Source: a virus. Taken from it: 31,921 bases of DNA. The translations under genes were made by a program, and so were the position numbers. Shown here piece after piece: positions 1 to 31,921 of the stretch. The notes under the pieces were generated by a model, which was not told where the DNA came from, searched no databases, and saw only the letters and a program-made list of their open reading frames with translations. Within the stretch, counting starts at the first letter, position 1; the number at the start of each line of letters is the position of its first letter. The DNA lies in the IMG/VR virus record IMGVR_UViG_3300042453_001505, positions 1 to 31,921 of that record. The stretch is one strand, 5' to 3'.

Positions 1-74
1 CAAAAGAGATTATTGCATTGAGCTGAACACTAGAAGTGTATCGCTTTGTCAAGTGAAAGTCAAGGAAAATCGTC

Positions 75-650
75 ATGAAAAAAACCCCATCTAATCATTA
101 TGTCAATAACGAAGAATTCCTATCCGTCCTCATCAAATATCAAAAGGCGGTTAGGAAAGCAAAACGAAACAAGGAAGAGAAGCCCCCCATACCAAATTAC
201 ATAGGGGAATGCTTCATGAAGATTGCCGAGCATCTATCGTATAGACCAAACTTTGCAAACTACTCATACCGAGACGAAATGATTGCCGATGCAATCGAGA
301 ATTGTCTCATGTATTTCGAGAATTTTGATCCAAAGAAATCGAAGAATCCGTTTGCATATTTCACTCAAATAGTGTATTATGCTTTCATTCGTAGAATCTC
401 TAAAGAAAAGAAACAACAATACGTCAAATACAAGTCTCTGGAGAATTCAAGAATATTTGATGACATTACTGGTGAAGATCTTGAACTTTTGGGTACAGAG
501 ATTAAATCTAGCGTTGTTAAAGGTCAGGAAATATACGACAACATGGCCGAGTTCATTGAAAATTTTGAACAGAGTCGAAAGGTAAAGAAAGAAAAGTCTA
601 CCAAAAAAACAGGAATAGAAAAGTTTTACGAAGGAGATACAAATGGCTGA
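75..650 (+). CDS. 55: Late-transcription sigma factor, T4 gp55-like
   Basis: A 191-residue protein resembling the T4 gp55 family, the small divergent sigma factor that directs host RNA polymerase to phage late promoters together with the sliding clamp. Residues about 60-120 look like sigma region 2: an acidic helix around YRDEMIADAIENCL, then FDPKKSKNPFAYFTQIVYYAF with the aromatic and basic residues expected for core binding and -10 recognition, followed by a basic stretch (RRISKEKKQ). The length is close to T4 gp55 (185 aa). The C-terminal 30 residues are Lys-rich, where family members carry the clamp-binding tail. The start has an AGGA ribosome site about 8 nt upstream, and the end overlaps the next gene by 8 nt. 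It is followed by gp47/gp46, a T4-type early cluster. The clamp partner (gp45) lies at 13031. No obvious gp33 co-activator was recognised in the window. Confidence 0.88.
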   Translation: MKKTPSNHYVNNEEFLSVLIKYQKAVRKAKRNKEEKPPIPNYIGECFMKIAEHLSYRPNFANYSYRDEMIADAIENCLMYFENFDPKKSKNPFAYFTQIVYYAFIRRISKEKKQQYVKYKSLENSRIFDDITGEDLELLGTEIKSSVVKGQEIYDNMAEFIENFEQSRKVKKEKSTKKTGIEKFYEGDTNG

Positions 651-849
651 ACAAGAGCCTCTACCAAGTCAGATTGAATACTTGATGAAAAACATGTTGG
701 ATCAATCGCAAGATGTTTGGAAAAGAAACAATTTCCGTCAACGTCTTGCTCGCATTCGTGATTTGATGAATGACAAGATTGCAAAGTATGATTCGGAATA
801 TGCCAAAGCCAATCGCAATGTAACTCCTCTCAAGAGAGCGTCCAAGTGA
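643..849 (+). CDS. Small conserved-looking phage protein, function unknown
   Basis: A 68-residue basic, helix-rich protein with no recognisable domain. It starts inside the last codons of the gp55 gene (8 nt overlap) behind a strong AAGGAG ribosome site 7 nt upstream, and its stop overlaps the GTG start of gp47. This tight coupling supports it being a real gene. The sequence is amphipathic and charged (KRNNFRQRLARIRDLMNDKI), compatible with a small helical nucleic-acid or protein-binding factor. That is only an impression, and I assign no function. Confidence 0.7.
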   Translation: MAEQEPLPSQIEYLMKNMLDQSQDVWKRNNFRQRLARIRDLMNDKIAKYDSEYAKANRNVTPLKRASK

Positions 850-1913
850 AGATTGCTCTCATTAACGATACTCATGCTGGCGCAAGAAATGATTCTCTTG
901 CGTTTGATGATTATTTTTTTCGTTTTTGGGACAATGTTTTTTTTCCATATCTCAAGGAAAACAACATAGACACAGTCATTCATCTTGGCGATATCGTTGA
1001 TCGTCGCAAGTTCATCAACTATGTCATCCTCAATCGTTGGAGAAACAAGTTCTTTGGTCGTCTAAAGGAGATGAATGTAAAGCTGCATGTATTGGTAGGA
1101 AACCATGATGTTCCATACAAGAATACAAACGATATCAATGCGATTGAAGAACTTTTTGAACAGAGTGATACCATTCGAGTTTATAAGGAACCTTGCGACA
1201 TCTCTATTGATAATTTTGACATTTGCCTGTTACCTTGGATTAACGTCGAAAATCAGCAAAGAACTCTCGACCACATCAAGGCAAGCAGAGCACAGGTAGC
1301 ATTTGGTCATCTTGAGATAGCTGGATTTGAAATGGATCGCGGTAATGTTTGTCGCGATGGAATGAATCGTTCGGTATTTGACAAGTTTGAAATGGTTCTT
1401 TCTGGTCATTTTCACCACAAGTCTACAGATGGTCATATTGTTTATCTAGGCAATCAATATCAAATGACATGGGCAGACTATGATGATAAGCGTGGATTCC
1501 ACGTGTTTGATACAGATACAAGGGAACTGGCATTCGTTGAAAATCCATATCAAATGTTCTTCAAGATTACATATGATGACAAGAACGATTTGGACTTCGA
1601 TAAGTTGAAAAAGCTTGATTTCAGCGAGTACACAGGAACATATGTGAAGATTTTGGTTTTGCACAAGACCAATCCATTCTTGTTTGAGCGATTCATGCAA
1701 AAGTTGATCGATGCTGCTCCTTTGGACATAAGCATCGTGGAAGACTTTTCCGATTTGACAAATAAGGACGATAGTGATATCATAGATGAAGGTGAAGATA
1801 CCATGACCATACTTGATAAGTATGTCGATGGTCTTCAAATGGATTCTGCTGATAAACTCAAATCAATTCTCAGAGAACTTTATCTGGAAGCAATAAATTT
1901 GGAAAAAGTATGA
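846..1913 (+). CDS. 47: Recombination endonuclease subunit gp47 (Mre11-like)
   Basis: A calcineurin-like metallophosphoesterase of the SbcD/Mre11 family, the nuclease half of the gp46/gp47 complex. In T4 this complex resects DNA ends for recombination-dependent replication and helps degrade host DNA. The metal-binding motifs are visible in order: D8-x-H10, GDIVDRR (48-54), GNHD (85-88), then AFGHLEI and SGHFHHK further on. The 355-residue length is close to T4 gp47 (339 aa). The start is GTG at 846, overlapping the preceding stop; the next in-frame choices would remove the first metal motif. The last 4 nt overlap gp46 as ATGA, implying translational coupling and equal stoichiometry. Confidence 0.95.
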   Translation: MKIALINDTHAGARNDSLAFDDYFFRFWDNVFFPYLKENNIDTVIHLGDIVDRRKFINYVILNRWRNKFFGRLKEMNVKLHVLVGNHDVPYKNTNDINAIEELFEQSDTIRVYKEPCDISIDNFDICLLPWINVENQQRTLDHIKASRAQVAFGHLEIAGFEMDRGNVCRDGMNRSVFDKFEMVLSGHFHHKSTDGHIVYLGNQYQMTWADYDDKRGFHVFDTDTRELAFVENPYQMFFKITYDDKNDLDFDKLKKLDFSEYTGTYVKILVLHKTNPFLFERFMQKLIDAAPLDISIVEDFSDLTNKDDSDIIDEGEDTMTILDKYVDGLQMDSADKLKSILRELYLEAINLEKV

Positions 1914-3625
1914 TACTCTTTGAAAAAGTTCGTTGGAGAAACTTTCTTTCTACAGGAAATGACTTCACGGAGATTACACTAAACAAATCTCCTACAACAC
2001 TAATCGTAGGAAACAATGGAAGCGGAAAGTCAACACTCTTGGATGCGTTGACTTTCGCTCTATTTGGTAAACCATTTCGCGGTATCAATAAGCCAGGGCT
2101 ATTGAATAGCGTCAATGAAAAAGACTGCGTTGTCGAGATAGAGTTTATAATAGGTAAGAAATCCTACAAGATCCTTCGCGGAATCAAGCCGGGCAAGTTT
2201 GAAATCTATTGTGACAATGAACTAGTCAATCAAGATGCGTCTTCGCGAGATTACCAAGAGTATCTTGAAAAGTTCATTCTCAAGATGAACTACAAGTCGT
2301 TTACCCAGATCGTAGTTCTTGGTTCATCTACCTTTGTTCCGTTCATGCAGTTGTCTGCTGCAGATCGTCGTGCAATCATAGAAGATCTTTTGGATATACA
2401 AATCTTTTCGTCCATGAATGTTGTATTGAAGCAAAAGCTTCAAGCAATCAAGGATGAGATGAGTGACGTTTCTCATCGTAGGGAAGTTGTAAAGGTCAAG
2501 ATCGAATCAACGAAAAAGTTGATCAATGAGATTACCAATACAAAAACTCTTCATATTGAAAAGACACAAAGAGACATTGCAAATAGCAAATCTCAAATAG
2601 TTACTTTGGAAAAAGAAAAGGCGTCTCTTGATCAAGAGATCGTTAAGCTTCAATCTGAAGTCGTTGGTGAGAAGAAGCTGGTTGGCAAGTCCAACAAGCT
2701 AAACAGTCTCATCGTCAAGATACAAGACAATGCCGAGAAGGCACAGAGCGAAATTAATTTCTATGAAACCAATGATGATTGCCCGACATGTCGTCAATCA
2801 ATTAGCGAAGATTTCAAGAAAACCCAGATTCAGACATTTCAAGACAAGATTGCAGAATACGGCAATGGTCTTAAGGAAATAGATAATGAATTGGAGAAGA
2901 TCAATACGCAAATTGCTCAGATCCAAAAGACGTTGAAAAAGATAAAGGACAAGACATTCAAGTCTCAGGAAAAAAATGCAACTATTACTGCAGTCAATGG
3001 TTATATCCAGAAGCTACAAAAAGAAATTGATACCATTGAGCAGAACAAGACAATAGACACAACGCATACTGATGATCTAAAAGCACTTGAAAAGCAACTG
3101 AATGATCTTGTTGAAGACGAGAAGAGATTGGTCAATGATAAGCATCATCATGAACAAGTTTCTATTCTACTGAAAGATACTGGTATCAAAACCAAGATCA
3201 TAAAGCAATATCTTCCAGTCATGAACAAGCTAATCAACAAGTATTTGAGTAGCATGGAGTTCTATGTCAATTTCAATATCAATGAAAGCTTTGAGGAGGT
3301 CATCAAGTCTCGCCATCGTGATGAATTTGCCTACGAGAATTTCTCCGAAGGCGAAAAGCAAAAGATCGATCTGGCACTACTATTCACTTGGAGAGCAATT
3401 GCCAAGATGAAGAATAGCGTGAATACCAATTTGCTGATACTGGATGAAATCTTTGATAGTTCATTAGACTCAAATGGAACGGAAGAACTACTGAAGATTT
3501 TGAACTCCATAAGTAGTGATACCAATGTTTTTGTTATTAGTCACAAGGGCGATATTTTGTTTGACAAGTTTAGATCAATAATCAAGTTTGAAAAGATCAA
3601 TAATTTTTCAAGGATTGTGAAATGA
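1910..3625 (+). CDS. 46: Recombination endonuclease subunit gp46 (Rad50-like ATPase)
   Basis: A Rad50/SbcC-type SMC-like ATPase that partners gp47. The N-terminal ATPase half has Walker A GNNGSGKST (34-42). A long coiled coil follows (about 170-430), interrupted by a zinc hook CPTC at 291-294. The C-terminal half has the ABC signature FSEGEKQ (478-484), Walker B NLLILDEIFD (507-516) and an H-loop SH (544-545). The length of 571 residues matches T4 gp46 (560 aa). It begins in an ATGA overlap with gp47 and ends in an ATGA overlap with the next small gene. All catalytic elements are present, so it should be active. Confidence 0.96.
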   Translation: MILFEKVRWRNFLSTGNDFTEITLNKSPTTLIVGNNGSGKSTLLDALTFALFGKPFRGINKPGLLNSVNEKDCVVEIEFIIGKKSYKILRGIKPGKFEIYCDNELVNQDASSRDYQEYLEKFILKMNYKSFTQIVVLGSSTFVPFMQLSAADRRAIIEDLLDIQIFSSMNVVLKQKLQAIKDEMSDVSHRREVVKVKIESTKKLINEITNTKTLHIEKTQRDIANSKSQIVTLEKEKASLDQEIVKLQSEVVGEKKLVGKSNKLNSLIVKIQDNAEKAQSEINFYETNDDCPTCRQSISEDFKKTQIQTFQDKIAEYGNGLKEIDNELEKINTQIAQIQKTLKKIKDKTFKSQEKNATITAVNGYIQKLQKEIDTIEQNKTIDTTHTDDLKALEKQLNDLVEDEKRLVNDKHHHEQVSILLKDTGIKTKIIKQYLPVMNKLINKYLSSMEFYVNFNINESFEEVIKSRHRDEFAYENFSEGEKQKIDLALLFTWRAIAKMKNSVNTNLLILDEIFDSSLDSNGTEELLKILNSISSDTNVFVISHKGDILFDKFRSIIKFEKINNFSRIVK

Positions 3626-3918
3626 TGTATAATGATGATTCTTCCAATGTTCAAACGCATGCAGTAAAAACCAAGATTGTGACGGTACAACATACTGTGA
3701 CAGAATTTTGGTTAGAAAATATGTCGATAGACAAGAAGCAGATCTTCGAAGATCTCATAAAAGAAAAACTAGCCAACGAAATGGCTAGAACATTGTTGAA
3801 GGAAAATCTTGTACTATTTACAAAAGAATCTCATTCGGATAAATTTGATATGATCTATCGTGCCAGATGTTATTTGGCTGATAAAGAAGATGTGGCTTTG
3901 ATTGCAAATATCAAGTGA
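3622..3918 (+). CDS. Hypothetical protein, coupled to gp46
   Basis: A 98-residue protein that I do not recognise. It starts in an ATGA overlap with the gp46 stop, with an AAGGA ribosome site about 9 nt upstream. It ends 7 nt before the likely start of the peptide deformylase gene. The sequence has a beta-like N-terminal half (TKIVTVQHTVTEFWLENM), a charged helical middle and no membrane segment, signal peptide or cysteine motif. Its position in an unbroken run of coupled genes supports expression. No function is assigned. Confidence 0.65.
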   Translation: MMYNDDSSNVQTHAVKTKIVTVQHTVTEFWLENMSIDKKQIFEDLIKEKLANEMARTLLKENLVLFTKESHSDKFDMIYRARCYLADKEDVALIANIK

Positions 3919-3925
3919 GGATAAG

Positions 3926-4501
3926 ATGATAGAAAACGGAATGCTAAAGATCAATACGGCGGCGCAAACAATAAGACCGTATGAAATATATGATCTAGTC
4001 AAATCTACGGATCCAGTATTGAAGCAAGTTTGCAAGCCATTTGATTTTGCAAATCCGCCAATTGATCCAATTCATCTTGCGTCATCTCTTTTCGAGACGA
4101 TGTTCAAGCATAGTGGTCTTGGTTTGGCTGCGCCGCAAGTTGGCATACCTTATCGTGTATTTGTCGTTGGATATGACAATACGAACAAGCAGGTATTCTT
4201 CAATCCAGAAATCATTGAAAGATCTCAAAGAGAAGATGATCATCTTGAAGGTTGCTTGACGTTCAAACGTCTATTCTTCAAAGTTTCTCGTCCACAAGAA
4301 ATCAAGGTCAAGTATCAACACGTTAGTGGTGAATGGAAAGAAGACAAGTTTACTGGTCTTACCGCTCGTTGCATTCAGCACGAATATGATCATCTTGATG
4401 GCATTTGCTTTACCGAGAGAGTTGGTAAAACTACTCTGATGATGGCAAGAGAAAAAGAACGCAAGATGCGTATTAAGATGACTAGAAATGATTCAAAGTG
4501 A
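3926..4501 (+). CDS. def: Peptide deformylase
   Basis: A metalloenzyme that removes the N-terminal formyl group from new polypeptides. The three family motifs are present: GLGLAAPQ (residues 64-71), EGCLTF (108-113, Cys110 as metal ligand) and QHEYDHLDG (151-159, with both His ligands and the catalytic Glu). The third residue of the second motif usually continues as Ser (EGCLS), and here it is Thr. The 191-residue length is normal. I chose the ATG at 3926 because it has GTGAGG 5 nt upstream; an in-frame TTG at 3902 would overlap the previous gene with no ribosome site. Phage deformylases are known in cyanophages and are thought to sustain host protein maturation late in infection. Confidence 0.93.
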   Translation: MIENGMLKINTAAQTIRPYEIYDLVKSTDPVLKQVCKPFDFANPPIDPIHLASSLFETMFKHSGLGLAAPQVGIPYRVFVVGYDNTNKQVFFNPEIIERSQREDDHLEGCLTFKRLFFKVSRPQEIKVKYQHVSGEWKEDKFTGLTARCIQHEYDHLDGICFTERVGKTTLMMAREKERKMRIKMTRNDSK

Positions 4502-4697
4502 ATTCATGTATTGGGATAATCTCATGATGAGTGATAGTGATTTTTTGCATTGGCTTCGCGATAGACTAATCAATGTTCACGGCGAAGACAACATGAGTGA
4601 TCATATGATTAGACTATATAAGATTGCAAGGAAATTGGAAGATGATGATTCATATTGGAACGAAATAACGAAAAATAAGTATAGAGAAACCGATTGA
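4488..4697 (+). CDS. Small hypothetical protein (HWLRDRLxxVHGE-type)
   Basis: A 69-residue acidic protein that starts 14 nt inside the deformylase gene. The stretch SDFLHWLRDRLINVHGED resembles a small protein type I associate with tailed phages, but I cannot name it. The start is uncertain. ATG 4488 has no clear ribosome site. ATG 4524, preceded by GGGA at a good distance, would give a 57-residue protein that retains the whole conserved-looking part. It is followed by a 32 bp gap before the methyltransferase cassette, the first non-overlapping junction since gp55 apart from the 7 bp before deformylase. Confidence 0.6.
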   Translation: MIQSEFMYWDNLMMSDSDFLHWLRDRLINVHGEDNMSDHMIRLYKIARKLEDDDSYWNEITKNKYRETD

Positions 4698-4729
4698 TTT
4701 GATGTATAATACGTTTTTTATGGGATGAT

Positions 4730-5968
4730 ATGATGTACCAGAAATATACTGTTGCCGATGTAAAAGAGTCTTCAGCGAGAAGACTGTTCAACGTCATTTC
4801 CACATTTGCAGGTGGCGGTGGATCTTCCACCGGCTATCGTCTTGCGGGTGGAAATATCATTGCAATCAATGAATTCGTTGAAGAAGCAATCAAGACATAC
4901 TCGACAAATTTTCCAGATACAAAGATCATTCCCGGCGACATCAAGAAATTGACAGGTAAGGACTTTCTAGAGACGGCTGGTCTAAAGCCAGGTGAACTTG
5001 ATTTACTTGATGGCTCACCTCCATGCTCTGCATTTTCTGTTGCTGGCAAGAGAGAAAAGGGTTGGGCTGGATATGTCAAAGATACACGCAATTCATATTT
5101 TGACGACGAAGGCAATGTCATTGAAGAAGGTGATATTGAAGTTCAAGAAGGTGTTAAGAAGTACTCGGACGGAAAGACTGTCGAGAGTATTGAAAACCTG
5201 TTTCTTGAATTCATTCGCATCGCCGAAGAAATCAAGCCAAAGGTAATTGTTGCCGAGAACGTCAAGGGTATCACTTTTGGTGAAGCTAAAGAAAAGCTGT
5301 ATGAGTTCATCAACTCGTTTGAAAAGATTGGCTATCAAGTAACATATCAAGTCTTGAATGCCGCAGACTTTGGAGTTCCGCAAGGTAGAGAGCGCACTCT
5401 TTTCGTATGCATTCGTGAAGATGTTTGTGATGCTCTAGATTTGAACTTTCTGAATATGCATTCAATCGTGTTTCCTAATCCAACACATACAAAGCATGTG
5501 ACGCTTCGCCAAGCTATCGAAGATGTAGAAAACGATCCAAATGAGATTCAAGAACTCAAGGACTATGTCATGGGAGGATTTCAAAAAGATTGGATCACGA
5601 AACTTCCATTCAATCCTACAAGACACACAAAGCCTTCCGACAAGGAATACCGCGATTGGAATCCAAAGGCATCATGTTTCAACATGATTCGTCCATGTCC
5701 AGATCTTCCATGTCCTACGTTGACACAACGTGGACAACAGAAATCTGTCTCAGGTGTATTTCACTATGCCGAAAATAGAAAGTTCACGATCAAGGAATTG
5801 AAGCGTATCATGAGTCTTCCTGAGGACTTTGTTCTTACTGGTAATTTTGATCAACAAGCCGAACGTATCGGTCGAATGGTCGCGCCCAAGATGATGGCTG
5901 CATTGGCAAGCAGCATTTATGAGAATGTTTTGAAACCATATAATGATAGACAAAATACTATGCGATGA
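4730..5968 (+). CDS. C5-cytosine DNA methyltransferase with unusual motif X; candidate DNA carboxymethyltransferase
   Basis: A 412-residue Dcm-type enzyme acting on carbon 5 of cytosine in DNA. Seen in order: motif I FAGGGGSSTGY (from 26), motif IV GSPPCSAFS with catalytic Cys99, motif VI ENV (176-178), motif VIII QGRER (218-222), a target-recognition region (about 230-345) and a motif IX-like segment near 350-365. Motif X reads RIGRMVAP (379-386): Arg382 replaces the near-invariant Asn of the usual GN(S/A)V. As I recall, an Asn-to-Lys change at this site in M.MpeI allows use of carboxy-SAM to make 5-carboxymethylcytosine. A CmoA-like carboxy-SAM synthase gene lies two genes downstream. ATGs at 4730 and 4733 are both possible, with GGGA upstream. 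The 3' end overlaps the next gene by 26 nt. It is certainly a C5 methyltransferase family member; the carboxymethyl activity is inference. The recognition sequence is unknown, and I saw no partner restriction gene. Confidence 0.93.
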   Translation: MMYQKYTVADVKESSARRLFNVISTFAGGGGSSTGYRLAGGNIIAINEFVEEAIKTYSTNFPDTKIIPGDIKKLTGKDFLETAGLKPGELDLLDGSPPCSAFSVAGKREKGWAGYVKDTRNSYFDDEGNVIEEGDIEVQEGVKKYSDGKTVESIENLFLEFIRIAEEIKPKVIVAENVKGITFGEAKEKLYEFINSFEKIGYQVTYQVLNAADFGVPQGRERTLFVCIREDVCDALDLNFLNMHSIVFPNPTHTKHVTLRQAIEDVENDPNEIQELKDYVMGGFQKDWITKLPFNPTRHTKPSDKEYRDWNPKASCFNMIRPCPDLPCPTLTQRGQQKSVSGVFHYAENRKFTIKELKRIMSLPEDFVLTGNFDQQAERIGRMVAPKMMAALASSIYENVLKPYNDRQNTMR

Positions 5969-6734
5969 ACTAGAAAAATCTTCAAAGGATGTCAACGTCG
6001 CTGTACTCTTATCCGGCGGCGTTGATAGCATTTCTGTGGCTCTTGCCGCTCATAGGCTGGGTAAGAAGATCACAGCGTATACTTTTCATCTAAAAGATCA
6101 ACCAACATATGATGCACAAAAAGCAAATGAAATATGCAACATCATGGGTTGGTCATGCAAGACAATAGAAGTTCCAACTGACAACGTATCAAATGATTTC
6201 ATGCGTCTTCGTCGTGAAATTGAATGTGTAAAGAAGACACACTATGAATGTTGTTTTCCATTTCTATATGTGTATCCACAAATAGAAGAGACCGAAGTTT
6301 TGAGTGGATGGGCAGCTGATGGTTACTATGGCGTATCGAAGAAAGCAAACATACACTATAAGCATACGATGGAAAAATTCAACGAGTTTAGAGAAGACTA
6401 TTTCAAGATTGATCATCGTGCAGGACATCTTTGGCACAAGAAAATTGCCGATAGACACAACAAGACATTCATAACTCCATATCTCACGGATGCAGTAAAA
6501 GAATTCTTTTGGAGCAAAGATTGGTACGAACTCAATCAACCATACCAAAAGCATCATGTAGTAGAAGCATTTGTCGAGTTTGCACAGTTTGGTGGTGTCA
6601 AGAAGCATATCAATCTGCAACTGGGATCTGGAATAGATAAATTGTTTGACTCTGTTCTGATACCTGATATAATGATCAACTATCGTAAAAGAAAACGTAT
6701 CATGGACATTTGCAAGGATTGGAGCAATAGATGA
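5943..6734 (+). CDS. PP-loop ATPase resembling the synthetase domain of asparagine synthetase B
   Basis: A 263-residue adenylating enzyme. The PP-loop SGGVDS is at 24-29. LSGWAADGYYG (120-130) lies where asparagine synthetases have the GEGADELFGGY-like loop, and FITPYLTDAVKEFF (176-189) resembles the family's PFLD segment. The N-terminal glutaminase domain is absent, so ammonia or an amine would be the nucleophile. Such enzymes activate a carboxylate as an acyl-adenylate and then amidate it. The gene overlaps the DNA methyltransferase by 26 nt and the CmoA-like gene by 4 nt, so all three are probably co-translated. That suggests the substrate may be the carboxymethyl group placed on cytosine. 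Alternatives are a tRNA-modifying or a small-molecule PP-loop enzyme. The fold is well supported; the substrate is inference. Confidence 0.82.
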   Translation: MIDKILCDELEKSSKDVNVAVLLSGGVDSISVALAAHRLGKKITAYTFHLKDQPTYDAQKANEICNIMGWSCKTIEVPTDNVSNDFMRLRREIECVKKTHYECCFPFLYVYPQIEETEVLSGWAADGYYGVSKKANIHYKHTMEKFNEFREDYFKIDHRAGHLWHKKIADRHNKTFITPYLTDAVKEFFWSKDWYELNQPYQKHHVVEAFVEFAQFGGVKKHINLQLGSGIDKLFDSVLIPDIMINYRKRKRIMDICKDWSNR

Positions 6735-7429
6735 CACAGAAATTTACCTTTGCCCAGCGCGAAGAGGGCTTTGATAATCACATTAGTCAGTCAATTCGTG
6801 GGTACAATGATCTAATTGGTGATGTCATCAATCTTTCGCAGTACTTTGTTGAAAACGATACCATTGTGTACGATATTGGTTGTTCGACGGGCAAGATGCT
6901 CAAGGCAATGATTGAACAGAACAAGACTATTGCTCAGAAAGCCCAATATATTGGCATTGAAATCGAAGAAGATTTCTATCCCCATTTTCAAGAATCTGAA
7001 AACAATAACATTCCATCAAATCTTGGTTTTTTCTGCGGTGATGTTCGCGAGGTCGAATTTTCAGCCAAGACTTCATTGGTGACATCAATCTTTACCTTGC
7101 AATTCATGCCAAGGCAAGATCGTCAAAATGTCATAAACCAAATTTATGACAGTCTAATTCCTGGTGGAGCATTCATCTTTGCTGAAAAGACTTTGTCGAA
7201 TCATTCCCTAATTCAGGAGATGAGAACCTTCACATACTATGACTTCAAACGTCAGAGTTTTGAGTATGATGATATCATGACCAAGGAAAAGAAGCTTCGT
7301 TCCATGTTGAAGGCAAATACCAGAGATGAATTGATCAATATGTGCATTGAGGCAGGATTCAACAAGAATTCAATTGATACATTCTGGCAAAACTATGCAT
7401 TTACTGGATTCATTGCCATCAAGGACTAA
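6731..7429 (+). CDS. cmoA: CmoA-like carboxy-S-adenosylmethionine synthase
   Basis: A 232-residue class I SAM enzyme that looks closer to CmoA than to ordinary methyltransferases. CmoA converts SAM and prephenate to carboxy-SAM, normally for CmoB-dependent tRNA wobble-uridine modification. Matching segments against E. coli CmoA, from memory: an FTFAQR start (DWTFDER in CmoA), SIRGYNDLI (21-29; SVPGYSNII), VYDIGCSTG (46-54; VYDLGCSLG), FTLQFMP (121-127; FTLQFLE), PGGAFIFAEK (144-153) and DFKR (171-174). KLRSML (188-193) corresponds to QKRSML, so Arg190 aligns with CmoA Arg199, which holds the carboxylate of carboxy-SAM. No CmoB-like gene is in the window; instead a DNA C5-methyltransferase with an altered cofactor-site residue lies just upstream. 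The start at 6731 has GGAG 6 nt upstream and an ATGA overlap. The gene ends the cassette. Confidence 0.85.
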   Translation: MTQKFTFAQREEGFDNHISQSIRGYNDLIGDVINLSQYFVENDTIVYDIGCSTGKMLKAMIEQNKTIAQKAQYIGIEIEEDFYPHFQESENNNIPSNLGFFCGDVREVEFSAKTSLVTSIFTLQFMPRQDRQNVINQIYDSLIPGGAFIFAEKTLSNHSLIQEMRTFTYYDFKRQSFEYDDIMTKEKKLRSMLKANTRDELINMCIEAGFNKNSIDTFWQNYAFTGFIAIKD

Positions 7430-7471
7430 TTCGCAATTCCAATATAGATATGTGGTGGACTAAAAAAGTCC

Positions 7472-7500
7472 TTGTCTTTACCAAAACAGCAGAGTATACT
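7472..7500 (+). promoter_or_regulatory. Sigma70-like promoter before the VWA gene
   Basis: TTGTCT (7472-7477), a 17 bp spacer and TATACT (7495-7500). The predicted transcript would start at or within a few bases of the ATG pair at 7507/7510, giving a leaderless or nearly leaderless message, unless translation begins further in. Confidence 0.5.
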
Positions 7501-7506
7501 AACCAC

Positions 7507-9837
7507 ATGATGACAGAAAACAGCAACTCCCAAATTCATAGGGAAGCCAAGAGTCAGCTTGCGCGTCTCATGGCAAACGAAAACCTGACCGTCGAGCATC
7601 GTGCGGTTCGCACGGCGTATTTTGATGTTGAGAAGCGTCTTCTTGTCCTTCCAATTTGGAAGAACATGACTGGCAACATCTATGATACGCTCGTCGGACA
7701 CGAGGTCGGTCACGCTCTTGACACTCCGCCGTCAGCGGATATTCTAAAGAATGCCATCGAATCGATTGATGCCAAGAACCCTCGCGGTTCCAAGATGTTT
7801 TTGAATGTGATCGAAGACGGTCGCATTGAGAAGCTTGTGCGTCGTCGTTATCCTGGTATGCGTCGTTCCTTCTCCCTTGGCTATAAGGATTTGCTGGATC
7901 GCAATTTCTTTGGCACCGCTGGACGTAGCATCAAGTCTTACGGTCTGATTGACCGCATCAATCTTCATTTGAAGCTTGGTTCTGCAATCATCATCGACTT
8001 CACTCCGGCTGAAAAGAAGCTGGTTGAAATGGCTGAGAATTGCGAAAGCTTTGACGACGTTGTCAAGGCTGCTCAGGCAATCTATACTTATTGTAAGGAA
8101 CATAAGGAAGATCAGCCTGAGAATGACGAGGAAAACTATTACGACGATTCGGAGTTCTATCCCGATGAGAGTGGTGAGTTTTCCATGCCGTATGAAGACG
8201 AGTCTGGCGAGGAGTCTGGTGAAGAATCTGATGAGGTTGACGATTCTTCTTCGGAAAATTCCGATGACTCAGATGAATCCGACAAGTCTGACGGCAAGAC
8301 TTCGGATGAAGGTTCTGCTGGTGAATCCGGCAAGGACGATGAAGAGGAGGGTTCTTCTGATTCCGAAGATGATGATTCGGAGACCAGTTCTTCCGACGAA
8401 GATGAAATTTCCGATCAGGAGACCAAGTCTCCTCTTGATGAGGGATTTAGACAGAATCCGACTTCCGAGACTCAGGAGTCTTGGGAATCCAAGAAGGATG
8501 AACTCGTTAGGGAAGGGACCAAGGGCTATGTTTATGTAAACATTCCCGAGGTCAACGGTCATAATTGGATTGTGCCTTACAAGCAGGTTCATGATGGTGG
8601 CAATGGCTTCGTCGGTCTTTCTGAGGTGGCTCGTCGCGGCGACATATATGGATTTATTCCTGGTCATACCAAGGAGCAGGTTCTTGCAGAGTGCATCAAG
8701 TTCCGTTCGGAGAACGCTGCGGTAATTTCATACATGGTCAAGGAATTTGAGATGCGAAAGGCGGCTGATACCTATTCTCGCTCGTCAATTTCCAAGACTG
8801 GTGTGATCAATACCAACAAGCTGCATACCTACAAGTATAATGATGACCTGTTCAAGCGCATCACCAATGTGCCTACCGGAAAGAATCATGGACTTGTCAT
8901 GTTCATTGATTGGTCTGGATCGATGACAACTTCAATTTCTGGATTGATTGAGCAGCTTGTAAATATGGTCATGTTCTGCAAGCGTGTTCAGATTCCGTTT
9001 GACGTTTATGCATTTTCAAATGTATATGGACATAAGAATATGTCCGCCGAAGAGATCAGTGCTATCGAAGCACGTCAGCATTCATACAAGGATGGTGATT
9101 TGCTTATCAATTCAAGCTTGTCTCTGCTTCAGTTGCTGTCTTCAAGGATGAAGGAAGGCGAGTTCAATCAGGCTATTGGTAATCTTCTGATGCTATGCAA
9201 GTTCTTTAGGAAAATGAATGCTGCTGTAGATATCAGGCCGTTTACTTTCGGTTCTACTCCTTTGGATGCGACTATTGTTTGTGCGACAAGCATTGTCAAT
9301 GCTTTTCGTGCGAAGCATAAGCTTCAGATCGTCAACACCGTCATTCTTACCGATGGCGAGGATACAGACAGTATTGAGGTTAGGAACAAGGGCTATAATC
9401 CATATACTCAAGATGTGGTTCTTCGTGATACCGTTACCAAGAGTGAAGCTGTTGTCGATAATCTGTGGGATAAATCTGCCACAACGGCAATCTTCTTGAA
9501 TCGTCTGCGCGAAAGAACTGGAACGAATGTGATTGGATACTATATAAATTCCGGTCGAGTGAATTCCATGTCTTTCTCACAGTATTCAGCAGATCCAAAT
9601 CAGGTCGAGAAGCTGTATAAGGACTATGTAAAGAACAAGTACATTGAAGTTACCAATCTTGGTTATTCGGTGTACTACATTCTCAAGGCTGAGGAGATGA
9701 ACATTCAGACCACCGAACTTAATCTTGGTAAGGCAACTACAGCAAAGAGCATTGCGAAGGTCTTTGCCAAGTATTCCAAGAACAAGTTGGACAATCGTAT
9801 TGTTCTTTCCCGGTTCATTGAGAAAATTAGTGCTTGA
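7507..9837 (+). CDS. CobT-like VWA protein with N-terminal HExxH metal site and acidic linker
   Basis: About 776 residues. The N-terminal part has HEVGH (65-69), the zinc-protease-type HExxH, followed by a conserved-looking NVIEDGRIE segment that could supply a further ligand. Residues about 200-320 form a very acidic Ser/Asp/Glu-rich linker, as in the CobT cobaltochelatase subunit. The C-terminal part is a von Willebrand A domain with MIDAS motif DWSGSM near 467. It sits directly upstream of a CobS-like AAA+ gene, the standard pairing of VWA proteins with MoxR/CobS ATPases. No CobN is present, so cobalt chelation is not implied; a chaperone- or peptidase-like machine is as likely. Starts at 7507/7510 lack a good ribosome site. 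An in-frame ATG at 7450 would lie upstream of the promoter at 7472. Codon use is GC-richer than in neighbouring genes. Confidence 0.8.
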   Translation: MMTENSNSQIHREAKSQLARLMANENLTVEHRAVRTAYFDVEKRLLVLPIWKNMTGNIYDTLVGHEVGHALDTPPSADILKNAIESIDAKNPRGSKMFLNVIEDGRIEKLVRRRYPGMRRSFSLGYKDLLDRNFFGTAGRSIKSYGLIDRINLHLKLGSAIIIDFTPAEKKLVEMAENCESFDDVVKAAQAIYTYCKEHKEDQPENDEENYYDDSEFYPDESGEFSMPYEDESGEESGEESDEVDDSSSENSDDSDESDKSDGKTSDEGSAGESGKDDEEEGSSDSEDDDSETSSSDEDEISDQETKSPLDEGFRQNPTSETQESWESKKDELVREGTKGYVYVNIPEVNGHNWIVPYKQVHDGGNGFVGLSEVARRGDIYGFIPGHTKEQVLAECIKFRSENAAVISYMVKEFEMRKAADTYSRSSISKTGVINTNKLHTYKYNDDLFKRITNVPTGKNHGLVMFIDWSGSMTTSISGLIEQLVNMVMFCKRVQIPFDVYAFSNVYGHKNMSAEEISAIEARQHSYKDGDLLINSSLSLLQLLSSRMKEGEFNQAIGNLLMLCKFFRKMNAAVDIRPFTFGSTPLDATIVCATSIVNAFRAKHKLQIVNTVILTDGEDTDSIEVRNKGYNPYTQDVVLRDTVTKSEAVVDNLWDKSATTAIFLNRLRERTGTNVIGYYINSGRVNSMSFSQYSADPNQVEKLYKDYVKNKYIEVTNLGYSVYYILKAEEMNIQTTELNLGKATTAKSIAKVFAKYSKNKLDNRIVLSRFIEKISA

Positions 9838-9862
9838 TTATACCAATCATATATCGTATACT
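9834..9862 (+). promoter_or_regulatory. Sigma70-like promoter before the CobS-like gene
   Basis: TTGATT (9834-9839), a 17 bp spacer and TATACT (9857-9862), in the 50 bp gap between the VWA and AAA+ genes. It would start transcription about 20 nt before the ATG at 9888. The two partner genes could therefore be expressed separately as well as together. Confidence 0.5.
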
Positions 9863-9887
9863 AAATTATAACTTGATAGAGGAAAAT

Positions 9888-11081
9888 ATGTCGCTTACGG
9901 AAAAGCAGATTGCTTTCATTCGACTGGCTAACCAGAACGGGTATATGACTACCATTTCTCGCAAGGATGCCAAGGAACTTTGCCGCGCTCATAACTTCAA
10001 GTGGCCTAGGTGGATCGCGATTGACGATCAGTATCGTCACTCTCGCGGTGTCTATAAACTTCCCAGCATTGGTGCTGTAGAAACTCCTATACCTTCTGTT
10101 TCGGAAACTCCTATGCCACAGGCAACTACGATGAATCTTCAGACTATTGGTACAAACATCTCGGAGTCTTTGATTCCGACTCCCAATAAGAATTACGTTC
10201 CCTTTGGTAACTTCTCGGATGTTGAGTCGATCATCTCATCCAAGATGTTCTATCCAGTCTATATCACTGGTCTGTCTGGCAACGGCAAGACCATGATGGT
10301 CGAGCAGGCTTGTGCCAAGGCTCGCCGCGAGATGGTTCGCGTGAACATCACGGCTGAGACTGACGAGGACGACCTGATTGGTGGTTTCCGTCTTGTCGAT
10401 GGTCAGACTGTGTGGCATAATGGTCCCGTTGTGATGGCGATGGAGCGTGGTGCGGTTCTTCTTCTGGACGAGGTTGACCTTGGCACTATCAAGCTTATGT
10501 GTCTTCAGCCCGTGCTGGAAGGCAAGTCGGTCTTCATCAAGAAGATCAACAAGCTGGTTCAGCCTGCTCGCGGTTTTACCGTAATCGCTACTGCAAATAC
10601 CAAGGGTCGTGGTTCTGACGATGGCCGCTTCATCGGCACTAACGTCATGAACGAGGCGTTTCTGGAACGTTTCTCTATCACGATGGAGCAGGAGTATCCG
10701 CCTGCCGTAACCGAGAAGAAGATTCTACATAATCTTCTGGATCGTACGGAGGATGACAAGACCTTTGTTGAGCTGCTTATCAAGTGGGCAGATGCAATTC
10801 GTCGTACCTATTACGATGGCGGCACGACCGAGATTATTTCCACTCGTCGTCTTGTGCATATTTGCGACGCATACAAGATCTTCAGTCGTGATCGCATGAA
10901 GGCAATTCGTCTGTGTCTAAATCGTTTTGATGTTGACACCAAGACTTCGTTCATGGATCTGTATACAAAGATTGATGCAGAGGCTAATGCTCCTGTTGTT
11001 GCTAATACGGAAACGTCTACAGCAACGACGAATGCATCTCTTGAAGATAAGATCAAGCAGGCTAACGAGATTGTGTTTTAA
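9888..11081 (+). CDS. cobS: CobS/MoxR-type AAA+ ATPase
   Basis: A 397-residue ATPase of the MoxR/CobS class. Walker A GLSGNGKT is near 127, Walker B AVLLLDEVD near 187-195, sensor 1 IATANT further on, and FLERF carries the likely arginine-finger region. The first 60 residues (an EKQIAFIRLANQNGY start) form a separate small domain, then a Pro/Thr-rich linker leads to the AAA+ core. Genes called cobS are widespread in T4-like cyanophages. The partner here is the VWA/HExxH protein immediately upstream. The start at ATG 9888 is fixed by AGAGGA 4 nt upstream; the longer TTG-initiated reading from 9834 runs through the promoter. It is followed by a consensus promoter and a terminator hairpin. Confidence 0.88.
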   Translation: MSLTEKQIAFIRLANQNGYMTTISRKDAKELCRAHNFKWPRWIAIDDQYRHSRGVYKLPSIGAVETPIPSVSETPMPQATTMNLQTIGTNISESLIPTPNKNYVPFGNFSDVESIISSKMFYPVYITGLSGNGKTMMVEQACAKARREMVRVNITAETDEDDLIGGFRLVDGQTVWHNGPVVMAMERGAVLLLDEVDLGTIKLMCLQPVLEGKSVFIKKINKLVQPARGFTVIATANTKGRGSDDGRFIGTNVMNEAFLERFSITMEQEYPPAVTEKKILHNLLDRTEDDKTFVELLIKWADAIRRTYYDGGTTEIISTRRLVHICDAYKIFSRDRMKAIRLCLNRFDVDTKTSFMDLYTKIDAEANAPVVANTETSTATTNASLEDKIKQANEIVF

Positions 11082-11084
11082 TGC

Positions 11085-11113
11085 TTGACAAACCAATTCG
11101 GTATTGATATAAT
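11085..11113 (+). promoter_or_regulatory. Perfect-consensus sigma70 promoter
   Basis: TTGACA (11085-11090), exactly 17 bp, then TATAAT (11108-11113). Every hexamer base matches consensus. The predicted start near 11120 is only about 4 nt before a strong terminator-like hairpin, which is unexpected for a promoter meant to express the gene at 11192. Confidence 0.85.
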
Positions 11114-11123
11114 ACTGAATAAT

Positions 11124-11160
11124 GGAGCGGCGTATTTGGTTGCTCGCCGCTCCGTTTTTT
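11124..11160 (+). terminator. Strong intrinsic terminator at the 5' end of a predicted transcript
   Basis: GGAGCGGCG (11124-11132) pairs with CGCCGCTCC (11145-11153), a 9 bp GC-rich stem with a 12 nt loop, followed by G and six T (11155-11160). It would end transcripts from the CobS-like gene, and also those from the promoter at 11085 after about 40 nt. Confidence 0.85.
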
Positions 11161-11191
11161 CGATGCAACCTTTTGTTATGGAGTGTTATAT

Positions 11192-11461
11192 ATGGCTAAG
11201 ATTTCTGCTAAGGCTCGTATGCTTTCGGTTCTGAAGGGCAACTCATCGTACAATACTTTTTCGGTTGCACAGGGTCGCAATCGTTTTGGTATCAAGAACG
11301 TTGCGCAGCGCATTCATGAGCTGCGTCAGGACGGTCACGCAATCTACACGAACCTGAAGCGTCGTGGCGATGGCAGCACTGTTCGCGTTTATCGTCTTGG
11401 TACTCCTACCAAGGCCATGAAGGCTGCTGCTCGCAAGACCAAGACTCGTCGTTCTGCCTGA
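11192..11461 (+). CDS. Small basic winged-helix-like DNA-binding protein
   Basis: An 89-residue basic protein. The middle (about 22-57) reads like a helix-turn-helix: FSVAQGRNRFGIKNVAQRIH, then ELRQDGHAIYTN, then a beta-wing-like GDGSTVRVYRLG. The C-terminus is a Lys/Arg/Ala-rich tail. Similar short proteins occur in many phages, and I read it as a putative transcriptional or nucleoid-type DNA binder. ATG 11192 has GGAG 8 nt upstream; an in-frame GTG at 11183 overlaps that site. The gene stands alone between two strong terminators (11124 and 11485), so it is a single-gene unit. GC-rich codon use suggests strong expression. Confidence 0.8.
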   Translation: MAKISAKARMLSVLKGNSSYNTFSVAQGRNRFGIKNVAQRIHELRQDGHAIYTNLKRRGDGSTVRVYRLGTPTKAMKAAARKTKTRRSA

Positions 11462-11484
11462 GTTTAGTATAGGTTGAGCCTATT

Positions 11485-11519
11485 GAAGGGGAAGAGAAAT
11501 CTTCCCCTTCTTTCTATTT
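11485..11519 (+). terminator. Intrinsic terminator with GAAA tetraloop
   Basis: GAAGGGGAAGA (11485-11495) and TCTTCCCCTTC (11500-11510) form a perfect 11 bp stem closed by a GAAA tetraloop, followed by a T-rich run. A smaller hairpin ATAGG/CCTAT (11469-11483) precedes it. It ends the message of the winged-helix gene. Confidence 0.92.
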
Positions 11520-11523
11520 GCTA

Positions 11524-11531
11524 ACTAAATA
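11524..11531 (+). promoter_or_regulatory. Possible phage late-promoter-like element ACTAAATA
   Basis: ACTAAATA differs slightly from the T4 late consensus TATAAATA read by gp55. It lies just after a terminator and 40 bp before the glycosyltransferase start. The same octamer occurs at 17254. It is short and AT-rich, so chance occurrence is quite possible. Confidence 0.3.
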
Positions 11532-11571
11532 GGAGTATGGTTTAGTAATCATTTTTTGAGTGGAGTATACT

Positions 11572-12387
11572 ATGGAAATTTCTATCTCTGTTGAGGAACT
11601 AAGAAAAAGAAAATTGTTTATTGCTACGCCAATGTACGGCGGCATGGCAAATGGACTTTACATGAAGTCCTGCTTGGATCTACAAGCTATTCTAAATCAA
11701 TATGGCGTTGAAGCCAAGTTTTCATTTCTATTTAACGAATCACTTATTACTCGCGCAAGAAATTATCTTACTGATGAATTTCTTCGTAATGAAGGATTTA
11801 CGCATCTCTTGTTTTTGGATTCTGACATTCATTTCAATCCACAAGATGTTGTAACTCTTCTTGCTCTAGATAAAGAAATTATTGGTGGACCATATCCCAA
11901 GAAGTCGATTAATTGGGGTAATGTCGCACAGGCCGTTAAGAACAAGCCTGATATTTCTCCGGGCGAACTTGATGGATTGATTGGTGAATTCGTTTTCAAT
12001 CCAGTAGCCGGAACAAAGCAGTTTTCAATTACTGAACCTCTTGAAGTCATGGAAATCGGTACAGGTTTCATGATGATCAAGCGTGAAGTCTTCAAGAAAT
12101 TTGAAGACGCATTTCCAGAATATCGTTATAAGCCAGATCATGTCGGTCAAAAGCACTTTGACGGATCTCGCTACATTCATGCGTATTTTGATACGATCAT
12201 TGATCGTGGTCCAAATGCACCAGGATCATCGGAGAGATATTTGTCGGAAGATTATTTCTTCTGTCAGATGTCTCGCAAGATCGGTATCAAGATTTGGCTG
12301 TGTCCTTGGATGAAGACACAACATGTCGGAACATTTGCGTTTACTGGCGACCTATCTAAGATTGCTCAGTATACAGGACGCATATGA
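11572..12387 (+). CDS. Glycosyltransferase, GT-A fold
   Basis: A 271-residue protein with a glycosyltransferase-like start (RKLFIATPMYGGMANGLYM) and a metal-binding DSD at FLDSDIHFNP, preceded by ARNYLTDEFL, a helix common to GT-A enzymes. Later residues include EIGTGFMMIKREVF and ERYLSEDYFFCQM, typical of acceptor and catalytic loops in this class. Similar genes occur in T4-like cyanophages and related phages. ATG 11572 follows GGAG by about 7 nt; an in-frame GTG at 11560 overlaps that site. It ends in an ATGA overlap with the dNMP kinase gene and is far from the other glycosyltransferases (18405 onward). Beside a nucleotide-metabolism gene, modified DNA is a conceivable acceptor, but a protein or glycan acceptor is equally possible. 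Confidence 0.8.
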   Translation: MEISISVEELRKRKLFIATPMYGGMANGLYMKSCLDLQAILNQYGVEAKFSFLFNESLITRARNYLTDEFLRNEGFTHLLFLDSDIHFNPQDVVTLLALDKEIIGGPYPKKSINWGNVAQAVKNKPDISPGELDGLIGEFVFNPVAGTKQFSITEPLEVMEIGTGFMMIKREVFKKFEDAFPEYRYKPDHVGQKHFDGSRYIHAYFDTIIDRGPNAPGSSERYLSEDYFFCQMSRKIGIKIWLCPWMKTQHVGTFAFTGDLSKIAQYTGRI

Positions 12388-12992
12388 TCATAGGATTCGT
12401 TGGTACCATTGGCTCAGGCAAAGGTACTGCGGGTGAAATATTGGCGCAGCGAGGATTCTTCACCGAATCTTTCGCTGCTCCTCTTAAGGACATTACCGCA
12501 AGTCTATTTGGCTGGCCTCGTCATTTATTGGAAGGCGATACACAAGAGTCTAGGGAGTTTCGCGAAAGTAAAGATCCATGGTGGTCTGAAAGGTTTGGTA
12601 AAGATATAACACCAAGATACATTCTACAAATAATAGGAACTGAATGTATGCGCGATTGCATTCATACAGATTTCTGGGTTGCTTGTTTGGAAAAAAGAAT
12701 AAAACTAAATCGTGATTATGTAATCACAGATGTAAGATTTCCAAACGAAATTGACTCCATTCACAAGATGGGCGGCAAGATTGTAGAAATACAAAGAGGC
12801 GCAATATCAGAATGGTATATTCATGCAACAATGTATAATAATGGTGATTCTGGAATAAAACCAGATGTTCATTATTCAGAATGGGCGTGGATGGGATATA
12901 AGACTGATTATACCATTAGTAACAATGGAACAAAGGAAAATCTAGAAGAAGAGATTGAATTGATGTTGGAGTGCTTGACTCCACCAAACTAA
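12384..12992 (+). CDS. 1: Deoxynucleoside monophosphate kinase (T4 gp1-like)
   Basis: A 202-residue P-loop kinase that phosphorylates dNMPs for phage DNA synthesis. The P-loop is GTIGSGKGT (7-15). FAAPLKDITASLFG and LQIIGTECMRD match the phage dNMP kinase pattern of substrate-binding segments, and VITDVRFPNE is the Walker B-like strand with the DVRF signature. T4 gp1 is 241 aa, so this is a slightly short member. In T4 this kinase also recognises 5-hydroxymethyl-dCMP. Nothing here shows which pyrimidine is used. It is coupled by ATGA to the glycosyltransferase and followed by a promoter for the clamp gene. Confidence 0.87.
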   Translation: MIIGFVGTIGSGKGTAGEILAQRGFFTESFAAPLKDITASLFGWPRHLLEGDTQESREFRESKDPWWSERFGKDITPRYILQIIGTECMRDCIHTDFWVACLEKRIKLNRDYVITDVRFPNEIDSIHKMGGKIVEIQRGAISEWYIHATMYNNGDSGIKPDVHYSEWAWMGYKTDYTISNNGTKENLEEEIELMLECLTPPN

Positions 12993-13003
12993 TGTGATAC
13001 TAT
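12975..13003 (+). promoter_or_regulatory. Extended -10 sigma70-like promoter for the sliding clamp
   Basis: TTGACT (12975-12980), a 17 bp spacer and TACTAT (12998-13003), preceded by TGA giving a TGn extended -10. It overlaps the end of the dNMP kinase gene and would give a short leader carrying the GAAGGAG ribosome site of gp45. Confidence 0.55.
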
Positions 13004-13030
13004 TGTCTTCATACATTGAAGGAGTTTATT

Positions 13031-13696
13031 ATGAAAATTTCTCAGGATACAATCAACATTCTAAAGAACTTCTCCCAAATCAATCAGGGGATTTTCTTCA
13101 AGAAGGGCGACACAATTTCAACAATTTCGCCTCAGAAAAACATTCTAGTAGAAGCCACGGTCAAGGAATCGTTTCCAAATGACTTTGGTATCTATGATCT
13201 TCCAAATTTCCTGAGTGTTCTTTCACTCAGCAAGGATGATCCAGAATTGTCTTTCTATGACAAGCATCTGACATTGTCGGGTCACAATGGACGTTCAACG
13301 ATAACCTATCGTTATACAGATGCATCCATGATCGTATGTCCACCAGATAAGAAGCTGACTGTACCTAGTGCAGTTGCTACTTTTGATCTGGATGAAAATG
13401 ATCTATCATGGATTTCTCGTTGCGTTGCAATTCTTCAGCAACCAAACATGAGCATTGAGAGTGATGGTGATGCAATTAATATCACTACATTTGATGCCAC
13501 GAATGACTCGTCACATACACAGAAGTTGCAGATCGCTAAGGGTAATGGCGAAAGCTTCAAGTTTGTTCTTCGTACCGAGAACATCAAGTTGATCTCGACC
13601 AATTATACTGTAGCTGCAACAAAGGGAATCGTGACTTTCACCGGCAAGAATATTCCAATCAAGTATTGGATTGCAACTGAAAAGATGAAGGAGTGA
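13031..13696 (+). CDS. 45: DNA polymerase sliding clamp gp45
   Basis: A 221-residue trimeric clamp that holds the phage polymerase on DNA and, in T4, also activates late transcription with gp55 and gp33. The sequence has the gp45-type start (MKISQDTINILKNFSQIN), alternating beta strands and the ITTFDATNDSSHTQ segment of the second domain. T4 gp45 is 228 aa. ATG 13031 has GAAGGAG about 8 nt upstream. The order gp45, small gene(s), gp44, gp62, regA is the classic T4 replication cluster. The leader is a candidate RegA target, as in T4. Confidence 0.94.
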   Translation: MKISQDTINILKNFSQINQGIFFKKGDTISTISPQKNILVEATVKESFPNDFGIYDLPNFLSVLSLSKDDPELSFYDKHLTLSGHNGRSTITYRYTDASMIVCPPDKKLTVPSAVATFDLDENDLSWISRCVAILQQPNMSIESDGDAINITTFDATNDSSHTQKLQIAKGNGESFKFVLRTENIKLISTNYTVAATKGIVTFTGKNIPIKYWIATEKMKE

Positions 13697-13700
13697 TAAT

Positions 13701-13982
13701 ATGTCAACAATTGGTAACAATAGTGGCGTTCCTGCAATGTCGCCAGAAGAAATCAGAAAGGTTGCTGACGCTATTGAGGTGCTAAACGATAGCATGACCC
13801 GTGTTGCTGCTGAACGTGATCTTGTCAAGGAAACGGTAAACAAGTTGCATGAGGAAATTGGCTTTCCGAAGAGACTTCTGCGCCGTCTTGCAAAGACACA
13901 CTACAATAGATCTTTCGAAATGGACACTCAAGAGAACCGCGATTTCGAGAGCGCATACGAGACTGTTACAAGCAAGAAATAA
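13701..13982 (+). CDS. dsbA: DsbA-like double-stranded-DNA-binding protein (T4 late-gene type)
   Basis: A 93-residue mostly helical protein. Its second half (VKETVNKLHEEIGFPKR, LLRRLAKTHYNR, an acidic turn, then SAYETVTSKK) resembles, from memory, the C-terminal part of T4 DsbA, an 89-residue double-stranded-DNA-binding protein that enhances late transcription. The pattern is a basic helix pair, then an acidic segment and a YxTV ending. The gene follows gp45 by 4 nt and probably shares its message. This fits the T4 association of clamp, gp55 and late promoters. The similarity is modest, so the name is tentative. Confidence 0.55.
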   Translation: MSTIGNNSGVPAMSPEEIRKVADAIEVLNDSMTRVAAERDLVKETVNKLHEEIGFPKRLLRRLAKTHYNRSFEMDTQENRDFESAYETVTSKK

Positions 13983-13988
13983 TCTTCT

Positions 13989-14408
13989 ATGGCTCGCAAA
14001 AGATATGCAACATGTGCTTGTGAACTTTGTTATGTTAGAGTTCCAAAAAACGAGGCTTTTTGTGAGCAAGTAACAGAAGAAACGGGCGGCTGGGAAGGCG
14101 AGGGTGGAGGATCAAGTAGCTCAAATTCTTGGACAACCGGAAACTATAGATCTTCAAATAGAAGTTATAGTTCAAGTAGAACGCATTATAGACATCGTAC
14201 GGTCTGGTTTTGTGCGGATTGTTACGGAAAACTACAATTGTTTAGACAAGAACAAGAACGTATTAGACTTGAAGAAGAAAAACTAAAAGAAGAACGAAGA
14301 AGATTGGCGAGAGAGCAGAGAAAGCCTCTTGTTATATTCTTCTGGATCGTCGTTGTTCCTTTAATTCTTGCAATGTGTTCAATTAGTAGTTATACTGGTG
14401 TGAAGTAA
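13989..14408 (+). CDS. Membrane-anchored zinc-ribbon protein, function unknown
   Basis: A 139-residue protein with an unusual architecture. A split zinc-binding site is suggested by C9, C11, C14 and C25 near the N-terminus and CADC at 75-78. The two halves are separated by a Ser/Gly/Tyr-rich low-complexity stretch (about 33-68). A Glu/Arg-rich coiled segment follows (84-112), then one transmembrane helix near 113-131 (FFWIVVVPLILAMC) and a short tail. It lies between the clamp and clamp-loader genes, where T4 carries small transcription-related genes, but I recognise no homologue. The start has no clear ribosome site; tight spacing after the DsbA-like gene suggests coupling. A phage inner-membrane protein tied to replication or lysis timing is possible, but unproven. 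Confidence 0.7.
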   Translation: MARKRYATCACELCYVRVPKNEAFCEQVTEETGGWEGEGGGSSSSNSWTTGNYRSSNRSYSSSRTHYRHRTVWFCADCYGKLQLFRQEQERIRLEEEKLKEERRRLAREQRKPLVIFFWIVVVPLILAMCSISSYTGVK

Positions 14409-14422
14409 AAAGGAGATTTGTA

Positions 14423-15364
14423 ATGGCAAATAATGATCAATTTCTGTGGACCGAGAAGTATCGACCACAGAAGGTTTCTGATTGCATTCTTCCCGAAAAT
14501 ATCAAGAGTGCATTCCAAGAATATGTGAATCAAAAGAACATTCCAAATCTTCTTCTTACAGGTGGTCCCGGCGTAGGTAAGACTACAATCGCCAAGGCCA
14601 TGTGCAATGAAGTGGGTTGTGATTTCATGGTGATCAATGGTTCAGATGAACGTGGTATTGACGTTCTTCGTACCAAGATCAAGTCATATGCCTCGTCAAT
14701 GAGTTTTTCTGGTGGTAGAAAAGTCGTTATCATTGACGAGGCAGACTATCTGACACCAGAAGCACAGGCAGCAATGAGAGCAGCAATCGAAGAGTTTTCG
14801 GCAAACTGCTCTTTCATCTTTACTTGCAATTACAAGGCGCGATTGATTGATGCGATTCATTCACGCTGCTCTGTGATTGAATTCAAAATCAAGAATGGAA
14901 ACAAGGTCAAGATGGCTGCTGGATTTCTAAAGAGAATCCAGCACATCCTCGATATCGAAAAAGTAAAGTACGATAATACCGTTCTTGTTCAAATCATACA
15001 AAAGCACTTTCCTGACTATCGTCGTGTATTGAATGAGCTACAGAGATATTCGGTAAAGGGTGAAATCGACACGGGTGTATTAGCACAAGTTGCTGATGTC
15101 AATCTCAAGGATCTTGTCTCGCATCTCAAGGAAAAAGACTTTACATCCATGCGTAAGTGGGTGGGTGTGAATAATGATGCAGATCAAGTCAAGATTTTCC
15201 GTTTGATCTATGACTCATTATATGATATTCTACAACCACAGTCTATTCCTCAGGCTGTCGTAATTCTAGCCGATTATCAATATAAGTCGGCATTTGTTGC
15301 GGATCAAGAAATCAATATGGTTGCGTGTTTGACCACGATCATGATGGAGTGTTCGTTCAAATGA
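14423..15364 (+). CDS. 44: Clamp loader large subunit gp44
   Basis: A 313-residue AAA+ ATPase that, with gp62, opens and loads the gp45 clamp. Visible motifs: EKYRPQ at 11-16, Walker A GGPGVGKT (47-54), Walker B VVIIDEAD (101-108) and the SRC arginine-finger motif in HSRCS (146-150). T4 gp44 is 319 aa. The start has AGGAG upstream. The 3' end overlaps gp62 as ATGA, as in T4, where coupling sets the 4:1 subunit ratio. Confidence 0.96.
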   Translation: MANNDQFLWTEKYRPQKVSDCILPENIKSAFQEYVNQKNIPNLLLTGGPGVGKTTIAKAMCNEVGCDFMVINGSDERGIDVLRTKIKSYASSMSFSGGRKVVIIDEADYLTPEAQAAMRAAIEEFSANCSFIFTCNYKARLIDAIHSRCSVIEFKIKNGNKVKMAAGFLKRIQHILDIEKVKYDNTVLVQIIQKHFPDYRRVLNELQRYSVKGEIDTGVLAQVADVNLKDLVSHLKEKDFTSMRKWVGVNNDADQVKIFRLIYDSLYDILQPQSIPQAVVILADYQYKSAFVADQEINMVACLTTIMMECSFK

Positions 15365-15798
15365 AAACCATGGATCTATTCAAAGATATATTGCCGGCAA
15401 TTCAAAAAACAAAGAAGGATCTATCGAATGAGCCAGACTTTGAGAAATCGTATAATGCATTTGTGGTCAATCGTGCGCTATCATATCACGTTGATTCTAT
15501 ATTACATGCCAATGAAATGAACTTGAGACACGGTTTGGACGAAAAGCTACAATTCCAATATTATCTAAATAGTATTAGATCTATGAAACGCAAGTTTCAG
15601 CCGTGGGTCAAGAAAGAGAAGAATGATATTCTGGATGCTATCAAAGAATACTACCAGTGTTCAAGCGCAAAAGCACTAGAAGCAATGCGAATCCTCTCCT
15701 CTGATCAGGTTGATCATATAATAACTATAACAAAAAAAGGTGGAGTGGGTAATGTGGAGCGTAGAAGACATGGTGGAGGTGACGCTAAAAGAGCGTGA
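15361..15798 (+). CDS. 62: Clamp loader small subunit gp62
   Basis: A 145-residue helical protein recognised mainly by context between gp44 and regA, and by family-like segments such as NRALSYHVDSILHANEMN and FQYYLNSIRSMKRKFQPW. gp62 completes the clamp loader. T4 gp62 is 187 aa, so this one is shorter, as in several marine T4-like phages. I chose ATG 15361, within the ATGA overlap with gp44, rather than an in-frame start at 15325 inside gp44. Its C-terminal codons overlap the regA start region by 47 nt. Confidence 0.87.
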   Translation: MKTMDLFKDILPAIQKTKKDLSNEPDFEKSYNAFVVNRALSYHVDSILHANEMNLRHGLDEKLQFQYYLNSIRSMKRKFQPWVKKEKNDILDAIKEYYQCSSAKALEAMRILSSDQVDHIITITKKGGVGNVERRRHGGGDAKRA

Positions 15799-16159
15799 TG
15801 ACTTCCTTAAAGTCAAAGAAACATTGACTAGAATTGGCGTAGCTTCAAAGAAAGATCAGACACTCTATCAGTCTTGTCACATTCTTCACAAGCAGGGAAA
15901 ATACTATATCGCACATTTCAAGGAATTGTTTGCACTTGACGGTAAACCAACTAACTTTTCAGAAAGCGATATAGGTAGACGTAATTCAATCGCCAATCTT
16001 CTTGCTGAGTGGGAGCTAATTGCTCTAGTCAAGCCGGAGAAAACAGCAGAACCTATTTGCCCACTAAATCAAATCAAGATATTGGCATTCAAGGACAAGA
16101 ACGATTGGCAACTAGTAGCAAAGTATAATATTGGTAAAAAGAAAATTGAAACTGAATAA
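15752..16159 (+). CDS. regA: RegA translational repressor of early genes
   Basis: RegA is a small RNA-binding protein that represses translation of many early messages by occupying their start regions. The sequence VEVTLKERDDFLKVKETLTRIG, shown here only as its leading motif VEVTLKERDDFLKV, followed by YQSCHILHKQGKYYIAHFKE and RRNSIANLLAEWELI-type segments, closely follows T4 RegA. T4 RegA begins MIEITL, which would correspond to ATG 15770. However, ATG 15752 has the better ribosome site (GGAG 6 nt upstream), giving 135 residues with six extra at the front. The gene overlaps gp62, so the repressor's own start lies within clamp-loader coding sequence. Confidence 0.93.
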   Translation: MWSVEDMVEVTLKERDDFLKVKETLTRIGVASKKDQTLYQSCHILHKQGKYYIAHFKELFALDGKPTNFSESDIGRRNSIANLLAEWELIALVKPEKTAEPICPLNQIKILAFKDKNDWQLVAKYNIGKKKIETE

Positions 16160-16176
16160 ATCATGGAGATTTTGTT

Positions 16177-16722
16177 ATGGCAATCAAATTGAAATTCCAC
16201 AAGCTACATCCCGAAGCACAAGCACCTGTATATTCAACAACAGATGCCGCTTGTTTTGACATCTCCCTATGCACATATGGAAAGATGGCATTCAAAGGTT
16301 ATGATGAGTCGGGTAAAGAGTTTACAAGACTATTGACTACTGATGGTGGCGTTCTATTATGTCCAAAAGATAGAGTTCTTGCACCAACTGGACTCATTTT
16401 CGACATTCCTAAAGAATACTCTATTCGCATTCACCCTCGTTCTGGTCTTTCTTTGAAAGAGGGATTGACACTTGCAAATGCACAAGGTGTCATTGATTCA
16501 GATTATATGGAAGAAACATTTGTCATGCTAACGAATCTTTCTTCAAGAAATATCAACATCCCTAATCTAAGCAGAATTTGTCAAGGTGAACTTGTAAAGA
16601 ACAATAGAGCCTCTTTCGAGGAGATTAAGGAAAGACCGACGCGCGATAATACAAATCGCAAAGGTGGATTCGGTTCTACGGGCACGAAAGCCCTTGACAA
16701 ACCGTCAGCAAATACTATATAA
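16177..16722 (+). CDS. dut: dUTP diphosphatase (trimeric dUTPase)
   Basis: Hydrolyses dUTP to dUMP and pyrophosphate, keeping uracil out of DNA and feeding dTMP synthesis. All five family motifs are seen: DAACFDI (23-29), PRSG (87-90), GVIDSDY (104-110), RICQ (133-136) and GGFGSTG (163-169). At 181 residues it is longer than the usual 150, because of an insertion around 34-60 and a short C-terminal extension after motif 5. The start has GGAG 8 nt upstream. The last 29 nt encode the promoter at 16694, so the C-terminal extension and a regulatory site share sequence. Confidence 0.93.
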   Translation: MAIKLKFHKLHPEAQAPVYSTTDAACFDISLCTYGKMAFKGYDESGKEFTRLLTTDGGVLLCPKDRVLAPTGLIFDIPKEYSIRIHPRSGLSLKEGLTLANAQGVIDSDYMEETFVMLTNLSSRNINIPNLSRICQGELVKNNRASFEEIKERPTRDNTNRKGGFGSTGTKALDKPSANTI

Positions 16723-16723
16723 T
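16694..16723 (+). promoter_or_regulatory. Consensus sigma70 promoter overlapping the end of dUTPase
   Basis: TTGACA (16694-16699), 18 bp, then TATAAT (16718-16723). Both hexamers are perfect. The -35 is preceded by C (CTTGAC, favoured in alphaproteobacteria). The start near 16730 falls inside or at the edge of a hairpin (16727-16754), the same layout as at 11085. Confidence 0.75.
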
Positions 16724-16726
16724 ACA

Positions 16727-16758
16727 CATACTAGAGCCATACTGGGCTAGTATGTTTT
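16727..16758 (+). terminator. Hairpin with T-tract directly downstream of a promoter
   Basis: CATACTAG (16727-16734) pairs with CTAGTATG (16747-16754), and TTTT follows. The stem is AT-rich, so it is a moderate terminator at best. It may end the regA-dut message or act as a 5' stem-loop of the Hsp20 message. Confidence 0.55.
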
Positions 16759-16782
16759 CAACTTGCTTAAAAGGAGTTAAAC

Positions 16783-17247
16783 ATGACATTCGCATACGGA
16801 CGTAATCTGCTTCCATCAACTGTTGGGTTTGATAGACTTCTATCTACCCTGGACGAAGCACTAAATATTCCCGACAAGGTTCTAACGTCATTTCCACCAT
16901 ACAATATCGCAAAGATTAGCGAAGATAAGTATGTGATTGAGCTAGCAGTTGCTGGTTTCAAGAGAGAAGAAATCGACATTACCTTGGAAGACAACAAACT
17001 AACAGTTCAAGGGAACGCAAAGAAAGATGAGGACAACGGCAAAACTTATTACCATCGTGGCATTGCTCTTCGTAATTTTACCCGTGTATTTACTCTCGCT
17101 GACACGGTAGTAGTAAAGTCCGCTGATCTTGTTGACGGAATGCTTGTGATTGAACTTGAAAATGTGATTCCGGAAAATAAGAAGCCTCGCAAGATTCTTC
17201 TGAACGACAAGAACTTTACAACCGAAAAAGTTCTCGCTTCAAAATAA
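16783..17247 (+). CDS. hsp20: Small heat-shock protein Hsp20
   Basis: A 154-residue alpha-crystallin-type chaperone. The core domain runs from about 40 to 130: PPYNIAKISEDKYVIELAVAG, an FKREEIDITLEDNKLTVQG strand pair, then YYHRGIALRNFTRVFTL with the conserved R-F-R/L pattern, and DGMLVIELE near the end. Hsp20 genes are a hallmark of T4-like cyanophages and related marine phages, where they are thought to protect phage proteins or virion assembly. AAGGAG lies 7 nt before the ATG. The gene forms its own unit between the promoter at 16694 and the terminator at 17288. Confidence 0.93.
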   Translation: MTFAYGRNLLPSTVGFDRLLSTLDEALNIPDKVLTSFPPYNIAKISEDKYVIELAVAGFKREEIDITLEDNKLTVQGNAKKDEDNGKTYYHRGIALRNFTRVFTLADTVVVKSADLVDGMLVIELENVIPENKKPRKILLNDKNFTTEKVLASK

Positions 17248-17253
17248 TTTCTG

Positions 17254-17261
17254 ACTAAATA
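17254..17261 (+). promoter_or_regulatory. Possible phage late-promoter-like element ACTAAATA
   Basis: A second copy of the octamer at 11524, again in a short intergenic space. It lies 27 bp upstream of a terminator hairpin, so it would need read-through to serve the SpeD genes. Weak evidence. Confidence 0.25.
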
Positions 17262-17287
17262 ATCTCACTTAATCTTAACATCTAACC

Positions 17288-17323
17288 AGTCACCGTGGGT
17301 ATTGTACTCACGGTGACTTTCTT
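17288..17323 (+). terminator. Strong intrinsic terminator after Hsp20
   Basis: AGTCACCGTGGGTA (17288-17301) pairs with TACTCACGGTGACT (17305-17318), a 14 bp stem with one G-U pair and a 3 nt loop, followed by TTCTTCT. It separates the Hsp20 unit from the SpeD genes. Confidence 0.85.
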
Positions 17324-17340
17324 CTAGAAAGGATACTTTG

Positions 17341-17697
17341 ATGGAACAATACTGGGGTTATCACGCAATGCTTGATTGTCGCGCCTGCGATATTGAATTA
17401 ATCAAGAGTTATGATAATGTTTATAATTTTGCAAAGAGTCTTGTGAATGCTATTGATATGAAAGCCTTTGGAGAACCTCAGATTGTTCATTTTGGCGAAG
17501 GAAATAAAGCTGGATTTACTCTCGTTCAACTCATCGAAACAAGTAATATCTGTGCTCATTTCTGCAATGATACAGGTGACGCATACATTGATGTGTTTTC
17601 CTGCAAGCCCTATGATCGTGATGTGGTAAGAGATCAGATCATTCAATTCTTCAATCCACGACAGATCACAGTCAACTACATTGAACGTCAGGCATGA
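17341..17697 (+). CDS. SpeD-like pyruvoyl decarboxylase paralogue, divergent cleavage site
   Basis: A 118-residue member of the S-adenosylmethionine decarboxylase family. VHFGEGNKAGFTLVQL (49-64) and AYIDVFSCKP (81-90) match family segments, but the self-cleavage region reads IETSNICAHF (65-74). If Ser68 aligns with the pyruvoyl-forming Ser, it is preceded by Thr67 rather than the usual Glu. The equivalents of the catalytic His (His73) and Cys (Cys88) remain. The substrate-binding WPE that follows in true SpeD is missing. SpeD relatives in bacteria and phages are reported to have changed into ornithine or arginine decarboxylases, so this paralogue may use an amino acid rather than SAM. ATG 17341 has AAAGGA about 8 nt upstream. 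It lies 3 nt before the canonical speD. Confidence 0.75.
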   Translation: MEQYWGYHAMLDCRACDIELIKSYDNVYNFAKSLVNAIDMKAFGEPQIVHFGEGNKAGFTLVQLIETSNICAHFCNDTGDAYIDVFSCKPYDRDVVRDQIIQFFNPRQITVNYIERQA

Positions 17698-17700
17698 GAG

Positions 17701-18045
17701 ATGACTGTATCATACATGGGTCGGCATGTTATTGCTGATTTGCATGATGTATCTGCGGAACTTCTTGGCTCAATTGATTTTTGGAAAGAAATCCTAATTG
17801 ATGGAGCCAAGAAGTCTGGCGCAACAGTATTAAGCGATCACTTTCATCACTTTGGTGATGGATATGGTCTTACTGGTGTAATCGTTCTTGCAGAGAGCCA
17901 TATCAGCATTCACACATGGCCAGAAAAAAACTACGCGGCAATCGATGTATTCATGTGCGGGACATGTGATCCTGAAGTTGCAGTAGATCATATTACAAGC
18001 AGACTAAATAGTATTGTCAAAAAAGACTTGATTTATCGAAAGTAA
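17701..18045 (+). CDS. speD: S-adenosylmethionine decarboxylase proenzyme
   Basis: A 114-residue proenzyme that cleaves itself to form a pyruvoyl group and makes decarboxylated SAM for spermidine synthesis. The canonical signature is complete: AESHISIHTWPE, with cleavage before Ser66, catalytic His71, and Cys86 in DVFMCG. Phage speD genes are known from cyanophages; polyamines neutralise packaged DNA. It is the second of two tandem family members, with the divergent copy just upstream. No spermidine synthase or arginine decarboxylase was recognised in the window. The promoter for the next genes overlaps its last codons. Confidence 0.9.
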   Translation: MTVSYMGRHVIADLHDVSAELLGSIDFWKEILIDGAKKSGATVLSDHFHHFGDGYGLTGVIVLAESHISIHTWPEKNYAAIDVFMCGTCDPEVAVDHITSRLNSIVKKDLIYRK

Positions 18046-18056
18046 TTTGATATACT
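18028..18056 (+). promoter_or_regulatory. Sigma70-like promoter for the glycan operon
   Basis: TTGATT (18028-18033), a 17 bp spacer and TATACT (18051-18056) preceded by TGA. It is the last promoter seen before a 13 kb run of overlapping genes, so it may drive the whole glycan cluster. Confidence 0.55.
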
Positions 18057-18081
18057 TGCTTGATAATTGGGAGATTATATT

Positions 18082-18405
18082 ATGAGATATATTGGCTATT
18101 CAGTCTCTCGCTGTGTGCGCGATATCGTAAAGAAGCGTGTGAATATTTTAGCAATTGAAGTCGTCATTGGCCGCACAATGATTGAGAATGAGCAACACAT
18201 TGCCGAAGTTTCTCGTGGCTATCATTCACTACCAAAATCTGATTATAGATCATGGGCTGATCTAGATCTTGACGCTTGTCAGAAAGTATTGCTTGAACTA
18301 TACCGTGATGGCAAGCTTCATCAGCCAAGACTATATGGCAAATATCCTATTCGCATGGATAATCATTGGGGTGTGATTGCTCCATTTCCCATGAGCGCCT
18401 TCTAA
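18082..18405 (+). CDS. Conserved phage protein of unknown function
   Basis: A 107-residue protein. The segments MRYIGYSVSRCVRDIV, VVIGRTM and LYRDGKLHQPR look like a conserved small protein family I associate with phages, but no function is known to me. It is probably compact and soluble: no signal, no membrane helix, a single Cys at each end of the core. ATG 18082 has GGGAG about 9 nt upstream, behind the promoter at 18028. It overlaps the following glycosyltransferase by one base (TAATG). Confidence 0.75.
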   Translation: MRYIGYSVSRCVRDIVKKRVNILAIEVVIGRTMIENEQHIAEVSRGYHSLPKSDYRSWADLDLDACQKVLLELYRDGKLHQPRLYGKYPIRMDNHWGVIAPFPMSAF

Positions 18406-19121
18406 TGAAGGTTGTAGTTATTATTCCAACTACAGGTGACAACAAAGTTCTGCGGGCAATCAAGAGCGTAGAAAATCAAACATATGAAAACACAAGTTAT
18501 CTTCTTGTTGTTGATGGAAATAAATTCAAACCAAGATTTGATGATTTATTCGTAAATAGCGATCCATATGTACCACCAAAAGATGTCGTATATCTAAAGC
18601 ACAATACTGGCGCCGATGGATTCTATGGTCATCGCATATACGCAGGTTTCTCCCATCTTGTTAACGAAGACATCGTGCTATTTCTTGATCAGGATAATTG
18701 GTTTGAACCCGATCATGTTGAAAAGCTTGTAAAGACATTACAAGCTAGCAATCTAGCATGGGCGTATAGTCTAAGAAACATATATGACAAAGATGATAAT
18801 TTCTTGTGTCGCGACGATTGCGAAAATCTAGGAAAATATCCTGTGTGGAATGGCATGCACTATCATGTTGATACTAGTGCATATGCGTTTCGTCGTGAGT
18901 TTCTAATTCGCGTTGCTTCGGTGTGGCATTCTGGCTACGCCGGAGATAGACGCTTTTTCAACACAATAAAAGATCTTGCTCCATTTGATACGAGCGGAGC
19001 ATATACATTGAATTATAGATTGGACGGCAATCCTAATTCTGCATCGCCTGAATTTTTCATTCATGGGAACAAGATGAATGAGCAAAAATATAATGGTAAT
19101 TATCCTTGGAGAAAATCATGA
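18405..19121 (+). CDS. Glycosyltransferase family 2-like (GT-A)
   Basis: A 238-residue GT2-type transferase. VVVIIPTTGDNKVLRAIKSV is the typical nucleotide-binding start, LVVDGN follows, and FLDQDNWFEPDHV (about 102-114) carries the DxD-like metal site. GDRRFFN is in the position of the catalytic ED-type loop. The protein is compact, without membrane helices, so it acts in the cytoplasm. I chose ATG 18405 in the TAATG junction; an earlier in-frame TTG at 18366 lies in the previous gene. It is the first gene of the glycan cluster and overlaps the next by ATGA. Confidence 0.82.
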   Translation: MKVVVIIPTTGDNKVLRAIKSVENQTYENTSYLLVVDGNKFKPRFDDLFVNSDPYVPPKDVVYLKHNTGADGFYGHRIYAGFSHLVNEDIVLFLDQDNWFEPDHVEKLVKTLQASNLAWAYSLRNIYDKDDNFLCRDDCENLGKYPVWNGMHYHVDTSAYAFRREFLIRVASVWHSGYAGDRRFFNTIKDLAPFDTSGAYTLNYRLDGNPNSASPEFFIHGNKMNEQKYNGNYPWRKS

Positions 19122-19696
19122 GCAACATTAAAATTGAGTATATGCAAAAATATGGTTCGGGCAAAATCTTTGTAGAGACTGGGACTTATCTTGGTGATAC
19201 AGTTCAGCTTGCTCTTGATGCGGGATTTGATCTTGTTCATACAATTGAAGTTGATCAAGATATGTTTGACAAATGTCACGCTCGTTTCAAGGATAATTCA
19301 AACGTAAAATTGTGGTTTGGTGACTCTGTAGATATAATTCCTCAAATTGCAGATCAACTAGTAGAGCCAGCCACATTTTGGCTTGACGCTCATGCAAGCG
19401 GTCCACTTCAGGGCGGTCGTTATGCTCCGTGTCCTCTTGTTCTGGAACTTGAGTCGATCTATGGAAAAAAGAAATTGCGTTTTACTGAAAACGGTTCAGA
19501 AATGTATCGTGAAAAGTCATCTATTGACACGCACACAATCATGATCGATGATCGTCGTTTGCTTGGATCAGCTGAATGGGGATTCGTGCAGGAAAAGCAA
19601 ATCATGGATCTTCTTTTTGCAATCAATCCAAATTATAAGATCGTTTATCTCGATGGCCATCAGGCAAACGATATCATTTGTGCTACGGTAAAATGA
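19118..19696 (+). CDS. SAM-dependent methyltransferase-like protein
   Basis: A 192-residue Rossmann protein. FVETGTYLGDTVQLAL (23-38) is the SAM-binding loop, HTIEVD (48-53) the strand-2 acidic pair, and GDSVDIIPQI with TFWLDAHAS (about 89-97) the later SAM and catalytic strands. It is related to the FkbM/Methyltransf_24 type that often accompanies sugar genes, probably methylating a sugar hydroxyl. ATG 19118 has GGAG 7 nt upstream and overlaps the upstream stop. The acceptor is unknown. Confidence 0.75.
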   Translation: MSNIKIEYMQKYGSGKIFVETGTYLGDTVQLALDAGFDLVHTIEVDQDMFDKCHARFKDNSNVKLWFGDSVDIIPQIADQLVEPATFWLDAHASGPLQGGRYAPCPLVLELESIYGKKKLRFTENGSEMYREKSSIDTHTIMIDDRRLLGSAEWGFVQEKQIMDLLFAINPNYKIVYLDGHQANDIICATVK

Positions 19697-19697
19697 C

Positions 19698-20567
19698 ATG
19701 AAGAAAGATCTAATTCTTGGTTGTATCACAAATTATACTTTTGACAAAGTTGCAAATTGGGCAAATTCAATTGATCGTTCAGGATTTGATGGTCATAAGC
19801 TTGTCATAGCATATAATGTCGGATTTGATATTGTTGATGAACTGACAAAAAGAAACTTTACTGTAGTTACATTTAATCGTGATGATGCAAACAGAAGATT
19901 CACATATCGAGAAAATTTCAATATCGTCGTTGATCGTTTCTATCATTCTTGGAAAGTATTGAATGATATTGAAGATCAAGTAAGATACGTTATTGCTACT
20001 GATGTTCGCGATGTTGTATTTCAGACTAATCCTACTGAATTCTTGAACAGGCATATGGGACCTCAGTTTTTTACAAAGATAATTGCTTCTACTGAAGGCA
20101 TTCGTTACAAGAATGAAACTTGGGGAAACAACAATATGAAGTTGAGTTTTCCTTTCATTCACGAATATATGGCAAATCATGTAATTTACAATGCTGGAGT
20201 AATGGCAGGTTCTATTGAGACAATCAAGGATCTATTTCTCAATATTTACATGATATGTGCAAATATGCCACATACAATTCCCGGAGGCGGTGGTCCAGAT
20301 CAAGCAGCGTACAACGCTTTGCTATCGATGAACAACTATTCAAATTTAACTATGTTCACAAGTGCCAAAGATGCATGGGCAGCTCAACTAGGAACAGTTG
20401 CAGATCCAAGCAAGATAAATCAATATAGACCATATCTAACTGATCATGAACCAATCATTGAAAATGGCGAAGTATATAATAATGAAGGTCAAAAATATTG
20501 CATCGTGCATCAGTATGATAGAGTTCCAAATCTTTTACCGTTAATCAATCTTAAGTATGGGAAATAA
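19698..20567 (+). CDS. Putative glycosyltransferase (GT-A, TDVRDV type)
   Basis: A 289-residue protein with a glycosyltransferase-like layout: an N-terminal LILGCITNYTFDKVANWANS strand-helix, VIATDVRDVVFQTNP (about 98-112) as a DxD-equivalent metal-binding motif, VIYNAGVMAGS as an acceptor-side loop, and GGGGPDQAAYN, typical of transferases that place a conserved D-Q near the active site. There is no membrane segment. It sits between two methyltransferase-like genes. The class is likely; donor and acceptor are unknown. Confidence 0.7.
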   Translation: MKKDLILGCITNYTFDKVANWANSIDRSGFDGHKLVIAYNVGFDIVDELTKRNFTVVTFNRDDANRRFTYRENFNIVVDRFYHSWKVLNDIEDQVRYVIATDVRDVVFQTNPTEFLNRHMGPQFFTKIIASTEGIRYKNETWGNNNMKLSFPFIHEYMANHVIYNAGVMAGSIETIKDLFLNIYMICANMPHTIPGGGGPDQAAYNALLSMNNYSNLTMFTSAKDAWAAQLGTVADPSKINQYRPYLTDHEPIIENGEVYNNEGQKYCIVHQYDRVPNLLPLINLKYGK

Positions 20568-20568
20568 C

Positions 20569-21204
20569 ATGAGTGACATTATTAAAATAAACACATCAAC
20601 AAATCAATTTCAAAAAGTAGAACAGCCCCTTACAATAGCCGAATATAAAGAACAAGGTAAGTGGCCATTTGATTTTATTACTGCAAAAGGTCTTGTTAAC
20701 GTAATTAATGATCTTTCTACTCGTTTGAATAGAAATGTTGTTGGTCTTGAAATTGGAGTTTGTAAAGGAGAAAATATCGTTCATTTTCTTGAGCAAACAA
20801 ATAGAATAGATAAGATTCATTGCATTGATCCATATCTTCCATACATGGATTGGATTGGTCCTGTAACTCAAGAAGATGTAGATTTGTATCTTGATATCAC
20901 CTTGAAAAATTTTGAACCACATAAAGACAAGATTGTATTCTACAAAGACACATCAGATAATTGCGTAAGCAAGTTTAGCAATGAACAGTTTGACTACGTG
21001 TTCATTGATGGTGATCACTCTTACGAGGGCGTCAAGAAAGACTTGAATAACTATTATAGTAAAGTCAAAACTGGTGGGGTATTTTCTGGACACGATATAA
21101 ATCTACAGTCAGTACAACAGGCAGTTCGTGAATTTAGAGAGCAAAATTTGATCACAAATCAAATTCAGTTTACTGACGTAAACGTTTGGTATTGGGTGAA
21201 GTGA
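20569..21204 (+). CDS. Class I SAM methyltransferase (Methyltransf_24 type)
   Basis: A 211-residue methyltransferase. VGLEIGVCKGENIVHFL is the SAM loop (about 59-75), IHCIDPY the next strand, and FDYVFIDGDHSYEGVKKDL (about 141-159) the hallmark of the Methyltransf_24 family, with DGDHSYE. VKTGGVFSGHDI follows. It is likely to methylate a sugar in the phage-made glycan. ATG 20569 is preferred because it lies just after the upstream stop behind GGGA; ATG 20557 inside the previous gene has no ribosome site. Confidence 0.8.
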   Translation: MSDIIKINTSTNQFQKVEQPLTIAEYKEQGKWPFDFITAKGLVNVINDLSTRLNRNVVGLEIGVCKGENIVHFLEQTNRIDKIHCIDPYLPYMDWIGPVTQEDVDLYLDITLKNFEPHKDKIVFYKDTSDNCVSKFSNEQFDYVFIDGDHSYEGVKKDLNNYYSKVKTGGVFSGHDINLQSVQQAVREFREQNLITNQIQFTDVNVWYWVK

Positions 21205-22070
21205 TGCAAAAAAAGCCACTAAAAATAGGATTTGCTGATGTCTGCACATCGGAATTCTATGAAACTATTCTAAGTCAAAGATATGAATTGACTATTGATA
21301 ATGAAAATCCAGACTTTCTTTTCTTTGGCGATGAAAATTTTGGAACAAGAAATCTTCAATATTCAAAAGATAAGTGCATAAAGATATTTCATACTGGCGA
21401 AAATCGTAGACCAGAAAACTATGATTGTCATTATGCGATGACATTTGATCACAATCCAAATCCTTGGCACTATAGATTGCCGGGCTGGGCATTGGTTCCA
21501 TTCTTCTACAAGAAGTATGATTTCACGCATATTTTCAATGCACATACGATCAAGCATGAAAAGACAAAGTTTTGTGTTTTCATTCATAGAAATCCAAGCA
21601 ACAATATTCGAAACGTTGTATTTCATGAATTATGTAAGTACAAAAAAGTAGATAGCGCAGGTCCCCTATTCAATAACATCGGACATGTTATTAGTCCCGA
21701 ATATGACGCAAAGCTTGATTTCATCAAAAACTATAAGTTTGTTCTTTCTTTTGAAAATAGTCCGCATCCAGGATATGTTACTGAAAAAATCATGGACGGA
21801 TTCTATGTGAATTCTGTTCCAATTTATTGGGGATCTGCTACTGTCGACCTGGACTTCAATGAAAATAGTTTTATCAATGCAGGCAAGTTTAATAATATAA
21901 AAGAGTTGATTGATGAAATCATTCGAATTGATAACGATGATCAGCTGTATAATAACATCATTTTACAAACAAAATTCAAACACAACATTCCACCTTCTTG
22001 CATGATCTATGATAATTTTCTAAATTGGTTTGATGCGATTGTGTATAACAAATTAAACATGAGAACTTAA
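21204..22070 (+). CDS. Alpha-1,3-fucosyltransferase-like protein (GT10)
   Basis: A 288-residue GT10 relative. FVLSFENSPHPGYVTEKI (179-196) followed by VNSVPIYWG (202-210) is the family's GDP-fucose-binding signature. The N-terminal half (FLFFGDENFG, IFHTGENRRP) also matches the GT-B-fold GT10 pattern. The product would be a fucosylated, or related deoxy-sugar, glycan. A GDP-L-fucose-synthase-like gene lies 4 kb downstream at 25614, which makes a matching donor plausible. ATG 21204 overlaps the upstream stop by one base. Confidence 0.88.
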   Translation: MQKKPLKIGFADVCTSEFYETILSQRYELTIDNENPDFLFFGDENFGTRNLQYSKDKCIKIFHTGENRRPENYDCHYAMTFDHNPNPWHYRLPGWALVPFFYKKYDFTHIFNAHTIKHEKTKFCVFIHRNPSNNIRNVVFHELCKYKKVDSAGPLFNNIGHVISPEYDAKLDFIKNYKFVLSFENSPHPGYVTEKIMDGFYVNSVPIYWGSATVDLDFNENSFINAGKFNNIKELIDEIIRIDNDDQLYNNIILQTKFKHNIPPSCMIYDNFLNWFDAIVYNKLNMRT

Positions 22071-22072
22071 TC

Positions 22073-22699
22073 GTGTCAGATTTTTCAACCACTGTAATGA
22101 AAGATGTAGAAATTGATGGCGAAAAGAATTGGCACTATTATCATGAACGTGACAATCAATGGGATCATCTAGTAGACTGTTGGCAAAATACGAAAGAGTC
22201 CTATCTTAAACACATAAAAAACAAGAATGTAATGGTTTGTGCAGGTGGTTATGTGGGAATCTATGCACGATTTTACATGAGATTATTCAAGGCCGTATAT
22301 GTTTTTGAACCGGATCCACAAAGTTTTGTTTGCTTGGTAAACAATACATCAAATAGTAACGTCATCAAGATACAGGCTGCACTAGGTTCAAAAAATCAGT
22401 TGATAAGTTTGCATGGTCCTGCTAAAATGGCTTTATATGCTGTAGATGATAGTGATGGATTTATACCAACTTTCACAATTGATAGTCTTAATTTAAATTC
22501 GTGTGATGCTATTCAATTGGACATAGAGAATGCTGAATATGATGCTTTGATCGGAGCGGAACAGACTATAAACAAATTTAGACCAATCATAATTCTAGAA
22601 AACGGCGAAACACAAAAAATTCTAGAATTAATGGCATCAAAAGATTATGTTATTGCCGAAAAAGTACAATATGATACAATTTGGATACCAAAAGAATGA
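22073..22699 (+). CDS. FkbM-family methyltransferase
   Basis: A 208-residue methyltransferase. VMVCAGGYVGIYARFY (about 53-68) is the SAM loop, VYVFEPDPQSFVCLVNN (75-91) is the diagnostic FkbM strand-2 segment, and AIQLDIENAEYDALIGAEQTI, here split as IQLDIENAEYDAL, is the FkbM LDIEGxE-type motif. FkbM enzymes usually O-methylate sugars or polyketides. GTG at 22073 follows the previous stop by 2 nt, with GAGA about 8 nt upstream; ATG 22097 is the alternative and lacks a ribosome site. Confidence 0.82.
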   Translation: MSDFSTTVMKDVEIDGEKNWHYYHERDNQWDHLVDCWQNTKESYLKHIKNKNVMVCAGGYVGIYARFYMRLFKAVYVFEPDPQSFVCLVNNTSNSNVIKIQAALGSKNQLISLHGPAKMALYAVDDSDGFIPTFTIDSLNLNSCDAIQLDIENAEYDALIGAEQTINKFRPIIILENGETQKILELMASKDYVIAEKVQYDTIWIPKE

Positions 22700-23673
22700 A
22701 AAAGCATAAAAAGATAATAGTGTGGGGTGCAAAGTATGATACCGGTCATACACACGCATTCACGCATTCTGCATTCGTAAAAGGTGCTCAATATCTTGGA
22801 GAAGAAGTCTATTGGCTTGATGATCGTGACAATGTTGATCCATCATTCTTTGACGATGCAATAATCTTGTCCGAGCATTGGATTGCAACGACACATCCAG
22901 CAAGTCATAGATTGCCACTAAGAAAGTCTTCGACATATATCATGAACTATCTTGGAAACAAGAAAGGAACTAATAATCCCGGTGCATATTATTATCTTGA
23001 TCGTGTTGGTAGAATAATCGATTTTCGATTTGCAAATGATTGGTCCGACAAATATTGGGAATACAAATACGAACCTGAGAAATATACTCCAATAAATGAT
23101 GGTATATCGCATCTTGAAAAAGGTCAAGAATATGATAATTTCTATAGCATGTGGGCAACAGATCTCATGCCAAATGAAATCAATTTTGATGATAGACTAG
23201 TACCATGGCAAGAACCAAAACATGCGTTTTTCTCTGGTACTATTCGTGAAGATAATCATGATCAGTTTGAACCATTCATTCGTGCTTGCAATGAAAACAA
23301 TATGCAGTTTCGATTCAACAATGTTTGGCAGCAAGTTTTGACCATTGATTCAGTAAAGAAACTATCGCTTGATGCATTTCTTGCTCTTGAACTTCGTCCA
23401 AGATTTCATGTGAACAATGGATACAAGTCGTGTCGAGCATTCAAGGTGATTAGTTACGGTCAGCTTGGTATGACAAATTCTCGCGCAGTCTATGATTATT
23501 TTGATCAAGAGATAGCGTTTCATGAAGATCCATATCAATTGTTTCATGTTGCATCACAGATGAGAAATGATCCCAAGACGAAAGATCTAATTCTAAATCA
23601 AATGAAGAAGGTTAAAGAAAAGCATACATATGCTAGTAGAATGAAGGATATTATTACAGCTTGTGAAATGTGA
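22696..23673 (+). CDS. Putative glycosyltransferase, GT-B-like
   Basis: A 325-residue protein. The start KKIIVWGAKYDTGHTHAFTH resembles a GT-B N-terminal domain. The later part FHVNNGYKSCRAFKVISYGQ with GMTNSRAVYDYF resembles the donor-binding region of retaining transferases, where a conserved R or K and an acidic residue bind the sugar nucleotide. I cannot assign a CAZy family. The start ATG 22696 overlaps the previous stop. Its position in the operon supports a role in the same glycan. Confidence 0.55.
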   Translation: MKKHKKIIVWGAKYDTGHTHAFTHSAFVKGAQYLGEEVYWLDDRDNVDPSFFDDAIILSEHWIATTHPASHRLPLRKSSTYIMNYLGNKKGTNNPGAYYYLDRVGRIIDFRFANDWSDKYWEYKYEPEKYTPINDGISHLEKGQEYDNFYSMWATDLMPNEINFDDRLVPWQEPKHAFFSGTIREDNHDQFEPFIRACNENNMQFRFNNVWQQVLTIDSVKKLSLDAFLALELRPRFHVNNGYKSCRAFKVISYGQLGMTNSRAVYDYFDQEIAFHEDPYQLFHVASQMRNDPKTKDLILNQMKKVKEKHTYASRMKDIITACEM

Positions 23674-23681
23674 GGTTTATT

Positions 23682-24623
23682 ATGGGCACTATTTTAGTTA
23701 CTGGCGGTGCAGGATACATTGGTAGCATTTTCGTAGAGAAGTTGCTACAGCTTGACGGGCATAGGGTTTGTGTTCTTGACAATCTATACTACAATAATCA
23801 ATCATCTCTAAATCATCTAATGCATGACACGCGCCTTGAAGTTAGACGCGGAGATGTTCGTAAACCAAGTGATATTGATCCACTACTAAGAAAAGCAGAT
23901 ATCATATTCCCACTAGCTGCCCTTGTAGGAGCTCCTATTTGCAATAGAGATCCTATAGCAGCATCATCAACAAACAAAGATGCTATTTTTTACATGCTGG
24001 ACAAGATTAGTCCAAATCAAACGGTAATTATGCCTACGACAAATAGTGCATATGGATCGGGCGATAAAGATAATTTTTGCACGGAGGAGTCGCCTCTAAA
24101 TCCAATTTCTCTTTATGCTCGCGATAAAGTTGAAGTTGAAAAAAGATTGATGCAACATCCAAATGCAATTAGCTTTAGACTTGCAACTGTATTTGGAATG
24201 TCTCCTCGTATGCGTATTGATTTGCTTGTGAACGATTTTACATATCGTGCAGTTCATGATGGATTTGTCGTTTTGTTTGAGAGTCATTTCAAGCGCAATT
24301 ATATTCATGTTCGCGATGTGTGTAATGCATTCATTCATGGAATCAATAATTTTGAAAAGATGAATGGTCAAATCTACAATGTTGGTCTTTCTAATGCGAA
24401 TATATCAAAACTAGAACTTTGCAAAATGATTCAAACATTTATTCCAAAATTTACTTTCATGGAAGCACCTTATGGTCAAGATCCAGATCAACGAAACTAC
24501 ATAGTATCAAATGCCAAAATTGAGGCTACAGGATTCAAGCCAGAATTTTCACTTCAAGATGGCATCGTTGAATTGATCAAGGGTTACGAATTGCTTCGTA
24601 ATACTCGCCATGGAAATGTATGA
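23682..24623 (+). CDS. NAD-dependent sugar-nucleotide epimerase/dehydratase
   Basis: A 313-residue extended short-chain dehydrogenase. TILVTGGAGYIGS (3-15) is the NAD-binding loop. PTTNSAYGSG with SLYARDKVEVE supplies the Ser and Tyr-x3-Lys catalytic set (YARDK). RNYIHVRDVCNAF is the usual substrate-binding segment. It belongs to the family of GalE and related 4-epimerases, but I cannot fix the substrate. ATG 23682 has GAGG about 7 nt upstream. It ends in overlap with the GHMP kinase gene. Confidence 0.83.
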   Translation: MGTILVTGGAGYIGSIFVEKLLQLDGHRVCVLDNLYYNNQSSLNHLMHDTRLEVRRGDVRKPSDIDPLLRKADIIFPLAALVGAPICNRDPIAASSTNKDAIFYMLDKISPNQTVIMPTTNSAYGSGDKDNFCTEESPLNPISLYARDKVEVEKRLMQHPNAISFRLATVFGMSPRMRIDLLVNDFTYRAVHDGFVVLFESHFKRNYIHVRDVCNAFIHGINNFEKMNGQIYNVGLSNANISKLELCKMIQTFIPKFTFMEAPYGQDPDQRNYIVSNAKIEATGFKPEFSLQDGIVELIKGYELLRNTRHGNV

Positions 24624-25606
24624 TGATTATCATTAGAACTCCGTATAGAATTTCATTCTTTGGTGGCGGCACAGACTATCCGGCATGGTATCGCGAGTAC
24701 GGCGGCTGTGTTTTGTCCACCTCAATAAACAAATGTAGTTTTCTTGTTCTTAGAAAACTGCCAGAGATATTTGACTATCGTTACAAGATTCGCTATTTCA
24801 ATGATGAAGTAACGAAGTCGGTAGACGATATCCAAATGCCCACCATTCGTGAAGCGATAAAATACATGAATTTTGAAGAAGGTCTTGATATCACGCATCA
24901 CGGAGATCTGCCTAATCGCACGGGAATTGGATCAAGTTCAAGCTTTACAGTTTCCTTGATTCATGGTCTATCGACTTTGAAAAACGAACAAATTACTAAA
25001 AGAGATCTTGCAAGAAAAGCGATCTATTTGGAGCAAAACATATTGCGTGAATCAGTAGGATCACAAGATCAAGTTGCTGCAGCATTTGGTGGATTCAATC
25101 GAATTGAATTTGGTGGATATACTGAATTTACAGTTCTTTCATTGCATATCAAGAAAGAAATCTTGCAGGAACTTGAATCGTGGGTTCAGCTATTCTTTAC
25201 CGAGAAACTTCGCAATTCATTTGATATTGCCGAGAAAAAGATAACGAACATTAGTTCAAAAAAGATAGATCTGAATATCATGAAGGATCTTACGCATGAA
25301 GCCGAGCGTGTTCTCTTCGAACATAGAATATATGATTTCGCAAATCTTCTCAATGATCAATGGAAACTAAAGAAGAGCATGGAGTCATCAATCACGAATA
25401 CTGAAATAGATGATATCTATGATAAAGGAATTCAAGCAGGAGCCGTGGGCGGAAAACTACTTGGCGCGGGTGGTGGTGGATTTATTCTATTTCTTACTCC
25501 ACCGCATATGCAAAAGAAAGTTGCAGAAAGGTTGAAGTTGAGACAAGTTCCTTTAAACTTCGACTATTTGGGAAGTCAATTGATTTATCACGATTATCAG
25601 AATTGA
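24620..25606 (+). CDS. hddA: GHMP sugar kinase, HddA-like (heptose 7-phosphate kinase)
   Basis: A 328-residue GHMP kinase. RTPYRISFFGGGTDYPAWY (6-24) is the start motif typical of D-glycero-alpha-D-manno-heptose-7-phosphate kinase. LPNRTGIGSSSSFT (97-110) is the ATP-binding GHMP motif, and GKLLGAGGGGF (278-288) is motif 3. HddA makes heptose 1,7-bisphosphate in the GDP-heptose route. The adjacent Fcl-like reductase and the nucleotidyltransferase-like gene at 27529 fit a heptose or 6-deoxyheptose pathway. A fucose or other sugar kinase of the same superfamily is the alternative. No heptose isomerase (GmhA) or phosphatase (GmhB) was recognised, so the host would supply those steps. Confidence 0.82.
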   Translation: MMIIIRTPYRISFFGGGTDYPAWYREYGGCVLSTSINKCSFLVLRKLPEIFDYRYKIRYFNDEVTKSVDDIQMPTIREAIKYMNFEEGLDITHHGDLPNRTGIGSSSSFTVSLIHGLSTLKNEQITKRDLARKAIYLEQNILRESVGSQDQVAAAFGGFNRIEFGGYTEFTVLSLHIKKEILQELESWVQLFFTEKLRNSFDIAEKKITNISSKKIDLNIMKDLTHEAERVLFEHRIYDFANLLNDQWKLKKSMESSITNTEIDDIYDKGIQAGAVGGKLLGAGGGGFILFLTPPHMQKKVAERLKLRQVPLNFDYLGSQLIYHDYQN

Positions 25607-25613
25607 GGTTATC

Positions 25614-26564
25614 ATGAAAAAGATATATGTTGCTGGTCATAGCGGTCTCGTTGGATCGGCTATCGTAAGAGTGTTGCGTCAGCAGGGTGAAACGAATATC
25701 GTTACCCGTACATCGAAGGAATTGGATCTTACTAATCCTATCGCCGTTGAGAAATTCTTTGAACAAGAAAAACCAACTGAAGTTTATCTAGCAGCTGCGA
25801 AGGTCGGTGGTATCGTTGCTAATAATACTTTTCCTGCAGACATGATCAATGTCAATCTTCGAATTCAGACAAATGTAATAGACACAGCATATAGATATGG
25901 TGTTCAAAAACTCTTGTTCTTGGGTTCGACATGCATTTATCCAAGAGAATGTCCGCAACCAATTAGGGAAGAGTATTTGCTAACTGGGCATCTTGAGATT
26001 ACAAATGATGCATATGCAATCGCGAAGATTGCTGGTATAAAGATGTGTCAGGCATATAATCGTCAACATGGTACAGATTATCGTGCAGTGATGCCAAGCA
26101 ACGTATATGGTCCGGGTGATAATTTTCATCCAGAAAATAATCATCTTGCCGCTGGATTGATGCGTAAATTTCATGAAGCAAAGATCAATGGCACAAAGGC
26201 AGTCTTATGGGGAACAGGAACACCTCGTCGTGAATTCCTATATTGCGAAGATCTTGCTCGCGGATGTATTCATGTATTGAATGCGCCAAAGGAAGATTTT
26301 GCAAAGACTGGAGGTTTCGTGAATCTTGGTCCAGGATACGATCTTGAAATTCGCAACTTTGCAGAAATTCTTGCAAAAGTAGTTGGATATAATGATGATT
26401 TTCTTTATGACTCTTCTCGCCCAGATGGAACAATGCGTAAGTTGACCGATGTGTCAAAAGCTACAGGATTGGGATGGAAACCTCAGATTTCTCTTGAGGA
26501 AGGTTTGAAAAGAATGTATAATTGGTACACTCAAGGCTTGAAAGATGGAACTGTGAGAATATGA
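25614..26564 (+). CDS. fcl: GDP-L-fucose synthase-like epimerase/reductase
   Basis: A 316-residue protein matching GDP-4-keto-6-deoxymannose 3,5-epimerase/4-reductase in length and motifs. GHSGLVGSAI (8-17) binds NADP. LGSTCIYP (103-110) contains the active-site Cys107, and AYAIAK (133-138) gives Tyr134 and Lys138. NVYGPGDNF and RREFLYCEDLA follow as in Fcl. It would make GDP-L-fucose for the GT10 enzyme, but no GDP-mannose 4,6-dehydratase is present in the window. Relatives of this enzyme also act in GDP-6-deoxyheptose synthesis, which would suit the neighbouring HddA-like kinase. The start has GAGG about 6 nt upstream. Confidence 0.88.
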   Translation: MKKIYVAGHSGLVGSAIVRVLRQQGETNIVTRTSKELDLTNPIAVEKFFEQEKPTEVYLAAAKVGGIVANNTFPADMINVNLRIQTNVIDTAYRYGVQKLLFLGSTCIYPRECPQPIREEYLLTGHLEITNDAYAIAKIAGIKMCQAYNRQHGTDYRAVMPSNVYGPGDNFHPENNHLAAGLMRKFHEAKINGTKAVLWGTGTPRREFLYCEDLARGCIHVLNAPKEDFAKTGGFVNLGPGYDLEIRNFAEILAKVVGYNDDFLYDSSRPDGTMRKLTDVSKATGLGWKPQISLEEGLKRMYNWYTQGLKDGTVRI

Positions 26565-27532
26565 GATATCTTGTAACTGGTGGTGCCGGATACATCGGAA
26601 GTCACATTGTAGATGCATTGCTGTCCCGTAGACATGAAGTTGTCGTTGTAGACAATATGTCTACGGGACAAGAGAAGTTCATTGAACATAACAAGGGAAA
26701 CAAGAACTTTCAATTCATCAAGTGTGATTTAAACGATGATCTGCCGATGATGGAAGGTGTTGATGGCGTTTATCATTTTGCAGCACACGCTGATATTAGA
26801 AAAGGATTTCTTAATCCAAAAATAGATATTCGCAACAATATTCTTGCGACATCAAACTTGTTGGAATCAATGCGAAAACATAATGTACGAAAGTTGGTAT
26901 TTGCATCTACAAGTGCTGTGCTTGGTGAAGTTGATAGAGCGATGCTTCCTGCATGGGAAACAATTCCGATGCCCGAGCAGACATCACTTTATGGTGCATC
27001 AAAGCTTGCTGGTGAAGGATTGATTTCTGCTTATTGTGAGGGATATGATCTTGAAGCATATGCGTTTCGCTTTGTTACTGTACTTGGACCAAGATATCCT
27101 CACGGTTTTGCATTTGATTTTGTCAAGAAGCTATTGAATAATCCGTATCGCCTTGATGTTCTTGGCGATGGTCGTGGAGTCAAAAGTTCAATTCATGTCT
27201 CTGATGTCGTAAATGCAGTAATGATGATCGGTGAAGACATTCGTCCTGCAAGAAACAAAAAGAGAAAGTATGAAGTTTTCAATATTGGCAACGATATGAC
27301 ATATCAGGTTTCCGATGCTGCGAAATGGGTTGCCGATGCGATGGGATTAAAACCTGAAATCGTATATGGCGATACTATCAAAGGATGGCCAGGGGACATT
27401 CCTTACATTCATTTGAATACTACGAAGATAAAACAGTATGATTGGCGTGCTAATCATACTCCCAAGAAATCTATATATGAAACAGTAGACTGGTTGCTGG
27501 ATAATCGTTGGATATACGAGGCAAGACAATGA
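26561..27532 (+). CDS. UDP-glucose 4-epimerase-like SDR enzyme
   Basis: A 323-residue extended short-chain dehydrogenase. RYLVTGGAGYIGSHIVDALL (2-21) binds NAD, VVVDNMSTG is the strand-2 segment with the acidic ribose-binding residue, VYHFAAHADI follows, and SLYGASKLAGEG has the catalytic YxxxK (YGASK). A 4-epimerase or a related dehydratase is likely; the exact sugar cannot be read from the sequence. ATG overlaps are seen at both ends (26561 and 27529), showing operon membership. Confidence 0.82.
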   Translation: MRYLVTGGAGYIGSHIVDALLSRRHEVVVVDNMSTGQEKFIEHNKGNKNFQFIKCDLNDDLPMMEGVDGVYHFAAHADIRKGFLNPKIDIRNNILATSNLLESMRKHNVRKLVFASTSAVLGEVDRAMLPAWETIPMPEQTSLYGASKLAGEGLISAYCEGYDLEAYAFRFVTVLGPRYPHGFAFDFVKKLLNNPYRLDVLGDGRGVKSSIHVSDVVNAVMMIGEDIRPARNKKRKYEVFNIGNDMTYQVSDAAKWVADAMGLKPEIVYGDTIKGWPGDIPYIHLNTTKIKQYDWRANHTPKKSIYETVDWLLDNRWIYEARQ

Positions 27533-27966
27533 AGATAGCAATTGTTTCTGGCGGATTTGATCCAATTCATTCTGGTCATATCGAATATTTTCGATGTGCC
27601 AAGATGTTTGCTGATAAATTAATTGTCGGTGTTAATTCTGACAATTGGCTGGTTCGCAAGAAAGGAAATTTCTTTCTTCCGTTTGAAGAACGAGTATCAA
27701 TTGTTAGATCCATTAGATGGGTCGATGAAACAGTTTCATTTAATGACGATGACGATAGTGCAGCTAGCTTTATTCGCGACACAAGAAGAAAATATCCTGA
27801 CACTCTAATCATATTTGCTAATGGTGGAGATAGAATAGGTGATACAAGACAGAGCAAATTGGAAATGGAGGCGGCCGATGATAGAATGCTTTTTGCAGTT
27901 GGTGTCGGCGGAACCGATAAAAAGAATTCTTCGTCGTTGATTTTGAATAGATGGAAAAAACTATGA
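27529..27966 (+). CDS. Nucleotidyltransferase of the HldE/RfaE C-domain type
   Basis: A 145-residue cytidylyltransferase-fold protein. AIVSGGFDPIHSGHIEYF holds the HxGH-type nucleotide site (HSGH). FLPFEERVSIVRSIRWVDE and NGGDR are also seen, and the usual ISSTxI motif is represented by KNSSSLI near the C-terminus. In bacterial heptose pathways this domain attaches the nucleotide to heptose 1-phosphate. Its presence alongside the HddA-like kinase supports an activated heptose or similar donor. The start at ATG 27529 overlaps the previous stop by ATGA. Confidence 0.8.
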   Translation: MKIAIVSGGFDPIHSGHIEYFRCAKMFADKLIVGVNSDNWLVRKKGNFFLPFEERVSIVRSIRWVDETVSFNDDDDSAASFIRDTRRKYPDTLIIFANGGDRIGDTRQSKLEMEAADDRMLFAVGVGGTDKKNSSSLILNRWKKL

Positions 27967-28709
27967 CAAAGAAAGCAATAATTTTTGTTCCTACAGGAAA
28001 CTACCCCGACAAGTTCGATGATAGATACGACAAGAATGCACATTGGAGATCAAAGCATCCTGATCGCACATATGAAATTGTAAGTTGTGTGTATAAGGAG
28101 GGATTTGAACCAGATCCTAACACATATGATTATGTCTATCATATTCGTGGTCATAAGTGGCACATGGTTCGCGATGTATTCAATCAGTTTGATTACACAA
28201 AGTATGATTATGTTGGTTGCATTGATGACGATGAAATCACAGATGTTTGGAACTTGAACAGAGGTCTGGAGATGGCTCGTCGTTTTGATTTTCGTCTATG
28301 GCAGTTATCGATGGCTGAAGGTTCTGATATATTCTATGATTGCTTGAAGCAGGATAAAAGAATAGATTTTTCGGAAACAAATTTTATTGAAATGGGTGTT
28401 CCTGTATTTAGAACTGATGTTTTTACAAAAATCCTCAAAGCTTTGAATAACTGGAAAGAGTTTGAAGTTGGATATGGATTGGACAAGGCATATTGTGATA
28501 TTGCTCAGTCTCATGCTCACGTTGTCCATAATGCCTCAATCTATCATCCGCCAAGAAATGCATATTATGATAAGACTAGTTCAATGAAAGAATTAAATGA
28601 TTTCATGACCACTATATATCCTAAGATGGCTCGTGAAGTTTTTGGTCATGATTCGATGATGATTGATCAGCAAGTAACATATCATAGATTTAAAATGGGG
28701 AATTGGTGA
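27963..28709 (+). CDS. Putative glycosyltransferase (DUF707-like, GT-A)
   Basis: A 248-residue protein. AIIFVPTGNYPDKFDDRYDKN starts it, here seen as IIFVPTGNY. YDYVGCIDDDEITDVWNLNR (about 79-98) carries the DDDE metal-binding cluster expected of DUF707-type transferases. VYHIRGHKW and YGLDKAYCDIAQ (a catalytic-acid-like region) also fit. No membrane helix is seen. ATG 27963 is chosen for the ATGA overlap and the GGAA upstream; ATG 27951 is an in-frame alternative. Confidence 0.7.
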   Translation: MTKKAIIFVPTGNYPDKFDDRYDKNAHWRSKHPDRTYEIVSCVYKEGFEPDPNTYDYVYHIRGHKWHMVRDVFNQFDYTKYDYVGCIDDDEITDVWNLNRGLEMARRFDFRLWQLSMAEGSDIFYDCLKQDKRIDFSETNFIEMGVPVFRTDVFTKILKALNNWKEFEVGYGLDKAYCDIAQSHAHVVHNASIYHPPRNAYYDKTSSMKELNDFMTTIYPKMAREVFGHDSMMIDQQVTYHRFKMGNW

Positions 28710-29257
28710 TGATTATTGATCTTGGTTCTGGACCATGGCCTAAGCCAGATGCGACAGTTCGCGTCGATGTAAATCCTTGGCCTCATGTAAACGTACAACA
28801 TGATTTGTCAAAAGTGCCATATCCTTTTGAATCAAATGTTGCTGACAAGATTTACTTTGGGGATGTAATTGAACATCTTTCAAAGTTTATTGTTGATGAT
28901 GTTCTTAAGGAAATTCATCGTGTTTTAAAACCCGGCGGATTCGTGGAAATCACAACTCCAGACATCGAATGGATTGCCGAACGCATCTACAAGAAAGATT
29001 GGCACATCATGGCCAATGTTGATTGGCTAAACAAGAACAAGGATCCGTTTGAAGATGCAATGGAAGTAATATTTGCAGGATGGTTGCATGAGACCGATCA
29101 CAAGATTCCTGGCATGGGTCATATCAATGGATTCAATGAAGACAAGCTAAGAAAGTATTTGATGCGAGCTGGATTCAAGGAAATGATGCGCGTTCCTGAC
29201 ATGAGAAACCCAGAACCTGCTCGCGGCAGCGTTCTAAAAATGCTGGCATACAAATGA
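28709..29257 (+). CDS. SAM-dependent methyltransferase (Methyltransf_11-like)
   Basis: A 182-residue compact methyltransferase. IIDLGSGPWPKP (2-13) is the SAM loop, VRVDVNPWP the second strand, IYFGDVIEHLSKF (about 49-61) the strand-4 region, and EIHRVLKPGGFVEITTPD (about 71-88) the post-motif typical of SAM methyltransferases. It is probably another modifier of the glycan. The ATG overlaps the upstream stop and the end overlaps rmlB by ATGA. The substrate is unknown. Confidence 0.8.
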   Translation: MIIDLGSGPWPKPDATVRVDVNPWPHVNVQHDLSKVPYPFESNVADKIYFGDVIEHLSKFIVDDVLKEIHRVLKPGGFVEITTPDIEWIAERIYKKDWHIMANVDWLNKNKDPFEDAMEVIFAGWLHETDHKIPGMGHINGFNEDKLRKYLMRAGFKEMMRVPDMRNPEPARGSVLKMLAYK

Positions 29258-30198
29258 AAAAGATTCTTGTCACGGGTGGTGCTGGGTTCATAGGCATCAA
29301 CTTTGTCAAATACATGACAGATGTATCAAACGCACAAATCGTTGTTGTTGACAAGTTCACTTATGCAAGCAACTGGGATGAACTTGTCAACGTAATGAAA
29401 ATACCAACTTATTGTGTCGATATATCAGACAAACAAGATCTTGAAGAAGTATTCAAGGAAAATCAATTTTCTTGCATAGTTCATTTTGCTGCAGAAAGTC
29501 ATGTTGATAGATCTATTAAGGATTGCTTACCATTTGTACAATCAAACATCATAGGTACTATCAATCTACTTGATCTTGCACTAAAGTATAAAGTAGAAAA
29601 ATTTGTGCAAATATCAACTGATGAGGTGTTCGGCGAAGTTCCATATCCCGGAAAATTCAATGAATATTCTAACATTTGTCCGCGCAATCCATATTCAGCC
29701 AGCAAAGCAGCGGCTGAACATTTTGTAGAAGCGTATGGTAATACCTATAAACTACCATATATCATAATCAATTCTTCAAATAATTATGGTCCATGGCAAA
29801 ATGCCGAGAAGTTCATTCCCCTGACTATTTCTAGGATCATGAAGAATCAAAAGATTCCTGTGTATGGAACTGGAAGTCAAGTGCGTGATTGGATCTATGT
29901 GAAAGATGCTGTCGAAGCAATATATCTCATAATGAAAAATGGTCAGATGCAACAGAGATATTGCATTGGCGGTGAAAACGAAATAAGAAACATTGATCTT
30001 GTTCGTCATATTCTAATGAAGATGGGAGCTAATGAATCATTGATTGAATATGTCAATGATCGACCAGGACACGATGCTAGGTATTCCATGTCGATAGACA
30101 TTGTTAAAGAAGAGTTAAATTGGTCTCCTCGTTATAGTCTCTCTGAGGGACTGGATGAAACTATAAAATGGATGAAAAAAAATGAAGATAGGATTTAA
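29254..30198 (+). CDS. rmlB: dTDP-glucose 4,6-dehydratase-like enzyme
   Basis: A 314-residue SDR enzyme with the RmlB pattern. ILVTGGAGFIGINFV (4-18) binds NAD. VHFAAESHVDRSI (about 81-93) is diagnostic, QISTDEVFGEV (about 117-127) carries the catalytic Thr-Asp-Glu, and NPYSASKAAAEHF gives YxxxK. NSSNNYGPWQ follows. It is slightly shorter than typical RmlB (about 330-355). It would produce a 4-keto-6-deoxy sugar nucleotide. No RmlA or RmlC is in the window, so the nucleotide may come from the two nearby cytidylyltransferase-like proteins or from the host. Confidence 0.88.
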   Translation: MKKILVTGGAGFIGINFVKYMTDVSNAQIVVVDKFTYASNWDELVNVMKIPTYCVDISDKQDLEEVFKENQFSCIVHFAAESHVDRSIKDCLPFVQSNIIGTINLLDLALKYKVEKFVQISTDEVFGEVPYPGKFNEYSNICPRNPYSASKAAAEHFVEAYGNTYKLPYIIINSSNNYGPWQNAEKFIPLTISRIMKNQKIPVYGTGSQVRDWIYVKDAVEAIYLIMKNGQMQQRYCIGGENEIRNIDLVRHILMKMGANESLIEYVNDRPGHDARYSMSIDIVKEELNWSPRYSLSEGLDETIKWMKKNEDRI

Positions 30199-30661
30199 TT
30201 GTAGTAGTTTTGATCTGTTACATGCCGGTCATGTGACGATGCTCAAGATGGAAAAGGAATTGTGTGACTATCTAAAGGTTGCACTTCAAGTCGATCCTAC
30301 AATTGATAGACCCGGAATCAAGAATAAGCCTATTCAAAGCATTTATGAAAGATATGTTCAATTGCAAGCCTGCAAGTATGTAGATGAAATTCTTGTATAT
30401 GAAACAGAATTTGATCTATTGCAATTGCTAATGACACAGACAATTCATATTAGATTTCTGAGCGATGAATATTTGAATAGAGATTTTACAGGAAAGCAAT
30501 GGTGTATTGACAACGGCATCGAATTGCATTATCATAAGAGACAGCACATATATGGTTCTTCGGAATTGAGAAAGAGAACGTATGAAATGGAGAAAAAGCG
30601 TCTTGATGAAATCATTAACAAAGAGATACCACAACATCATCCGGAATTGTTGAAATCATGA
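30182..30661 (+). CDS. Cytidylyltransferase-like nucleotidyltransferase (TagD type)
   Basis: A 159-residue protein with FNCSSFDLLHAGHVTML (4-20) containing the HxGH nucleotide motif, YERYVQLQACKYVDEI (54-69) and a C-terminal SSELRKR in place of ISSTxIR. It is related to glycerol-3-phosphate cytidylyltransferase and the HldE C-domain. It overlaps the rmlB-like gene by 17 nt. With the 27529 gene it makes a pair of related transferases, perhaps for two different activated sugars or alcohols. Confidence 0.82.
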   Translation: MKIGFNCSSFDLLHAGHVTMLKMEKELCDYLKVALQVDPTIDRPGIKNKPIQSIYERYVQLQACKYVDEILVYETEFDLLQLLMTQTIHIRFLSDEYLNRDFTGKQWCIDNGIELHYHKRQHIYGSSELRKRTYEMEKKRLDEIINKEIPQHHPELLKS

Positions 30662-31440
30662 TTACATTGATTGGACATGGATATATTGGTGAAGCAATTT
30701 GGAATAAGCTACAATATCAGAGCTACATTCCAGCTTACTGGTTGACACATAATGAAAGTATTCCAAAAGATACAACAATCATTGTAAATGCAGCTGGCTA
30801 TACAGGTTCACCTAATGTAGATGCGTGTGAAGTCCATAAAGAAGATACGATTGCAGGAAACGTATTGTGGCCATTGAAACTTGAGATGGAAAACAAGAAT
30901 ACACCAATCATTCATATTTCAAGTGGATGTGTATATACGGGATATGAAAAAGATTTTACAGAAGAAGATGAGCCAAATTTTAACTTTGACAATGGCAGTT
31001 TCTATAGTGGGTCAAAGGCTCTAGAGCAGAAATTGCTTGCACCATATATGAACAAGTCTTATCTATTGCGTATTCGTATGCCATTTGGGTCAGAAAAACA
31101 TCCAAAGAATTTTCTCACAAAGCTGCAAACATATGCAAAGCTAATTGATTTTCGCAATAGCTTGAGTCATGTTGATGATGTAGCTAATGTTGTATTTGAT
31201 TTCATCGCGAAAAGACCAAAGACGGGAATCTATAATCTTACAAATGGTGGTAGCAAGACAACGCGCGAAATAGTAGAAATGATGGGCATGAAGAAGGATT
31301 GGTTTACTGAAGCTGAATTTTTTTCTGCAGTTAAAGCACCAAGATCTAATTGCGTACTTGATAATAACAAGCTAAAGAACATTTTTCCTATTCGTAATAT
31401 AGATGAAGCATTGAAAGATGCTATTGAAAACTACAAATGA
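30658..31440 (+). CDS. dTDP-4-dehydrorhamnose reductase-like protein (RmlD-like)
   Basis: A 260-residue SDR reductase. LIGHGYIGEAIWNKL (4-18) is the nucleotide loop in shortened form, VNAAGYTGSPNVDACE (about 43-58) resembles the RmlD NAAAYT segment, and SGCVYTG with FYSGSKALEQ has the catalytic Tyr and Lys (YSGSK). RmlD reduces the 4-keto group of dTDP-rhamnose precursors. This protein lies two genes after an RmlB-like dehydratase, so together they could make a 6-deoxyhexose. It is slightly short, and the exact product is uncertain. It is the last recognisable gene of the glycan run. Confidence 0.78.
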   Translation: MITLIGHGYIGEAIWNKLQYQSYIPAYWLTHNESIPKDTTIIVNAAGYTGSPNVDACEVHKEDTIAGNVLWPLKLEMENKNTPIIHISSGCVYTGYEKDFTEEDEPNFNFDNGSFYSGSKALEQKLLAPYMNKSYLLRIRMPFGSEKHPKNFLTKLQTYAKLIDFRNSLSHVDDVANVVFDFIAKRPKTGIYNLTNGGSKTTREIVEMMGMKKDWFTEAEFFSAVKAPRSNCVLDNNKLKNIFPIRNIDEALKDAIENYK

Positions 31441-31709
31441 AATCCGAAAAAATCATCACATCAAGCTTTTCCGAAAACGGCGCCAAAAGCATGGCAAAGC
31501 TATTGACAAAGAAGTACAACTGTACTATAATAGACAATCCAAAATTTGATAAGAATAGTGGTATGTGGATTACCACGTATCATGACCCCTCGTTAGGAAA
31601 AGATGATGAAACTAAAAGACAAACTATTGAAAGCATTGGAACCAATAAAAGAACCGGCAGATCTAAGCTCGGAGCAATGGAGAATTTGGGAAAAAGAACA
31701 AAGAAGTAA
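31437..31709 (+). CDS. Small basic hypothetical protein
   Basis: A 90-residue protein that I do not recognise, starting in an ATGA overlap with the RmlD-like gene. The first 60 residues (SFSENGAKSMAKLLTKKYN, then a GMWITTYHDPS strand) look folded; the tail is Lys/Arg/Gly-rich. A perfect promoter (31503) lies within it, and its last 100 nt overlap the next gene in another frame. It is therefore unclear whether the full C-terminus is under selection. Confidence 0.5.
   Translation: MKSEKIITSSFSENGAKSMAKLLTKKYNCTIIDNPKFDKNSGMWITTYHDPSLGKDDETKRQTIESIGTNKRTGRSKLGAMENLGKRTKK
31503..31531 (+). promoter_or_regulatory. Perfect-consensus sigma70 promoter inside a coding region
   Basis: TTGACA (31503-31508), exactly 17 bp, then TATAAT (31526-31531). 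It starts transcription about 65-70 nt before the partial gene at 31606 and so ends the glycan operon functionally. It lies entirely within the 31437 gene. Confidence 0.75.
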
Positions 31710-31921
31710 TCGCCCTATTGCGTTTTTCTTCCGTGTGACGGTCAAAGAAAGTGTTTGCAATCTATGGACAAGCTTTGTCTATAATTGTTGGACGACACCA
31801 ATTTATGCAATAAAGTATCGTACTACACACAGATACAATATTCTCGATACTGGATTAAAACCAAATTACTATGATCTTGATCATCGTATTCTGCACGGCC
31901 TATTTAATGAACTGGTCAATC
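31606..31921 (+). CDS. Conserved phage protein, 3' end outside the window
   Basis: An open frame of 105 codons running off the window end with no stop. The N-terminal part is basic. The middle (SNRPIAFFFRVTVKESV, then TTPIYAIKYRTTHRYN) and YYDLDHRILHGLFNELV near the end resemble a protein type I have seen in tailed phages, with a D-x-R-x-L-H-x-x-F motif. No function is known. ATG 31606 (or 31603) has AGGA 4-7 nt upstream and a consensus promoter at 31503. The long overlap (104 nt) with the preceding gene is unusual here. Confidence 0.65.
   Translation, partial: MKLKDKLLKALEPIKEPADLSSEQWRIWEKEQRSNRPIAFFFRVTVKESVCNLWTSFVYNCWTTPIYAIKYRTTHRYNILDTGLKPNYYDLDHRILHGLFNELVN

What the first reader, a model, noticed from the sequence alone, without database searches (positions are those of the whole stretch)
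11085..11160. Perfect promoter firing into a terminator 4 nt downstream
TTGACA-17-TATAAT is followed, from about +4, by a 9 bp GC-rich hairpin and six T. Transcripts should end after about 40 nt, giving a short RNA, unless terminated by design as an attenuator or overridden by an antiterminator. It may also be a shared site that stops CobS-operon transcription while launching the winged-helix gene at 11192.
Basis: partly seen in the sequence, partly recalled or inferred. Interest (0 to 1): 0.6.

Follow-up and report, generated by a model that had tools for sequence, protein, structure and literature searches.

The report
Promoter feeding a conserved leader pseudoknot
A perfect phage promoter runs straight into a hairpin that looks like a stop signal, but comparison with about a hundred related leaders shows the hairpin is one half of a conserved RNA knot just ahead of a small regulator gene, probably controlling that gene's messenger RNA.

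Summary
In detail: TTGACA-17-TATAAT (11085-11113), then, from about +2, a 12-bp stem (11121-11132/11145-11156) and T6 (11155-11160). The reading as a promoter wasted on a terminator does not hold up. In relatives from uncultured T4-like phages, the hairpin loop pairs with a stretch shortly before the Shine-Dalgarno of the downstream winged-helix gene (window: GGTTGC 11138-11143 with GCAACC 11165-11170). This makes an H-type pseudoknot. Stem 2 was present in 46/46 leaders of the main set (1.8% with shuffled sequence), in 27 different sequences, with compensatory changes in both stems. The detector fired on 31 winged-helix starts and only 6 others among 417. The T-run is not conserved: runs of at least 5 T follow stem 1 in 6/73 leaders, against 36/73 after the gene's own terminator. 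Stem pairing extends upstream of the predicted start site, and several leaders keep the knot without a promoter, so cobS read-through RNA must carry it too. No Rfam family matches. Best explanation: a new cis-regulatory pseudoknot leader of a phage winged-helix gene with its promoter embedded at its 5' edge, comparable in layout to the T4 gene 32 operator. Its regulator, and any autoregulation, are inferred.

The parts
11085..11113 (+). sigma70-type promoter TTGACA-17-TATAAT
   Evidence: same position and near-perfect in most relatives
11096..11120 (+). inverted repeat ATTCGGTATT-GATAT-AATACTGAAT over the -10 (P0): operator, or hairpin in cobS read-through RNA
   Evidence: folds as hairpin in 11085-11165; counterpart palindromes in relatives
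11121..11132 (+). stem 1 (S1), 5' arm AATGGAGCGGCG
   Evidence: covariation, broad set
11133..11144 (+). loop of S1; contains stem 2 5' strand GGTTGC at 11138-11143
   Evidence: invariant in window clade; pairing covaries in other clades
11145..11156 (+). stem 1 (S1), 3' arm CGCCGCTCCGTT
11155..11160 (+). T6 run: possible terminator tract and part of pseudoknot loop 3; not conserved
11165..11170 (+). stem 2 (S2), 3' strand GCAACC
11180..11183 (+). Shine-Dalgarno GGAG, 9 nt after S2
   Evidence: spacing conserved
11192..11461 (+). 89-aa winged-helix protein (HTH_39, phrog_4973), gene downstream of the leader
   Evidence: fold H-E-H-H-E-E
11485..11510 (+). terminator-like hairpin after the winged-helix gene
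9834..11081 (+). upstream CobS-like AAA+ ATPase gene (phrog_249), source of possible read-through RNA

Best explanation
The hairpin is stem 1 of an H-type RNA pseudoknot that forms the 5' leader of the small winged-helix gene at 11192. Stem 1 is 12 bp. Stem 2 is 6 bp, between the 3' part of the loop (GGTTGC) and GCAACC, which ends 9 nt before the Shine-Dalgarno. The consensus promoter at its 5' edge is the gene's own promoter; in other lineages it sits inside the 5' arm or has been lost, and then the knot is carried by cobS read-through mRNA. Shown by comparison: both stems are conserved by compensatory change and are specific to this gene. Inferred: the knot at the edge of the ribosome's footprint sets translation and/or lifetime of the winged-helix mRNA, as a translational operator or 5' stabiliser. 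It is most likely controlled by a phage protein, with the winged-helix protein itself the first candidate. The T6 run may add partial termination in the window's lineage only.
For: Stem 2 anchored beside stem 1 in 46/46 leaders, against 1.8% with shuffled and 18% with swapped downstream sequence; 27 distinct stem-2 sequences; stem 1 500/506 standard pairs. Free search: 84% against 1.6% shuffled and 12% swapped. Within-subclade covariation: A2 100% paired with 13 double-change cells, 0/500 shuffles; A4 99.4% paired with 30 double-change cells, 6 pairs in stem 2, 0/500; window clade A5 97.9% paired with 4 double-change stem-1 pairs. Constant geometry: L2 0-1 nt, S2 mostly 6-9 bp, SD usually 7-12 nt downstream. 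Detector hits 31 winged-helix starts and 6 others among 417 SD-preceded starts. L280 and L281 proteins differ by one residue, yet stem 1 has three double compensatory changes. The knot is kept when the promoter is absent and across a tRNA-like gene inserted in loop 3. T-run conserved after the gene's terminator but not after stem 1.
Against: In the window's own clade stem 2 is invariant, so its pairing is supported only by other clades. The 46-leader set left out three leaders with unusual geometry, and many leaders are related. A second winged-helix clade (L099-L155, not next to cobS where checked) has the promoter and a short hairpin but no stem 2, so the knot is not essential to the gene family. 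No transcript, TSS, probing or translation data exist. No cultured phage carries the gene.
Confidence: 0.72

Rival explanations
1. Attenuator or short-RNA producer: most transcripts from the promoter stop at T6 after about 40 nt, and an antiterminator (or the short RNA itself) has the function.
For: Stable hairpin plus T6 about 40 nt after the predicted start. T-run also present in L005, L009, L010 and clade-2 leaders such as L101.
Against: T-run lost in L011, L012, L014 and L098, which keep stem, loop and complement. Only 6/73 leaders have a run of at least 5 T, against 36/73 at the downstream terminator. Does not explain stem 2, which lies beyond the termination point.
Confidence: 0.12
2. 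Hairpin is mainly the terminator of the cobS operon, overlapping the next promoter; the reader's shared stop/start site.
For: Located 40 nt after the cobS stop. S1 pairing extends upstream of the predicted start (136/139 cells paired), so S1 matters in RNA that enters from cobS. In w2 leaders own-promoter RNA would lack the outer stem, which could let it escape termination.
Against: Poor T-runs in most leaders. Promoterless leaders would then hardly express the gene. Stem 2 unexplained.
Confidence: 0.12
3. The inverted repeats are DNA operators for a dimeric repressor such as the winged-helix protein, not RNA structure.
For: P0 palindrome overlaps the -10 in the window clade and the -35/-10 spacer in w2. 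The winged-helix fold is typical of DNA-binding regulators.
Against: L046 and L189 proteins are 94% identical yet P0, S1 and S2 sequences all differ while pairing is kept. L280 and L281 differ by one residue with three compensatory S1 changes. P0 itself remains open as an operator.
Confidence: 0.04

Closest known systems
T4/T2/RB69 gene 32 translational operator (leader pseudoknot; PMC535899, PMC3014915)
   Same: Phage mRNA leader; H-type pseudoknot 5' of the Shine-Dalgarno of a nucleic-acid-binding protein gene; T4-like phages.
   Different: Different gene (winged helix, not gp32). T4 knot lies 67 nt upstream of the start codon and nucleates gp32 binding through UUAAA repeats; here the knot ends 9 nt before the SD, stem 1 is mostly 11-17 bp, a promoter overlaps its 5' edge, and no binding protein is known.
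PeSL, promoter-early stem-loop cassettes of T4-like phages (named in PMC4503421; primary papers not held, definition partly from memory)
   Same: Strong sigma70-like promoter next to a stem-loop between genes of a T4-like phage.
   Different: PeSLs are dense repeated cassettes that mediate gene shuffling. This leader is single-copy in two large relatives, tied to one gene, and its stem-loop is part of a pseudoknot.
manA and wcaG RNA motifs of cyanophages (Rfam; PMC2864571)
   Same: Structured 5' UTR motifs found in T4-like phages of cyanobacteria.
   Different: No Rfam family, these included, matches the leader above its gathering score, and permissive searches gave only chance-level matches; different downstream genes.
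Intrinsic terminator
   Same: GC-rich stem followed by T6 in the window.
   Different: 12-nt loop; T-run not conserved; loop conserved and paired downstream.

Membership tests
H-type RNA pseudoknot | Loop of stem 1 pairs with sequence 3' of stem 1, forming stem 2 | tested here: met
   46/46 anchored stem 2 versus 1.8% shuffled; GGTTGC/GCAACC in window
H-type RNA pseudoknot | Both stems supported by compensatory changes | tested here: met
   (both stems); in the window clade only stem 1 varies
H-type RNA pseudoknot | Stems abut, with 0-1 nt between them | tested here: met
   L2 is 0-1 nt in all leaders (geometry only, no 3D data)
T4 gene 32-type translational operator | Pseudoknot in the leader, 5' of the ribosome-binding site | tested here: met
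   spacing to SD
T4 gene 32-type translational operator | Controls gene 32 (ssDNA-binding protein) | tested here: not met
   Downstream gene is a winged-helix protein
T4 gene 32-type translational operator | Encoded protein binds the knot and represses its own translation | not testable with these tools
   needs binding and reporter assays
Intrinsic terminator / attenuator | GC-rich stem followed by a T-run in this sequence | tested here: met
Intrinsic terminator / attenuator | T-run conserved in relatives that keep the stem | tested here: not met
   6/73 versus 36/73 at the downstream terminator; lost within the window clade
Intrinsic terminator / attenuator | RNA 3' ends at the T-run | not testable with these tools
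   no transcript data
PeSL cassette | Early-type promoter joined to a stem-loop | tested here: met
   (timing of the promoter not tested)
PeSL cassette | Repeated copies within one phage genome | tested here: not met
   single copy in G001 and G002
Rfam families (release 15) | Match above the gathering score | tested here: not met

The most novel reading that the evidence does not exclude
A new phage cis-regulatory RNA in which promoter and pseudoknot share the same bases, so a transcript's origin decides its fold. RNA entering from cobS carries the full stem 1; RNA from the embedded promoter starts inside or just at the 5' arm and carries a shorter or complete knot depending on lineage. The leader would thus be an origin-sensing switch for a small winged-helix regulator, possibly autogenously controlled.
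Probability: 0.25. Interest if true: 0.75.

Novelty: new variant of a known kind. Interest (0 to 1): 0.58.

Why it matters
[quoted passage not shown] A second, unrelated, widespread leader pseudoknot in T4-like phages, with an overlapping promoter and strong covariation, would give a second system for that question and a clear reporter test. It also warns that a promoter followed by a hairpin and T-run need not be an attenuator.

Tried and rejected
Hairpin as intrinsic terminator or attenuator: T-run not conserved. PeSL membership: single copy. Known RNA family: none in Rfam at the gathering threshold, chance-level only at permissive thresholds. DNA operator as the whole explanation: near-identical proteins with different, still-paired arms. 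Covariance model R1 built from one subclade: recovered its own subclade and part of the rest, but also hit the downstream terminator, so its alignment A3 was not used. Cultured relatives: none by tblastn with three winged-helix types; none confirmed in bacterial and archaeal genomes. P0 as a universal feature: significant in 15 of 43 promoters only, and the scan did not capture the window's own repeat, which runs past the -10. Other perfect promoters in five relatives do not show such a leader by eye. Structure match of the winged-helix model: generic only, no E below 0.001. The primary PeSL papers were not held.

Full report
Observation. The window has TTGACA 11085-11090, a 17-nt spacer and TATAAT 11108-11113 (12/12), a rare exact match (two in the record, none for the reversed control). 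The expected start is 11119-11121. A 12-bp stem (11121-11132 with 11145-11156, loop 11133-11144) follows at once, then T6 (11155-11160). RNA 11120-11160 folds at -21.3 kcal/mol, z -4.7, 0/200 shuffles. GGAG 11180-11183 and ATG 11192 begin an 89-aa winged-helix protein (PF14090 26.9 bits against a cut-off of 21.3; phrog_4973). Upstream is a CobS-like ATPase (phrog_249) whose cultured relatives are Kyanoviridae: cyanophages and Pelagibacter phage HTVC008M. The finding's observation is therefore confirmed.

The loop contains GGTTGC (11138-11143), complementary to GCAACC (11165-11170), which ends 9 nt before the Shine-Dalgarno. I fetched relatives of CobS and of the winged-helix protein and collected 141 distinct leaders. 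In the window's clade the stem changes while the loop and its complement stay fixed, and the T-run decays: L014 ATTTCTTTT, L098 ATTCCCTC. In more distant leaders next to cobS (winged-helix proteins about 25-28% identical to the window's) the loop and the pre-Shine-Dalgarno stretch are different sequences but still complementary.

Statistics. In 49 leaders of types w1, w2, w7 and one w5, a free search found strong stem 2 in 84%, against 12% when the downstream part is swapped between leaders and 1.6% when it is shuffled. With stem 2 required to abut stem 1, 46/46 leaders have it, against 18% swapped and 1.8% shuffled. There are 27 distinct stem-2 sequences, every stem-2 position uses four or more pair types, and stem 1 is 500/506 standard pairs. 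The 46 leave out three leaders of unusual geometry (L034, L036, L316), each of which also shows a stem 2. The swap control is inflated because related leaders share stem-2 sequences. On alignments within subclades: A2 100% paired, 5 pairs and 13 cells changed on both sides, 0/500 shuffles for cells; A4 99.4% paired, 7 pairs and 30 cells, six of the pairs in stem 2, 0/500; A5, the window clade, 97.9% paired, four double-change pairs in stem 1, stem 2 invariant. So the window's own stem 2 rests on the other clades. Applied to 417 Shine-Dalgarno-preceded starts, the detector fired on 31 winged-helix starts and 6 others. The cobS loci without the winged-helix gene that were in that test (L031, L041, L075) gave no hit.

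RNA or DNA. L280 and L281 encode proteins differing at one aligned residue, but stem 1 differs by three double compensatory changes. L046 and L189 proteins are 94% identical and their palindromes, stem 1 and stem 2 are all different but still paired. A sequence-specific DNA operator would not drift this way; base pairing would. In L038, L039, L043 and L309 a tRNA-like gene is inserted between stem 1 and the 3' strand of stem 2, and stem 2 is kept.

Which transcripts carry it. In the window's clade stem 1 starts 2-7 nt after the -10, so the promoter's own RNA holds the core stem and stem 2. In w2 it starts between 3 nt before and 3 nt after the end of the -10. There, 136/139 cells between -10 and +1 still pair, with mixed pair types, though they are not in the promoter's own RNA if the start is canonical. 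In w3 the -10 itself lies in stem 1. Leaders such as L016, L033, L037, L045, L054, L060, L067, L230 and L253 keep both stems with no good promoter. Selection on full stem 1 therefore acts most simply in cobS read-through RNA. In L281 the promoter's own RNA would fold stem 2 as a plain hairpin.

Not chiefly a terminator. A run of at least 5 T follows stem 1 in 6/73 leaders but follows the hairpin after the winged-helix gene in 36/73 of the same loci (see for examples). The window is one of the few with T6, so partial termination there is possible and unmeasured.

A second group. Winged-helix leaders L099-L155, from phages where the upstream gene is not cobS (checked in L102), have the promoter and a short hairpin at the start site but no stem 2. 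The promoter-plus-hairpin layout is thus wider than the pseudoknot.

Mechanism. Shown by comparison: the pseudoknot, its link to the winged-helix gene, and its independence from the promoter and the T-run. Inferred: control of translation or mRNA lifetime, because the knot lies at the edge of the ribosome footprint. Speculative: autogenous control by the winged-helix protein (fold model H-E-H-H-E-E, mean pLDDT 74; PDB matches generic).

Comparison. The T4 gene 32 leader pseudoknot is the nearest by layout (PMC535899, PMC3014915), but the gene, the distance to the start codon, the stem sizes and the promoter overlap differ. PeSL cassettes (PMC4503421 cites the primary papers, which were not held) share promoter plus stem-loop, but this leader is single-copy in two large relatives. 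No Rfam family matches. Novelty: a new variant of a known kind, phage leader pseudoknots.

Limits. No transcript, probing or expression data; start sites are predicted from spacing; no cultured phage carries the gene in the collection searched.

Noticed in passing
window 16694-16760: A second consensus promoter (TTGACA-18-TATAAT) runs into a hairpin (ACATACTAG/CTAGTATGT) and TTTT at its start site, in the leader of the Hsp20 gene at 16783; no stem 2 was seen by eye.
   Followed up: partly
L189 1730-1790; L026 5507-5550; hairpin after the winged-helix gene: The terminator-like hairpin after the winged-helix gene carries a conserved CTATATA in its loop or stem in many w2 relatives; it might be a phage promoter for the next gene.
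   Followed up: no
L342 (G004:C1:93380-93408): A perfect -35/-10 palindrome (TTGACAGGGGCCTCGGCCCCTGTTATAAT) precedes an ORF that looks gp32-like by eye, so the promoter palindrome is not unique to the winged-helix gene.
   Followed up: partly
L038 2347-2418; L039 5230-5301; L043 5230-5301; L309 398-469: A tRNA-like gene with a two-base anticodon call (cc) lies inside loop 3 of the pseudoknot.
   Followed up: partly
L099-L155 leaders: Winged-helix leaders of a second clade have the promoter and a short hairpin right at the start site without stem 2; several also have a palindrome over the -35.
   Followed up: partly
L331 and L341: cobS has its own consensus promoter with a short plain leader in some relatives, a possible source of read-through RNA.
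   Followed up: no
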